Source of the DNA: an uncultured Clostridia bacterium
Lineage (GTDB): Bacteria > Bacillota > Clostridia > Oscillospirales > Ruminococcaceae
Direction of reading: 5' to 3'
Length of the DNA: 64,000 nucleotides
Assembly: GCA_947627985.1 (NCBI GenBank)
Contig: CANQYD010000004.1
Location: forward strand, 1 to 64,000
The position numbers and the translations under genes are program-made. Below, piece after piece: positions 1 to 64,000 of this stretch. The number at the start of each line of letters is the position of its first letter. Position 1 is the stretch's first letter. The notes under the pieces are model-generated. The model was not told where the DNA came from and ran no database searches. It was given only the letters and a program-made list of their open reading frames with translations.

Positions 1-65
1 TGGAAGATAAGAATCTGACCTCTGACTTCTAACCTCTGTCCTCTATGCGACCAACGGGAGCACGG

Positions 66-143
66 GGGCGAAGCCCCGTCGCGCTTGCGCGACGCGCCGA
101 CGCTGCGCGTCGGCGGTGCGACTTCGTCGCACGGGCTTCGCCC
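66..143. repeat. Cloverleaf-like three-arm hairpin element, copy 1
   Basis: GGGCGAAGCCC / GGGCTTCGCCC outer stem; arms GTCGCGC-TT-GCGCGAC, GCCGACG..CGTCGGC, GTGCGAC-TTC-GTCGCAC. Confidence 0.75.
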
Positions 144-429
144 TGCACTCCCCCACACCTCCCGCAAGCCTCTCTCAAACCCTCATGCCTCAAGTCTGCA
201 CCAATCCCGCCTCCACCGCTCGCCGCCCTGAAAGCCACATATCTATCCTCAATACCCGCGCCACTTTCATACACCACTGAGCTAAAATCAGGAGCGGCAA
301 GCCACATCTAAAATTCTATCCCCCATCGCCATCTCCCGCGTCCTGAACAAAAAGCCCTCCCGACAAATCCTCCTTCTGAATTTCCAAAATCTTCATCGCT
401 TAAATTCACCCAAAAGCGGCAAAATAAGT

Positions 430-1797
430 ATGAAATTTCTTGGAAAGGAAGATTTTATGAAGACAACGATTTCACGCCGCGGAATTGTGCGGATCGTGTC
501 GTTTTTCCTGTTCGCGGTCGCGATTTTAGGCGCTGCGAACATCATCTATATGACGAAAATAAAAGCCCTTGAGAACGCCGTTCAGGCAGGATATTCCGGA
601 GCCGTCGAGGAGCTTGCGCAGTCCGCCGACGAGATCAGCGCCCTCCTTTCAAAAGGTCGGTATGCCGCGTCTCCGTCGATGATGACGCGGCTCTCAAACC
701 TCCTGATGCAGAGCTCCGGTGAGGCTAAATCAGCCCTTGAAAGCCTTCCGGCGGGGAATATTCGCACCGATAATCTCGAAAAATTTTTCTCGCAGGTCGG
801 AAATTACGCGGTCTCCCTGTCCCGAAAAGCGACGGCGGGAGACGACATCACCGACGAAGAGATCGAGAATTTCAAAGCGCTTTCGGATTGCGCGGACGAT
901 ATCTCCGAAAACCTATGGAAGCTCAGGACGGGTATGCTGACCTCGGATTATCCCATCGCGGAGCTCTTTGAGCAGATCGACGGGGAAACCGGGAAATTCG
1001 TCGGGGACGGTTTTTCGGGGATCGAGGACGGTCTCGACGGCATGCCGAAGCTCATCTACGACGGTCCGTTTTCCGATCATATCATCGACCGCGCGCCGAA
1101 AATGACAAAATACGGCAGGGAGATTTCCGAGGAGGAGGCTCTTGAAAAAGCCGCGTTGGCTATCGGTACCGACAGTTATCGCGTCCTTAGCTGCGAGGCA
1201 GGTGAAGAGGGTAAAATGCCTTCCTACTGCTTCTACTGCGAAGGCGCAAGGTGCGCCGTATCGAAAACGGGCGGATATATAGTTTACTGTATGAAATACC
1301 GTAATGTCCGGGAGAGCGAAATATCCCCCGAAACTGCCGTTGAAAAAGCCGATGAATATCTCAAAAAACTCGGCATTGAGAATATGGAAGACACCTATCA
1401 CGAGTGCTACAACGGCGTCTGCACGGTGAATTATGCATACCGTGACGGCGACATCACCTGCTACACCGACCTCATAAAGGTGGCTGTCGCGCTCGATAAC
1501 GGGGAAGTTCTTGGTTATGACGCGAGAGGATTTTTGGTGAATCATCACGACCGCGACTTTGCCGAGCCGATCTACACCGAGGAAGAGGTCAGGGAAAATA
1601 TCTCAAAAAATCTCAATGCGAAGAGCTGCGGGCTGGCGGTGATCCCGACCGATTCGGTCGATGAGAAGCTCTGCTACGAGCTTAAGTGCACCGCAGATTC
1701 CGGCGAAGACGTGCTGGTCTACGTCAACGCCATGACCGGCGAGGAAGAGGAAATCCTGCTGATCGTGAGGACCGACGGCGGGGTGCTGACCGTTTAG
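430..1797 (+). CDS. ypeB: Germination protein YpeB-like (PepSY domains)
   Basis: 455-aa ORF, N-terminal TM segment, YpeB-like helical domain then PepSY-like repeats (EEALEKAALAIGTDSYRV..., SPETAVEKADEYLKKLG...). Confidence 0.8.
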   Translation: MKFLGKEDFMKTTISRRGIVRIVSFFLFAVAILGAANIIYMTKIKALENAVQAGYSGAVEELAQSADEISALLSKGRYAASPSMMTRLSNLLMQSSGEAKSALESLPAGNIRTDNLEKFFSQVGNYAVSLSRKATAGDDITDEEIENFKALSDCADDISENLWKLRTGMLTSDYPIAELFEQIDGETGKFVGDGFSGIEDGLDGMPKLIYDGPFSDHIIDRAPKMTKYGREISEEEALEKAALAIGTDSYRVLSCEAGEEGKMPSYCFYCEGARCAVSKTGGYIVYCMKYRNVRESEISPETAVEKADEYLKKLGIENMEDTYHECYNGVCTVNYAYRDGDITCYTDLIKVAVALDNGEVLGYDARGFLVNHHDRDFAEPIYTEEEVRENISKNLNAKSCGLAVIPTDSVDEKLCYELKCTADSGEDVLVYVNAMTGEEEEILLIVRTDGGVLTV

Positions 1798-1994
1798 AGG
1801 GTAGGGGGTAGAAGATAGAGGGTAGAGGCTGTGGATTGAGGATATCTGCGACGGATTTTGCTTTGCGGGGTATGAGGGTGGCGCGGGGGCTGGCTTATGC
1901 TGATGTGCCTCTGAGCGGGGTGAGTGCGGGAGGCGGGGGAGTGCATGGGGGTGTGCGGCTATCGGAGTCTGTAAAAAGGTGCGGGCTGGGTGCA

Positions 1995-2432
1995 GGGCGA
2001 AGCCCGTGCGACGAAGTCGCACCGCCGACGCTTCGCGTCGGCGCGCTGCCTTCGGCAGCGGGGCTTCGCCCAGTGCTCCCGCTGCCCCCACCAAAGCCCG
2101 GTAGTGGCACCAACCCCCGCCAGCCTTTTATCAAGCCCCGATAGAAACGCCGACCCCGTGCCGAGCCTTCCATCTTATCCCAATCTATGATAGAAACAGC
2201 TTACTCCCTGCTAACTTTGTCCCACCCCCACCCCCAGACCCCCTCCCCCTTTTAGGGGGAGGGGGCTTCGCTCTACTTATAGCTTTGCACAAGGTATACC
2301 GGGGGAGGGGGTCTGCTTTAAATAGCATGAGTTCATTTTCCGGCAGGAAAATGAACGAATACCTTTTACCAATGGGTGGAGAGGGCGGGTTCTCTATTTT
2401 ATTCAATCGTTTGATGCTTTTAGCCAAGGGCC
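1995..2432. repeat. Composite intergenic hairpin element (three-armed cloverleaf-like part 1995-2071 plus linker plus GGTATTC-hairpin part to ~2432)
   Basis: GGGCGAAGCCC...GGGGCTTCGCCC outer stem with three inner hairpins; linker and hairpin part recur in inverted order at 26376-26745. Confidence 0.8.
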
Positions 2433-2599
2433 GCGCCGTGTCTAACGGTTAAATGCATAACATCACCTCCCCCTTTTACTCAAGTCAGCGGCATACGTGA
2501 AAAAGCTTCCAAGACAATCCTACACTTCCACCCCTCCCACCTCACTCCCATTTTTCAAAATTGTGTAAATTGCACAAAAAAGTTGCCAAATCTTCTGTA

Positions 2600-2628
2600 T
2601 TGTCTTTTGTGTCAAAATGATATATAAT
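2600..2628 (+). promoter_or_regulatory. Putative sigma-A promoter for EF-G-like gene
   Basis: TTGTCT-17 nt-TATAAT upstream of the start at 2696. Confidence 0.5.
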
Positions 2629-2695
2629 TATATTTGACGTTGGATTTTCTTGTAGAATTCCGATAAAACTTTTCACCCCGATAGGAGAGATCATT

Positions 2696-4765
2696 TTGAA
2701 AAACTACGACAGCTCACACATCAAAAACATCGCGCTTGCGGGACATTCCGCCTCCGGCAAGACCTCCGTCGCCGAGGCTCTTTTATACAAAGCCGGCGCA
2801 ACCGACCGTCTCGGCAAGACCCTTGACGGCAACACCGTCTCCGATTATACGCCGATCGAGATTCAGAAAAAATGCTCGATCTACACCTCCCTCTCCTTCT
2901 ACGAGCGAAACGGCTTAAAGGTCAATATCCTTGACACCCCCGGTCTTTTCGACTACGCCAGCGGGCTCGTCGAGGGCGTTTTTGCCGCGGATTGCCTTTT
3001 GATCACCGTCTCGGCGAAATCCGGCATTCACGTCGGCACCAAGAAAGCCTATGACGCGGCGGTCGAGCACAAGACCCCGCATATGTTCGTCGTGACGAAG
3101 ATTGACGACGAGAACGCCAACTTCTCGAACGTCCTGACCGACCTCAAGACCCAGTTCGGCTCGTCGGTATGCCCCCTCGTCGCCCCGATCATCAAGGACA
3201 ACAAGATCGTTTCCTACTACGACCTTCTGGCAGGCAAGAATTATAAATACGACGCCAAGGGCAACCGCGTAGACGCCGGCGAGCCCGATCCTACATACCG
3301 CATCGACGGGCTTTTGGAGGCTATTGCCGAAGCCGTCGCCGAGACCGACGAGGAGCTGATGATGAAATTCCTCGACGGCGAGCAGCTCACCCACGAAGAG
3401 CTCGTGAACGGCGTTCACAACGGCATTATAAACGGCATGATCACCCCCGTCACCTGCATCTCCTCGGTCGATTTGGCAGGAGCCGATCTTCTGATGGATC
3501 AGATCGAAAAGCTCCTCCCGTCGCCTCATGAGACCAAGGGCAAGGTCGCCAAGGATTCCTCAGGAAACGACGTCGCCGTGGATTATGAGATGGACGGACC
3601 GATGTCCGCGTTCGTTTTCAAGACCGTCGCCGACCCCTTCGTCGGAAAGATGTCCTTTATCAAGGTCATGAGCGGCAAGCTTGAAAGCGGCAAGGAGATC
3701 ACCAACGCCACTACCGGCGGCACCGAAAAGGTCGGCAAGCTTATAAATCTCGTCGGCAAGAAGCAGATTGAAGTCCCGTTTGCAACTGCGGGGGATATCG
3801 TCGTCGCGACGAAGATGACAGTAAATACCAACGACACCATATGCGACTCCTCAAGGGTCATCGCATTTGAAAAGCTCAGCTTCCCGAAGCCCTGCTACTC
3901 TGTCTGCGTTAAGGCGAAGTCTCAGGGCGACGAGCAGAAGATTTCCGGAGCCATGCAGAGGATTTTGGAGGAAGATCAGTCCCTCAGCTATCAGCAGGAC
4001 GACACCACCTTCGAGCAGATCCTCTCGGGTCTCGGGGAGCAGCATATCGAATCCACGCTTTATAAACTGAAGAACGGCTTCGGCGTTGACGTCGTGACGT
4101 CGGTCCCGAAGGTGTCCTACAAAGAGACGATCCGCAAAAAGTGCAAGGTCCAGGGCAGGCACAAGAAGCAGTCGGGCGGTCACGGACAGTACGGCGACGT
4201 TTGGATCGAGTTCGAGCCCTGCGACTCCGACGAGCTCGTCTTTGAGGAGAACGTATTCGGCGGCGCGGTCCCGAGAAACTTCTTCCCCGCGGTCGAAAAG
4301 GGCTTGCAGGACTGCATGAAAAAGGGCGTGCTGGCGGGCTTCCCGGTCGTCGGCGTCAAGGCTACGCTGGTTGACGGTTCATATCACCCGGTCGATTCGT
4401 CCGAAATGTCCTTCAAGCTTGCGGCTTCGATCGCCTTCAAGGAGGGCATGAAGCAGGCTCAGCCGGTTCTTTTGGAACCTATCGATATGCTGACCGTCAC
4501 CGTTCCCGACGCGAATACCGGAGATATGATGGGCGAGCTCAACAAACGCCGCGGCAGAGTTTTGGGCATGAATCCCGCCAAGAAGAAAGGGCTTACCACC
4601 ATCGAGGCGGAAATTCCCGAGAGCGAGGTCCACGACTTCGCGATGCTCGTTCGGCAGATGACGAGAGGCGAGGGCGAATTCAGTCTTGAAAAGCTTCGCT
4701 ACGATCAGCTCCCGCAGATGCTTGTCGATCAGGTCATCGCCGAGTACAAGACCGACGAGGAATAA
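2696..4765 (+). CDS. Elongation factor G-like translational GTPase
   Basis: 689 aa, GHSASGKTSVAEALL P-loop, DTPGLFDYA, TKIDDEN and EF-G domains III-V (GHGQYGDVWIEFEP). Divergent EF-G paralogue type. Confidence 0.9.
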   Translation: MKNYDSSHIKNIALAGHSASGKTSVAEALLYKAGATDRLGKTLDGNTVSDYTPIEIQKKCSIYTSLSFYERNGLKVNILDTPGLFDYASGLVEGVFAADCLLITVSAKSGIHVGTKKAYDAAVEHKTPHMFVVTKIDDENANFSNVLTDLKTQFGSSVCPLVAPIIKDNKIVSYYDLLAGKNYKYDAKGNRVDAGEPDPTYRIDGLLEAIAEAVAETDEELMMKFLDGEQLTHEELVNGVHNGIINGMITPVTCISSVDLAGADLLMDQIEKLLPSPHETKGKVAKDSSGNDVAVDYEMDGPMSAFVFKTVADPFVGKMSFIKVMSGKLESGKEITNATTGGTEKVGKLINLVGKKQIEVPFATAGDIVVATKMTVNTNDTICDSSRVIAFEKLSFPKPCYSVCVKAKSQGDEQKISGAMQRILEEDQSLSYQQDDTTFEQILSGLGEQHIESTLYKLKNGFGVDVVTSVPKVSYKETIRKKCKVQGRHKKQSGGHGQYGDVWIEFEPCDSDELVFEENVFGGAVPRNFFPAVEKGLQDCMKKGVLAGFPVVGVKATLVDGSYHPVDSSEMSFKLAASIAFKEGMKQAQPVLLEPIDMLTVTVPDANTGDMMGELNKRRGRVLGMNPAKKKGLTTIEAEIPESEVHDFAMLVRQMTRGEGEFSLEKLRYDQLPQMLVDQVIAEYKTDEE

Positions 4766-4830
4766 AGGAATAATCTCACAGTATCAATATTTTCTGCCCA
4801 TTCGGGGAGACCCGGGTGGGCGGAAGCTTT

Positions 4831-4920
4831 TATGCATATATGCATTTAATATGCAGGTACTATTCACAAATCCGTGCATAAATCACGTTGATTATCGGCA
4901 GATACTGCATAAAATATCTA
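4831..4920 (+). promoter_or_regulatory. Candidate ArgR (ARG box) operator cluster upstream of argC
   Basis: Inverted repeats TGCATATATGCA, TGCATTTAATATGCA, and GTGCATAAATCAC, TGCATAAAATAT. Confidence 0.4.
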
Positions 4921-5003
4921 AACTTTTAAAAACCTCTTCCCAAGCCCTTGACAACGGGCGGAATGCTGATATAATATGTTTGATACATTTTACGAACGAA
5001 AGT

Positions 5004-5963
5004 GTGAAAATTTTGAAATTCAAGGTTTTTATAGACGGAGCCGAGGGAACCACCGGTCTTCAGCTTCGCACAAGGCTTTCCGCACATGGGGAAATTTCCC
5101 TTCTTGAGATCGATCCCGACTTAAGAAAAGACCCCTCGGAGCGGCGTAAACTCATCAATCAGAGCGACGTGACCTTCCTCTGCCTTCCCGATGCAGCCGC
5201 AAAAGAAGCGGTGGGATTATGTGAAAATCCGGACACCGTCATCATCGACGCCTCCACCGCTCACAGAACCGCTCCCGGCTGGGTCTACGGCTTCCCGGAG
5301 CTTAGTGAAGATCACAGAAAAGCGATCGCTGCGGGCAAGAGGATAGCCAATCCCGGCTGCCACGCGACGGGATTCATCGCCGCGGTTTACCCGCTGATCA
5401 AGCACGGCGTCGCGCCCAAGGATTACCCCTTCACCTGCCACAGCGTGACGGGCTACTCGGGAGGCGGCAAGAAGATGATCGCCCAATATGAAGACGAATC
5501 GCGCGCGCACGAACTCGACTCGCCGAGGCAGTACGGTCTTGGCTTAAATCACAAGCACCTCCCAGAAATGCAGGTCGTGACGGGGATTTCGGAGCCGCCG
5601 GTCTTTAACCCCATCGTCGCGGACTTTTACAGCGGAATGTGCGTCAGCGTGCCTTTGGTGACGAGATTATTAAACAAAAAAGTCACCCCGGAGGAGCTTA
5701 TTGATATTTATGCCGAGCATTATTCCGGCAGCAGCCTGATCAGCGTTCACCCGGCGCCCGATAGCGGATTTTTGCCGGCAAACGACGTCGAAAAGACATG
5801 CAGATTAAAGATTTTTGTGATGGGAAACGCCGAGCGGATCACCGTGGCTGCGGTATTTGACAATCTCGGCAAAGGCGCTTCGGGAGCGGCTGTGCAGAAT
5901 ATGAACATAGCCCTCGGAATCGGGGATACCGCATATTTGGAAGAAGGAGACAGGCTTTTATGA
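5004..5963 (+). CDS. argC: N-acetyl-gamma-glutamyl-phosphate reductase
   Basis: KVFIDGAEGTTGLQLRTRL, NPGCHATGFIAAVYPL catalytic Cys motif; the track ORF (4686) overextends upstream; GTG 5004 or TTG 5013 is the likely start. Confidence 0.92.
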   Translation: MKILKFKVFIDGAEGTTGLQLRTRLSAHGEISLLEIDPDLRKDPSERRKLINQSDVTFLCLPDAAAKEAVGLCENPDTVIIDASTAHRTAPGWVYGFPELSEDHRKAIAAGKRIANPGCHATGFIAAVYPLIKHGVAPKDYPFTCHSVTGYSGGGKKMIAQYEDESRAHELDSPRQYGLGLNHKHLPEMQVVTGISEPPVFNPIVADFYSGMCVSVPLVTRLLNKKVTPEELIDIYAEHYSGSSLISVHPAPDSGFLPANDVEKTCRLKIFVMGNAERITVAAVFDNLGKGASGAAVQNMNIALGIGDTAYLEEGDRLL

Positions 5964-7180
5964 GCATTAAAAGGATAGACGGAGGCGTATGCGCGCCGAA
6001 GGGTTTCAAAGCCGCGGGAATGCACTGCGGTGTGAGGAAAAATCACTCAAAAAAGGACATCGCGATGATCTTCTGCGACGTACCTTGCACCGCCGCGGCG
6101 GTCTATACGCAGAATAAAGTCTACGGCGCGCCGATTACAGTCACGAGAAAAAATATTTCGGACGGCAGGGCGCAGGCGGTCATCTGCAACTCGGGAAACG
6201 CCAACACCGCAAACCTTGACGGCGTCGAAAAGGCGCAGATGATGAGCGATCTCACCGCCAAGGCTTTGGGGATTAAGTCTGAGGATATAATCGTCGCTTC
6301 CACCGGGGTCATCGGTCAGAGCCTCGACATGGAGCCTATCGCATACGGTATAAGCGAGCTGCCGAAGCTTCTTTCCGTGGACGGAGGAAACGACGCCGCT
6401 CAGGCTATCATGACCACCGATACAAAGGTCAAGGAGATTGCTATTGAGACCGAAATAGGCGGGAAAAAAGTGCGCTTCGGCGCGATCTCAAAGGGTTCGG
6501 GAATGATCCATCCCAATATGGCGACGATGCTCAGTTTTATCACCTCCGACGTCGCTATTTCCCATGAAATGCTTCAGAAGGCGCTTCGGGAGATCATCAA
6601 GGACACCTACAACATGATAAGCGTTGACGGCGACACGTCTACAAACGACATGGTATCTGTGATGGCTTCGGGACTTGCCGAAAACGATGAGATCACGACC
6701 GAGGGCGAGGATTATAAAAAGGTCGTCGCGGCTCTTATGGAGATCGGCTTATATATGGCGAAGATGATAGCGGGAGACGGCGAGGGCGCGACAAGGCTTC
6801 TTGAATGCCGGCTCACCGGGGCTAAGGATATTCCCTCCGCGAAAGTCATCGCTAAAAGCGTCATCGCTTCGAGCCTTGTGAAAGCGGCTATGTTCGGCGC
6901 CGACGCCAACTGCGGAAGGGTCCTCTGCGCGATGGGCTACTCCGGCGAGGACTTCGATCCGTCGGGGGTCGCGGTATGGTTTGAGAGCGCGGCAGGCTCG
7001 ATAAAGGTCTGCGAGCAGGGCTGCGGGCTTAAGTTCGATGAAGAGTTCGCCAAAAAAGTCCTCCTTGAAAAGGAGATAGTGATTAAGATCGAGATGGCTG
7101 AGGGAAGCGGCTTCGCGACCGCTTGGGGCTGCGATCTTACGTATGACTATGTGAAGATCAACGGGGACTACAGGACCTGA
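5960..7180 (+). CDS. argJ: Bifunctional glutamate N-acetyltransferase / ornithine acetyltransferase
   Basis: KGSGMIHPNMATMLSFITSD autoproteolysis motif; overlaps argC stop (ATGA). Confidence 0.95.
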   Translation: MSIKRIDGGVCAPKGFKAAGMHCGVRKNHSKKDIAMIFCDVPCTAAAVYTQNKVYGAPITVTRKNISDGRAQAVICNSGNANTANLDGVEKAQMMSDLTAKALGIKSEDIIVASTGVIGQSLDMEPIAYGISELPKLLSVDGGNDAAQAIMTTDTKVKEIAIETEIGGKKVRFGAISKGSGMIHPNMATMLSFITSDVAISHEMLQKALREIIKDTYNMISVDGDTSTNDMVSVMASGLAENDEITTEGEDYKKVVAALMEIGLYMAKMIAGDGEGATRLLECRLTGAKDIPSAKVIAKSVIASSLVKAAMFGADANCGRVLCAMGYSGEDFDPSGVAVWFESAAGSIKVCEQGCGLKFDEEFAKKVLLEKEIVIKIEMAEGSGFATAWGCDLTYDYVKINGDYRT

Positions 7181-7207
7181 TAAATTACCGAAACGGAGTG
7201 AATTAAA

Positions 7208-8074
7208 ATGCCCGGTCAGCTGACGACTTCTCAGCAGGCGCACGTCCTGATAAGCGCACTGCCCTACATTCAAAAATACACCGGAAAGGTCGTCGTCGTA
7301 AAATACGGCGGCAACGCGATGATAAATCCCGAGCTGAAAAAAGCGGTGATGACGGATATTGTGCTTTTATCGCTCATCGGGGTGAGAGTGGTACTTGTCC
7401 ACGGAGGCGGACCCGAAATCACCGAGACTTTGAAGGCGATGGGAAAAGAGAGCCGCTTTGTAAACGGTCTGAGGTACACCGACGCCGAGACCGCCGAGGT
7501 CGTTCAGATGGTTTTGGCGGGGAAGATAAATAAGGACCTTGTCTCGCTGATATCTCAGTCGGGCGGCAAGGCGCTCGGCTTCTGCGGGCTTGACGCGGGA
7601 ATGATAAAGTGCAAAAAACTTGATAACGGCACAGACTTAGGATTTGTCGGGGACATCACCCATGTCGACCCCACCCCTCTTGCAAACGCAATTTATAACA
7701 GGTATATCCCCGTCGTCGCGACGGTCGGGACCGACGATGAGGGTCAGGTTTACAACATAAACGCCGACACCGCGGCTGCGGAAATTGCGGCGGCTTTAAG
7801 CGCCGAGAATCTTATAGAACTTACCGATATAAGAGGTCTGATGAGGGACGTAAACGATCCCGATTCGCTTATACATGAGGTATCTCTCTCGGAACTTCCG
7901 GGGCTTATCGAGCAGGGAGTCATCTCGGGAGGAATGATCCCGAAGGTGCAGAGCTGCGTCTCGGCTCTTGAAAACGGCGTCAAGAAGGCGGTCATGATCG
8001 ACGGCAGGATCGAGCACTCGATACTCATCGAGATGTTCTCGGACGAAGGCATCGGCACGCTTTTCACAAAGTAA
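7208..8074 (+). CDS. argB: Acetylglutamate kinase
   Basis: VVVKYGGNAM, VHGGGPEI, INADTAAAEIA; arg operon context. Confidence 0.95.
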   Translation: MPGQLTTSQQAHVLISALPYIQKYTGKVVVVKYGGNAMINPELKKAVMTDIVLLSLIGVRVVLVHGGGPEITETLKAMGKESRFVNGLRYTDAETAEVVQMVLAGKINKDLVSLISQSGGKALGFCGLDAGMIKCKKLDNGTDLGFVGDITHVDPTPLANAIYNRYIPVVATVGTDDEGQVYNINADTAAAEIAAALSAENLIELTDIRGLMRDVNDPDSLIHEVSLSELPGLIEQGVISGGMIPKVQSCVSALENGVKKAVMIDGRIEHSILIEMFSDEGIGTLFTK

Positions 8075-8085
8075 CGGAGGAAAAT

Positions 8086-9258
8086 ATGTCGGTTTTTGAA
8101 GATATTCAATCGGTAGATCAGCAGTATGTCTGCCACAGCTACGGCAGGTTCCCGGTCGCGATAAAGGACGGAAAAAACGCCGTCTGCCACGATTTTGACG
8201 GCAAGAGATACATCGACTTCACAAGCGGGATCGGGGTCAATTCGCTCGGGTTCTGCGACAGCGGCTGGATAAAAGCCGTTACGGAGCAGCTCGGGCGGCT
8301 CCAACATATATCAAATCTATACTACACCGAACCCTGCGGTCAGCTTGCGAAGATGCTATGCGAGAGGACCGGGCTGAAAAAGGTATTCTTTGCAAACGGC
8401 GGCGCCGAAGCCAACGAGGGCGCCATCAAAGCCGCAAGGAAGTATTCCTTCGACCGCTACGGCAAAGGCAGGGATAAAATCCTGACGCTTGTCAATTCCT
8501 TCCACGGTCGCACCGTCACCACCCTTTCGGCTACGGGTCAGGAAGTTTTTCACAACTACTTTTTCCCCTTTACCGAGGGCTTTGAGCATATTCCCGCCGG
8601 CGATTTCGAGGCTCTGAGATCGCACTCGGAGGGGGTGTGCGCGCTTATGGTCGAGCTGATTCAGGGCGAGGGAGGAGTTATCCCGGTCGAGCCGGAGTAT
8701 GTCAAAAAAGCCGCGGAATTCTGCCGCGAAAATGATATCCTCCTGATAGTAGACGAGGTCCAGACAGGCGTCGGCAGGACCGGAAGCCTCTTCTGCTTCG
8801 AGCAGTACGGGATAGAGCCGGATATCGTCACCGCCGCAAAGGGTATCGGCGGGGGACTGCCTTTGGCTGCGGTTCTGTTCGGCGAGAGGACGGAGAATGT
8901 CTTCAACCCCGGCGATCATGCCACCACTTTCGGCGGCAACCCGGCGATTTGCGCGGGAGGCGTCGAGATCGTCAACAGGCTTGACAAAGATTTTCTTAAC
9001 GAAGTTAAGAAAAAGGGAGATTATATCCGCGAGCGGGTCATGAAAATGCCGCACGTTGCCGGCACGAGCGGAATGGGACTTATGATCGGAATCGCCACCC
9101 AGGACGGATATAAGCCCGCGGACGTCGTAAAATCCGGCATTTCCGAGGGCGTGCTGCTGCTGACGGCGAAGACGAAGGTAAGGCTTTTGCCGCCGCTTAC
9201 GATCACTTATGAGGAGATCGACGAGGGACTTGCGGCGCTTGAGAGGGCGCTGGGGTGA
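8086..9258 (+). CDS. argD: Acetylornithine aminotransferase
   Basis: FANGGAEANEGAIKAARKY, VDEVQTGVGRTG, TTFGGNP; class III aminotransferase in arg operon. Confidence 0.94.
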   Translation: MSVFEDIQSVDQQYVCHSYGRFPVAIKDGKNAVCHDFDGKRYIDFTSGIGVNSLGFCDSGWIKAVTEQLGRLQHISNLYYTEPCGQLAKMLCERTGLKKVFFANGGAEANEGAIKAARKYSFDRYGKGRDKILTLVNSFHGRTVTTLSATGQEVFHNYFFPFTEGFEHIPAGDFEALRSHSEGVCALMVELIQGEGGVIPVEPEYVKKAAEFCRENDILLIVDEVQTGVGRTGSLFCFEQYGIEPDIVTAAKGIGGGLPLAAVLFGERTENVFNPGDHATTFGGNPAICAGGVEIVNRLDKDFLNEVKKKGDYIRERVMKMPHVAGTSGMGLMIGIATQDGYKPADVVKSGISEGVLLLTAKTKVRLLPPLTITYEEIDEGLAALERALG

Positions 9259-9273
9259 GAGAATAGAATATGA

Positions 9274-9308
9274 TGAGGCAGGAGCGAGGCTTCTGCCTCT
9301 TGCTTTTT
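9274..9308 (+). terminator. Rho-independent terminator after argD
   Basis: GAGGCAGGAG-cgagg-CTTCTGCCTC then TTGCTTTTT. Confidence 0.6.
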
Positions 9309-9424
9309 GTGAGGGGACTAAAGCTTGCGCCGAGCAATTTCCTAACCTCACGCAAGCTTTTTCTATTTACATTTTCCCGAAAATGTGTTAAAATATCACG
9401 AGAACCTTCCGAAAGGAGAATTTT

Positions 9425-10582
9425 ATGAAAAACCCAAACGCTGCAAAGTGGGTGACGGCGTGGGGAACGGCGACCCTCGTCGCGGGGGAGGAGCAGATAC
9501 CCAAAAATCCGCCTCTTTCGGGCTGCACCCTTCGCCAGCAGATACGACCGTCGATATCTGGAAGCACGCTTCGGCTCACCCTCTCAAATCAGTTCGGCAG
9601 GGAGCCGCTTGAGATTGAAAAGATGATCATCGCCCGCCATATCGACCCAAACAGTTCAGCCATCGATCTCTCTACGATTACCCCCGTCACCGTCTCGGGC
9701 AGAACCTCTTTCACGCTTCAGCCCGGCGAGATTATCATGACCGACCCCGCCGACTTTGATTTTTCGGCATTTTCGGATATATCGGTCTCCCTGAAACTCG
9801 GCGCGGTGCCTGAAATCCTGACATGCCACACAGCCTCGCGGTGCACCGCTTGGATTTTGCCGGGAGATCATCTGTGCGACCCCGAGCTTTCGGAATGTGA
9901 GGAGATGACGAGCTGGTACTTTATCGCGGGTCTCGACACCCTTTGCGGCGATGATTTCGGCGCGATCGTCTGCTTCGGCGATTCCCTTACCGACGGCGCC
10001 AGCGTCACGACAAACGCCTTTAAAAGGTATACCGACGAGCTCGCCCGGCTTGTGCATGCCGATCCCGAGATGAACCGCCTCTCCGTCGTCAACCGGGGTA
10101 TCGGCGCCACCGCGCTCTATTTTTACGGCGAAGACTGCGGCAAAAAGCGCTTTGAGCGGGACGTCTTAAACACCGCGGGGGTAAAATATCTCGTGATGCT
10201 CTACGGCGTCAACGACATCGGCGCTTCAAAGGACGACATCTCGCAGGCGCTGATATCGGAATATAAATCGGTCATCTTAACGTCCCATGCCGCCGGGATA
10301 AAGGTCTACGGCTGCACCGTCACGCCGTTTAAGGGCAACGCCTACTATTCGGAGCTGCATGAAAAAATCCGCAAGACCGTCAACCGATTTATCCTTTCCG
10401 AGGATTCGGGATTTGACGGGGTGATCGATCTTGCCGCGGCTGTCGCGTCGCAAGACGATCCCGAGAAGATGGATAGGCGCTACGTCTCGGTCTGGAACGA
10501 TTATCTGCACTTCAACGACGGCGGATATACATTCATCGGGCAAACGGTATATAAAAAGCTTAAGGAATTTAATGTAAAATAA
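9425..10582 (+). CDS. SGNH/GDSL hydrolase family protein (no signal peptide)
   Basis: AIVCFGDSLTDGA block I, GVNDIG, DYLHFNDGGY; paralogue of the following gene. Confidence 0.85.
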   Translation: MKNPNAAKWVTAWGTATLVAGEEQIPKNPPLSGCTLRQQIRPSISGSTLRLTLSNQFGREPLEIEKMIIARHIDPNSSAIDLSTITPVTVSGRTSFTLQPGEIIMTDPADFDFSAFSDISVSLKLGAVPEILTCHTASRCTAWILPGDHLCDPELSECEEMTSWYFIAGLDTLCGDDFGAIVCFGDSLTDGASVTTNAFKRYTDELARLVHADPEMNRLSVVNRGIGATALYFYGEDCGKKRFERDVLNTAGVKYLVMLYGVNDIGASKDDISQALISEYKSVILTSHAAGIKVYGCTVTPFKGNAYYSELHEKIRKTVNRFILSEDSGFDGVIDLAAAVASQDDPEKMDRRYVSVWNDYLHFNDGGYTFIGQTVYKKLKEFNVK

Positions 10583-10594
10583 CGGAGGTAAAAA

Positions 10595-11827
10595 ATGAAA
10601 AAACGTCTTTTTGCGATTATTTTCGCGATCATTTTCTGCATATCCCTCGCTTCCTGCGGTTCCGGGGTCAAGGATATCCCCGAGGAGGACGGCTGGGTAG
10701 CCGCATGGGCTTCGGCGCAGCTCACCGCCGGGACCAACGAATTCCCGATCAACCCGCCTCTTAAGGAAAACACCTGCCGCCAGCAGATCAGGGTCAACCT
10801 CGGCGGCGACAAGATCAGGCTCACCCTCTCAAACGAATACGGCGAACTCCCGGCGATGTTTGAGTCCGTACATATCGCTCACCTCGTCGAGGCGGGCAAA
10901 AACGCCATCGACCCCGCAACAGACACTGTCCTTACATTCGGCGGAGCGGAGTCGTTTCAGATTGAGCCGGGCATGAAGATGACTTCCGATGAGATCGACT
11001 TCCCCTTTGAGGCTTTGGACGATCTTGCGATCACCGTAAAATTCGGAAAATACGCGGGAAGCACCCTCACGAGCCACACCGGCGCCCGCTGCACTACTTG
11101 GATATCCACCGGCGATCATGTCGCCGACGAGAGCTTTTCGGCTGAGGAGACTATGACGAGCTGGTACTTCATCTCGGAGCTCGACACTTGGGCTGAGGCG
11201 GGTACGAAGGCGGTCGTTTTGCTCGGAGACTCCATCACCGACGGCTACGGCTCAAATACCGACAAATTCGAGCGCTGGAGCGACGAGATGAACCGCCTGT
11301 TTGCCGCCGACCCCGACTATAATAACATCTCCGTCATCAACGAAGGAATCGGCGGAAACTCCATCTTCGGCGGTCTCGGCGACGGCGCCAAGTACCGCTT
11401 CGAGCGCGATGTCTTGCAGATAAGCGGCGCAAGATACGCGGTCATTCTGATAGGCATCAACGATATCGGATACGCCGGCGAGGACATCTCGCAGTCGATG
11501 ATAGATGAGTATAAGTCAATGATCGATCAGTGCCACGAAAACGGGATCAGGGTCTATGCGGGAACCATCACCCCTGTCGGCGGCAACGACTACTATTCCG
11601 AACTTCACGATCAGATAAGAAATACCGTCAACGACTGGATACGCTCAAAAGGCGCCAAATTTGACGGAGTGATCGACTTCGACGAGGCTATCAGGAGCGC
11701 CGACGATCCGTCAAAAATGGACGCTCAGTATTCTCTTGACAATCTGCACCCCAACCCGAACGGCTATAAGATGATGGGCGAACTGGCATATAATAAGCTC
11801 AAAGAATTCTGGGCTGATGACAAGTGA
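10595..11827 (+). CDS. SGNH/GDSL hydrolase family lipoprotein
   Basis: Lipobox-like IFCISLASCGSG; VLLGDSITDGYG, GINDIG, DNLHPNPNGY. Confidence 0.87.
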   Translation: MKKRLFAIIFAIIFCISLASCGSGVKDIPEEDGWVAAWASAQLTAGTNEFPINPPLKENTCRQQIRVNLGGDKIRLTLSNEYGELPAMFESVHIAHLVEAGKNAIDPATDTVLTFGGAESFQIEPGMKMTSDEIDFPFEALDDLAITVKFGKYAGSTLTSHTGARCTTWISTGDHVADESFSAEETMTSWYFISELDTWAEAGTKAVVLLGDSITDGYGSNTDKFERWSDEMNRLFAADPDYNNISVINEGIGGNSIFGGLGDGAKYRFERDVLQISGARYAVILIGINDIGYAGEDISQSMIDEYKSMIDQCHENGIRVYAGTITPVGGNDYYSELHDQIRNTVNDWIRSKGAKFDGVIDFDEAIRSADDPSKMDAQYSLDNLHPNPNGYKMMGELAYNKLKEFWADDK

Positions 11828-11853
11828 TCGCAGGATATATCAAAAATGAAAAG

Positions 11854-11905
11854 TTTGTGAAATACACAAATTTCGGTTGACTTATTAACTATAAACGTGT
11901 ATCAT
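11854..11905 (+). promoter_or_regulatory. Putative promoter and operator upstream of GH51 gene
   Basis: Inverted repeat TTTGTG-AAATA-CACAAA (11854-11870) next to TTGACT-17-TATCAT (11877-11905). Confidence 0.45.
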
Positions 11906-11934
11906 TAGGGTAATAAAGACCGAGGAGGAATAGT

Positions 11935-13407
11935 ATGAGCACACTTAAAATGACAATCGACCAGAACAACAAAATATCAAAGATCAACAAGGAAATCTAC
12001 GGGCACTTTGCGGAGCACCTCGGCAGATGCATCTACGGCGGAATCTACGTCGGCAAGGGCTCGAAAATCCCGAACATCAACGGCTACAGAAAGGACGTAG
12101 TCGAGGCTCTTAAGGAGCTGAAAATACCCGTCCTTCGCTGGCCCGGCGGCTGCTTTGCCGATACATATCACTGGCGCGACGGCATAGGTCCCCTTGAAAA
12201 CCGCAAGAAGATAGTCAATATCCACTGGGGCGGCGTCACCGAGGACAACTCCTTCGGCACTCATGAATTTTTGGATTTCTGCGAGCTCATCGGCTGCGAG
12301 GCGTATGTTGCGCTTAACGTCGGCTCCGGAACCGTTCAGGAAGCAGCCGAGTGGATGGAGTATATGACCGGCGCAAACGAGAGCCCGATGACCGAGCTCA
12401 GAAAGAAAAACGGTCGCGAGAAGCCGTGGAAGGTCAAATATGTCGGAATCGGCAACGAAAACTGGGGCTGCGGCGGCGAGATGAATGTCGATTACTATTC
12501 GAGCCTTTATAAGCAGTATCACTGCTTCGCAAGGGGCGCCGAGCAGCAGATCGCCTGCGGACCCAACGGCAACGACGTCAACTGGACCGAGGGAATGATG
12601 AAAAACGTCGGACCTTGGCAGATGCAGGGGCTGTCTTTGCATAACTACACCGTCCCGACAAACGTCTGGAATCACAAGGGCGATTCGGTGAAGTTTGATG
12701 AGGAAGAATATTACAACACCCTCCAGCACACCTGGTTCATGGAGCGAATCCTCAAGGATCAGGAAGGGATCATGCAGCGCTATGACAACGATAAGAAGAT
12801 CGGTCTTGTCGTAGATGAATGGGGTATCTGGACCGACGTCATCGAGGGCACCAACCCCGGCTTCCTCTATCAGCAGAACACCATGAGAGACGCGGTTTTA
12901 GCGTCAATAAATCTCAATCTCTTTAACGAACATTCGGCGCGCGTCAAGATGGCGAACATCGCGCAGATGGTGAACGTCCTGCAAGCCGTCATTCTCACCG
13001 AGGGCGAGAAGATGGTCAAAACCCCGACATATCACGTCTTTGACATGTATAAGGAGCACATGGACGCGACGCTCGTCTATTCAAACTGCGACAACGTCGA
13101 GCTTGAAGCCAAGGACGGCAAATTCCCGGCGGTATCGCAGTCGGTCTCGGTCGACAGCGAGGGAAAGATGCATATCACGGTCTCCAACGCCTCTTTAAGC
13201 GAAGATTTTGATATCGACTGCGCGATCCCGAGAGCCGGGTACAAGACCGTTAAGGCGAAGATTTTAAGCGGCAAGTACGACGCCCTGAACGATTTCGATA
13301 ACCCCGACAACGTAGCGCCCAAGGCATACGACGGCGTTAAACTTGACGGTGAGAAGCTTGAGATCAAGCTTCCGGAGTGCTCCGTCATCGCGATCGAGCT
13401 TTGCTGA
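11935..13407 (+). CDS. abfA: Alpha-L-arabinofuranosidase, GH51
   Basis: IYGHFAEHLGRCIYGGI, RWPGGCFADTYHWRDGIGP, GIGNENWGCGG, DEWGIW. Confidence 0.93.
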   Translation: MSTLKMTIDQNNKISKINKEIYGHFAEHLGRCIYGGIYVGKGSKIPNINGYRKDVVEALKELKIPVLRWPGGCFADTYHWRDGIGPLENRKKIVNIHWGGVTEDNSFGTHEFLDFCELIGCEAYVALNVGSGTVQEAAEWMEYMTGANESPMTELRKKNGREKPWKVKYVGIGNENWGCGGEMNVDYYSSLYKQYHCFARGAEQQIACGPNGNDVNWTEGMMKNVGPWQMQGLSLHNYTVPTNVWNHKGDSVKFDEEEYYNTLQHTWFMERILKDQEGIMQRYDNDKKIGLVVDEWGIWTDVIEGTNPGFLYQQNTMRDAVLASINLNLFNEHSARVKMANIAQMVNVLQAVILTEGEKMVKTPTYHVFDMYKEHMDATLVYSNCDNVELEAKDGKFPAVSQSVSVDSEGKMHITVSNASLSEDFDIDCAIPRAGYKTVKAKILSGKYDALNDFDNPDNVAPKAYDGVKLDGEKLEIKLPECSVIAIELC

Positions 13408-13658
13408 CGAGACCGTTTTGCCGCAGATGTCTTCTACTTGATGTCGATCCCGAAGGGCTTTATAAGAAGGTGGGGGAGCTCATCGAGAGCCTGCCGGAAG
13501 ATGTGAAATGCCCGGAGGAGGAGTACCGCAGGAGGCTGGAGGTATGCAAGAGCTGCGACAGCCTTGAAAACGGCATGTGCCGGGAATGCGGGTGCTTTGT
13601 CGAACTCAGAGCCGCGGCGAGGAAAAATTATTGCCCGAGCGTGGAGCACCGATGGTAG
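13401..13658 (+). CDS. DUF6171-like small Cys-rich protein
   Basis: TTG start overlapping abfA stop; CRRC..., CKSCDSLENGMCRECGCFVELRAAARKNYCP. Confidence 0.65.
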   Translation: MLTRPFCRRCLLLDVDPEGLYKKVGELIESLPEDVKCPEEEYRRRLEVCKSCDSLENGMCRECGCFVELRAAARKNYCPSVEHRW

Positions 13659-13735
13659 AAGTCAGATTTCAGATGGGCAGATATGTCAGATGTCAGATTT
13701 TGCACACTACCTGCTAAAAGACAAGTCAAGTTTAG

Positions 13736-14290
13736 GATCAAGCCCTTTTTAAAGGGCTTGCAGGGGTCTCGGGGACAGAGTCCCCGAGTCGCGCTCCGCA
13801 GAGCGCGAAATCCCTTACCGCAAGATTATGACCGACAGGGCATAATCTTGCGGCTTATTGCCTTCAAAGAGGGCGACGAAGTCGCCCGAAGCCGGAGGGG
13901 CGTGGGGAACCCCGCAGGGGTGCCCCGCATTCGGAGGGGGTTATGGGGGAACCCTCGCCGGGGGTTCCCCCAACAAAAAACCGGCGACGAAGTCGCCTGA
14001 GAGCCGAGCGAAGCGAGGCTCAAATACCCCCTCTCCCGAGGGAGAGGGGGTATGACTTGCGCAAAAACTTGCTCATCGCACTTCGCAATCAAAAACGAAA
14101 GATTGCTCGTGCTCTTGGACAAACCCGACGTCTGCGGGACCCCCGCAGGGGGTGCCCCACAGCCGGAAAGGGGCAAGCAGAAGCCGGTTTTGCAGCCAAT
14201 CGCACTTCGCAATCGTAAACGATTGATTGCTCGTGCTCTTGGACAAACCCGACGTCTGCGGGAAAACCCGGCAGGGGTTGTCCCCGCCAT
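13736..14290. repeat. Long serial-hairpin intergenic element (B1), with two copies of a 46-nt core motif
   Basis: Aligns to 17633-18045 and 39690-40112; chain of hairpins with changed but complementary stems. Confidence 0.8.
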
Positions 14291-14365
14291 AGTAGCGATG
14301 TCGGAAGGAAATAAACAGCGGCTTAAATATAAAATAGTAGTCCCCGCCCTCTCCTACCCATTGTT

Positions 14366-14510
14366 AAAAGGTATTCGTTCATTTTCCCGCCGGAAAATGA
14401 ACTCATGCTATTTAAAATAGACCCCCTCCCCCGGAATACCTTGTGCAAAGCTATAAGCGGAGCGGAGCCCCCTCCCCCCTAAAAGGGGGAGGGGGCTGAG
14501 GAGGAAAATT
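14366..14510. repeat. GGTATTC-hairpin-CATGCTATTT element with poly-purine arm
   Basis: AAAAGGTATTCGTTCATTTTCCCGCCGGAAAATGAACTCATGCTATTTAAAATAGACCCCCTCCCCC; shared with 2210-2432 and 26381-26530. Confidence 0.8.
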
Positions 14511-14630
14511 TTTAGTAGAGGGGTTTAAGGGGAGAACCCTTTTTATACCCACTACAGTAGCAGCATTTGCAACAATTTAATCCAAGCTTTTAATGCATCA
14601 CTTTAATGCGATACATTGTCAAACTATCTC

Positions 14631-15131
14631 CTATCTCACAATACACCCATAATCCAGCCCGTCGTAGAATTTATTTTTGGGGTCGTACTGATCGAAAAAT
14701 CGGCAATAGATGACGTTCGCGACCCGGCAGAAGAGGCGAACCGTCTCCTTGAGCCCCGGAAAATCCTGCCCGTCCGGGATCTCGATTTTCGGAAATCTTA
14801 TTCTAAGCTCCTCTTTATCAACATAGTACCAGAGCATCTGTGCGGCGTCCATCTGACGGTGCCCGAGGCGATCAAGAGCCTCTTCCGAGACCTCTCCGCC
14901 GAGGCTGTCGAGGGCGATCTGCATGATAATCTCGCCGCCGTAAGGGAGATTTTGGCACCTGAACACATTCAGCGCGCCGAAAACCGCGAGCGATTCCTGA
15001 TTGATCCTTCCCATCGGCTCGATCATTCTTCCGCGGATCGAAAAGCCGAAGTCTGCCTTGCGGCTCTCAAATTTCAGGGACTTTTTGCCGCTGTCGAGGG
15101 TGAACATTTTATCGGGATTCTTTTTGGGCAT
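14631..15131 (-). CDS. Hypothetical protein
   Basis: 166-aa ORF with coherent composition; no family recognised. Confidence 0.55.
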   Translation of the reverse strand: MPKKNPDKMFTLDSGKKSLKFESRKADFGFSIRGRMIEPMGRINQESLAVFGALNVFRCQNLPYGGEIIMQIALDSLGGEVSEEALDRLGHRQMDAAQMLWYYVDKEELRIRFPKIEIPDGQDFPGLKETVRLFCRVANVIYCRFFDQYDPKNKFYDGLDYGCIVR

Positions 15132-15207
15132 GGTGGGGCTCCTTTCATGTGGGGGATTTTACTTAGGTGCGTTGGAATGCGGAGAGAGGGGAGGAGGGCG
15201 GGGTGGA

Positions 15208-15284
15208 GGGCGAAGCCCGTGCGACGAAGTCGCACCGCCGACGCTTCGCGTCGGCGCGCTGCCTGCGGCAGCGGGGCTTCGCCC
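15208..15284. repeat. Cloverleaf-like three-arm hairpin element, copy 3
   Basis: Near-identical to 1995-2071. Confidence 0.78.
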
Positions 15285-15506
15285 GGTGCGCCCGCTGGTC
15301 GCACAGATAACAGAGGTCAGAAGTCAGAGGTCAGAATTTTATCTTTTACCCTTCTGCGTCTATTAAGGGTCGGGAGGGGCACATAGCCTTGCACCCGTCC
15401 TTCCGTTCTTCCCAAGGCTAGGCAGAGGCAGAAACCTTTGGCACCGGGCTTTCCTCTTCCACCGAGGCTCGGTAGGAGCAGAGGGCATGGGCGAAGCCCG
15501 CCCATC

Positions 15507-16325
15507 TCACCCAAACCTCTCCATAAATACCTCCTGCCACATCAGCGCGTCGGCGTTGCGGTTGATCTCCTCCGGCGTCCACTCCCACCACTTCGTCCGC
15601 AAAAGCGTGCGGATCATCTCGGGCGGGTAGCGGTACTTGATGACGTTTGCCGGAACCCCTACCACGACCGAATAAGGCGGCACGTCCTTCGTCACGACCG
15701 CGCCCGCGCCTATCACCGCGCCGTCGCCGATCGAGACCACCTTCGAGCAGTTGATGAAGGTGTGCGCGCCTATCCAGACGTCGTTTCCGATCGTGATCTT
15801 CGGCTTTCCGTGGGCATATGGGTGCTTCGGATCGAGTGCGCAGAGCTTCTCGAATTTTCTGCGGTTGTCGTCGGTGAAGAAATCGTCCAGCTCATCGGTC
15901 ACGAACATCATGTTCGAGTGATGATCGCAGTGAATGACAGCCGTCGAGTTTATCGACGTGTATCTCCCGATCGATTCGATATACCCGTTTCGGCAAGCCT
16001 CGATGACGCCGTCGCCGAAGTACGTCTGCCTGCCGACTTTGGTGCCGTATAGTTCCCAGTCGAAGGGAAGCTCTTTGCCGACGTCGCCGTAGCAGATGAA
16101 GTCGTAGACGCTCTTAAAGCCCTTGTCGGCGTTTTCGATGAGAAAGTCTGTGAGATCGTCCTCCGTCACCGCAACGACATAGTGCTTTTTCGGGTCCACG
16201 TTTTCGGTGAATGCCATGCCGAACGGCTCAAGCTGCCTCTTTAGGAGCCTCGACGGTTCACCCCAGACGACGACTTCCCTGCCGTTTAAGCACTGTTCAA
16301 AAATCTGCCTCAGCCTTGTTGTCAT
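15507..16325 (-). CDS. Hexapeptide-repeat (XAT/CatB-like) O-acetyltransferase
   Basis: [54 protein letters not shown]. Confidence 0.85.
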
Positions 16326-16385
16326 AATTTTCCTCCATGATTTTCATCATTTTTGTATATTTTTAGCTTGCGGATAAATCGGAAT

Positions 16386-16708
16386 TTACCAGCGCGTCAT
16401 ATTCTTTTCAAACTTTTCGGTATATGCCTGTTTCAGCTCGTCGGCAGATATATCATAACACAACATAACGTCATTGTAATACATGAGAACGTCAGCCATT
16501 TCTTCAACAAGGTCTTTCCTTAAAGCATCGTCCTTGCAAGCCGAGTCTCCGTGTTTTTTGACAATATCGATCACTTCGCCGATTTCGCCTATCATCCAAA
16601 GCAGCTTGTGTTTTCCGGTTCCACAAGAAATTTTTTCCCATTTATCCTTGTATTTGTCCTGAAGCTTTTTTGCATATCTAACATTTCATTGATGCTGAAA
16701 TCGGACAT
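16386..16708 (-). pseudogene. MazG-like nucleotide pyrophosphohydrolase, frameshifted at an A6 tract
   Basis: MSDFSINEMLDMQK | KLQDKYKDKWEKISCGTGKHKLLWMIGEIGEVIDIVKKHG...EEMADVLMYYNDVM; frames join at A6 (16666-16671). Confidence 0.65.
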
Positions 16709-16760
16709 AAATATCTTCCTTTCAAATCATGACCATCCTAAAACAATCCGCCAAACCCCG

Positions 16761-17483
16761 TCATCTGTACCTCAGAATCCTGTGAATATTCTTCTCGGGC
16801 ACATTCGGGAAAAGTTTTTTGAGATGCTCAAAAATGATCATATACGAATCCTCGGGGTCGCGCGCATATGCCGATCTCGAAAGCTCCTCGCCGAACATAT
16901 TCTCAAAAGTCGAATATCTCGCGACGCCCCAGCCGTAGCGCTGACCGTGTTTGTCGATCATGTACTCAAAATCCGACACGCAGACATAGCCCTGCATCTG
17001 GAGCCGGGTGATGACGCCGTCGAAGCCCTTTTCGCCGCCGGATTTGGTGAAGCCGCATAATCCCTTCAATTTTTTGGATAATATGCTGCCGTAGCGGGAG
17101 ACGGTGTCGTAGATGTTCATGTCCTTGTAACCAGCCATGCCGCATTCATATCGTGAATCAAAATCATAGCCGTCCCGCCGGTAGTTTAAAAAATCGGGGA
17201 GGAAGTCGACCGAAATATACCCGGCTTTACCTGCAAAAAATTTTCCGTACGCACAGCCGCCCGCACGGATCACCGGACCCTTCCACTCCCAAGGACCGTC
17301 GTCCGAGCCGAACCAGAGCGAGGGGAGGCACATTTCCTCGATCGAGAAGCCGGGTATTAAGTTGCGAAAGAAAGGGAGAAAACCGAGCCGCGAGACCTCC
17401 CGCGACACGTCCCCCGCCGACGCGATTGCCATGTGGATCATCTCCTTCAGGGATATTATACACTGTTTGCGGGGGAAAAGCAA
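16761..17483 (-). CDS. AlkZ-related (winged-helix DNA glycosylase-like) protein
   Basis: GFLPFFRNLIPGFSIEEMC...WFGSDDGPWEWKGPVI...YGKFFAGKAGYIS, typical of the AlkZ-related family in Clostridia. Actual start may be internal. Confidence 0.6.
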   Translation of the reverse strand: MLFPRKQCIISLKEMIHMAIASAGDVSREVSRLGFLPFFRNLIPGFSIEEMCLPSLWFGSDDGPWEWKGPVIRAGGCAYGKFFAGKAGYISVDFLPDFLNYRRDGYDFDSRYECGMAGYKDMNIYDTVSRYGSILSKKLKGLCGFTKSGGEKGFDGVITRLQMQGYVCVSDFEYMIDKHGQRYGWGVARYSTFENMFGEELSRSAYARDPEDSYMIIFEHLKKLFPNVPEKNIHRILRYR

Positions 17484-17632
17484 GCACTTTTAGAAGGCAG
17501 AATTGAGAGATCAGAGGACAGAGGCGGATAACGGACCTTCTGCGGGTTAGAGGGGTTTTAGGCTTTAGAGGATAGATGGTTAGAAGTTAGATGTCAGAAT
17601 CCGGACAAAGGTGGGGGAGAGAAAGGGCAAAA

Positions 17633-18045
17633 AGTTCGCCAGCCTTTCAAGGCTGCGGGATCCAAGGGCGGAGCCCTTGGTCGCGCTCCTCAGGGCGCGA
17701 AATCTCCAAGCAATAGGACGGTGTAATCCGTCCTATTGCTTTTTAACCGTAAATTAGCGCAGGAGGGGGAAATGAAAACAGTCCTGTGGACTGTTTTCAT
17801 CGGGGGAACCCTCGCCGGGGGTTCCCCCAACAAAAAACCGGCGACGAAGTCGCCCGGAGCCGAGCGAAGCGAGGCGCAAAAAGCCCCTCCCCACCGGGGA
17901 GGGGCTGGGGAGGGGGAAGCACGGAAAGGGGCAAGCAGAAGCCGGTTTTGTTGCCAATCGCACTTTGCAACCAAAAGCGCAGGATTGCTCGTGCTCTTGG
18001 ACAAAACCCCGCATTTGCTAAGCAGAGAGGAAAGCTAAGTCACCC
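17633..18045. repeat. Long serial-hairpin intergenic element (B2)
   Basis: Aligned to B1 and B3; hairpins CCAAGGGCGGAGCCCTTGG, TCGCGCTCCTCAGGGCGCGA, AAGCAATAGGACGG..CCGTCCTATTGCTT, ATGAAAACAGTCC..GGACTGTTTTCAT. Confidence 0.8.
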
Positions 18046-18064
18046 TTAACGCCATCCTCACCAC

Positions 18065-19072
18065 TTACTCCCCACCCCCAAACTCCATATTCGCAAAAAT
18101 TCTCTCCATCCTCTCGTCCGGGAACCGGCTGTCCACAAACTCCCACACCGCATTCGCCGCCGGCTTGCCGTCGATCCGCTGAGACCATCGATAAAGCGCC
18201 GTGCCGGTGACGACTGCGTCCAAAAGCAGAAACACCGTCAGCGCGCAGGTGATGATCTTCCCGACTTTATTCGGGATTTTTAGGATCAGCTTGGCGGCTC
18301 TCGGATAGAGGTCCTTGATCCAAAGTACCCCCAAAACTCCCCAGAATACCGAATATATAAAGCAAATTCTTCCATTTATGTTGAGCGGCATTTCGCTGTA
18401 ATCCCACGATCGCGACCCCAAAAGCGTCTCCTGCCCCCATGAGCAGACATATTCCAAGACGCTGCCGACCGTAAATCCCCCCAAAAACGACCACATATAC
18501 CCCCTGTTGCGGAAGCGGTAAAGCGTTAAAGTCAGAAAGACAGCTCCGGCTCCGTAGAGCAGGTTGAAAGGTCCGTAGACAAGCCCTCTGCGGCTCTCGA
18601 AGTAGCCGTGGATGACGTAGCACCAGAGCATCTCGACGACGACTCCGGCGAAACTTCCGACCGCAAGCAGCAGCAGGAGTTTGTAGATGTTCATGCCCCT
18701 CGCGAAGTGATCGCTCCGCTCCTCCTCGAGGTCGATCGTCCCGTTTGCAGGCGGATTGAAGGGCACCAGCTTTCTGCGCTTGCCTCGCCTGTCCGCGTCA
18801 TGAGCCCTTGCGCGCAGTTCATCTTCTGCCGTGGAAAGCGTCTGCAAAGTCTGAAAGAGATTTTTCGAGGCGCTTTTCATGACCTCGAGCTCGCCCTGAG
18901 CCTCCTCAAAACATGGACCGTCCCGCAGCTTTTTCTCAGCCTCCTCGGCAAGCGGGACATAGTACCTCTCGCCCAAGTTCGCTTCAAGCGCCTTTGCGTC
19001 GTCCAGAAGTTCGGCTGTCTTTTTCTCGATGTCCGACGACACCGCAGGTCTGAAAGTCGGATTTTCTGTCAT
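18065..19072 (-). CDS. PF06541-type putative ABC transporter permease membrane protein
   Basis: YKLLLLLAVGSFAGVVVEMLWCY...GRRGLVYGPFNLLYGAGAVFLT-like, WDYSEMPLNINGRICFIYSVFWGVLG. Confidence 0.72.
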   Translation of the reverse strand: MTENPTFRPAVSSDIEKKTAELLDDAKALEANLGERYYVPLAEEAEKKLRDGPCFEEAQGELEVMKSASKNLFQTLQTLSTAEDELRARAHDADRRGKRRKLVPFNPPANGTIDLEEERSDHFARGMNIYKLLLLLAVGSFAGVVVEMLWCYVIHGYFESRRGLVYGPFNLLYGAGAVFLTLTLYRFRNRGYMWSFLGGFTVGSVLEYVCSWGQETLLGSRSWDYSEMPLNINGRICFIYSVFWGVLGVLWIKDLYPRAAKLILKIPNKVGKIITCALTVFLLLDAVVTGTALYRWSQRIDGKPAANAVWEFVDSRFPDERMERIFANMEFGGGE

Positions 19073-21414
19073 GATTTCCCTCCAATGTATAATTCATCAA
19101 GCTTTTTTGCCATCTCCAAAGCGTCCTTGGTGTAGCAGTCGGCGCCGATACGATCGGCTGTTTCCCGATTAAGAACAGCCCCGCCTACGAATATCTTCGC
19201 CCTACAGCCGCTTTCTTTAAGCATAGAAATTGTCTTTTCCATGCTCGGGACCGTCGTCGTCATCAATGCGGAAAGCCCGACGGCAAAGGGATCATGATCA
19301 TTAACCGCTTTAACTACATCTTCCGGCGAAACGTCTTTTCCGAGATCGACAACGCTCCAGCCGTAGGATTCGATAACCACTTTTACTATATTTTTCCCGA
19401 TATCATGTACATCGCCCTGAACCGTCGCCAAAACGACCTTCCCTTTGGACTCGCGGTCTTTGGGAAGATGCTGCGCCACGACCGCAAACGCGGCTTTTGC
19501 AGCCTCCGCCGATGATATCAGCTGCGGCAAAAAGAGCTTGCCCGCCTCATACGCGGCGCCCACGTCATCAAGAGCTTTTATCAGCACGCCGTTCACGACT
19601 TCCATCGGGTCCTTGGTCAGAAGCTCCTCCTCGGTAAGTTCCCCGGCGCGGCTCTTCAAGCCCTGCCGAACGCAGTCATAAAGGCTCTGCGCGGACTTTT
19701 CCTCCCTCTTGATTCCCAAAACCGAAGCCGTCTGCGCGGGGGTATAATTCTTAAATATGTTAATGAAATTCTCCGCGTTTTTGTCGATCCCCGACAGCAG
19801 CTCATATGCCCTGACGGTCCCGCTCATCTCGCCGTCGGAGGGGTTCATGATCGGCATATTCAGTCCCCGCTCGAGAGCCATCGCCAAAAAAGTGCGGTTC
19901 AAAAGCCTTCTGTTCGGCAGCCCGAAGGAGACGTTCGACACCCCGAGAGCCGTCTTTACCCCGAGACCGCGGACGAGTTCAAGCGCCCTGACCGTCTCCC
20001 GGACCAGCTCCTGCTCGGCGCTTGCGGTCACGACCAAGGTGTCGATCATGATCCGCTCCTTCGGGATTCCGAACTCCTCGGCGGTTCTGATGATCCTCTT
20101 TGCGATCTCGAACCGCTTCTCGGCAGTCCTCGGGACCCCGCCCTTGTCCATCGCAAGCCCCAAGACCACGCAGCCGTATTTTTTCGCGATGGGAAAGACC
20201 CTCTCCATGACCTCCCGCTCGCCGTTTACGCTGTTTATGAGCGGAATTCCGTTGTAGATTCTCGCCGCCGCTTCGAGGGCTTCATGGTTTGAAGAGTCGA
20301 GGGAAAGAGGCAGATCGGTAACCTCCTGCACCTTCCTGACTACCTTCGGCATCAGGCTCTTTTCATCGATCTGCGGAAGCCCGCAGTTGACGTCCAGAAG
20401 ATCGGCTCCCGCGTCCTGCTGACTGAGCGCCTCGCCGATTATATAATCAAAATCTTCGTTTATAAGCGCCTCTTTCAAAGCCTTTTTGCCGGTCGGATTG
20501 AGCCTCTCGCCGCAAATCTTCACCCCGTCCATCACGCAGATTTGGTTTGAGGAATTTATAACCGTCTGCCTTGAAATTTCCCTTTTTCTGACATTCTGAC
20601 CCGAGAAAACGGATATCTTCTCTATAAATTCCGGCGTCGTCCCGCAGCAGCCTCCGATGACCGCGACCCCCATCTCCACCATCTTTTTTATACTCTCATA
20701 AAACGCTTCAGCCGAGAGTTTATAGACGGTTCTGCCGTTCTCAAGTACCGGCAGACCCCGGTTCGGCTGGACTATCACCGGAACGGGCGAGACCGCAAGC
20801 AGCCTCTCGACGACCGGAATCAGCTCCTCGGGACCTAACGAGCAGTTGACCCCGAGCGCGTCGGCTCCCAGGTTTGCGACGGTGTTTGCCGCGATCTCGG
20901 GGGTGGAGCCCGTCAATGTTCTTCCCGACTTGTCAAATGTTACCGTTGCAAATATCGGAAGATCGGTGCTCTCCCGAAGTGCGACAAGCGCAGCTTTTAA
21001 TTCATATAAATCGGAAAAAGTTTCCAGAATATAGCCGTCGCAGAGACCTTCCGAGATTTCCGCGACGGTTTTGTAGGCGCGGTAAGCCTCTTCAAAACTT
21101 AGCTGTCCCATCGGCTCCATCATCATTCCCGTCGGTCCGACGTCGAAAAATACCGGCTTTCCGGCAGCTTTGGCGTTTTCGCATGCGGCTCGGGCGACTT
21201 CATCTATCGCAAACTTCCCGCCGTATTTAATGGGATTGAGACCGAAAGAGTTCGCCGTAATGATATCGGCGTGGGAATACGAGCGGTGGATTTTTTTGAT
21301 ATCCTCCGCGTGGGTGATGTTTAAATCCTCCGGCACCCCCGAAAGCCCCAAGCGTTCAAGCTCGCTTCCGAAGCCGCCGTCGAAGACGATTATCTTCTCC
21401 CCGGGTCGTAGCAT
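19069..21414 (-). CDS. metH: Cobalamin-dependent methionine synthase (lacks reactivation domain)
   Basis: Homocysteine S-methyltransferase domain (GGCCGTTPEFI), pterin-binding domain, B12-binding DVHDIGKNIVKVV. Confidence 0.92.
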   Translation of the reverse strand: MLRPGEKIIVFDGGFGSELERLGLSGVPEDLNITHAEDIKKIHRSYSHADIITANSFGLNPIKYGGKFAIDEVARAACENAKAAGKPVFFDVGPTGMMMEPMGQLSFEEAYRAYKTVAEISEGLCDGYILETFSDLYELKAALVALRESTDLPIFATVTFDKSGRTLTGSTPEIAANTVANLGADALGVNCSLGPEELIPVVERLLAVSPVPVIVQPNRGLPVLENGRTVYKLSAEAFYESIKKMVEMGVAVIGGCCGTTPEFIEKISVFSGQNVRKREISRQTVINSSNQICVMDGVKICGERLNPTGKKALKEALINEDFDYIIGEALSQQDAGADLLDVNCGLPQIDEKSLMPKVVRKVQEVTDLPLSLDSSNHEALEAAARIYNGIPLINSVNGEREVMERVFPIAKKYGCVVLGLAMDKGGVPRTAEKRFEIAKRIIRTAEEFGIPKERIMIDTLVVTASAEQELVRETVRALELVRGLGVKTALGVSNVSFGLPNRRLLNRTFLAMALERGLNMPIMNPSDGEMSGTVRAYELLSGIDKNAENFINIFKNYTPAQTASVLGIKREEKSAQSLYDCVRQGLKSRAGELTEEELLTKDPMEVVNGVLIKALDDVGAAYEAGKLFLPQLISSAEAAKAAFAVVAQHLPKDRESKGKVVLATVQGDVHDIGKNIVKVVIESYGWSVVDLGKDVSPEDVVKAVNDHDPFAVGLSALMTTTVPSMEKTISMLKESGCRAKIFVGGAVLNRETADRIGADCYTKDALEMAKKLDELYIGGKS

Positions 21415-22025
21415 TTATGACCCTCCTTTAAATAATTGCAAGATTTTGCCATAAAGCAGTCCTTACAGCTCTTTTTCGCATGTCCGCCGATTGCGATGAC
21501 CCCCGCCATCGACTTCGAGGGAAGCATGAAGAAGGAACTGCTCAGCGTGACCCCGATCTTCTCGGGGCGTAAAATATCAAAAATATACTTAAGATCATTA
21601 ACCGAGCTTCCGCCGTAGCCGGGGCAAAAGCGGTAGGAAAGATTCTCCCCGATCCCTTTTTCAAAGCCGTCCGAGAGGTATTCAAGGTAGGCGCTTGCGC
21701 AGCAGTCGGTGACGGCTGAGCGGGTCATGTCGGTATAGGAAAGCCGGGAAACGAGCCGATCTACGCCGATCCCGAGCGTCATCACCGAAACGATCACGCC
21801 CCTTGAATCCTTCAAAAAATCGAGGTAGGGAGGCTTATTCAGAAACTCGGGAGGGGTCTCGAATATTTTATAAAGATAATTAAACTGCGCGGCTTTTTCA
21901 AGATCAGCCATGCAGCTCCCGATCAGCAAATCGGTCTCGGGAGACGGCTTTGCGCCCTTGAAGCCGAGGTAGTTGTAGATTTGCGGGCGCAGAAGATCAA
22001 GCTCTGAAAAATTCATTGAAAACAT
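21390..22025 (-). CDS. Standalone vitamin B12-dependent methionine synthase activation domain protein
   Basis: Sequence SYRFCPGYGGSSVNDLKYIF...LSSSFFMLPSKSMAGVIAIG; overlaps metH and metF. Confidence 0.85.
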   Translation of the reverse strand: MFSMNFSELDLLRPQIYNYLGFKGAKPSPETDLLIGSCMADLEKAAQFNYLYKIFETPPEFLNKPPYLDFLKDSRGVIVSVMTLGIGVDRLVSRLSYTDMTRSAVTDCCASAYLEYLSDGFEKGIGENLSYRFCPGYGGSSVNDLKYIFDILRPEKIGVTLSSSFFMLPSKSMAGVIAIGGHAKKSCKDCFMAKSCNYLKEGHKCYDPGRR

Positions 22026-22878
22026 TCTCCAAGCGGCTGCAAATCTCGGCTGCGGTGTCGGCGCGGTTCATTATGTAGAGGTGAATTCCCGGCGCGCCCT
22101 TCGCGATGAGGTCGATGATCTGATAGACCGCGTAGTTGAGCCCGATTTCCCGCATGACCGACGGGCTTTTTGAGTAGCTTTCGATCATGTTCCGAAAATC
22201 GAGGGGGATCGCCGAGCCGCACATCGATTTTATCCTGCGGATATTTTTTGCGCTCACGAGCGGCATGATCCCCGGGATTATCGGCACCGTGACCCCTAAA
22301 CTCCCGGCTTCATGCAAAAGGCGGTAGTAGTAGGAATTGTCGTAGAAAAGCTGCGTGATGAGAAATTCTGCGCCGCAGTCCTGCTTCTTTTTGAGATTCA
22401 TTATGTCGTCTCTTAAGGTGTCGCATTCGGGGTGACCCTCGGGATAGCATGCTCCGCCGAGGCAGAATTTATCGCCGAGATAGGTCATCAAATCGGTAGC
22501 ATGGGGAAAATATTTGCAGTAATCTTCCCCGAAATCGGCGGGCTTGTCTCCTCTGAGCGCAAGGACATTTTCAACGCCCAACGAGATGAGTTTCTCACTC
22601 ACCCGATCGATATCCGAAGGGTCGCTCGGTCCGCCGGTGATGTGCGCAAGGGGTTCAATGCCGGATTTTTTGATCTCCCCCGCGATCTCGGCGGCGTCGC
22701 GTGCGTTAGAGCCGCCTGCGCCGTAGGTCACGCTGATGAAGTCGGGCGAAAGCCTGCCGAGCTTTTCGATGGTTTTTAAGAGCTCCGCCTTCTCCTCGCC
22801 CTCTTTTTTCGGGGGGAACACCTCGAAAGAGAGGGTCCGCTTGGTCTTTAAAATTTCGGAAATTTTCATAATTATCAC
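21997..22878 (-). CDS. metF: Methylenetetrahydrofolate reductase
   Basis: TLSFEVFPPKKEGEEKAELL, FISVTYGAGGS, LALRGDKP, ITQLFYDNSYYYRLL. Confidence 0.93.
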   Translation of the reverse strand: MIIMKISEILKTKRTLSFEVFPPKKEGEEKAELLKTIEKLGRLSPDFISVTYGAGGSNARDAAEIAGEIKKSGIEPLAHITGGPSDPSDIDRVSEKLISLGVENVLALRGDKPADFGEDYCKYFPHATDLMTYLGDKFCLGGACYPEGHPECDTLRDDIMNLKKKQDCGAEFLITQLFYDNSYYYRLLHEAGSLGVTVPIIPGIMPLVSAKNIRRIKSMCGSAIPLDFRNMIESYSKSPSVMREIGLNYAVYQIIDLIAKGAPGIHLYIMNRADTAAEICSRLENVFNEFFRA

Positions 22879-23559
22879 CTATCGTTTTTGTGATGATCTC
22901 AAAGCTGCCTCAAACGCGCGTTTTAGGGGTTCAAAAAGTATAAAAACGCTGATCGAGGCGCATAAAGTCTGGGGTAGCATTACAAGAAATCCGCCGTAGA
23001 AATATGCCTCTGCCGATTTTGCGGAAAATCCGAGCATGAGGGGGCTGATGATATCGTCCAAAAGCGTGAACAGTACCGTCATCACAGCCGCCGCGGACGC
23101 CGCGTTTGAGGATAATTCAGCCCGCTTTATCACTGTGAGTACAAAAAGCGCGGAGAAAATGATAAATAAGATTAAGAATAAAATCCTTATCCTGAGCCGG
23201 TAAACCGCGCTGATCTTTATCCCGAAAACAAAGCCCATAAGAGACAGTACGGCAGATATCAAAAGCGCGATTTTAAAGGCTTTTGGGGGGATTTTTGCAA
23301 GATTTGAAAATACCAAGGCTAACAGCGGATAGTAAATTAGGTAAAGTAAAATTACGGCGGGGTAGAAGCCGTAGATGAGGCATCTTAAGAGCGAAAAGCA
23401 GACGGCGGTAAGAATCCCCGACGCCGTCCCGCAGACGAAGCAATACGCCGAAAATACGGCGGTCACAAGCTCAATCCCCGGGACGAAGCCGAGGGCGTAC
23501 TGCACCGCGACCAAAAGCGCGCTCATCACGGCGCAGCGCGCCAGTCCCCGGGCGCTCAT
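22879..23559 (-). CDS. Putative ECF transporter S-component-like membrane protein
   Basis: LARCAVMSALLVAVQYALGFVPGIELVTAVFSAYCFVCGTASGILTAVCFSLLRCLIYGFYP; multiple TM segments. Confidence 0.65.
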   Translation of the reverse strand: MSARGLARCAVMSALLVAVQYALGFVPGIELVTAVFSAYCFVCGTASGILTAVCFSLLRCLIYGFYPAVILLYLIYYPLLALVFSNLAKIPPKAFKIALLISAVLSLMGFVFGIKISAVYRLRIRILFLILFIIFSALFVLTVIKRAELSSNAASAAAVMTVLFTLLDDIISPLMLGFSAKSAEAYFYGGFLVMLPQTLCASISVFILFEPLKRAFEAALRSSQKR

Positions 23560-23993
23560 CAGTAGGACGAGAGGACCAGCGCGTAGAGCTCGCCTTCGAC
23601 CGCGGGAAGCCCGGAAACGCCGTAGGAAGCGCTTGCAAGGGCGGTGCCGTCATAGTCGTAGGTGCCGAAATCGGTCGAGGAGTAGCTCACGCCGTCGAGC
23701 TCGGAGAGGGTGGTGTAGACAGCCCAGTATTCGTTTTTAGACGCGTCGGCGGATCTTGAATTCACCGATTCGATGAAGAAGCCGTAGTCGCCGTCGGTGC
23801 CGGAGAATGTGAGGGCGCCGGAGTCCTGAAGCTTAGAAAGGAGATCGTAAAGCGTCCCGGAAGTCTCGGAAGCGCTGATCACGACGGCGTTTTCGTCGGA
23901 ATACACCACCTCTCCCGCGGAAGACGAAGCCCCGCAGGAGCAGAGAATGAGCAGGGAAAGAATGAGCGCCAAAGCAGTTGCAAATTTTTTCAT
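23559..23993 (-). CDS. DUF4430-like lipoprotein
   Basis: Lipobox LSLLILCSCGAS; GTLYDLLSKLQDSGALTFSGTDGDYGFFIESVN...YWAVY. Confidence 0.65.
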   Translation of the reverse strand: MKKFATALALILSLLILCSCGASSSAGEVVYSDENAVVISASETSGTLYDLLSKLQDSGALTFSGTDGDYGFFIESVNSRSADASKNEYWAVYTTLSELDGVSYSSTDFGTYDYDGTALASASYGVSGLPAVEGELYALVLSSY

Positions 23994-24022
23994 GTTTAAG
24001 CCTCCATATCAAAGATGATATA

Positions 24023-24051
24023 AGTATACTATATTTGCGGGGGAAATGCAA
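24023..24051 (-). promoter_or_regulatory. Putative promoter of the B12/methionine operon
   Basis: On minus strand TTGCAT-17-TATACT, just upstream of 23993. Confidence 0.5.
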
Positions 24052-24097
24052 GAGGAATACCCAATAAAACATTCAGGTCAATGTAGGTTTGTCAATG

Positions 24098-24303
24098 ATA
24101 TGTTATCTTGACTTGGACAAGCTAACGCCCGCCGTGTTGAACGATATGGTAAAGGCGGTATATGTCCATACGCCGGACAAGTCAAGCGGGCAGAGGGAGC
24201 AGCGGATTGACATTTCCTATGACCTTGTGGGAATACTCCCTTATGTCTTTACTGGAAAGCCTGCAAAACGGAGAAACGGCATAGCCCGCAAGCTACGCCG
24301 TTT
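24098..24303 (+). pseudogene. Remnant of the C-terminal part of a large serine recombinase (DUF4368-like) plus its terminal hairpin
   Basis: LTPAVLNDMVKAVYVHTPDKSSGQREQRIDISYDLVGIL then, after a frameshift, SLLESLQNGETA* (TAG at 24282); GAAACGGCATAGC..GCTACGCCGTTTC hairpin follows. Confidence 0.7.
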
Positions 24304-24363
24304 CCCGAAAACAATCTTATGCTGTTTTATGAGTGCCGCTCTGATCGCGCCGCCTTTGTTTTG

Positions 24364-26187
24364 TCACTGAATATTCCAGTAAATTCCGTATCTGTTTTTA
24401 ATAAGGTAGTAGGGAATGAATCTCAGCCCGCCGCCTTCGTAGACGATATCGCCGGTTCTTTCAAGATATTTCTCGGGATTTTTCTTCACCGCTTCGGCAG
24501 TCGCTCCGAGTTTAAGTACGCCGTCCGAAACGCTGTCTTTTGCGAATGCGACTTCTACCCCCGAGCGGTAGGTCTCTAAGTTTTCGTCTCCCAATTCCGC
24601 TGCAAGGAGATAGTGCCCGTACTTGAAAGCGAGGACGCTGTCGTTGTCTTTAAGAGAATAAGCCCGCAGCCGGACCGATATGCTTATTTCGAGACTGTCT
24701 CCCTTTGAGATGGGGCTTTCGAGCTCGATGAACCCGCCTCTTATAATTATCCCGACGGGAGAGCCGTTTAGGGTCACGTCCATGCTCTCGCTTCCCGAGC
24801 ACCAATCGGGTATGCGAAGGCGGACTTTGATTTTCTCGCCCTTGTGGATTTTGAGGACCGTCCTGCCCTCTCTTACGGCGTCGCGGTCGAGTTCTGCCGA
24901 CAATCCGTCAACTTTCAAAATGAAGGGCATGTAGGTGAGGACCGTGAGATTATTTTTATCCCCGAAGGCAAGGCATTCGCCAAGCTTTGTGAAGTTTTCC
25001 ATTCCCGAGCCGGTGCAGCACCAGAAATCGTCCCAAGGGCTGGAAAAGACCTTGAAGTAGCCCGTCGCCATCGACTGGAAATAGGTGGTCATGCCGGTGT
25101 CGGGGTTCTGAGAGGCGAGAATGTGGTTTATGTAGGCGGTCTCGAGGTAATCCGCGTATTTTTTCTCGCCGGTGATCTTAAAGAGCTCCTTTGTGAGCTT
25201 CAGCATGTTATAGACGTTGCAGGTCTCGCAGTTGGCGTTGGTGCGGTTTTTATCGAGTTTGTCGTCCTCTCTGAAGTGCTCCCACTCCGAGTTTCCGCCG
25301 GTGTGGTAGGTATGGTGGGCGATGACGTTGTCCCAAAAAATCTTAGCGACGTTTAAATAGCGGGTGCAGTCGGTCTTATCGCCCATTATCTGGTATCTTC
25401 TGAGGGCGCCGATTATCTTCGGAATATGGGTATTCGCGTGCCTGCCGTTTAGGAGATTTTCACGGTTTGTGAGGATATCTTCAAAGAAATCCTCCTCGTC
25501 AAATGCGTGAGCGGCTTCGGCGTATTTGGGATCATCGGTACAGCGGTAGAGCTCGTACATCACGTCGTTCATTCCGCCGTATTCGGTCGCCAAAACGGTC
25601 TTGTGGGTCTTTTCATTCCATGACGAGACCTGGGCGCACACCCAATCTCCGAGCTTTTTCGCGATCGAAAGAGCTTCGTCGCAGCCCGCGATCTCATATG
25701 CCGAAAGAAGCCCGCCGAAGAGCTTGTGCATGGTGTACCACGGCACCCATGATTCGGTCATGAGGTCTGTCTTTCCGATCTCGACGTTGTCAAACTGGAT
25801 TTCGGGTTTTTTCGGATCGATGATCTTCCCAGCCCATAAAAAACCGTTTTCAAACTGAGCCTTTGAAAGCCCCGAGACGATGGCGAAAAGTTTTTCGCGC
25901 AGGGCGTCTCTATCCGGAGAAATCAAAAGAGGAGAGACGGAAGCCTGAGCGAGCGCCGAGAGATAGTGACCCATCGCGTGACCGCCTATTAAAAGGCGCT
26001 CCCAACCGCCGTAGGGCTCGGAATCGGTGGGCAGTCCGGCGTTGAGATAAAAGCCAGCGAGGACTCGGTCGATGTCAAAGGATTTAAGGTATGCCGCCTC
26101 TTTTTCGGCGGCGTTTCGGGAGTAGATATCCGTCGGGGCTATGGAGCCGAGGGGGAAGGAATCGACGGACTTGATTTCGTTCAGCAT
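24364..26187 (-). CDS. GH127 beta-L-arabinofuranosidase-like
   Basis: GWERLLIGGHAMGHYLSALAQA, NCETCNVYNMLKLTKELF, FWCCTGSGMENFTKLGE. Confidence 0.9.
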   Translation of the reverse strand: MLNEIKSVDSFPLGSIAPTDIYSRNAAEKEAAYLKSFDIDRVLAGFYLNAGLPTDSEPYGGWERLLIGGHAMGHYLSALAQASVSPLLISPDRDALREKLFAIVSGLSKAQFENGFLWAGKIIDPKKPEIQFDNVEIGKTDLMTESWVPWYTMHKLFGGLLSAYEIAGCDEALSIAKKLGDWVCAQVSSWNEKTHKTVLATEYGGMNDVMYELYRCTDDPKYAEAAHAFDEEDFFEDILTNRENLLNGRHANTHIPKIIGALRRYQIMGDKTDCTRYLNVAKIFWDNVIAHHTYHTGGNSEWEHFREDDKLDKNRTNANCETCNVYNMLKLTKELFKITGEKKYADYLETAYINHILASQNPDTGMTTYFQSMATGYFKVFSSPWDDFWCCTGSGMENFTKLGECLAFGDKNNLTVLTYMPFILKVDGLSAELDRDAVREGRTVLKIHKGEKIKVRLRIPDWCSGSESMDVTLNGSPVGIIIRGGFIELESPISKGDSLEISISVRLRAYSLKDNDSVLAFKYGHYLLAAELGDENLETYRSGVEVAFAKDSVSDGVLKLGATAEAVKKNPEKYLERTGDIVYEGGGLRFIPYYLIKNRYGIYWNIQ

Positions 26188-26375
26188 AGATTGACCTCCG
26201 GTGTATTTTTATATATGATATCACCGGGAGGAAAGATTGTCAAGCGGAGAATGGGGATGATTTGCGGGACTGGGGAGGGGTGGGAAAGGGAGCATTCGGC
26301 TTGCCGACACCATGTTAAAAGGTATCTTAGCCGCGCTTTAAGTCATATTAAAAGGTTTCCCGCCCTGCCCGACCC

Positions 26376-26745
26376 TTGGTAAAAGGTATTCGTTCATTTT
26401 CCCGCCGGAAAATGAACTCATGCTATTTGAAGTAGACCCCTACCCCCGGAAAAGCTTGTGCAAAGGTATGAGCAGAGAGAAGCCCCCTCCCCCTAAAAGG
26501 GGGAGGGGGTTTGGGGGTGGGGGTATGAAAAATCAGCAGAGAGCATTCTGCTTCTATCGTAGATTGGGATAAGATGGAAGGCTCGGCACAGGGCTGGGTA
26601 CCGCTTACAGGGAAAAGCAGGAGCAGAAGCCTCCGGGCGAAGCCCGCCCGCGCGCAAGCGCGCGGGCGCTTCCTCCGCTTTGCGGAGGAAGCCGGCACCT
26701 TCGGTGCCGGGGGCTTCGCCCGGTGTCCTCTCCTGCACCCCCCTA
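26376..26745. repeat. Composite intergenic hairpin element, inverted relative to 1995-2432
   Basis: Contains GGTATTC hairpin (26381-26432), linker (GGGATAAGATGGAAGGCTCGGCAC) and three-arm element (26635-26721). Confidence 0.8.
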
Positions 26746-27912
26746 AAACCTCACGCTCCATCTCTCACTGTACCCCTCATGTATTTCCCCCTGCTTCCCA
26801 CACTTCACCTCGCTGCCGCGCTGAAGCTCGTCAAGCCTGCGGTCAAAATCCTCCCAATCCGCCGGGATTTTCACCGTCTTCCCTGTCCACTGCGACAGGT
26901 AAGCCGCGTTCGATATCATCAGCTCGTTGATCCCCTCGACCCCCGGCGCAAGCAGCTCCCTGCCCTCAAGAACCGCGTCCGCAAAGTTTTGGAGGATTCC
27001 CGCATGCGCGGTCCCGCGGTCGGTCGGGACATATTCATCGATATCCAAATCCGCGCCGGGAAAGCTCTCTTTTGAAGTTATCCTCACTTCCCGCTCGTCC
27101 TTTTTAAGACGCTTATAGATGAGCCTTCCCCGACTGATCTCCACCGTCCCCATGCTCCCCGTGATCTCAAGGCGGTTCGTACCCGGCAGTTCCCCGGTCG
27201 ATGTGATAAACGTCCCCGTCGCGCCGTTTTTATATCTTGCGAAGATGGTGACGTCGTCCTCGACTTCGATATCATGCCACTTTCCGACGTCGCAGAAAGC
27301 GGTTATCTCCTCCGGCATTCCGCATATCCACTGCCATAAATCAAGATTATGAGGTGCCTGATTCAGAAGCACCCCTCCGCCTTCGCCCGACCACGTCGCC
27401 CGCCACGAGCCGGAGTCGTAGTAATGCTGCGTGCGGTACCAGTTGGTGACGATCCACGACGTGCGCTTGAGTTCGCCTATCCCGCCGCTTTTAACGATCT
27501 CTCTCGCCCTTTGATACAGCGGGTCGGTGCGCTGGTTGAACATTATCCCGAAGACTTTTCCGGATCGCTTTGCCGTTTCATTCATCTTCATCGCGACGCT
27601 GACCCTGATATCCTCCGGCTTTTCGGTCAGGACATGAAGCCCCGCGTCAAGCGCTTCTATCGCGATTTTCCCATGCATCGGGTGAGGCGTCGAGATGAGT
27701 ACCGCCTGAACCCCGCCGCTTTTAATCATTTCCCGATAATCGGTAAACGCCGGGATTCCGGGGATTTTTTTCCTGAAGTGTTCAAGCCGCTCGGGGTCGA
27801 TGTCGCATATCCCCCCAAGGCTCATGCCCCGGATTTTACCGCTCGAAATGCAGCCGAAGTGCGCCGAACCTATTCCACCGACGCCGATTATGCCGATCTT
27901 AAAGCCGTCCAT
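26743..27912 (-). CDS. Gfo/Idh/MocA family oxidoreductase
   Basis: IGIIGVGGIGSAHFGCI; EKPEDIRVSVAMKM; GGVLLNQAPHNLDLWQWICGMP. Confidence 0.92.
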   Translation of the reverse strand: MDGFKIGIIGVGGIGSAHFGCISSGKIRGMSLGGICDIDPERLEHFRKKIPGIPAFTDYREMIKSGGVQAVLISTPHPMHGKIAIEALDAGLHVLTEKPEDIRVSVAMKMNETAKRSGKVFGIMFNQRTDPLYQRAREIVKSGGIGELKRTSWIVTNWYRTQHYYDSGSWRATWSGEGGGVLLNQAPHNLDLWQWICGMPEEITAFCDVGKWHDIEVEDDVTIFARYKNGATGTFITSTGELPGTNRLEITGSMGTVEISRGRLIYKRLKKDEREVRITSKESFPGADLDIDEYVPTDRGTAHAGILQNFADAVLEGRELLAPGVEGINELMISNAAYLSQWTGKTVKIPADWEDFDRRLDELQRGSEVKCGKQGEIHEGYSERWSVRF

Positions 27913-29087
27913 TATTTATTCCCGCCGTAGGTCCCGGAAGTGTCGGCGACCTGCTCTTTGACGTTTTTCTTGATTTTTGAGGTCGCTATCCTCTTCTTCA
28001 ATTCCTCATAGAAGAGGTCCTCGTCAAATTCCCTTAAATCGATCTCTTTGCCGAGCCATGCCGAGAGATGGATAGCGTTTGATATCGTAAGACCGTAAAT
28101 GCCCTCGCTTCCGTGCGCGACAAGCGGTTCGCCGCGAAGAATCGCGCCTCCCCAAGCCCTCAGAACTCCGTCGTGCTGGGGGTTTGAGCCGTCAAGATCA
28201 AGATCGATATTGTGCGCGCCCATATTCCCGAACGGGACCGTATTAGTCCTTGAAAACTCCGGCTCCGGCATGTCAAATTCCAAAACCGACAGACCCGAGT
28301 AATCCGAAACAATCTTCGCCTTGTCGAGCTGGATTTCAAAACGGTTGGTGCCCTTTGCGTCTCCCGTCGTCGTGATGAACACTCCCGTCGCGCCGTTTTC
28401 ATATTCGCAGTACGCCGTCACGTCGTCCTCGACCTCGATATCATGCCATTTTCCGAATTTCATGTGCGCCGAAATCTTCACCGGCATTCCGCATATCCAC
28501 TGCCACAGATCCAGATTGTGCGGAGCCTGATTGAGGAGCACCCCGCCGCCTTCGCCAGCCCATGTTGCGCGCCATGAACCCGAGTCGAAGTACGCCTGCG
28601 GACGGTACCAGTCGGTGATGATCCAGTTTGTCCGCCTGATCTGACCGTATTTCCCCGACTGCACAAGCTCCCGCATCTTCTTGTAAACGCAGTTTGTGCG
28701 CTGGTTGAACATCATCCCGAAGACGACGTCGGGGTGCTTTTTTGCCTCCTCGTTCATCTCGCGGACCTGCTTTGTATACACTCCCGCGGGCTTCTCGCAC
28801 ATGACGTGAATCTCCCGTTTTAAGCACTCTATGACGTACTTCGGGTGATCGTAGTGGGGCACGGCGACGATGCATGCGTCTATCTTTTTTGAATCGAGCA
28901 TTTCCTCGGCGCTGCTAAATCTCAAAACGTCCTCCCCGAGCTCTTTTTTTGCCCATTCAAGCCTTGCGGGGTTGATATCCGCGACAGCCGTGAGCACAAA
29001 ATCGGGGCAATTTCCCGCTTTGATCCTGCCCGCATGCCCCGAGCCCATGTTTCCTATTCCGATGATACCGAGCCTGATTTTTTCCAT
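27912..29087 (-). CDS. Gfo/Idh/MocA family oxidoreductase
   Basis: MEKIRLGIIGIGNMGSGHAGRI; CEKPAGVYTKQVREM; same NQAPHNLDLWQWICGMP block. Confidence 0.92.
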   Translation of the reverse strand: MEKIRLGIIGIGNMGSGHAGRIKAGNCPDFVLTAVADINPARLEWAKKELGEDVLRFSSAEEMLDSKKIDACIVAVPHYDHPKYVIECLKREIHVMCEKPAGVYTKQVREMNEEAKKHPDVVFGMMFNQRTNCVYKKMRELVQSGKYGQIRRTNWIITDWYRPQAYFDSGSWRATWAGEGGGVLLNQAPHNLDLWQWICGMPVKISAHMKFGKWHDIEVEDDVTAYCEYENGATGVFITTTGDAKGTNRFEIQLDKAKIVSDYSGLSVLEFDMPEPEFSRTNTVPFGNMGAHNIDLDLDGSNPQHDGVLRAWGGAILRGEPLVAHGSEGIYGLTISNAIHLSAWLGKEIDLREFDEDLFYEELKKRIATSKIKKNVKEQVADTSGTYGGNK

Positions 29088-29103
29088 TATTTTACTCCTT
29101 TCG

Positions 29104-29853
29104 TCATTCAAATCCGTTAGCCTTTAAATATTCATAGCTGCGCTTTAGGCACTCAAACGGGTCCTCGCCGTAGCAGTCGTCCTGCTCGACCAGCATATAT
29201 TCGACCCCCGACTGTTCGGCGGCGTAAAATACCGCCGGGAAGTTCATGTTCCCTTCTCCCACAGGCGCGAATTTTCTGCCGTATGAAAAGTCTTTTAAGT
29301 GAATGCAGGGGCACCTTCCCGCAAGCTTTTTTATCCAATATGCCGGGTCCGCGCCAGCCGCCTGCACCCAGAAAGTATCGACGATAAAGCCCATCAGCTC
29401 CGGCGGAAACTCATCTGCCAGAATATCCAAGATCAGCCTGCCGCCGACCTTCTGAAATTCCTGATCGTGGTTGTGGTGCATGAATTTTACGCCGTTTTCA
29501 TGAAGTTTTTTTGCGACCGGGAGGTATTTTTTTACATACTCCTCCGGGGTGTCGCCGTCGCTGAGATTAAATGCGTTCCAGCCGAGCCCGCAGTATTTGC
29601 AGTCAAACTTTATGTGATCCTTTGCGATCTTTTCGGGCTCATCAAGCATTTTCTGCGGCGGGGTATGGGTGACCGCGCAGGCGAGCCCGTTTTTTCTGAG
29701 CTCATCTTTCAGCCAATCGGCGTCGAAGTCGCATGTTCCCGAGACTTGGACCGTTTTATATCCGATGTCGGCGACCTTTTTTAAAGCCTCCGAGAAGCCG
29801 CCGAGGGTCTTTGTAAACTCCCTGACGGTATAAAGCTGCGCGCCTGTTTTCAT
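29104..29853 (-). CDS. Sugar phosphate isomerase/epimerase (AP endonuclease 2-like TIM barrel)
   Basis: MKTGAQLYTVREFTKTLGGFSEALKKVADIGYKTVQVSG; FMHHNHDQEF. Confidence 0.87.
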   Translation of the reverse strand: MKTGAQLYTVREFTKTLGGFSEALKKVADIGYKTVQVSGTCDFDADWLKDELRKNGLACAVTHTPPQKMLDEPEKIAKDHIKFDCKYCGLGWNAFNLSDGDTPEEYVKKYLPVAKKLHENGVKFMHHNHDQEFQKVGGRLILDILADEFPPELMGFIVDTFWVQAAGADPAYWIKKLAGRCPCIHLKDFSYGRKFAPVGEGNMNFPAVFYAAEQSGVEYMLVEQDDCYGEDPFECLKRSYEYLKANGFE

Positions 29854-30686
29854 CTTAAAATCTCCTTTAATGCCGAGCATGCTGCGTCAAAAGCGCTGTC
29901 CGAATCGGGGTAGGAATAGACCTCTCCCACCTGCGAGCGCTCGCCCTCGCGCTCAAGCGAAGCCAGCCCTGAAAATACCGTCAGATGCGGCTCCACCGTC
30001 ATCGCGACGCCTCCCATCGCCACATATTCAGAGACGATTTTTCCGACATTCCCGGCTCCCTTTCCCGCAGGCACCACCTTGCCGTCAGGGAGTGCGTCTT
30101 TGATGTGAAGATATTTTATCCTCGATTTCAAAAGCTCCCAAGCCTTCAGAGTGTCCACCCCCGACTGCACGAAGTTTGCGGGATCGAACACCCCCGCGAT
30201 CTCCGGGATATTTTCAAGAATTTCAAGACAGCGGATATCGTTCTCGCCGTAGATTCCCTTCTCGTTTTCGTGGCAGAGCCGGGCGCGGTTTTTGGATATT
30301 TCAGCCATAGCGGAAAGGCGGTCCGTGACGGCGTTTTTAAATTCCTCCTGAGGTCTGTCTTTGGGGGTGTAGAATGAAAACATTCTGATATTCGATGAAC
30401 CCAGAATATCCGCGGTATCGAGCGTTCTTTTGAGCTTATCAAGCTCCGGCTCAAACGGGTCGTTTATGCCGATCTTTCCGAGCGGGGAGCCTATCGACCA
30501 TACCTCCAAGCCTTCATCATCTAAGCGCCGGCGGATATCCTTTGCCTGTTCGGGTTTAAGGTCCGACACGTTGCCGTATTCGGTGCCCCGAAGCTCGACT
30601 CCCGATAAGGAATTTCTCTTCATCGCGGATATCTGACGGTCCATCGACGAGCCCGCTTCATCGGCAAAGGCGTATATTTTTAACAT
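29850..30686 (-). CDS. Sugar phosphate isomerase/epimerase (TIM barrel)
   Basis: MLKIYAFADEAGSSMDRQISAMKRNSLSGVELRG; LCHENEKGIYGE; YLHIKDALPDGKVVPAGKGAG. Confidence 0.87.
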   Translation of the reverse strand: MLKIYAFADEAGSSMDRQISAMKRNSLSGVELRGTEYGNVSDLKPEQAKDIRRRLDDEGLEVWSIGSPLGKIGINDPFEPELDKLKRTLDTADILGSSNIRMFSFYTPKDRPQEEFKNAVTDRLSAMAEISKNRARLCHENEKGIYGENDIRCLEILENIPEIAGVFDPANFVQSGVDTLKAWELLKSRIKYLHIKDALPDGKVVPAGKGAGNVGKIVSEYVAMGGVAMTVEPHLTVFSGLASLEREGERSQVGEVYSYPDSDSAFDAACSALKEILR

Positions 30687-30771
30687 ATTATCATCTCCCG
30701 TGAATAATTTAGAATAATTATAACACAGTATCAAAAAAATGCAATAGAAAAAGAAAAATTCTTAAAACCCC

Positions 30772-30800
30772 TTGCAAAAAATCTTCGGATATGATACAAT
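30772..30800 (+). promoter_or_regulatory. Sigma-A promoter of SRP RNA
   Basis: TTGCAA-17-TACAAT, 7-8 nt before the RNA 5' end. Confidence 0.65.
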
Positions 30801-30807
30801 ATATCCG

Positions 30808-30938
30808 CGATCCGATTTGCGGGCGCACGGATCCTGTGCAACGAGGCGCTGTGAACCATGTCAGGCGGGGAACCGAGCAGCATTAAGCAGTTTGCTTTGT
30901 GTGACGCAGTTCCGTCCGTGCGCCCGCAAATCGGATCG
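30808..30938 (+). ncRNA. ffs: Bacterial small signal recognition particle RNA
   Basis: Complementary ends CGATCCGATTTGCGGGCGCACGG / CCGTGCGCCCGCAAATCGGATCG; apical GTGAACCATGTCAGGCGGGGAACCGAGCAGCATTAAGCAG; upstream of dnaX. Confidence 0.92.
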
Positions 30939-30962
30939 ATTTTAAGAAAAAGGGGGAGGAAG

Positions 30963-32579
30963 ATGTATACCGCACTCTACCGAAAATACCGCCCGATGAC
31001 CTTTGACGACGTCGTCTCGCAGCCGCATATCACCGCGGCGCTTGCAAGGCAGGTCGCCGAGGGGAAGACGGCTCACGCATATTTATTCACCGGCTCTCGC
31101 GGCACCGGCAAGACCACCTGCTCGCGAATCCTTGCAAAAGCGGTAAACTGCCTCCACCCGATCGACGGCAAGCCCTGTCTTGAATGCGAGATATGCAAAG
31201 CCGCCGACGCCGGAAATCTGCCCGACATCATCGAGATCGACGCCGCTTCAAATAACGGCATCAACGACATAAGAGACCTCCGGGAATCGGCTCTTTACAC
31301 GCCCGAGCGGTGCAAGTACAAGGTCTATATCATCGACGAGGTGCATATGATCTCCGCCGGCGCTTTCAACGCGCTTTTAAAGATCATGGAGGAGCCGCCG
31401 GCGCACGTCAAGTTCATCTTGGCGACGACGGAGGCGCACAAGATCCCGGCGACCATCATCTCCCGCTGCCAAAGATTTGACTTCCGCCGTATACGCGATG
31501 AAGATATCGTGGCGAGGCTTATGTATGTAGCCGCGCAGGAAAATATCGATCTCACCGAGGAAGCGGCTCTTCTGATCGCCCGGCTCTCGGACGGCGCCAT
31601 GAGGGACGCGCTGTCGCTTTTGGAGCAGTGCGTGGCGTTTTCGGATCACATCGACCCCGACGCCGTATCAAACGCCGCGGGAGTTGCGGGGAGGGACTAT
31701 CTCTTCAGCCTCCTTGAAAACGCCGCCGACGGCGACGCGTCATCGGCAATCATCACCGCCGACGAGCTCTATTCAAAGTCAAAGGACATGTCCCGCCTCT
31801 GCGAGGAGCTGACCGCGCAGACGAGGAATTTAATGCTGATAAAGACCGTCCCGAACCGTCCGGAGCTTTTAAACTGCCTGCCGAAAGAGGCTGAGAGCCT
31901 CAAAGCGATAGCGGACAAAATGAGCCTCGGGGAGATTTTATCTAAGCTTGAAATTTTACAGCGAACGCTTGAGACGCTTCCGAGAGCGGTCTCCAAGAGG
32001 ACCGAGTTTGAGATGGCTCTTGTGCGGCTTTGCACGGTAAAGTCTGCGGAAGCTTTGGGGGGAGATATATCCGCCCTTGAAAAGCGTATTTCGGCTCTTG
32101 AAAGGGCGATATCATCGGGCATGGTCATAAATCAGCCGAAGCCCGAAGCCAAAACATTATCCGACCCGCAGCCTTCAAAATCGGATCAGCCCAAGCCTTC
32201 CGACAACCCTCCGCAGCAAGCCGAAAAGAAGCCTGCCGCGCAGTTTGAGCGGTGCCGCGACTGGGACGAGATACTCGATCGGCTGACCGTCAGAAACCCC
32301 GGCTTTGCGGGGTCGCTAAAGGGCTCGCTGTCATATGTGAGCGGGGACCGGATGATGATCGTCGTGCAGAACCGATTCTTCCTGTCTTTACTGAAAGCTT
32401 CCGAAAATTCCACTTCCTTGCAGGAAGCCGCGTATGACGTCACCGGGATAAAATTCCGGATCGCCGCAAAGTGCGCCGACGGACAGGCAGAAAATCAGCC
32501 GAGCGAGCAGTCAAGCCCGGTGGACGAGCTCCTTAAAAAAGCCAAGGAAGCAGGAGTGGAGGTGGAGGAGGGAATATGA
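30963..32579 (+). CDS. dnaX: DNA polymerase III subunit gamma/tau
   Basis: MYTALYRKYRPMTFDDVVSQ, GSRGTGKTTCSRILAKAVNC, Cys cluster CLECEICK, DEVHMIS. Confidence 0.95.
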   Translation: MYTALYRKYRPMTFDDVVSQPHITAALARQVAEGKTAHAYLFTGSRGTGKTTCSRILAKAVNCLHPIDGKPCLECEICKAADAGNLPDIIEIDAASNNGINDIRDLRESALYTPERCKYKVYIIDEVHMISAGAFNALLKIMEEPPAHVKFILATTEAHKIPATIISRCQRFDFRRIRDEDIVARLMYVAAQENIDLTEEAALLIARLSDGAMRDALSLLEQCVAFSDHIDPDAVSNAAGVAGRDYLFSLLENAADGDASSAIITADELYSKSKDMSRLCEELTAQTRNLMLIKTVPNRPELLNCLPKEAESLKAIADKMSLGEILSKLEILQRTLETLPRAVSKRTEFEMALVRLCTVKSAEALGGDISALEKRISALERAISSGMVINQPKPEAKTLSDPQPSKSDQPKPSDNPPQQAEKKPAAQFERCRDWDEILDRLTVRNPGFAGSLKGSLSYVSGDRMMIVVQNRFFLSLLKASENSTSLQEAAYDVTGIKFRIAAKCADGQAENQPSEQSSPVDELLKKAKEAGVEVEEGI

Positions 32580-33055
32580 GAAGATCGGACCGCGAAGTGA
32601 CGGATTTTAAAGAAATTTTAGATATCATCGACTGCTGCGAAGTCCTGCGGATAGGGCTTTCCGACGGGGATTTTCCCTATATCGTGCCGGTGAATTTCGG
32701 GTATGAATATTCCGAAAATACGCTGAGTTTTTATATCCACGGCGCGCAGGAAGGCAGGAAATATGATCTGATGAAAAAGAACCGCGTCTGCTCGTTTGAA
32801 GCGGATATGCCTCTTCAAATTGAACTCAATCACGAACGCGGGAGCGCCACCATGCGCTATAAAAGCGTCATGGGAAGGGCTGAGATAGATTTTTTGGATG
32901 GCGATGAAAAGCGGCTCGGCATAGATATCCTGATGAAAAAATATCCCGAAACAAGGGACTTTAAGTACAACCAAGCCACCCTCGAGCGTACAGCCGTTAT
33001 GAGGCTTCGGGTGATGGAAATCAGCGCAAAGGCAAGTATCCCAAAAAGACTATAA
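32576..33055 (+). CDS. Pyridoxamine 5'-phosphate oxidase family protein
   Basis: RIGLSDGDFPYIVPVNFGYEY...LSFYIHGAQEGRKYDLMKKN. Confidence 0.82.
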   Translation: MRRSDREVTDFKEILDIIDCCEVLRIGLSDGDFPYIVPVNFGYEYSENTLSFYIHGAQEGRKYDLMKKNRVCSFEADMPLQIELNHERGSATMRYKSVMGRAEIDFLDGDEKRLGIDILMKKYPETRDFKYNQATLERTAVMRLRVMEISAKASIPKRL

Positions 33056-33073
33056 TTTAAGGAGATTAACGAT

Positions 33074-33421
33074 ATGAAAGCAAGAATACCCCAGAACATG
33101 CAGGGACACGGCGGAAACATGAACCAGATGATACGCCAGGCTCAGAAGATGCAGGAGGAGATGACGGCATTTCAGGAAGAATTTGCCTCCAAGGAGTTCA
33201 CCGCTTCGGTCGGCGGAGGAGCCGTCGAGATCGTCATGAGCGGCTCAAGGGAGGTAAAATCCCTCAAAATCAAGCCCGAGGCTGTCGATCCCGATGATAC
33301 CGAGATGCTCGAAGACCTCCTCATCAGCGCCGTCAACGAGGTCCTTAAAAATATCGAGGACGCCTCGAACGACGGCATGGGAAGGATCACCGGCGGAATG
33401 AGCATGCCGGGGCTGTTCTGA
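33074..33421 (+). CDS. ebfC: YbaB/EbfC family nucleoid-associated protein
   Basis: MIRQAQKMQEEM, GGGAVEIVMSGSREVKSLKIKPEAVDPDDTEMLEDLL. Confidence 0.93.
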   Translation: MKARIPQNMQGHGGNMNQMIRQAQKMQEEMTAFQEEFASKEFTASVGGGAVEIVMSGSREVKSLKIKPEAVDPDDTEMLEDLLISAVNEVLKNIEDASNDGMGRITGGMSMPGLF

Positions 33422-34032
33422 TGGCTGCGGAAAATTCCTCCGGGGCTTTGCCGCTGACCCTTTTGGCGGAGCAGTTTGCAAAGCTTCCCGGAATAGGCAT
33501 GAAGACCGCTCAGCGGCTTGCGTATTCGGTGATGTCCTATTCCGACGACGAGGCGAAAGCCTTTGCCGACGCGATTTTGTACGCTCATAAGACGGTGCAC
33601 GCGTGTTCGGTATGCCAAAATCTCACGGACAAACCCGTCTGCCCGATATGTTCCGATGAAAAACGGGACCGCTCGGTCATCTGCGTGGTGGAAGGTCCCA
33701 AGGACGTCTCGGCATTCGAGCGGACCCGCGAATACAAGGGGCTTTACCATGTCCTCCACGGGCTCATATCGCCTATCGACGGCGTGACCCCGGATAAGCT
33801 TCGGATCACGGAATTATTGAAAAGGATTCAGGGCGGCGAGGTGAGGGAGGTCATCATGGCGACCAACCCCACCCCGGAAGGTGAAGCAACCGCGATGTAT
33901 ATCTCCCGGCTCCTAAAGCCTTTGGGGATAAGGGTCACGCGGCTCGCATTCGGGCTTCCGATGGGTGCAATTTTGGAGTATGCCGACGAGGTCACGCTCT
34001 ACAAGGCTCTGGAGAACCGAAATGAGATCTGA
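33421..34032 (+). CDS. recR: Recombination protein RecR
   Basis: LAEQFAKLPGIGMKTAQRLAYSV, C4 zinc finger CSVCQNLTDKPVCPIC, Toprim. Confidence 0.96.
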   Translation: MAAENSSGALPLTLLAEQFAKLPGIGMKTAQRLAYSVMSYSDDEAKAFADAILYAHKTVHACSVCQNLTDKPVCPICSDEKRDRSVICVVEGPKDVSAFERTREYKGLYHVLHGLISPIDGVTPDKLRITELLKRIQGGEVREVIMATNPTPEGEATAMYISRLLKPLGIRVTRLAFGLPMGAILEYADEVTLYKALENRNEI

Positions 34033-34483
34033 CGGGGAGTACATGCGTGAGGCGATCGACTTAGCGATTAAGGCGGCAGAGCAGGGGGAGGCTCCGGTCG
34101 GCTGCGTGATCGTCAGAAAGTCGGACGGCGAGATCGTCGGTCGGGGATATAATCTTCGGGAGTCAAAAAAATCGCCTCTTGCGCACGCCGAGATCATCGC
34201 CCTTGATGAGGCGAGCCGAAATCTCGGTGGCTGGCGGGTCCTGGGGTGCGACATGTTCGTGACCTTGGAGCCCTGTCCGATGTGCGCCGGGGCGATCATC
34301 AACGCCCGCATTGAGCGGCTGATCTACGGCGCTAAAGACAAAAAAGCGGGGTCGGTCGAGTCGGTCATGAAGATGTTCGATCTGCCCTACAACCACCGTC
34401 CCGAGGCTGTTCCCGGCGTTTTGGAAGATGAGTGCGCCGGGCTTTTGAGCGACTTTTTTAAGAAACTTCGGGCTAACAGATAA
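34022..34483 (+). CDS. tadA: tRNA-specific adenosine deaminase
   Basis: Motif HAEIIALDEASRNLGGWRVLGCDMFVTLEPCPMCAGAII. Confidence 0.94.
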   Translation: MRSDGEYMREAIDLAIKAAEQGEAPVGCVIVRKSDGEIVGRGYNLRESKKSPLAHAEIIALDEASRNLGGWRVLGCDMFVTLEPCPMCAGAIINARIERLIYGAKDKKAGSVESVMKMFDLPYNHRPEAVPGVLEDECAGLLSDFFKKLRANR

Positions 34484-34501
34484 TGTAAAAGGAGGAAGAC
34501 T

Positions 34502-35779
34502 GTGGACAAGAACCAATTTGCGCTTACCCCGCCGATGGGTTGGAACAGTTACGATTATTATGACACCACCGTGACCGAGGAGGACGTTAAAAAGAACGCC
34601 GATTATATGGCAAAAAACCTGAAAAAGTTCGGGTATGAGTACGTCGTGGTGGACATTCAGTGGTATTCAAACGCCGCGGGAACCCGGCGGGATACATATC
34701 AATATATCCCTTTTGAAGATTTTGACATTGATGAATTCTCACGTCTGCAGCCGTCGCATTTGAGATTTCCGAGTTCCGTCGGCGGCAATGGCTTTAAGCC
34801 GCTTGCAGACTACGTCCACGGGCTTGGACTTAAGTTCGGCATACACATTATGCGAGGTATTCCGAGAATGGCAGCTCACAAACATCTTAAAGTTTTGGGT
34901 ACATCTGCCACCGCCTCCGACGTCGCCGACGCGGGGTCAATTTGCGGCTGGAACCCCGATATGTACGGCGTGAAGCACAACGCCGACGGGCAGGCGTACT
35001 ATGATTCGATAATCCAAATGTATGCCGACTGGGGCGTGGATTTCATCAAGTGCGACGACATCTGCGACAGCTGGATGTATCCCGTCGAGAAGTTTTCGGG
35101 GTGGGAGGAAACCCGCATGTTAAGGCGCGCTATCGACAAATGCGGCAGACCGATCGTCCTCAGCTTATCCCCCGGACCGGCGCATGTCGAGAACGCCACC
35201 CACTACCTCGAAAATGCCAATATGTGGAGGATCACCGACGACTTCTGGGACAACTGGGACCTCCTCAAGAACATGTTTTGGCGCTGCGAGCAGTGGCAGG
35301 ACCACACCCGCGCGGGCTGTTGGGCTGACTGCGATATGCTCCCCATCGGAAAGTTAGGTAAGGGGCATGGGCATGAGTGGATTTCAAACTTCACCGAGGA
35401 CGAACTCAAGACGATGATGACCCTCTGGTGCCTCTGCCGTTCGCCGCTGATGATAGGTACCGACCTTCCGCAGCTTAGTGAGCGCGACTTTGGATTATTA
35501 ACAAATCCTCAGATTCTGGCGATGGAGTTTGACGGCAAAGCGAGGCAGCTTAGGCGCTCGGATAAAGAAGCCGTCTGGGTCAGCGAGGGCAAGGGCTGCG
35601 TGAGGATCGCGCTGTTTAATCTCTCGGACGAGGGCGCGGAAATTTCTGCGGAACTGTCCGAAAAGCCGTATGACAACGGCGAGGAACTCTGGGGCGCAGA
35701 GCCTTGCAAAATCTCGGAAAACAAAATCACCGCGACTGTGCCGAAGCACGGGGTCAGGATATATAAATTCAATAAATAA
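34502..35779 (+). CDS. Alpha-galactosidase, GH27
   Basis: LTPPMGWNSYDYY, DFIKCDDICD, CRSPLMIGTDLPQL. Confidence 0.9.
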   Translation: MDKNQFALTPPMGWNSYDYYDTTVTEEDVKKNADYMAKNLKKFGYEYVVVDIQWYSNAAGTRRDTYQYIPFEDFDIDEFSRLQPSHLRFPSSVGGNGFKPLADYVHGLGLKFGIHIMRGIPRMAAHKHLKVLGTSATASDVADAGSICGWNPDMYGVKHNADGQAYYDSIIQMYADWGVDFIKCDDICDSWMYPVEKFSGWEETRMLRRAIDKCGRPIVLSLSPGPAHVENATHYLENANMWRITDDFWDNWDLLKNMFWRCEQWQDHTRAGCWADCDMLPIGKLGKGHGHEWISNFTEDELKTMMTLWCLCRSPLMIGTDLPQLSERDFGLLTNPQILAMEFDGKARQLRRSDKEAVWVSEGKGCVRIALFNLSDEGAEISAELSEKPYDNGEELWGAEPCKISENKITATVPKHGVRIYKFNK

Positions 35780-35780
35780 A

Positions 35781-35814
35781 AAAATCCCTCCGACAGCTGC
35801 CGGAGGGAAATTTT
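35781..35814. terminator. Bidirectional intrinsic terminator between convergent genes
   Basis: AAAATCCCTCCG-acagctgc-CGGAGGGAAATTTT. Confidence 0.8.
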
Positions 35815-35826
35815 ATGCCTTAAGAA

Positions 35827-37551
35827 TTAAAACCCGAGCTTCGCCTTGAAGTCAGACGCGATAACGTCGCTCAGCGCGACAGCCTCGTCGTGGGTCGGCG
35901 CAATCGTCGTGTAGTACGCCTTGACCTTCGGCTCGGTGCCGGACGGACGGATTATGACCGACGCGCCGTTTTCAAGCCTGAACTGGATGACGTCGGATTT
36001 CGGCAGATCGATCGGCTTGACGGCTCCCGTTGCAAGGTCGGTATCGGTCTTCTTCATGTAATCGGCAAGCCCGACGACCTTGAAGCCCGCGATCTCCTTG
36101 AACGGCTCGGCGTGAAGCCTCTGCATCAAAGCAGCCATTTCAGCCATTCCCGCCGCGCCCTCGCAGACGAAGTTCGCGATTCCGTGGTAATAATTTCCGT
36201 ATTTTTTATACATCGCTTCGCGCGCGTCAAGGAGGGAAATGCCCTTGGAGCGATAGAACGCCGCCATTTCGCAGATCATCATCGACCCGACGACCGCGTC
36301 CTTGTCCCTGACGTAGGAGCCGGCAAGATAGCCGTAGCTCTCCTCAAAGCCGAATATGTAGCGGTTCTCCTCGCCCGCAGCCTCAAGATATCCGATCTGC
36401 TCGCCGATGAACTTGAAGCCGGTGAGGACGTTTCTAAGCTCAACGCCGTATTCCTCGGCAATCGCGGAGGCGATAGCGGTCGAGACTATGGACTTGACCG
36501 CGACGGGTTTTTTCGGCATAGTCCCGAGGGCGATCCTCTCGCGGCAGATATATTCCAAAAGAAGCGCGCCGACTTCATTTCCCGAGAACAGCACATAGTC
36601 GCCCTTGCCGTCCGGAACGGCGATACCTACGCGGTCGCAGTCGGGGTCGGTCGCCAAAAGCAGGTCGGGCTGAACCGTCTTGCAGAGTTCCAAGCCCTTC
36701 TGGAGCGCCTCTTTGATTTCGGGGTTCGGGAACGGGCAGGTCGGGAAGTTGCCGTCGGGATATTCCTGCTCGGGAACGACGGTGACGTCCTTAATGCCGA
36801 CTTTTTTCAGAATCGCGCGGACGGGCTTGTTGCCGGTGCCGTTGAGCGGGGTATAAACCACTTTCAGACCGCTCTTCGGAGTGATCTCGGGGTGGATCTG
36901 CTGCTCCGCGACTTTTTCGAGATAGCTGTCGACAGTCTCCTGACCGATATACTCAATCATGCCGGATTTAAGCCCCTCGTCGAAGCCGACAAGCTTCGCG
37001 CCGCCGAACATCGGAACCTTCTCAATCGCAGCCAAAACGATATCCGCCGCCTCGATAGTCATCTGGCAGCCGTCAGCTCCGTATGCCTTATATCCGTTAT
37101 ATTTAGACGGATTGTGGGAGGCTGTGCAGACGATACCCGCCTTGCATTTCAGATGTCTCACCGCCCACGAGAGCATCGGAGTAGGCATGAGCTCGGGATA
37201 GATATACGCCTTGATACCGTTTCCGGCGAGCACCCTTGCGGCTTCCTTTGCGAATACGTCGGACTTAATTCTCGAGTCGTAGGCGATGGCGACAGCCTTA
37301 TCTTCACCCTTGAAAGCGCCGTTGACATAGTCCGCAAGACCCTGAGTAGCACGGCGGATAGTGTAGATATTCAAGCGGTATGAGCCCGCGCCGATGACTC
37401 CGCGAAGTCCTCCGGTGCCGAATTCGAGATCGCGGTAGAAGCGGTCTTTGATAGCCTCTTCGTCCCCCTCGATGGATTTAAGCTCGGCGATGAGGTCGGG
37501 GTCCTCGGTGGCATTCTCAAGCCACAGCTTATAAAGTTCAAGTTCTTTCAT
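35827..37551 (-). CDS. Phosphoglucomutase/phosphomannomutase
   Basis: TASHNPSKYNGYKAYGADGCQ, ATDPDCDRVGIAV, FGFEESYGY, IIRPSGTEPKVKAYY. Confidence 0.93.
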   Translation of the reverse strand: MKELELYKLWLENATEDPDLIAELKSIEGDEEAIKDRFYRDLEFGTGGLRGVIGAGSYRLNIYTIRRATQGLADYVNGAFKGEDKAVAIAYDSRIKSDVFAKEAARVLAGNGIKAYIYPELMPTPMLSWAVRHLKCKAGIVCTASHNPSKYNGYKAYGADGCQMTIEAADIVLAAIEKVPMFGGAKLVGFDEGLKSGMIEYIGQETVDSYLEKVAEQQIHPEITPKSGLKVVYTPLNGTGNKPVRAILKKVGIKDVTVVPEQEYPDGNFPTCPFPNPEIKEALQKGLELCKTVQPDLLLATDPDCDRVGIAVPDGKGDYVLFSGNEVGALLLEYICRERIALGTMPKKPVAVKSIVSTAIASAIAEEYGVELRNVLTGFKFIGEQIGYLEAAGEENRYIFGFEESYGYLAGSYVRDKDAVVGSMMICEMAAFYRSKGISLLDAREAMYKKYGNYYHGIANFVCEGAAGMAEMAALMQRLHAEPFKEIAGFKVVGLADYMKKTDTDLATGAVKPIDLPKSDVIQFRLENGASVIIRPSGTEPKVKAYYTTIAPTHDEAVALSDVIASDFKAKLGF

Positions 37552-37844
37552 AGAAATAGCTCCTTTCGGTGAAATGATATTACGCCAATACTAAGTATAC
37601 AACATTTTTGTGCAAAATGCAATAGGGGAAAGAGGAATTTTTTGAGGGGGCTGTTTTGCAATTGTGCAGGGCACGGATTATCTCCTTAAGCCGTCAAAAA
37701 TTATGATAAGCCCACGTGAGTGTACAAATCGCACTTATTATTCTCACTGCTTGAATCTGTCACCGTCGGTGGCACCTTGAAATTCTGACAATCCGACATC
37801 CGACTTCTGTCCTCTTATGCGGTCGCCCCGACCGCATTCAGCCC

Positions 37845-37873
37845 TTGACAATTTTCGCACAATGGTGTATTAT
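37845..37873 (+). promoter_or_regulatory. Sigma-A promoter of plsY operon
   Basis: TTGACA-17-TATTAT. Confidence 0.65.
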
Positions 37874-37913
37874 ATCATTAAATAATATTACACCTCGGAA
37901 AGGAGACGGCAAA

Positions 37914-38528
37914 GTGACAAGGGACATAGCCTACATAGTTCTCGGATATTTTTTCGGGGATATTCTTTTCGCGCGCGTCTTCGGGCAGATTTTCAGGCAC
38001 TGCGACGTCACCCAAGACGGCGACGACCGCAATCCCGGCACCTACAACGCTTTCAAATACGGAGGATTCTGGATCGGCATGCTCACCCTCATCTGCGACA
38101 TCGCAAAGGGTATAATCCCGGTTCATATGTACCTGCGTGGGCTTGAAGGCGAGCCGGGTCTTGCTCTCGCTTTGGTGATGGCGGCGCCCGTCGTCGGACA
38201 CTCCTTCCCGATACTCTACCGATTCAGCGGGGGAAAGGGGATCGCGGTGACGTTCGGCACGCTCATCGGGCTCTTTCCGCACCTTCTTCCGGGGCTTTTC
38301 TTGGCGGCTGCGTTCATCTTTTTCTCGGTCGTGGTCGTGATATCTCCTCACTGCTATCGCACGGTTGCCGCGTTCTTTGCGGCGCTTGTGCTGATCGTTT
38401 TGTTCGCCGACGCTCCGCTTTCGGTGATCGTCGGGTTCCTGATAAGCTCGGTATGCGTGAATGTCAGGATATACCGCAGCAGTGAAGAAAAACATTGTTT
38501 AGAGGTAAGACCCGCATGGAAGCATTGA
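37914..38528 (+). CDS. plsY: Glycerol-3-phosphate acyltransferase PlsY-like
   Basis: RNPGTYNAFKYGGFWIGMLTLICDIAKGIIPV, GHSFPILYRFSGGKGIAVTFG; GTG start. Confidence 0.88.
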   Translation: MTRDIAYIVLGYFFGDILFARVFGQIFRHCDVTQDGDDRNPGTYNAFKYGGFWIGMLTLICDIAKGIIPVHMYLRGLEGEPGLALALVMAAPVVGHSFPILYRFSGGKGIAVTFGTLIGLFPHLLPGLFLAAAFIFFSVVVVISPHCYRTVAAFFAALVLIVLFADAPLSVIVGFLISSVCVNVRIYRSSEEKHCLEVRPAWKH

Positions 38529-39628
38529 TATTGACATGTTCGACGGGAGGAGGACATAACGCCGCGGCTTATGCGGCTGCCGAGGGGCTTTCGCTAAGGG
38601 GGCACAGGGTCAACGTCATGGACCCCTATACCCTCGTAGGCGAGCGCCTTGCAAAGACCGTGGGCGGCACATATGTCCGAATGGTACAGATATCCCCGAG
38701 AATGTTCGGAATAGTATATAAGATCGGCGACGCATATCGTCGACTGCCGATAAAGTCCCCCGTCTACGCGATAAACGGAAGGCTTGCAAAGAGGCTCGAT
38801 ACCTATTTCAAAGAACATCACACCGATGTCGTCCTGTGTACGCATATCTTCCCGGCGGAGATGCTAACATATATGAAAAACAACGGCATGCAGACCCCGA
38901 AGACGGTGTTTATCGCGACCGACTACACCTGCGTTCCGTTTACCGAGGAGACATCATGCGACTACTACGCGGTCCCGTCGGGCGATTTAAATGACGAATA
39001 TATCCGCCGGGGAATACCCGAGGAGAAGATCGTGAAGAGCGGAATACCCGTCAGAAAGGCTTTTCAGGACGGTCCCGACCGCGCGGAGGCGAGGAAGATA
39101 CTCGGTCTCGATCCGAAATCGGAATATATAATTCTCTCGGGCGGAAGCATCGGCGCCGGCAAGCTGAGGTCGGCTGTAAGGGTCTTGGAACCGCTTTTGG
39201 AGCCGGAGGACAAGAGGCTGATCGTTCTGTGCGGAAGCAATTCCGGGCTTTATGAATCGTTTTGCGAAAAATTCGGCGCCGACGGCAGAATCACGCTTTT
39301 GAAGAGCACTTCGGATATGCCGGATTATGTGCGCGCCGCGGACATCTTCGTCGGAAAACCGGGAGGGCTGTCGTCGACCGAATGTGCGGCTGCCGGAATC
39401 CCGACGGTATTTATCTCTCCGATACCCGGCTGCGAGACCCACAACTGCCGCTTTTTCACCGGCAGGGGAATGGCGCTTGCGGTGCGGGAGATCAGAAAAG
39501 AGCTGATCCCGGCGATCAGGAAGCTTGAAGCCCCCGGAGCCGCGGACAAAATGCGCGCCCAGCAGGCGAAGTATGTTTCGGGAAGAGCCGCGGAGGAGAT
39601 CGCGAAGCTGTGCGAAAGCATCATTTAG
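38516..39628 (+). CDS. MGDG synthase/UgtP-like lipid glycosyltransferase
   Basis: LILTCSTGGGHNAAAYAAAEGL, TDYTCVPFTEE, GKPGGLSSTECAAAGIPTVF. Confidence 0.87.
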   Translation: MEALILTCSTGGGHNAAAYAAAEGLSLRGHRVNVMDPYTLVGERLAKTVGGTYVRMVQISPRMFGIVYKIGDAYRRLPIKSPVYAINGRLAKRLDTYFKEHHTDVVLCTHIFPAEMLTYMKNNGMQTPKTVFIATDYTCVPFTEETSCDYYAVPSGDLNDEYIRRGIPEEKIVKSGIPVRKAFQDGPDRAEARKILGLDPKSEYIILSGGSIGAGKLRSAVRVLEPLLEPEDKRLIVLCGSNSGLYESFCEKFGADGRITLLKSTSDMPDYVRAADIFVGKPGGLSSTECAAAGIPTVFISPIPGCETHNCRFFTGRGMALAVREIRKELIPAIRKLEAPGAADKMRAQQAKYVSGRAAEEIAKLCESII

Positions 39629-39689
39629 AGGACAGAGGTCAGATGGTCAGAGGTCAGAGGTTTAGCTAATACCTTTGGTGAGACAAGAT

Positions 39690-40112
39690 AAGTTTAGGAT
39701 CAAGCCCTTTTTAAAGGGCTTGCGGGTTCCAAGGGCAGAGCCCTTGGTCGCCCGTCGCAACGGGCGAAATCTTTTACCGCAAGAGGACGGCGTAAGCCGT
39801 CCTCTTGCGGTTTTTCATTCAATAAAGCGCAGGAGGGGGGATGAAAACAGTCCGGTGGACTGTTTTCATCGGGGGAACCCTCGCCGGGGGTTCCCCCAAC
39901 AAAAAGCCGGCGACGAAGTCGCCCGGAGCCGAGCGAAGCGAGGCTCATAAGCCCCTCCCCTCGGGGAGGGGTTGGGGTGGGGGACACCCGGAAGGGGGCA
40001 GCAGAAGCCGGTTTTGTTGCCAATCGCACTTCGCAATCAAAAGCGCAAGATTGCTCGTGCTCTCGGACAAAACCCCGCGTCTGCGGAGCCCCGCAGGGGC
40101 GCCCCCACATTA
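39690..40112. repeat. Long serial-hairpin intergenic element (B3)
   Basis: Aligned with B1 and B2 through most of its length. Confidence 0.82.
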
Positions 40113-40346
40113 GTAAATAAGACGGGTATCCCCTCACCCCCACCCACCCTCATGCATACACTAAACCACACCCCTTCCGCACTCACATCTCACAATCCGT
40201 CAATCCCGCTCTCACAAAAAGCCTGAAATATACAACATCACCAAAAAACTCAGTTAAAATATGTCAACTCTACCTCTTGCGGCAAAAAGCTTCAGGGGGT
40301 AAAATAATATTGCGGGTCTGTGCCCGCTTGCTTGGAGGATTATATT

Positions 40347-41261
40347 ATGAAGAAATTGTCAGTTCTGCTCGCCGGGATCATGCTGCTGACCGGCTGTGCG
40401 GGAAATTCCGGAGCCGGGGAGGTCGAGAGAATGCAGCCCGAAGCGCTTTTTGAATATGCCGAAGCCAATCTTTCCGAACATGCTCCCGACGGCTGCGACG
40501 CCATCGCGGACGGTCGCGCATACGGGGAGATCATCCACGGAACCTATCACTCAAAAACCCTCGACCGCGACAGAGGGTACAACATCATGCTCCCGCCCGA
40601 CTACGACGAGAACACCGAATATCCCGTTCTCTACGCCCTTCACGGTTATTGGGGAGATGAATACTCGCTGCTCGATCAGGGCGACGGCAGCATCAAATTC
40701 CGCGAGGTGCTCGGCAATCTCATCGCTGAGGGCGAGGCGGAGCCGATGATCGTCGTATTCCCGGACATCTTCTGTCACCCGACAAAAGAGGATTGCGACG
40801 GCATGAACGACGACAACAACAAGGCTTACGACCGCTTCAATGAAGAGCTGGTCAAGGACCTCATGCCGCATATCGAGAAGACATACCCCGTCCTGAAAGG
40901 TCGCGAAAACACCGCGATCACCGGGTTCTCGATGGGAGGCAGGGAATCGTTATACATCGGCTGCAAATATCCCGAAAAATTCGGATATATTGGCGCCGTA
41001 TGCCCTGCTCCCGGGCTCACGACCGACTGCGTGAGCGAGGAGGAGATGGTCTTCCCCGAGAAGTATCAGCCATATATACTGATGATTTCCGCCGGCACCA
41101 ACGACACCGTGGTCTACAACAATCCCGAAATCTATCACAACATCTTCACCCAAAACGAGGTCCCGCACATCTGGCACTCGGTCACGGGCGGAGAGCACTG
41201 GGGGATCACCATCAAGCCCCATATCTACAACTTCCTGCGGTTCTGCTTCCGCAAGCCGTGA
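40347..41261 (+). CDS. Secreted esterase-family lipoprotein (feruloyl/acetyl esterase-like alpha/beta hydrolase)
   Basis: Lipobox LLAGIMLLTGCAGN; YPVLYALHGYWGDEYS, ITGFSMGGRESLYIGCKYP. Confidence 0.87.
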   Translation: MKKLSVLLAGIMLLTGCAGNSGAGEVERMQPEALFEYAEANLSEHAPDGCDAIADGRAYGEIIHGTYHSKTLDRDRGYNIMLPPDYDENTEYPVLYALHGYWGDEYSLLDQGDGSIKFREVLGNLIAEGEAEPMIVVFPDIFCHPTKEDCDGMNDDNNKAYDRFNEELVKDLMPHIEKTYPVLKGRENTAITGFSMGGRESLYIGCKYPEKFGYIGAVCPAPGLTTDCVSEEEMVFPEKYQPYILMISAGTNDTVVYNNPEIYHNIFTQNEVPHIWHSVTGGEHWGITIKPHIYNFLRFCFRKP

Positions 41262-41303
41262 GCGGGAAATTTACCAAAACATAGTTGACATAAACTCCTT
41301 TCA

Positions 41304-41342
41304 AAACCTCCCGCGTCGCGTTTGCCTCGCGGGTCGGTTTTT
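41304..41342 (+). terminator. Intrinsic terminator after esterase
   Basis: AAACCTCCCGCG...CGCGGGTCGGTTTTT. Confidence 0.6.
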
Positions 41343-41487
41343 AGCGGTTTGAATCTTATAATTCATCAATCCGTTAATTTTTTACAAGTTCGCGATTTAT
41401 CCCGTAAAACCGCTTTTTATGCGTATTTGCGGCGATTTTTCTTCGCCGTGATTTTTCCATCTTATGCCGAATATTATTATTTACCAG

Positions 41488-41568
41488 TTGACAAATTGAG
41501 AGATATGTGTTACAATATAATTGAATTATAGTCTGTAGTATTATCTTTGTTTGTGAAATTTTCACAAA
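41488..41568 (+). promoter_or_regulatory. Promoter of type IV pilus operon with 9-1-9 palindrome in the leader
   Basis: TTGACA-17-TACAAT (41488-41516); TTTGTGAAA-T-TTTCACAAA (41550-41568). Confidence 0.65.
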
Positions 41569-41616
41569 TCTTCCATTGACGTACAGGCAAAAAACTGTTC
41601 GGAGGACTTTCAGGTT

Positions 41617-43314
41617 ATGGCATACATGCGTTTGGGCGATCTTTTGAAAGCTGCCGGTCTTATCGACGACGCACAGCTGCAAAAGGCTCTTGAAATACAG
41701 AAGCAGTCAAAGCAGAGACTCGGCACGGTCCTCATCGACAGCGGAATCATCACCGAGCAGGACTTCATCGACGCCATGTCCCAGCAACTCGGCATCAAAT
41801 ACGTCGATCTCACAAAAGAGCATATCCCGACGGATATGGCGAGAATTCTGCCGAAAAACATCGCAAAAAAGCACAGCGTCGTGCCGCTTCGCTTAAATAA
41901 AGACGAGCTGATCTTGGCGATGGTCGACCCGATGAACTTTGTCGCTATAGATGAAGTCAGGACGGCTACGAGAAAAAGAGTATCCCCGAGGATCGCTCAG
42001 GCGGCGGCTGTAGATAAGGCTATAGCCACCCTCTACGGAAACGAGGGCGCCGCAAGAGCCATCGAAGAGATGAGAAACGAAGGCGGGGGAGCAGCTACAA
42101 GCGTCACCGTCGCCGAGGCTCAGGAGATAGTAGATGAATCCATCACCGCGCCTACCGTAAGACTTGTAAACTCGATAATCGAGCGCGCCGTAACGGAACG
42201 CGCTTCGGATATACATATGGAGCCGAGAGACCGCGAGATGGTCGTCAGAATGCGTATCGACGGCGTTTTAAGGCAGATACTGACGGTCCCGAAAGACCTG
42301 ATGGGCTCGGTCATCTCAAGAATAAAGGTCATGTCAAACCTCGATCTTACCGAGAGAAGAGCGCCGCAGGACGGCCGTGCGAACGTAAGGGTAAAGGGCG
42401 TCGAGATCGACCTCCGCGTATCTACGCTTCCGACGATCTACGGCGAGAAGATCACGATAAGACTTCTCAACAAATCGGCTCAGCTCCTAAAAGCCGACAG
42501 CCTCGGACTTTTCGGCGAGAACTTAAAGAAATTCAACCGCCTGATGGAGAACTCCGACGGCATGGTACTGATAGTGGGTCCTACCGGTTCGGGTAAATCT
42601 TCCACCATGTACACGATGATAAATACCTTGAACGTCGAGGAGGTCAACCTTGTGACCCTCGAGGACCCGGTCGAGTACAACATCGACGGCGTAAATCAGG
42701 TCCAGATAAACGACAAGGTGGGAATGACCTTTGCAAACGGTCTACGCTCGATTTTGCGTCAGGACCCCGACATCATCGCGGTCGGTGAAATCCGCGACGG
42801 CGAGACCGCAGAGATCGCTTTAAGAGCCGCTATCACGGGACACTACGTCCTCTCAACTATACATACAAACTCGGCAATTTCGATGCTCGACAGACTTTTG
42901 GATATCGGCTGCGAGCCCTATCTTATCGCCGAAGCCGTCAAGGGAGTCATCTCCCAGAGACTTGTAAGACGCATATGCCCCGACTGCAAGCAGGAATACA
43001 TCGCCGACGAGGAAGAGCTCGAGAGAATGGGTCTTCCGAGGGATTCAAAAGACGTAAAAATCTACAAGGGCAAGGGCTGCCCGAACTGCTACCACACCGG
43101 ATATCGGGGGAGAATCGCGGTCTTTGAGATAATCCTCTTCTCGAAGCAGTCTAAAAGGCTCATAGCGGACAACGTCCCGAGAGCGGAGCTGATGGACTGC
43201 ATAAGAAAAGAGGGCAATTACCGCAGTCTTGAGGAAAACGCAAGAGAGCTCGTTCAGGTCGGCATCACCACCGTCAGCGAGATGACGAGGATTCTCAACG
43301 CCACCGATACCTGA
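41617..43314 (+). CDS. pilB: Type IV pilus assembly ATPase PilB (GspE family)
   Basis: N-terminal MshEN domain, GPTGSGKSSTMYTMINTL, GEIRDGETAEIALRAAITGH, zinc site CPDCKQ..CPNCYHTGYRGR. Confidence 0.94.
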   Translation: MAYMRLGDLLKAAGLIDDAQLQKALEIQKQSKQRLGTVLIDSGIITEQDFIDAMSQQLGIKYVDLTKEHIPTDMARILPKNIAKKHSVVPLRLNKDELILAMVDPMNFVAIDEVRTATRKRVSPRIAQAAAVDKAIATLYGNEGAARAIEEMRNEGGGAATSVTVAEAQEIVDESITAPTVRLVNSIIERAVTERASDIHMEPRDREMVVRMRIDGVLRQILTVPKDLMGSVISRIKVMSNLDLTERRAPQDGRANVRVKGVEIDLRVSTLPTIYGEKITIRLLNKSAQLLKADSLGLFGENLKKFNRLMENSDGMVLIVGPTGSGKSSTMYTMINTLNVEEVNLVTLEDPVEYNIDGVNQVQINDKVGMTFANGLRSILRQDPDIIAVGEIRDGETAEIALRAAITGHYVLSTIHTNSAISMLDRLLDIGCEPYLIAEAVKGVISQRLVRRICPDCKQEYIADEEELERMGLPRDSKDVKIYKGKGCPNCYHTGYRGRIAVFEIILFSKQSKRLIADNVPRAELMDCIRKEGNYRSLEENARELVQVGITTVSEMTRILNATDT

Positions 43315-43341
43315 TAAAATTTTGAAATACGGGAGATAAAG

Positions 43342-44394
43342 ATGGTTGATTTAACGACTGTTATCCAGCAGGCAAAAGCCAGAAGAGGCTCGGATATACA
43401 TATTGTAAAAGGTCTGCCGATAAGAATAAGAGTAGACGGCGATTTGCAGGATTTCGACGACGAGATCATGACCGACTACGAGTGCGAATTCTATGCGAGG
43501 GAGATGGCGGGCGAGGACTTCAAGAAAATTGAAAAATCGGGAGAACTCGACCTTGCGATCACTTTCGACGGGGGTATCAGATGCCGTATCAATCTGTTCA
43601 GACAGCGCGGCGCGGTCTCCTCGGCGATAAGAATTCTGTCCGAGAAGATACCTAATCTTGACGATCTCGGACTTCCCCCCGCGGTGCAGAAATTCCCCGG
43701 ACTGAATCGTGGAATAGTCCTTGTCACCGGCGAGACGGGTTCCGGTAAATCAACGACCTTGGCGGCGCTTTTGGACCGTATAAATCACACATATCCTAAC
43801 CACATCGTCACCCTTGAGGACCCGATAGAATATATCTACACCCCGGATAAGTGCACGATAAATCAGCGCGAGATCGGCACCGATACCGAGAGCTACGAGA
43901 CGGGACTGCGTGCAATTCTCCGTGAGGACCCGGACGTCATACTCATCGGTGAGATGAGAGACTTAAACACCATCGAGACCGCTCTGACCGCCGCCGAGAC
44001 GGGACACCTCGTCTTTGCGACTTTGCATACAAATTCCGCTGCCGAGGCTGTGGACCGCGTCGTGGACGTTTTCCCGGAGGGAAGGCAGAGGCAGATAAGA
44101 CTTCAGCTTTCGACGACTCTGATGGCTGTTCTTTCCCAGCAGCTGCTGCCGAGAAGGACGGGCGGAAGAGTCTGCGCGGCTGAGCTGATGATGGTGACGC
44201 CGGCTATCAGAAACCTGATCCGCGAGGGCAAGACCCCGCAGATAGTCTCGGCGATATCTACATCCGCCGCAGAGGGCTCCATCACGATGGACAACGCCCT
44301 CATACAGCTCTATAAGCAGAAGATTATTTCGGCGGACGTCGCAAAAGCCGCCGCGAGGGATCAGGAATACGTCAGAAAGAATACCATGTACTGA
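43342..44394 (+). CDS. pilT: Type IV pilus twitching ATPase PilT
   Basis: GETGSGKSTTLAALLDRIN, LREDPDVILIGEMRDLNTIETALTAAETGHLVFATLHTNSA. Confidence 0.95.
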   Translation: MVDLTTVIQQAKARRGSDIHIVKGLPIRIRVDGDLQDFDDEIMTDYECEFYAREMAGEDFKKIEKSGELDLAITFDGGIRCRINLFRQRGAVSSAIRILSEKIPNLDDLGLPPAVQKFPGLNRGIVLVTGETGSGKSTTLAALLDRINHTYPNHIVTLEDPIEYIYTPDKCTINQREIGTDTESYETGLRAILREDPDVILIGEMRDLNTIETALTAAETGHLVFATLHTNSAAEAVDRVVDVFPEGRQRQIRLQLSTTLMAVLSQQLLPRRTGGRVCAAELMMVTPAIRNLIREGKTPQIVSAISTSAAEGSITMDNALIQLYKQKIISADVAKAAARDQEYVRKNTMY

Positions 44395-44425
44395 TTGCTG
44401 ATTTTCCCGGCAGGGGAGTGAGATA

Positions 44426-45637
44426 ATGACTACATATAAATATAAGGCGAGAACGGCTGAGGGAGTATCGGTATCGGGAGTAGTTGAGGCATACAGCGAA
44501 TTCGACGCGGTAGAGCAGATCAAACGCACCTGCCCCATCGTCGAGAAGATATCCGAGGTCAAGACTTCGGAAAAGCAGCACCTCGACATCAACGAGCCCC
44601 TTTGGGTCGCGGATAAGACGCTTTCCGTCACGGCTTCGCAGTTTTCCATCATGCTCCGAGCCGGAATCCCGATAGGCAGGGTGGTGGAGCTTATAGCCGG
44701 GCAGTCCTCGGATAAGCTGATGAAGAGGATTTTAACCCAGTGCTCTGCCGACGTCAACGCCGGCTACAGCTTGGCCCACAGCTTACAGAAAAACGGCAAG
44801 AAAATCCCCGTGGCTTTTATCGAGACGGTAAGGGCGGGCGAGGAATCCGGTACCTTGGAGGTCTGCTTTGATAGGCTCACCGCATACTATGAAAAAGCTC
44901 ACAAGGTCAAGCAAAAGGTCCGCTCGGCTCTGACATACCCCATCTTCCTGATACTTTTGGCGGTGGTCGTCATCGGTATCGTCATGGTAAAACTTGTCCC
45001 GACGATGCTCGAACTGTTCGGGAACATGGGTCAGGACCTGCCGCTTGCGACAAGAATACTCATGGCTGTATCCGACTTCTTCGTCAACTACTGGCCCTTC
45101 CTTCTTGTGGGGCTGATGGTTATCATCATCGCTTACAAGCTCTATGCCAAAACCCCCGGCGGCGAGATGAATCTTGCAAAGCTTAAACTCAAAATTCCCG
45201 TAATCGGAAAGATCGGGATCATGAACGGCGCGTCGCAGTTTTCAAACACGCTTTCCACCCTTCTGACCGCGGGTCTGCCGATGGCGAGGGTACTGTCCAT
45301 CACGTCAAAGGTCATGGATAACAAGGCGATCGGCGAGAGCATTGAAAAACTCGTCGTCGAGATCGAATCCGGCAAGGGTCTCGGAGACGTCATCAAGCAA
45401 AACGAATACCTCCCCGACATGTGCAAGGAAATGACGGCGGTCGGCGAGGAATCCGGCTCTTTGGAAGAGACGATGTCAACCATCGGCAGCTACTACGACG
45501 AAGAGGCGATGGCGGCTTCCTCGAAGGCTTTGCAGATGCTTGAGCCGATAATGACCGTCGGCTTGGGACTTTTCATCGGCTTCATCGTCATCGCGATCTA
45601 CATGCCGATGTTCCAGATGTACGGAGGTATCGGATGA
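44426..45637 (+). CDS. pilC: Type IV pilus inner-membrane platform protein PilC (GspF family)
   Basis: FSIMLRAGIPIGRVVELIAGQ, FSNTLSTLLTAGLPMARVL, GEESGSLEETM. Confidence 0.94.
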   Translation: MTTYKYKARTAEGVSVSGVVEAYSEFDAVEQIKRTCPIVEKISEVKTSEKQHLDINEPLWVADKTLSVTASQFSIMLRAGIPIGRVVELIAGQSSDKLMKRILTQCSADVNAGYSLAHSLQKNGKKIPVAFIETVRAGEESGTLEVCFDRLTAYYEKAHKVKQKVRSALTYPIFLILLAVVVIGIVMVKLVPTMLELFGNMGQDLPLATRILMAVSDFFVNYWPFLLVGLMVIIIAYKLYAKTPGGEMNLAKLKLKIPVIGKIGIMNGASQFSNTLSTLLTAGLPMARVLSITSKVMDNKAIGESIEKLVVEIESGKGLGDVIKQNEYLPDMCKEMTAVGEESGSLEETMSTIGSYYDEEAMAASSKALQMLEPIMTVGLGLFIGFIVIAIYMPMFQMYGGIG

Positions 45638-46089
45638 AAAACCCGAAAAAAGGCTTCACACGGTTTGAACTGACCGCTGTTCTGATCATGATCGCGATCG
45701 TGATTTTAATCTCGATCCCCGTGGCGCTTCACTTTGTCGAGACGCAGCGCCGCTCGATGGACCGTCAGCGCGCCGACCGTGCCGAAGAGGTCGCATATTC
45801 GGAATATGCCCTCGGGCACATGTTCAAGGACGGCGCGGTGATGTATATGTTCACCGGCGACACCGAGGTTTTAAGCATTTTGCGGCATGCGCCCTATGAG
45901 GCGAAGAGCTATTCCGAGATCGTCTTTCCGCGGACCGATAAATATGACGACGGCGGGGCGAAAGCTTCGGGTCTTGCGATTGAGCCGCGCTCAAAAAAGC
46001 TTGAGGGCGAGCCTCTTTATATCGTCCTCGGCTCAAACGGCGAGGTGCTGTATGACAGCTGGAAGGAAAAGTTAGCGGCAAGATACTGA
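45634..46089 (+). CDS. Prepilin-like minor pilin with atypical cleavage motif
   Basis: MKNPKKGFTRFELTAVLIMIAIVILISIPVAL; overlaps pilC stop. Confidence 0.75.
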   Translation: MKNPKKGFTRFELTAVLIMIAIVILISIPVALHFVETQRRSMDRQRADRAEEVAYSEYALGHMFKDGAVMYMFTGDTEVLSILRHAPYEAKSYSEIVFPRTDKYDDGGAKASGLAIEPRSKKLEGEPLYIVLGSNGEVLYDSWKEKLAARY

Positions 46090-46206
46090 AGCGCGCGTCT
46101 GATTTCTGACTTCTGACATCTGAATTCTATCAGGGTATCAAATCTCCCCGCAACCCGGGAGAATGATATATAAATATTTTACTTTCCCCAAAAGGAGGAC
46201 ATGACT

Positions 46207-46660
46207 ATGTCAAAAATTAACAAACGGGGGGGGGTTCACTCTTGCTGAGCTCCTGATCGTAATAGCTATTATGGCTATCTTGATCGCTATCGCAATTCCT
46301 GTTTTCTCGTCTCAGCTTGATAATGCTCGTCATGCTGTTGACCAGTCTATGGAGCGTTCTGCAAAATCTATGGCAGAAGCACACTATCTTTTAGTACATT
46401 CTGCTAAAGCTAAGACTGGCGATTCCTACGAGCTTGCTTTCGTTGAAGATAAGGAAGGCAACCTGACGATTTCTTCTTGCACTTGCACTCTTGCCGCTGG
46501 CGGAGCCGGTGCAGCTCCTGAGTGCCCTGCAAAGGACGATTTCACCGCTGCTGACAGCGACCACACCGCAGTAACTGCTAAGTGCTCTAAGTGCTCTGGT
46601 GAACTCAAAATCACTGTCAAAGACGGTGTTGTTGCAGGTCCTTCGACTTGGCAGGAGTAA
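46207..46660 (+). pseudogene. Type IV pilin out of frame at G9 tract (candidate phase-variable, OFF as sequenced)
   Basis: RBS AAAGGAGG, ATG 46207 MSKINKRGGVHSC*; reading with 8 G gives MSKINKRGGFTLAELLIVIAIMAILIAIAIPVFSS... to stop 46660. Confidence 0.75.
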
Positions 46661-46750
46661 TCCTTTAAGCTCATTAGCGATAACAATCAGATAGTATAGC
46701 TTATACGGTCGAGTAAAATTAAATTTCTTTAAGAAAGGACGATTTTACTC

Positions 46751-47182
46751 ATGAAAAACAACAAAAAGGGCTTTACCCTTGCGGAACTTCTGATTGTTAT
46801 CGCAATCATCGCAATTTTGATTGGTATTGCAATCCCTGCGTTCTCTGCTTCTCTTGAGAGTGCAAAGTTGCAGACAGACCATGCAAACATTCGTTCTTGC
46901 TATGCCATGTATATGACAGCGGATATGCTTGGCGAACTGGAAACTTCCGAAGCTATTGCTGCTGGAAATTATGTTTTCCAGAAAGATGGCACGTTGTCCA
47001 AAGCTAATACTAATCCTTATGTTACTCAGGCTGATGGTGATAAAAACAAGTGCATTGAGTCAGCAGGTTGCAAACTCGTTCCTACTGATGAGTTTCACAG
47101 CAAAGGTAAAACATTTGGCGTAACTGTAGCGGGTGACGGTACTACAACTCCGTTTACTTATACTTTCTATTGGAAATCATAA
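46751..47182 (+). CDS. Type IV pilin
   Basis: MKNNKKGFTLAELLIVIAIIAILIGIAIPAFSASLESAKLQTDHANIRS. Confidence 0.92.
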   Translation: MKNNKKGFTLAELLIVIAIIAILIGIAIPAFSASLESAKLQTDHANIRSCYAMYMTADMLGELETSEAIAAGNYVFQKDGTLSKANTNPYVTQADGDKNKCIESAGCKLVPTDEFHSKGKTFGVTVAGDGTTTPFTYTFYWKS

Positions 47183-47197
47183 AGGGAGGATAAGTAA

Positions 47198-47641
47198 ATG
47201 AAAAATAACAGAAAAGGCTTTACTCTTGCGGAACTCCTCATTGTTATCGCAATCATCGCAATCCTCATCGGTATAGCAATACCCGCATTTAGCGCAAGTC
47301 TTGACAGCGCTCGTCTCCAGACCGACCACGCAAATATCCGTTCTGCTTATGGTATGCTCCAGACTGCAAGAATCAGTGGAGATTTAGAGAACATAGCTTC
47401 TCCGGTTGATGGAACTGCTTACTATTTCCAGAAGGATGGAACTCTTGCTCCCACTGGTGCTAATGACTACGTTCTTCTTGTTACTCCTAAGAATCCTACT
47501 TCCGATTGTGCTTCTTCTGTAGGCTGCAAAGCTAATTCAAAAGTTGGCATTACAGCAGGTTCTCATACAAAAGGAAATAAGATTTACATTACTTATGATG
47601 CAGATGGTGGAGACGACAAGTATACCATGACTGTTGGATAA
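47198..47641 (+). CDS. Type IV pilin
   Basis: MKNNRKGFTLAELLIVIAIIAILIGIAIPAFSASLDSARLQTDHANIRS; tandem paralogue. Confidence 0.92.
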   Translation: MKNNRKGFTLAELLIVIAIIAILIGIAIPAFSASLDSARLQTDHANIRSAYGMLQTARISGDLENIASPVDGTAYYFQKDGTLAPTGANDYVLLVTPKNPTSDCASSVGCKANSKVGITAGSHTKGNKIYITYDADGGDDKYTMTVG

Positions 47642-47836
47642 TATCCATCTACCTAAATCAAACGCAAAATTTTGCTGAACCCTGTTCTGAAAAGCCCCGA
47701 CCCTTTAGGGTTGCGGTCGGGGCGCTGTCAGAATACAGAAAACAGAAGTCAGAAGTCCTTTTAGAAAACAGAAAACAGAAGACAGAAATCAGAAATCGGA
47801 AGATTTTTGATTTGTATCTTCTGTAAAGGAGTTATT

Positions 47837-48637
47837 ATGCTTTCCCTGAAATTTTTCCCCCTGCCCGCAATTATCGGGCTTCTGGCGCTTTCCTTCATCG
47901 CGGGCGCCTGCATGGGCTCGTTTGTAAACTGCATTCAGCTCCGCATTAAGGATAAAAAATCGGTCCTCGGTCGCTCCGAGTGCCCAAACTGCGGTCACAG
48001 GCTCGGCTTTTTCGAGCTGATCCCCGTCTTTTCCTTCATCTTCCTGCGCGGCAAATGCAAAAACTGCAAGGCGAAAATCTCCCCGCGCTATTTTGCGGTC
48101 GAGCTCTCTTTCGGGCTCCTCTGGGCGCTTGCGGTCGTCTTTTTCGGCTGGCAGTGGCTCACGCTTGAATATTTGATTCTCTTTACGGTCTTAGCCGCCG
48201 AGTCCCTTTGGGATTTTGATATATTTGAAGTCCCCGATACTCTGCATATCATAGCGGCTGTTAATTTCCTGATCTTTTTGCCGACCCACCCCGAGCCGCT
48301 TTCCCGTCTGTTATGGGGGCTTGTGACAGGGCTTATCTACGGCGGCGCGCTGCTGCTTTTGTCTTTAGTCGCGGATAAGGTCTTCAAGAAGGATTCGATC
48401 GGCGGCGCGGACATCAAGCTTGTGGCGGTTTTAGGCTTATATTTCGGTTGGAAGTCGATGCTTTTGCTGATAATTTTAAGCTGTATTTTCGGGCTCCTGC
48501 TGTCTTTGATATTCAAAGCGGGACTGCAAAAGGAGTTTCCGTTCATTCCGGCGCTCTGTCTTTCGGCGGTGATATGTTCTGTCTGCGCCGACCCGCTGAT
48601 CAGCTGGTATATCGGTCTCTTTGCGCTGGAGCATTAA
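47837..48637 (+). CDS. pilD: Prepilin peptidase (A24 family)
   Basis: GSFVNCIQLRI, CPNCGHRLGFFELIPVFSFIFLRGKCKNCKAKIS, GGADIKLVAVLGLYFGW. Confidence 0.93.
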   Translation: MLSLKFFPLPAIIGLLALSFIAGACMGSFVNCIQLRIKDKKSVLGRSECPNCGHRLGFFELIPVFSFIFLRGKCKNCKAKISPRYFAVELSFGLLWALAVVFFGWQWLTLEYLILFTVLAAESLWDFDIFEVPDTLHIIAAVNFLIFLPTHPEPLSRLLWGLVTGLIYGGALLLLSLVADKVFKKDSIGGADIKLVAVLGLYFGWKSMLLLIILSCIFGLLLSLIFKAGLQKEFPFIPALCLSAVICSVCADPLISWYIGLFALEH

Positions 48638-48664
48638 GAAATCCATCCCACGGAGGTATTACAT

Positions 48665-49642
48665 ATGGCGAAAAAAGTAGCCGGCTTCGAGATCGGCTCC
48701 TATGCTGTACACATCGCCGTCGTGACGAAAAAGGGCGTGAAAAAGGTTGTGAACGAGCCTTTGCCCGAGGGCGCGGTGAGAGAGGGCAGGATAGTGAGTT
48801 ACGAAGCCCTTGCCGATTTTCTGAAACAGACCTGCAAAAAGCGCAAGCTTCATTTTGACGAAGCTTCTGTGATTTTGCCTTCGGGTCTGTGCTTCTGCCG
48901 CAGAATGCAGTGCCCTGTGATGACCCATGAGCAGCTGACGGTAAATCTTCCCTACGAATTCCGGGATTTCATAACCGCCGAGAAGGACCAATATTTTTAC
49001 GATTACGCGGTCTTAGACGTCATAAAAGACGAGGAGACAAATGAACCCCGCGAGCTTGATCTGATGTCCGCGGCGTGTTTAAAATCCACGGTAACCGACT
49101 ATAAGAACATGTTCCGCCGCGCCGGGATAAAGCTTAAGACCGCAATCCCGATAGAGATGGCGTTTACGAACTTAATGTCCAAAACAGACGAGCTGAGCAC
49201 CCACTGTCTGATTGATCTTGGGCACACAGCCGTGCGGTTATACATGTACAACGGCAGGAAGTTTGAAAATTCGCACGTCGTCGAATACGGCATGTCCACT
49301 TTAGACAACATAATCGCCGACGTCATGCACATAGACCCGTTTGTTGCGGCTTCCTACCGTGAAGCCGACCACGACGGCTGTCAGTCGCTTCCCGAGTGCG
49401 TGGAAGTATACCAGAATCTTGCAAACGAGATCCAAAGGGCGGTATACTTCTTCCGCTACAACAACCCGGACCTTGAGCTCGAGCATATCCATCTCTCGGG
49501 CGGCGGCGCAAACATCGCAAAGCTGAGAGAAGTCATGAGCGAGACGCTATCGATCCCGATCTTAGATTGCTCGGAGATCATCAGCGGCGACGCCGACGGC
49601 ATCGAAGCAGCCCTCGGGGCAGCCGGCTGTGCAATGCAGTAA
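48665..49642 (+). CDS. pilM: Type IV pilus assembly protein PilM
   Basis: KKVAGFEIGSYAVHIAVV, LIDLGHTAVRLYMYNGRKF, LSGGGANIAKLREVM. Confidence 0.87.
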   Translation: MAKKVAGFEIGSYAVHIAVVTKKGVKKVVNEPLPEGAVREGRIVSYEALADFLKQTCKKRKLHFDEASVILPSGLCFCRRMQCPVMTHEQLTVNLPYEFRDFITAEKDQYFYDYAVLDVIKDEETNEPRELDLMSAACLKSTVTDYKNMFRRAGIKLKTAIPIEMAFTNLMSKTDELSTHCLIDLGHTAVRLYMYNGRKFENSHVVEYGMSTLDNIIADVMHIDPFVAASYREADHDGCQSLPECVEVYQNLANEIQRAVYFFRYNNPDLELEHIHLSGGGANIAKLREVMSETLSIPILDCSEIISGDADGIEAALGAAGCAMQ

Positions 49643-49657
49643 AGGGGGCAGGAAAAG

Positions 49658-50524
49658 ATGAGCGAAAATACGGCAGTCAAAAAGCCCGCTAAAAAGCAGA
49701 TCAAAATTCCCACAAAAAAGACCCTCAACCTGCTTATCAAGGAAAAGACCCTCGCGAGCCCGACCCGGCTTATCCCGATACTCTTCATCATCGTCGCCGG
49801 AGCCTATCTCTTCTCAAGATATGCCGTCGCAGCCCGCCTTGAAAAGGTCAACCGCGCCGAGGCGGAGCTTGCCGACATGAAGAGCCAGCTTGAGATGATC
49901 CAGAACGCCTTCACCGATTACGATGAGGTTGAGGATCAGTACCGCCGCTACAGCTATGAGAATTTCGACCGCTCGATTCCCGACCGAGTCGATGTTCTGA
50001 ATATGATCGAAACGAGGCTTTTCCCGATCTGCAATATCCAGAGCCTCACGATCAACGGCAGGGACATGAACCTTATAATCAAGGACATCGACATGTCTAC
50101 CCTGACGATGATAAACGGAATGCTTTTGCAGGAGGAGCCGCTGATCGAGGAACTCAACATCACCTCCTACACCGATAACACCGGCACAAACAGCTCGGGT
50201 GAGGCGACGGTCACGGCGACCATCAACATCACCCTTGCTGACGCTTCAAATACATACACCCCGGGTCAGCTCGAATTTGACCCCGACGCCATCATAGCGG
50301 ACGGTCAGGCTCAGGCGGACGCGGAAGCTCAGGGCGGCGACGTTATCCCCGAAATAACGCCTCAGCCCCAGCCGCAGGTGATCCCGGAGGCACAGCCGGA
50401 AGTCACTGTCGCGCCCGAAGTTCAGCCGGAGGATACATCAGCCGAGGCTCAGTCGGCAGAGGATACGCAGCCCGCCGATACAGAGGCTGCGGGAGAAGTA
50501 AACGAGAGCGGAGGAGCGGAATAA
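49658..50524 (+). CDS. PilN-like protein with Pro/Glu-rich C-terminal tail
   Basis: Single TM, coiled coil, position between pilM and pilO-like; tail PEITPQPQPQVIPEAQPEVTVAPEVQPED. Confidence 0.65.
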   Translation: MSENTAVKKPAKKQIKIPTKKTLNLLIKEKTLASPTRLIPILFIIVAGAYLFSRYAVAARLEKVNRAEAELADMKSQLEMIQNAFTDYDEVEDQYRRYSYENFDRSIPDRVDVLNMIETRLFPICNIQSLTINGRDMNLIIKDIDMSTLTMINGMLLQEEPLIEELNITSYTDNTGTNSSGEATVTATINITLADASNTYTPGQLEFDPDAIIADGQAQADAEAQGGDVIPEITPQPQPQVIPEAQPEVTVAPEVQPEDTSAEAQSAEDTQPADTEAAGEVNESGGAE

Positions 50525-50525
50525 T

Positions 50526-51080
50526 ATGTTAATGCGAAGCTTTACAAAGCGCGAGAAGATAATCCTTCTGATACTCGTTCTCTTTCTGCTCGTCGGCTTT
50601 TACTTCCTCGTGATTCACTATCCCGTGACGACAAGGCTCGAGGAGATCGAGTCGGAGAAGCTGATGGTGGAGGATCAGACCAACCTCGCGATAACAAAGG
50701 GTCAGGTATATGTCAAGATGAAGAACGAGCTCAATGAGATATTTGCGCTTCCCTTCGACAAGATCACGGTCATGCCGGCTTTTGATAATCAGACCCAGCT
50801 GCTTTATAATTATCAGACGATTTTTGCTGACCTGAGCCCCGATTTAAGGCTCGGCGACGTCAAATTTGAAGGCGGGATAGCGGTGCGCACGGTCAGCTTC
50901 ACGGTCACGGTGCCCGATTTCGCGGCAGCCAAGGACTTCGTCAAAAAGCTCACCGGCACCGGGTTCAGATGCCTTCTCACAAACATCACCGTCGCGCCCG
51001 AGGAAGGCAACCTCGAGACCGACGCCATTCGCCTCTCGGGCAACATCGTGTTCTACGAGCTCGTCGGCGAGGAGTCCTGA
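50526..51080 (+). CDS. PilO-like protein
   Basis: Single TM, VTTRLEEIESEKLMVEDQ coiled coil, ferredoxin-like C-terminus; operon position. Confidence 0.68.
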   Translation: MLMRSFTKREKIILLILVLFLLVGFYFLVIHYPVTTRLEEIESEKLMVEDQTNLAITKGQVYVKMKNELNEIFALPFDKITVMPAFDNQTQLLYNYQTIFADLSPDLRLGDVKFEGGIAVRTVSFTVTVPDFAAAKDFVKKLTGTGFRCLLTNITVAPEEGNLETDAIRLSGNIVFYELVGEES

Positions 51081-51117
51081 TATAAATCGGAAAGTTTTTT
51101 GAATAGGGGGTTATTGC

Positions 51118-54100
51118 ATGAAGCTTTCCAGGAAATTTAAGGAAAAACTCGGCTTCACACTTGCTGAAGTCATGATAGTTGTTGCCATTTTGGCGATACT
51201 GACTGCCGTGGCGGCGCCGAATGTCGCGAAATACGCAAGGAGTATTCGCTTAAGGGAGTTAAACGATTCAGCCCGGGCGATCTACATGGCAGCCGAGCAT
51301 AAGTTCACAGCCGACGTAAATAAGGGCGTGAAGCTTTCGGAATCGCTGGAGCTTAAATCCGGCGACGGGTTGGAGCCTATCGCAGATAAACGATATAAGT
51401 TTGAACCATCTACTAATCCCGATGTAAAAATCCCCACAATGATGGGCTATGTCATCAACCGCTCGGGAGACAACAATAAGCTTGTGAACATTGTCGAGAG
51501 CGAGCTGGAAGAAAATAACTACATCGTCGAGTTTAACCCCGAAACCGGCGATGTTTACGGCGTTTTCTACTCTAATGAGACTGATTTTAAAGACGATGAA
51601 TATGCATATAACAACAGCACCTACAATGCAAATTCGGGCGTTTATTATAACGCCGTTCACGACGGACTGAAAAACGACAAGCTGATCGGCTTCTACGGCA
51701 ACGAGACCATCAAGCCGGACGAGGTCGGCACCCCCGTCGACCTCCAAAAGCCGAAGGTGGAGATCATCAATAAGGAGAAGCTGGTACTTAAGATCACGGC
51801 GCCGACGGGTGCAGATAAATATTTTGTCAAGGCGGACATTGACGGCAAGGAAATTATTCCTGCCGACGGAAAATGCTATATCAGCCCAAATCAGACTGTT
51901 GAGATTATTCTCGATAGTCTTTCCGGCGATTCGACAAAGCCTGCTATGTCCGGAGAACTTCAGCCGAAGTATGAAACATCTATCGATACATGGCTTGATG
52001 AGACTTCGGGAGTTTTTGCCGATTGCAAAGACGTCACCCTCACAGTCAGCTTTTACGATGAAAACGGCGTAGTGCGCGACCAGACCGTTACCAAAAAATT
52101 CAATCCTCTCTTTGCCGACGGTTCAAGCAATTCGACGGTGTATGTCGATTACGGTCGCCACCTGCAAAACCTCGAAAAGGCAAACCCCGCAAACGTCATT
52201 ATCCGCAGGACTATTGATTTTGATAATCCCGCCGGGAATTATGAGGGCTGGCAGGGCACTTATGGGGATAAGAAGTTTAAGGCTCTCAAATTACAAGATA
52301 AGACCGGCTTGACGATTTCTGCACCGTCGGGCGCCGAGATTCAGAATATAGATATTGAGGGAGTAATAGTATATGAAGATGAAGATGGAGATGAAGATAC
52401 GATTTACTCCGGCTTATTTACAGAATTTTCCGGAACGGCAAAGCAGCTTGTTTTTCGCAATCCCACAATCTCAGCCGGGACAGCCAGCGGAGTTTTAGCG
52501 GGAGTGTCAATGTTTTGTCCGAAAATAAAGGATATAAAAGTAATAAATCCTAATATTTATGGAGAGAATCAAGCAGGTGGACTGCTTGGGTCAGATTTAC
52601 AATCTACAATTGAAAATTGTGCCGTATACATCGAAGGAGACAGCAGTTCATGGAATGATCCGACGTCAGATCCGTACTCAAGCCATACTATTGTTTCAGA
52701 TAACTCTATACTGTCTACTGCCGGCGGAATTATAGGCTCAACAGTGGCAACTACTGTGAAGAATTCCTATGCCGCAGTAAAGATTCAAGGAGGATCAGCA
52801 GGCGGATTGATAGGCGCATGTATTGACCTTGAAGGAACTCAAACTACTATTGAAAACAGTTTCTCTGCCGGACATACATATTACGGAATATACAAGGGCA
52901 CTGCCAAAAAGGGAACGGCTGTAAATCTAACTGACAACGTGAGCGGGATAGATGCAGGCGGATTGGTAAGCTCGTTTCAAGGCGATCTTATACTCAAGGG
53001 AACAGTTTTTTCTTCTTGCTCAGTAAGCGGAAATACAGTCGATCCGCTGTATAATATTAGTAAAAGAGAGGGAGTAGAATATAAGGCAGCCTTCGACCCC
53101 AACACAGATACCGTCTACACCCTCGGCACCGCCTACAAAACCGACGGCGCCACCGTCACGGAGATCAAAAAATCCGCGGATACAAATGTCAAAACCGCAG
53201 ATCAAGTCATGTTTACGAAAGAGGCTGACTTCACCGTCGGCAAGCGCTACGACATGAAGGTCTCGAGCGTCTTCAAATACCCCGTGCCGGGCGACATGAT
53301 CATGCACGGCGACTGGTGCAACACCGAGGACATCACGGGCTTCATTTACTGGGAAAAAGAGGAAACCGACGATTACCGCATTCAAGCCCTCTGGTACGGC
53401 AACGGCAAGCCCGAGGAGCTCAAAATCCCCGCAGCCAATCAGCTCTGCAAAGAGCAGGACGGCAAAAATATCAGCGATTATGGCTACGCCGCTTTCACCA
53501 TTGGAGGCTCGCTTGATAATCTTGTTGAATTTAAGGACGCAGGCGGCAACGATATAGATGATGCAATAAAGTCTTTAGATGCCACATCTGCCTCTCCGAT
53601 TGTTGACGGAATCAGGAAGATTTTGAAAGAAAGCGACGAGCTCAAGGACAAGATTTCAAATGTTGAAGATGTCAAGATGAATATCTACAGCGGGATCGAC
53701 GTGGGCAAGGGTCTTGTCACGGCTACCGTCAGCGGGCATGATTACACCTTCGCGCCCGATTTCTACACGATTTATGCCGATCAGGACGGCAACCATGCCG
53801 GCACGATTAAAGATGAGTACGGCATTCGCACGGAGCAGCAGCTTCGCAATATCAGCGCCTCGGGAAATATTTCTAATCTTGATAAAAATTACAAGCAGTC
53901 TCACGACATCAATCTTAAAGACGATACGACCGGGCTTACCCCCATCGGCGACAGCACAAACAAATTCACCGGCACCTACAACGGCGGCAGCTACAGAATC
54001 ATCAACGCAAAAATCAACTCGACCGACACCACCGAAAACGCCGGTCTTTTCGGCGTGACCGACGGCGCGCAGCTTGAGAATATCGTGATGTTTGTTGAGG

Positions 54101-56115
54101 CTGCGGCAGCTGAGAATTTCGTAGAAATTAAGGGCAAAAACGTCGGCGTAATTGTTGGAAATGCCGAAAATGCCGAAAATGCGGGCAAGATCACAAACTG
54201 CGTTGCGGCGGGGTACACGGTTATCGGCAGTGAAAATTCCGGCGGAATCGCGGGCATTTCGGCGTGCCCGATAACAAACTGCGAGGCGAATGTAAGCCTT
54301 AGCGGAGACGGCAACGTCGGCGGCATTGTCGGCGAGGCTACGGCAAAAGTTGATAATTGTTATGCATTGGTTCACGGATATGACGGCAAAGCCGATGAAA
54401 CATTAGGAGGAATCGCGGGCGCAATCAGCGAGGTCACTAATTGTTATGTTATTTTCTCGGGGCAGATTTCCGGGTATCCGGTGGCGAAAGGAATAGACAA
54501 TAGCACTAACTACTTTGCAAGTGATGATGGATATTGCTCGATAAGTTCAAGTTATACAGAAGTGGGAACAGGCTTACATCTTTATAATGCAAAAGCGGGA
54601 GATTCTACATTATCTGTTGAAAAGAAGAAACTTGATAGTCAGATTTCTTATACAGTAGATATAAACAAGGATGAAACAAATAAATATGATTTTGCTGCTG
54701 TAGTTAAAGATTATGTATCAGGCAAAACCGCAGGAAAAGATGTTTATGTTCATTACGGACCTGTGCCGATAGAAGCAGATACGTCGGGAGGTTATTTGTC
54801 AAACGGACCTTTAGCAGGTGTATTTAATTTCTATTATAGTTACAAATGGATGTCCAACAGTTATGATGGGCTTATGGTTTATAATAAATTTGGAAAGATT
54901 TATACTTCTGAATATAAAGGAACGCCTATTGCTTCGGAACAGTTAAATTCAGAAAAGCCAATCGGAGTATTTGTCTTAAAGGCATATGACCCTTCGGGAA
55001 GCATTATGAGTCCATTGGATTACGGACTTAGAATAGAAGTAAATGGCATCACTTGGAGTTCGTTCGAGCTTATGGAGAATGCCTCAGTAACTCAAGGTGA
55101 TGGATATTTGTTCTATCCACGTGATAGTAACGATCATATTATTGATAAATTGCAAGATACTACTTATCCCGGACATGGTCGCTTTACTAATCCGTCGCAA
55201 AGATTTTCGTTCTGGAAGATAACAGGGATAGAGCCTGAAAATGTAAACACGATTGAGATTTTCTATACTCCTGATGGCGAAAAAGAGGGCAGAATACTGC
55301 TGACAAAACGTGAGGACGATTTTGATGCGATAATACCTAAAGCATATGTTGATGATAGAATACCACCTGTTGTTGGTGCATTTTACGTTCATAAGCAGTC
55401 AGCTGAGGGTAGCGGATACTATGCAAGAGCAATGCTTAGTAATGGAGCTGCTATTGTTCCGAGCATTTCCACTTGGGATTTTGATAATAAACTGGGAATA
55501 GTGGTAGAGACCTCAAGATTGGCGTATGATTTAGACTATATTGTAGTGTACTATGATTATACTCCTTATAAGCTTACGCAATGGGATGGCGCAACAAATA
55601 TGGAAGATTTTGAGGGATATACGCTATTTTTAATGGACGAAATAATATTCGACGAAAGCGTTGGAGCGTTGCCTACCAATTTCAATATTGAAATTGGATA
55701 TGGTTCAAAATTGATTTATTTTGCTAAAGAAGGAAATGGAGTTCCGGATGCGTCCGTTTATGCTCCAAAAGAAATACGTGCTAAAATCGGTACAGTTATT
55801 TATTACAAAGATAACTCTGGTAATCTTGTGGCGAAGGCACAAATGGGTGATGGTAAGTATATAGGAGATTCCACAGGTGAAATGCAGGATTTAGGATTTA
55901 TATTAAGTTCTGATATACCGATAAGCGATGTTACTATTACCATAAAAGACAAAAATTACCAAATTGTAAGTGCCCCAAGCATAGTCAATCAAGAATTGTT
56001 TAATGGTTATAGTTTATATCTTTTAGTCGATCAAAATGGGGCGCCCATTCCCGAAGATTTTAAATTGACAATAAACTACAGAGGAGCCACAGCATTAACA
56101 TCAAGCAAGTTTTAA
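51118..56115 (+). CDS. Giant (1665 aa) prepilin-like protein with GLUG-type repeats, candidate pilus tip adhesin
   Basis: EKLGFTLAEVMIVVAILAILTAVAAPNVAKYARSI; repeats GGLLGSDLQSTIENCAVY, GGIIGSTVATTVKNSYAAV, GGIAGISACPITNCEANV, GGIVGEATAKVDNCYALV. Confidence 0.8.
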   Translation: MKLSRKFKEKLGFTLAEVMIVVAILAILTAVAAPNVAKYARSIRLRELNDSARAIYMAAEHKFTADVNKGVKLSESLELKSGDGLEPIADKRYKFEPSTNPDVKIPTMMGYVINRSGDNNKLVNIVESELEENNYIVEFNPETGDVYGVFYSNETDFKDDEYAYNNSTYNANSGVYYNAVHDGLKNDKLIGFYGNETIKPDEVGTPVDLQKPKVEIINKEKLVLKITAPTGADKYFVKADIDGKEIIPADGKCYISPNQTVEIILDSLSGDSTKPAMSGELQPKYETSIDTWLDETSGVFADCKDVTLTVSFYDENGVVRDQTVTKKFNPLFADGSSNSTVYVDYGRHLQNLEKANPANVIIRRTIDFDNPAGNYEGWQGTYGDKKFKALKLQDKTGLTISAPSGAEIQNIDIEGVIVYEDEDGDEDTIYSGLFTEFSGTAKQLVFRNPTISAGTASGVLAGVSMFCPKIKDIKVINPNIYGENQAGGLLGSDLQSTIENCAVYIEGDSSSWNDPTSDPYSSHTIVSDNSILSTAGGIIGSTVATTVKNSYAAVKIQGGSAGGLIGACIDLEGTQTTIENSFSAGHTYYGIYKGTAKKGTAVNLTDNVSGIDAGGLVSSFQGDLILKGTVFSSCSVSGNTVDPLYNISKREGVEYKAAFDPNTDTVYTLGTAYKTDGATVTEIKKSADTNVKTADQVMFTKEADFTVGKRYDMKVSSVFKYPVPGDMIMHGDWCNTEDITGFIYWEKEETDDYRIQALWYGNGKPEELKIPAANQLCKEQDGKNISDYGYAAFTIGGSLDNLVEFKDAGGNDIDDAIKSLDATSASPIVDGIRKILKESDELKDKISNVEDVKMNIYSGIDVGKGLVTATVSGHDYTFAPDFYTIYADQDGNHAGTIKDEYGIRTEQQLRNISASGNISNLDKNYKQSHDINLKDDTTGLTPIGDSTNKFTGTYNGGSYRIINAKINSTDTTENAGLFGVTDGAQLENIVMFVEAAAAENFVEIKGKNVGVIVGNAENAENAGKITNCVAAGYTVIGSENSGGIAGISACPITNCEANVSLSGDGNVGGIVGEATAKVDNCYALVHGYDGKADETLGGIAGAISEVTNCYVIFSGQISGYPVAKGIDNSTNYFASDDGYCSISSSYTEVGTGLHLYNAKAGDSTLSVEKKKLDSQISYTVDINKDETNKYDFAAVVKDYVSGKTAGKDVYVHYGPVPIEADTSGGYLSNGPLAGVFNFYYSYKWMSNSYDGLMVYNKFGKIYTSEYKGTPIASEQLNSEKPIGVFVLKAYDPSGSIMSPLDYGLRIEVNGITWSSFELMENASVTQGDGYLFYPRDSNDHIIDKLQDTTYPGHGRFTNPSQRFSFWKITGIEPENVNTIEIFYTPDGEKEGRILLTKREDDFDAIIPKAYVDDRIPPVVGAFYVHKQSAEGSGYYARAMLSNGAAIVPSISTWDFDNKLGIVVETSRLAYDLDYIVVYYDYTPYKLTQWDGATNMEDFEGYTLFLMDEIIFDESVGALPTNFNIEIGYGSKLIYFAKEGNGVPDASVYAPKEIRAKIGTVIYYKDNSGNLVAKAQMGDGKYIGDSTGEMQDLGFILSSDIPISDVTITIKDKNYQIVSAPSIVNQELFNGYSLYLLVDQNGAPIPEDFKLTINYRGATALTSSKF

Positions 56116-56139
56116 TCCCCCCCGAAAGGACCCACCGCG

Positions 56140-57108
56140 ATGAAAAAATTGTTAGCAAAATTGAATAGCCGGAGCGGGGCGTCCATTCTGCTGGCGCTGC
56201 TGCTGTTCCTCGTTTGCGCGCTCGCCGGCGCCGCCGCCATCACCGCCTCGGCGTCGAACGTCGGGCGCTACAGCTACCTCGAGGGCGACCAGCAGCAATA
56301 CCTCTCGGCTGCCTCCGCGGCAAAGCTCATTCGCTCCCAGCTCGACGGGCTCAAGGCGGAGGGGAAGTATTCTGCAAGTGCTAAGGCGGATGAAGTAGCC
56401 GGGGACATCGTGCTTGATGAATCGACTTTGCAAATGCAGCTTGTTAATGCGGTTTTTACCGAGCCCTCTGAATTTACAGTCAAGCGTAATGACGATACAA
56501 TTTCCAATATGGCTAAAGACGCCGCAGGTCTCTTTAAAGATGATCTGGAAAAATTCGTTAAGAGCGCGTTCTATAAGTATATCACGGAGGATTACATCGG
56601 CAACGGCAAAGAGCTTTGGGATAAGGCTTTTGCGACTAAAAACGAAGCGTATTCAAAAGTTATTGAGGAATATTCCGGCAAATGCAAATACGAATTCACC
56701 TTGACGTGTGACGGTATTAAGAATGGCGATGATCCTGCCGAGGTCAGCGTGGTCATGGAAATTTCCGATATGGTCGAGCAGTTCAGCAAGTCGGCGACCA
56801 AGGACATCAGCATCACCGTGTCCTGCGAAGATACGGTTTTCGAGCTGACCGGCGAGGTCAAGACCGAGGTTGATTGCAAGGACGCTGACGCTACGCCGAT
56901 CGAGAGGAAGTATAAGGTTCCAAAGGACCCGGCGGCATACATACCGCCAGACTCAGGAATTCCTGTAGACCCTGCGGATCCTTCACAGGAGATGGTAGAA
57001 ATACCGATTACGAGCAATATGGTTATCGACAGCGAGGTCACGGTCACAGTCAGCTTCGACATCGACAGCGTGATCAGCAGGCAGAGTGAGGAGGGCGAGG
57101 CGCCATGA
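56140..57108 (+). CDS. PilX/GspK-like minor pilin
   Basis: NSRSGASILLALLLFLVCALAGAAAITASASNVGRYSY. Confidence 0.65.
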   Translation: MKKLLAKLNSRSGASILLALLLFLVCALAGAAAITASASNVGRYSYLEGDQQQYLSAASAAKLIRSQLDGLKAEGKYSASAKADEVAGDIVLDESTLQMQLVNAVFTEPSEFTVKRNDDTISNMAKDAAGLFKDDLEKFVKSAFYKYITEDYIGNGKELWDKAFATKNEAYSKVIEEYSGKCKYEFTLTCDGIKNGDDPAEVSVVMEISDMVEQFSKSATKDISITVSCEDTVFELTGEVKTEVDCKDADATPIERKYKVPKDPAAYIPPDSGIPVDPADPSQEMVEIPITSNMVIDSEVTVTVSFDIDSVISRQSEEGEAP

Positions 57109-57422
57109 AAAAAATTGCCCGAAAACTGAGGTCGCGCAGAGGCGAGACCCTCACCGAAATGCTGGTCTCCATCGTGATTCTGGGGCTTTCCATCGCGATG
57201 ATGGCGACGATGATCATCACCTCGACCAAAATCACCGAGCGCTCGACCGCCAAGGACAGGGAATATCAGGATCAGCTTTCTGCTGCCGAGGCGCAGGAAA
57301 CATCATCAGCCACAGGAAATGTGACAATTGAGGATTCATTAGGTGTAAAAAAAGTTGACATTCAAGTTGATATTTTCGGTGAAGAGGGCGAGCTGAAATC
57401 CTACAAAATCAGCGAGCCGTAA
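57105..57422 (+). CDS. Minor pilin (prepilin-type signal)
   Basis: RSRRGETLTEMLVSIVILGLSIAMMATMII; overlaps preceding stop. Confidence 0.75.
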   Translation: MKKIARKLRSRRGETLTEMLVSIVILGLSIAMMATMIITSTKITERSTAKDREYQDQLSAAEAQETSSATGNVTIEDSLGVKKVDIQVDIFGEEGELKSYKISEP

Positions 57423-57434
57423 GGGGGGTCGGCG

Positions 57435-58037
57435 ATGAAAAAAATATTTAAACGGCTTAAAAATCGCGCCGGGCTCACGCTCACCGAGATGCTGGTCACG
57501 GTGCTGATTCTTACAATCTTTTCCTCCGCGGTGCTGACCGGTATGACGACGGCGCTGTCGGTTCGGCGGGACAACATCATGGCAAACGACGCCGAAATCA
57601 TAGCGTCGATGACCGTCACCTATATCACGAACGAGCTGAGGACGGCGTCGGATATCAAGGTTGAGGGCGATTCCGTGACTTACCAGAGCAACGAAAGCGG
57701 CTTCAAGAACGTCACTCTGAAGCTTGACGGCGGGCAGCTGGTAATGGTTGTCAAAGACGGCAACGCCGCAGAGGGCGCAGATGATAAGGGCGAGATTCAT
57801 GTCTTTAGTGACGCGGCATATTCTGACAATAGCGTCAAAAAATTGAGTATTCAGGACTTGAATTTTGAGCAAAAAGGCGAATCTGTCAAGGTGACTTTTG
57901 GCGTAGGTTATGATGACGGCGGGAAGACGGTGAAGATCGCGACTGCTGACACCGAGTTCAACGTCGGGCTGATGAACGGCGTGAAAGATGAGGATGAAGG
58001 CGATGGCGAGCCGGATCCGACACTTCCGGGAGCATAA
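57435..58037 (+). CDS. Minor pilin (prepilin-type signal)
   Basis: KNRAGLTLTEMLVTVLILTIFSSAVLTGMTTAL. Confidence 0.78.
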   Translation: MKKIFKRLKNRAGLTLTEMLVTVLILTIFSSAVLTGMTTALSVRRDNIMANDAEIIASMTVTYITNELRTASDIKVEGDSVTYQSNESGFKNVTLKLDGGQLVMVVKDGNAAEGADDKGEIHVFSDAAYSDNSVKKLSIQDLNFEQKGESVKVTFGVGYDDGGKTVKIATADTEFNVGLMNGVKDEDEGDGEPDPTLPGA

Positions 58038-58113
58038 ATGAATAATGCAGTAAAGCAGCTTGGGTGATGTGCCGGGCTGCTATTTTTGGGGGTATGGGTG
58101 AAAAGGGGGTACC

Positions 58114-58194
58114 GGGCGAAGCCCCCGACGCCGAAGGCGTCGGCTGCCGCAACGAAGTTGCGGCAGAAGCCGTGCCACGGCTTGGGCTTCGCCC
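58114..58194. repeat. Cloverleaf-like three-arm hairpin element, copy 5
   Basis: Outer GGGCGAAGCCC/GGGCTTCGCCC; arms CCGACGCC-GAA-GGCGTCGG, CTGCCGCAAC-GAA-GTTGCGGCAG, AGCCGTG-CCACGGCT. Confidence 0.8.
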
Positions 58195-58348
58195 ATGCCT
58201 TCTGCTCCTATCAAAGCTGTGTGGTGTGCAGGAGGTTGGGAACAGGGTTGGGTGCAGCCGCCAAACTTCGATAGAAACAGAAGGTTTAATATCAGAATCT
58301 GACCTCTGCCTTCTGCATTCTGTCCTCTGTGCAGGAGGAGGGGGTACC

Positions 58349-58432
58349 GGGCGAAGCCCCCGACGCCGAAGGCGTCGGCTGCCGCAACGAAGTTGCGGCA
58401 GAAGCCGTGCGAAGCACGGCTTGGGCTTCGCC
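58349..58432. repeat. Cloverleaf-like three-arm hairpin element, copy 6
   Basis: Same as copy 5 with third arm AAGCCGTGC-GAA-GCACGGCTT. Confidence 0.8.
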
Positions 58433-58757
58433 TATGCCTTCTGCTCCTATCAAAGTCGTGTGGTGTGCAGCAGGCTGGGAGCAGGGTTGGGTGCTAAATC
58501 CATACCCGGGCAGTCGTAGATACCCCTCCTCCCAATCATCAAGCCCTCCTTCACTGATTTACCACGCTATACACTCATACCTAAAAGCTCATCAGCAGCC
58601 TAAATATTCCCAAAATTATCTTCCCACGCCTCCGTCCGTAGCCGAAAACTGACGTAAACAACACAAATACAGCGCAGATAACATGGCAGAGCGCAAAAAA
58701 TGTGCTATAATAAAAGTATCAAATAAATGCCGCAGGACGGCGGAAAAGAGGACCGAT

Positions 58758-58943
58758 ATGACAGATAAAGAGATGCTCAAAAAGACAAAAAATACAAAAA
58801 ATGACAATTTCGTGAAAACTCCCGGCGGCGTTGAGCTTTCCGACAACGAGCTGGACGGCATCGCAGGCGGCGTCAGGTACCACCAGAGCGACGAGGACTC
58901 CCGCATGGACATCGCGACCGGCAACATGAAGGGCTCGAAATAA
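58758..58943 (+). CDS. Short double-glycine-leader peptide (bacteriocin/RiPP precursor-like)
   Basis: MTDKEMLKKTKNTKNDNFVKTPGGVELSDNELDGIAGG|VRYHQSDEDSRMDIATGNMKGSK; extended -10 TGCTATAAT at 58703-58711; terminator downstream. Confidence 0.65.
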   Translation: MTDKEMLKKTKNTKNDNFVKTPGGVELSDNELDGIAGGVRYHQSDEDSRMDIATGNMKGSK

Positions 58944-58967
58944 TCGCGAGCCGAAATCAAAAATAAA

Positions 58968-58990
58968 AGCAGGCGTTGAGCCTGCTTTTT
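58968..58990 (+). terminator. Intrinsic terminator after short peptide
   Basis: AGCAGGC-gttga-GCCTGCTTTTT. Confidence 0.85.
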
Positions 58991-59034
58991 GTTTGGAAGA
59001 TATTGTAACTGCGCCTTTGCGGTTCTTCCCGAAG

Positions 59035-60201
59035 TCAATTCTTGTTAAGAAATTCAAGATTTTTCCTGATGAACTCCGCACGCTGGCGCACGCAGTCAGC
59101 CGATCTGCCGGGGTCCGCGGGCGTATTGAAAACGTAGTCGGTGAGGCGGTCGATGTCGGTCGAGGCGACGTGCAGGCGGGTGTCGGAGGAGGCGTAGTAG
59201 ATGTAGACCTTGCCGTCGGGGGTAGCGATGGCGCCGTTTGTGAAGACGACGTTTGAGACGTCGCCGATGCGCTCATCACCTAACGGCGCGATCAAAAAGC
59301 CGCTCGGCTCGGCGATCACCCTCGACGGATCGTCAAGCGCGGTTGCGAAGGCGTAGACGACGTATCTCAGCCCCGCCGCTGTATTTCTGACGCCGTGGGC
59401 GATGTGAATCCACCCGCGGTCTGTCTTGATCGGGACTGCTCCCGCGCCGTTTTTCGTCTCGGTGACGGTGTGATATTTTCTTAACGACGTCATCTTTTCC
59501 TCGTCGATGACGGCGTGGGTGATGTCGTCGCAGAGCCCGAATCCGATGCCTCCTCCGCTACCGGTGTCGATAAAATCGTCCATCGGGCGGGTATAGAATG
59601 CATATTTTCCGTTTACAAATTCGGGAAGCAGGAGGACGTTGCGCTGCTGAGGGGAACGCTTTGTGACGAGGTTCGGAAGGCGCTCCCAATTCTTTAAATC
59701 TTTAGTACGGACAATACCTGCGGCTGCCGTAGCTGCCGAGAGATCGCCGGCAGAGCGGTCCTTGCTCTCGGAGCAAAAGACGCCGTAGATCCAGCCGTCT
59801 TCATGCTTTGTCAGGCGCATGTCGTAGACGTTGGTCTCGTCGGGGCAGGTATCCGGGAGGATCACCGGCTCGTCCCAGAATCTGAACCCGTCGACGGGAC
59901 TTTCCGACTGCGCGACCGCGAAGAAGCTCTTGCGGTCATACCCTTCGACGCGCGCGACGAGGGTGTACTTGCCGTCGATGAGGATCGCGCCGCTGTTGAA
60001 GACGGCGTTGATCCCGAGGCGGGTCATCATGTGAGGATTTGTCGCGGGGTTGGGGTCATAAATCCAGAACGGCGGGATATGGTCCCGCGTGAGGACGGGG
60101 TCTGTCCAGCGCTCGTAGATGCCGTTGTATCGAGCTTCGTCGGGCGTGTTCTTTTTGTTTATCAGCGCCTCATAGCGCTTTTCGATTTCGCTGTAGGTCA
60201 T
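59035..60201 (-). CDS. GH130 phosphorylase (4-O-beta-D-mannosyl-D-glucose phosphorylase-like)
   Basis: [66 protein letters not shown]. Confidence 0.85.
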
Positions 60202-60245
60202 AGCGAGCTCCTTTCTTTTTTTGCATAAAATATAAGTCGGTTAAT

Positions 60246-60510
60246 CAAAAGGTATATCAAATTCCGGCGGAATTTGATATGTGATTTTAAGCACCCCCAC
60301 CCCCGCCGGGGTTTGCATGAGGTTGGGGCTTCTGCCGCCCCCTCCCCCTTAAAAGGGGGAGGGGGCATGACTTGCGCAAAAGCAGCTAACCTCGCTTTGT
60401 AACCGAAAACAAAGGATTACTCGCGTTCTGAGATTTTTTGGCGCAAGTCAGGGGGTGGGGGATTTTAAATAGCATGAACAAATTTACGGCGTAAATTTGT
60501 GAATACCTTA
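60246..60510. repeat. Hairpin/poly-purine repeat cluster with 83-nt inverted-ended core (60368-60450)
   Basis: TGACTTGCGCAAAA...TTTTTTGGCGCAAGTCA; two flanking hairpins with conserved GGTAT/AATAGCATGA edges. Confidence 0.8.
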
Positions 60511-60596
60511 TAAGCAGTAAGAGGCAGTCGAGCGTTATTACACTCTGACCCGGGTAAGTATGCCTCCCTCCCTTGAGGGAGGGTCGGGGTGGGTGG

Positions 60597-60646
60597 CTTT
60601 AAATAGTATGACTAATTTTCCCGGAGGGAAAATTGGGAATACCTTT
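60597..60646. repeat. GGTATTC-type hairpin with alternative stem
   Basis: AAATAGTATGACTAATTTTCCCGGAGGGAAAATTGGGAATACCTTTT. Confidence 0.7.
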
Positions 60647-60810
60647 TTATATGGCAGCGGCGGGCGGGATGCTATTCAAAATGCCTTCGGTGCATATACA
60701 TAGCAGTTCGCGCACTTTTGTACTTTAAATCAACGCGTGAGCCTAAACCGGACTCCAAAAAAGTCTCCTTGCATGTTTTCTATCGGTTTGCGGAGCCCGG
60801 GCTTCCTGTC

Positions 60811-61082
60811 AAAAGGTATTCGCTCCATTTTCCGCCGGAAAATGGAACTCATGCTTTTTTCAGCACCCCCACCCCCCGGGCTTTGTGCGGGGTCGGGGCT
60901 TCCGCCGCCCCCTCCCCCTGTAGGGGAGGGGGCATGACTTGCGCAAAAGCAGCTAATCGCGCTTTGTAACCGAAAACAAAGGATTACGCACGTTCCGAGA
61001 GTTTTTGGCGCAAGTCAGGGGGTGGGGGATTATTTTAAATAGTATGAACAAATTTACAGCGTAAATTTGTGAATACCTTTTT
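60811..61082. repeat. Second hairpin/poly-purine repeat cluster with 83-nt core (60935-61017)
   Basis: Parallel to 60246-60510: hairpin, C-rich arm, TGACTTGCGC core, hairpin. Confidence 0.8.
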
Positions 61083-61166
61083 ACAGGACAGCTGGCGGAA
61101 TAAATATCGGTATTATCAGCATGAAGTATACATACCGACAGTCATTCCCACTCGCTCTTATACCCC

Positions 61167-62330
61167 TCACTCCATCTCCCTAATTACCTTCAGGCACATT
61201 CTCCCATTGTGATACGGGCACTTCCACGGCTCGACGATCGGCTTCGGGTCGGGGGTACCGTCCTCCCGAACGCTCCAGAACCACTCCGAGCCCTCGCGCT
61301 TGTCGCTCAGGACGTCGCGGATATACCTCCACTGCGACATGTACGCGTCCTTGAATTTCTCCTCGCCGGTGTGGCGGTAGGCGTTCATGAACCCGAGAAG
61401 CGCCTCGGCTTGCACCCACCAGATACTCGACGTGTTCACGACCCCGTTCTCGCTTTCGTTGCAGAAGCCGTGGTCGGTGAAGGCGAGATCATAGGTGTTC
61501 TCAGCCATCTCGATGAGAAGAGGTCTGATTTTTTTGGTGAGATCATCATCGTCCAAAACTTCGAGAGTGTGATCCGCCAGCCACGAGGTCTCGATGTCGT
61601 GCCCGAAGCTGTGCAGGTCGATGAGCGTGTTGTAATCGAGATCGAAGAACACCTCCTGTCTGCGGCGCTTGGGGTTGTAGATTTTTTTCTCGAAGATGTC
61701 GAGGATATCGTACAGTTTTTTCCTGACGCGACCGTCCCCATCTGCCTCGTAGAGACCTGTGTAGCCCTCCATGACGTGCAAAAGGGTGTTCATGGTCCTG
61801 CCGGCTTCGACGCCGTTTTCGGACAGTTTTTCGTTACCTGCGGGCTTCCAATCCTCCGTAAAAGCTTCGAGATATCCGTCGCCGTCGAAACATTTATCTT
61901 CGACCGTCTCAAAGAGCTCATACGCAAGATCAAGAGCCTCTTTTTTGCCGCTCGCCCGGTAATATGCTGATAATGCATAGATCGCAAAAGCCTGATTGTA
62001 GGTATGTTTGGTGCCGTCATAGACGCTTCCGTCGGGATTTATCGCCCAGTAAACGCCTTTGTTTTTGCGGTCGTACATTGAAAGAAGCTCGGCGTAAGCA
62101 TGATCAGCTTCGTCCAAAAGATCGCGGTCGGAAAGGGTCATTGCCGCCTCCGAGAAGAACCAGAGAATCCGGCTGTTGAGAATGCAGCCCCGAGGAGCCT
62201 CGGGGACGCGTCTCAGGTCGAACTCCACCTGACCGATATAGCCGCCGTTTTTGTCGTCGCGCAGGCTCCGCCAGAAGGGGATTATCCTCTCCACCAGCTC
62301 CCGTCGCACCTCGCTTGTAAATTCAGACAT
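61167..62330 (-). CDS. Cellobiose 2-epimerase / AGE family epimerase
   Basis: RIIPFWRSLRDDKNGGYIGQVEFDLRR, ILNSRILWFFSEAA, HTYNQAFAIYALSAYYRASG, SFGHDIETSWL. Confidence 0.9.
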   Translation of the reverse strand: MSEFTSEVRRELVERIIPFWRSLRDDKNGGYIGQVEFDLRRVPEAPRGCILNSRILWFFSEAAMTLSDRDLLDEADHAYAELLSMYDRKNKGVYWAINPDGSVYDGTKHTYNQAFAIYALSAYYRASGKKEALDLAYELFETVEDKCFDGDGYLEAFTEDWKPAGNEKLSENGVEAGRTMNTLLHVMEGYTGLYEADGDGRVRKKLYDILDIFEKKIYNPKRRRQEVFFDLDYNTLIDLHSFGHDIETSWLADHTLEVLDDDDLTKKIRPLLIEMAENTYDLAFTDHGFCNESENGVVNTSSIWWVQAEALLGFMNAYRHTGEEKFKDAYMSQWRYIRDVLSDKREGSEWFWSVREDGTPDPKPIVEPWKCPYHNGRMCLKVIREME

Positions 62331-62500
62331 ACAAATCCTCCTTTGAAATTGTCTTTTCCTAATTATAGTTTATCCGCAGACCAATGTCAAGAAAAATCAC
62401 TCCCCCGACCGCAATTTTGCTGCACATTTTGTTCGGCAAGGGTGACAAAGTTTGAAGGAGTTTTTTGGCGATTTTGACAGCGTATTGACGTTATAAAAAA

Positions 62501-62568
62501 GTACGCTGATTCGATACCGATTGTATCAAATTAGCGTACTTATTTGGCTAACTACGCTAATTTGATAC
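62501..62568. repeat. Three copies of a 16-bp motif TACGCTRATTYGATAC in alternating orientation
   Basis: GTACGCTGATTCGATAC (62501-62517), inverted GTATCAAATTAGCGTAC (62523-62539), TACGCTAATTTGATAC (62553-62568). Confidence 0.75.
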
Positions 62569-62640
62569 AATGCAATTCATTTTGATATTGTAGTTCGCAC
62601 ACATGGTTTATTCCTTATTCAGTTTTCAAGAAAATTTGTA

Positions 62641-63141
62641 TCATTTCATATAACTTACTCGTTTCAAAAGCTCTTCATTTGGCAGGCGCACTTCATTTCC
62701 ATTGTGTTTTATCAGGTCACAAATGCAATGATCTAATTCGTCTTGAGTTATATACTTTCCTTCAATCAGCCTGTCTAAGATACCTATCGTTCCGATAACA
62801 TTAACCCCTTCTACAACGGCAGCCGCTCTAAGAGCGCGGTCGCCGGTAAGCAGCTCAATTTTTCTGACCTTGGCAATGGCCAATGCTATGCAGTCGTATC
62901 TTGAAAGTTTCAAAAATTTAGCGTTAAACTCTTCGGCAAGCAAAAATTCTTCATCAGAAAGACTTGTTTTTATAAGCCCTAATTCAACAAGCCTCACACC
63001 TACGCTTGGAGGATTAAGGAATTCATCATCGATGGCATCTTCGTCCATTAAATATGTATACGGGAGTTTGAATGGCCAGTCAAGACGATTTATGGTTAGA
63101 AAGTCTATCCAGACATTTGTGTCACTACTGATATATTTCAT
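62641..63141 (-). CDS. PIN-like domain protein (putative toxin/nuclease)
   Basis: MKYISSDTNVWIDF...SRYDCIALAIAKVRKIELLTGDRALRAAAVVEGVNVIGTIGILDRLI. Confidence 0.7.
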   Translation of the reverse strand: MKYISSDTNVWIDFLTINRLDWPFKLPYTYLMDEDAIDDEFLNPPSVGVRLVELGLIKTSLSDEEFLLAEEFNAKFLKLSRYDCIALAIAKVRKIELLTGDRALRAAAVVEGVNVIGTIGILDRLIEGKYITQDELDHCICDLIKHNGNEVRLPNEELLKRVSYMK

Positions 63142-63145
63142 TCCA

Positions 63146-64000
63146 TTACTCCCCGGTCGCAAAACACTGTTCCGTAACGTAAGTATAAGGCATTTTCAAC
63201 AGCTCCGCGCCTTTCTGAACAGATATTTCATTTTCACTTATGGCCCGGAACACAAGTTGTGAAAATAGAGTCGGAGTTTCTTCCCGAATCCTCGCGGGTT
63301 CGTTTTTCTTCCAACCATTTTTCCCAGCAATAATATAAAAATCCTTAGCAGCTTTTTCGTTAACAATGCCGCAAATCGTAGCTCTTTTTACAAGTAAGTA
63401 CATGGAAATGCCATATTCACGGCATATCATCAGCATATCCTTGGAAACAGCTCTGCGTCGGATACCGAGTTCTCTTTTAGCATCCTCTTCTGAAAGGAGA
63501 AAAGCTCCACTTATGGCAGTAGCCCTGGCTTCTATTTCTTGTTCCGTCATTTCGGAAGTCCACTTAAAAATGAAATGGACCATTTCATGGACGATAGTAG
63601 AACGAATCCGCTCAGGTGTCATATTGCTGTTTACCGCGATATATGGTCTTTCATCAACCAAGCCATTGATTCCCGAAAAAGCATTGCTGTCAACATTGAG
63701 GAAACATACAAGAACGCCTTTATTTTCAAGCATTTCAACAAGATTGCCGATTGGACCCATTTCTGCTAAGTGCAAGCACTTTCTGAGAGCTTTTGCGTCC
63801 TCCTCTGCATTCAATGCCAAAGGCTCCTTGTGTGGCGCCGGAGCATTAGGTAACACTTCTCCCCCTAATATGCTTACTGCTAATAAGAATCTGTTCAAAT
63901 ATTCTTCAACCGAGGCACGTATATACTCCTGCTGATTTTTGGACAGCTTGCTACCTTTGCGAAACTCCCCATGAGAATAAATGTGGGTTTCACCGTTATT
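63146..64000 (-). CDS. ImmA/IrrE family metallo-endopeptidase, 5' end beyond window
   Basis: STIVHEMVHFIFKW HExxH motif; frame stays open to base 64000 (NNGETHIYSHGEFRKGSKLSKNQQEYIRASVEEYLNRF...). Confidence 0.82.
   Translation of the reverse strand, partial: NNGETHIYSHGEFRKGSKLSKNQQEYIRASVEEYLNRFLLAVSILGGEVLPNAPAPHKEPLALNAEEDAKALRKCLHLAEMGPIGNLVEMLENKGVLVCFLNVDSNAFSGINGLVDERPYIAVNSNMTPERIRSTIVHEMVHFIFKWTSEMTEQEIEARATAISGAFLLSEEDAKRELGIRRRAVSKDMLMICREYGISMYLLVKRATICGIVNEKAAKDFYIIAGKNGWKKNEPARIREETPTLFSQLVFRAISENEISVQKGAELLKMPYTYVTEQCFATGE

Follow-up and report, generated by a model that had tools for sequence, protein, structure and literature searches.

Three-armed cloverleaf repeats in an uncultured Clostridia genome, best read as a genus-restricted family of palindromic mobile DNA

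The 2.16 Mb genome of an uncultured Clostridia bacterium carries about 200 copies, practically all intergenic, of a palindromic element of about 75–97 bp in which an outer stem of 11 bp encloses three hairpin arms. The elements are best read as mobile DNA, a new family of interspersed palindromes restricted to one genus. The constrained feature is best explained as a single-stranded DNA four-way junction made of the 11-bp outer stem and exactly three arms, mostly capped by cGNAg loops. The complete reading, in which non-coding, intergenic, palindromic DNA that is mobile or recently expanding is constrained as such a junction and spreads while folded, is given a slightly better than even chance of being right.

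The window, the whole 64,000-nucleotide stretch that was analysed, belongs to contig C4 of a MAG of 72 contigs. The six copies listed by the initial annotation are all present, the last ending at 58433 with one mismatch in its outer stem. They are given here with two associated features.

1..65, no strand assigned: left flank, member of a recurrent flank family, pyrimidine-rich, TCTGACTTCTAACCTCTGTCCTCT...GCGACCAACGGGAGCAC
66..143, no strand assigned: copy 1, outer stem GGGCGAAGCCC/GGGCTTCGCCC, arms CGTCGCGC, CGCCGACGC and GTGCGAC
1995..2071, no strand assigned: copy 2, family A, arms GTGCGAC, CGCCGACGC and CGCTGCC
15208..15284, no strand assigned: copy 3, family A, distinguished from copy 2 by one loop base (TTC to TGC)
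15489..15499, no strand assigned: solo outer-stem half GGGCGAAGCCC without arms
26635..26721, no strand assigned: copy 4, family B, arms GCCCGCGCGC, CTTCCTCCGC and CCGGCACC
58114..58194, no strand assigned: copy 5, family B, arms CCGACGCC, CTGCCGCAAC and AAGCCGTG
58349..58433, no strand assigned: copy 6, third arm AAGCCGTGC GAA GCACGGCTT

Each of the six copies folds into an outer stem and three arms (DNA z of -8 to -11; RNA z of -8.4), and copy 2 forms a perfect four-way junction with zero unpaired bases at the junction. The GAA and TTC triloops described earlier were also recovered, with 19 perfect hairpins of this kind in the window against 0–1 in shuffled sequence. Copies 5 and 6 are tandem neighbours with a repeat spacing of 235 bp, and the third arm of copy 5 is four bases shorter in total than that of copy 6. 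The solo half at 15489..15499 is probably a deletion derivative of a second array copy. The statement that all copies are intergenic holds within the window; elsewhere, 12 of 190 elements overlap a predicted ORF, mostly at or near its start-codon end, and these overlaps are probably start over-calls. The window also contains a bacterial small SRP RNA gene (30825–30924) and, at 2154–2389 and about 26360–26590, a dispersed repeat of ~235 bp comprising ATTTTCCGGCAGGAAAATGAACGAATACCTTTTACC and an adjoining purine-rich stretch, which is 85–90% identical at several other places in the genome.

Across the genome, the outer half GGGCGAAGCCC has 215 forward and 210 reverse matches, compared with 3 and 0 for a reversed control. 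The pattern GCGAAGC-N50-80-GCTTCGC occurs 211 times in the genome, and its reversed control 3 times. A detector ignorant of sequence was then applied, requiring a perfectly paired outer stem (7 bp or longer) and 2–6 adjacent perfect arms (6 bp or longer) with loops of 3–5. Over about 1.45 Mb of the genome, biased to copy-bearing stretches among the larger contigs, it identified 166 three-armed cloverleafs and no structure with a fourth or further arm; shuffled sequence (0.41 Mb) gave no cloverleaf. Six two-armed structures in the stretches of this genome have outer stems TTGCGGGG or TTGCAGGG and are unrelated to the cloverleafs. Paired outer halves always face each other, and 189 of 191 such pairs span 70–99 bp while the remaining 2 span 40–49 bp; no span of 50–69 or 100–250 bp occurs among the 191. 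From the spans and the detector counts, therefore, exactly three arms are part of the design. The element ends are GGGC...GCCC. Solo outer halves number 97, and collapsed copies that retain one outer half exist elsewhere.

In several contigs a cloverleaf lies no more than about 100 bp from the contig start (L212:51, L208:1, L180:30, L168:93 and the window at 66), which suggests that the repeats interrupt assembly from short reads and that the true number of copies may exceed the number counted. Another hairpin-rich family is centred on GGGGGAACCCCCGGCGAGGGTTCCCCC (L168:1464, L179:2741, L187:584 and L216:7050). Two of its copies adjoin ATGAAAACAGTCC...GGACTGTTTTCAT, and the G018 gap of L064 contains a similar structure.

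Among the 31 genomes of the genus, counts of the pattern run from 0 to 211 copies, and the outer-stem pattern was absent from 389 other genomes spread over the class. Nearly all of the data come from short-read MAGs. Outside this genome, true cloverleafs sharing the pattern come from "uncultured Clostridia" MAGs in the "Lapin" (rabbit) series and from the rumen genome RUG14213; carriers include G018, G020 and other rabbit-gut MAGs. Matches in Roseomonas, Magnetococcales, Streptomyces and other named organisms outside the Clostridia yielded no three-armed cloverleafs. Carriage by phages or plasmids was likewise considered and rejected: four viral contigs match the outer pattern without forming cloverleafs, and no plasmid or phage match was obtained. 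The other genomes yielded 96 distinct cloverleafs, practically every one with three arms, and among them about 101 different inner stems; the arms are unrelated between species despite the common three-armed plan, and those in L133 are AT-rich. The outer stems of these elements are mostly 10–14 bp and some differ (e.g. GGCGGAGCCCCG, GGGCCCCTTTT and AGGCGGCGAGCC), although their conservation is partly imposed by the search since retrieval from other species used the outer-stem pattern. One region of this genome, L151:11703-18361 (contig C9), is 90–92.5% identical to G018 (L230, L063) and to Lapin-028 bin48 (L132), and includes a cloverleaf at 15880 that is common to all three; most other shared DNA is about 70–80% identical. 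The region is possibly a recent transfer or strongly conserved.

The pairing of the arms is nearly complete. In 155 distinct elements from this genome, 41 mismatches were counted over 3928 arm pairs (7 G.T, 12 A.C and 22 others), so that the stems are about 99% Watson-Crick. The two-sided changes reported for the arms are real: in an alignment of 61 sequences from one subfamily, 17 of 39 pairs covary over 186 cells, a result matched by none of 500 shuffles, and slid controls reached at most 17 cells. Stems hardly vary among members of one subfamily, and sequence freedom lies between subfamilies and between species. Within a subfamily of 48 copies, each column outside the loops varies in at most one copy, while the middle base of loop 1 varies in 15 of 48 and all three bases of loop 2 vary in 21–24 of 48. 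Arms assort almost freely, with 40 distinct triples among 67 elements compared with 48 under full shuffling. Between tandem neighbours, stems differ at 10 of 1174 positions and loops at 14 of 143, beside flanks that diverge by about 24%, a rough value since some of the flank alignments come close to the identity of 0.62 that serves as the shuffled baseline. The earlier proposal that shape rather than sequence is maintained is supported, even more across species than within the genome.

GNA or its complement TNC makes up 348 of the 367 triloops in this genome, and 434 of 444 arms have C as their 5' closing base. Counted once per distinct combination of stem and loop, GNA or TNC accounts for 102 of 117 combinations here and for 102 of 138 from other species, compared with an expected 12.5%; for hairpins outside the elements the count is 324 of 968. 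Among loop changes, 40 are middle-base variants and 31 leave GNA, against an expectation of one third for the former, with the variants partly non-independent through the common ancestry of the copies. A GNA loop closed by C-G is the form of the extra-stable, nuclease-resistant DNA mini-hairpins on G-C stems described by Hirao and colleagues (PMC4686876). The loop of arm 3 is TTC in all 50 elements compared, and the middle-arm loop is GAA in 25 of 50 and its reverse complement TTC in 15 of 50. Non-GNA loops in the arms from rumen RUG14213 show that GNA does not cap the arms in every genome.

Inversion of a loop together with a compensatory change is a known signature of template switching inside hairpins (PMC8794818). 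A neutral origin could be proposed, in which template switching alone pairs the arms and flips the loops, tandem duplication and recombination amplify the elements passively, and the fold is under no selection. The loop inversions and two-sided changes are what such switching would leave (PMC8794818), and fully compensated changes occur between the tandem duplicates at L212:8689 and 9021. However, a neutral process gives no reason to expect the constant number of three arms in different species, loop changes that so often stay within GNA (40 against 31, one third expected) or the frozen stems of the 48-copy family, and this account is considered unlikely.

One orthologous gap that holds three elements in 1.26 kb here is only 16 and 86 bp long in two relatives, and for 22 orthologous gaps compared, elements were found on one side only in 13. 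At one orthologous site (L064 versus L141) the whole interior is inverted, the arms reading GTTCGC-AGGCGCCC-CGCCGCGC in one and CGCCGCG-AGGCGCCC-GTTCGC in the other. Orthologous sites with and without elements, together with the patchy copy number in the genus, indicate that the elements are mobile or expanding. No target-site duplication or clean empty site was identified at the orthologous sites, where the species are too diverged for the ends of insertions to be read. Empty paralogous sites turned out to be mostly collapsed copies with one outer half and not virgin targets.

The flanks belong to families that occur in many different combinations. Flank class 2 has a fixed orientation relative to family A, lying on the same side in 20 of 20 cases, and the moving unit may therefore be larger than the cloverleaf and include flanks. 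A longer hairpin of about 280 nt with the cloverleaf at its tip was rejected, as left and right flanks pair no better than partners taken from different copies. The flanks (e.g. 1–60 and 15300–15350 of the window) contain runs of degenerate 7–8 bp units, TCTGACTTCTGACCTCTG / CAGAGGTCAGAAGTCAGA.

Strong covariation and good RNA folding could be taken to describe a structured RNA, either a small RNA family or an mRNA stability or terminator element whose cloverleaf is under RNA selection. For such a molecule an excess of G-U pairs would be looked for, yet G-U is not above A-C among the mismatches. Gaps between genes carry elements in proportion to their number, whether tandem (70 of 356 regions), convergent (21 of 110) or divergent (19 of 105), and orientation relative to genes is neutral (10 same, 13 opposite). 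An RNA is also difficult to reconcile with a middle-arm loop that may be GAA or its reverse complement, or with congeners that range from 0 to 211 copies. A search of Rfam at the gathering threshold gave no match to the element in the window, L171, L191 or L214, and at lax thresholds the best sub-threshold matches were at chance level. Of the options in the initial annotation, a structured RNA is thus disfavoured and quite improbable. The DNA-type cGNAg loops, the inversions of loops and of a whole element, presence and absence at orthologous sites and patchy copy number favour the other options, a DNA cruciform or a mobile hairpin element.

Stems that stay unchanged beside flanks diverging by about a quarter could also point to sites with a host function in the nucleoid or in replication, such as sites for a four-way-junction-binding protein, kept in place by selection. 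Such sites would not be expected to vary from 0 to 211 among congeners, to turn over in arms and position between species, or to lack a context preference, and this function is regarded as distinctly unlikely.

The analysis identified no mobilising enzyme. High-copy, intergenic, clustered palindromes resemble REPs (PMC3733652), and the elements could be REPs or REPINs whose transposase is a RAYT (Y1 HUH), or alternatively the MITE of an IS resident in the genome. The high-copy intergenic dispersal of REPs is reproduced by the roughly 200 copies here; the architecture is not, with three arms and an outer stem over 75–97 bp in place of a single hairpin of 20–40 bp or a dimer. GTAG and CGTC tags and RAYT are absent, and in this test the elements did not match a known REP family; the flank families begin with sequences other than GTAG or CGTC. 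The two Y1 proteins of this genome (G000:C5:21314-21670 and G000:C1:728-1084) appear IS200-like by inspection, and no cloverleaf occurs in either locus (2.6–3.4 kb). Each of these genes is adjoined by a near-identical AACCCCCGGC..GCCGGGGGTT hairpin. Nor do Y1 genes track copy number across the genus: G020, 76% complete, has 73–79 copies and no Y1 match, G018 has 165–203 copies and only broken pieces of Y1, and G004 has 10 Y1 matches but 34 copies. An associated transposase, as suggested earlier, was also sought by clustering about 1000 called genes from the 1.45 Mb examined. No high-copy transposase family emerged, only proteins that by eye are IS-like and low-copy. The elements have an 11-bp outer inverted repeat, and an autonomous partner was not seen among these genes. 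A REP or MITE identity is considered highly improbable. The spacers between elements, roughly 100–200 bp, are too short for typical integron cassettes.

Under the preferred reading of mobile DNA constrained as a folded junction, the elements would spread only while folded, as single-stranded DNA of the lagging strand or of a cruciform, so that copies unable to fold would be lost from the spreading pool. Template switching templated by the hairpins probably flips loops and restores the complementarity of the arms, and recombination between copies would shuffle arms and generate tandem arrays of 230–400 bp. It is proposed tentatively, as a doubtful but possible extension, that recognition is of shape and not of sequence: an enzyme or host process would handle the single-stranded three-armed junction, and selection on spread would keep arm number, pairing and stable loops, leaving the arms themselves freely replaceable.

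A constant four-way-junction plan combined with nearly free arms makes selection of a mobile element on the shape of folded single-stranded DNA testable. Covariation is usually taken as proof of a conserved RNA, but these repeats show that a DNA element can also produce it, and R-scape-style scans of these genomes could mistake the element for an RNA. The repeats likely break short-read assemblies of this Clostridia group.

Palindromic repeats interspersed in bacterial genomes typically consist of one hairpin or a pair of hairpins linked to a sequence motif, often with a RAYT. The REP, BIME and REPIN elements, single hairpins or dimers of 20–40 bp with GTAG or CGTC tags, are likewise high-copy, intergenic, clustered and patchy in copy number (PMC3733652, PMC3116915). 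In contrast, the elements described here form a four-way junction with no tag, no RAYT and no arm sequence common between species. The attC site of integrons offers a parallel as folded single-stranded DNA recognised largely by shape, with sequence-divergent copies in arrays, but differs in being one long imperfect hairpin that flanks gene cassettes and is used by the integron integrase. The T-shaped terminal repeats of parvoviruses also have an outer stem with inner arms and occur in flip and flop orientations; they have two inner arms and lie at the ends of viral genomes, whereas three arms at dispersed chromosomal sites are found here. Hairpins maintained by template switching share the loop inversions and instantaneous compensatory stem changes, and are known from RNA genes or as a mutation process (PMC8794818), while in the present case its target would be a high-copy DNA repeat whose arm number is fixed. 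In behaviour, the elements come closest to the GC clusters of yeast mitochondria, which are also GC-rich, palindromic, mobile and constrained by fold, with changes concentrated in loops (PMC4478555). In both, units merge and shuffle with no known dedicated enzyme. The palindromic cluster GC42 is 42 nt long, with a merged form of 86 nt and an AG target (PMC4478555); the present elements differ in being bacterial, about 80 bp long and built on exactly three covarying arms.
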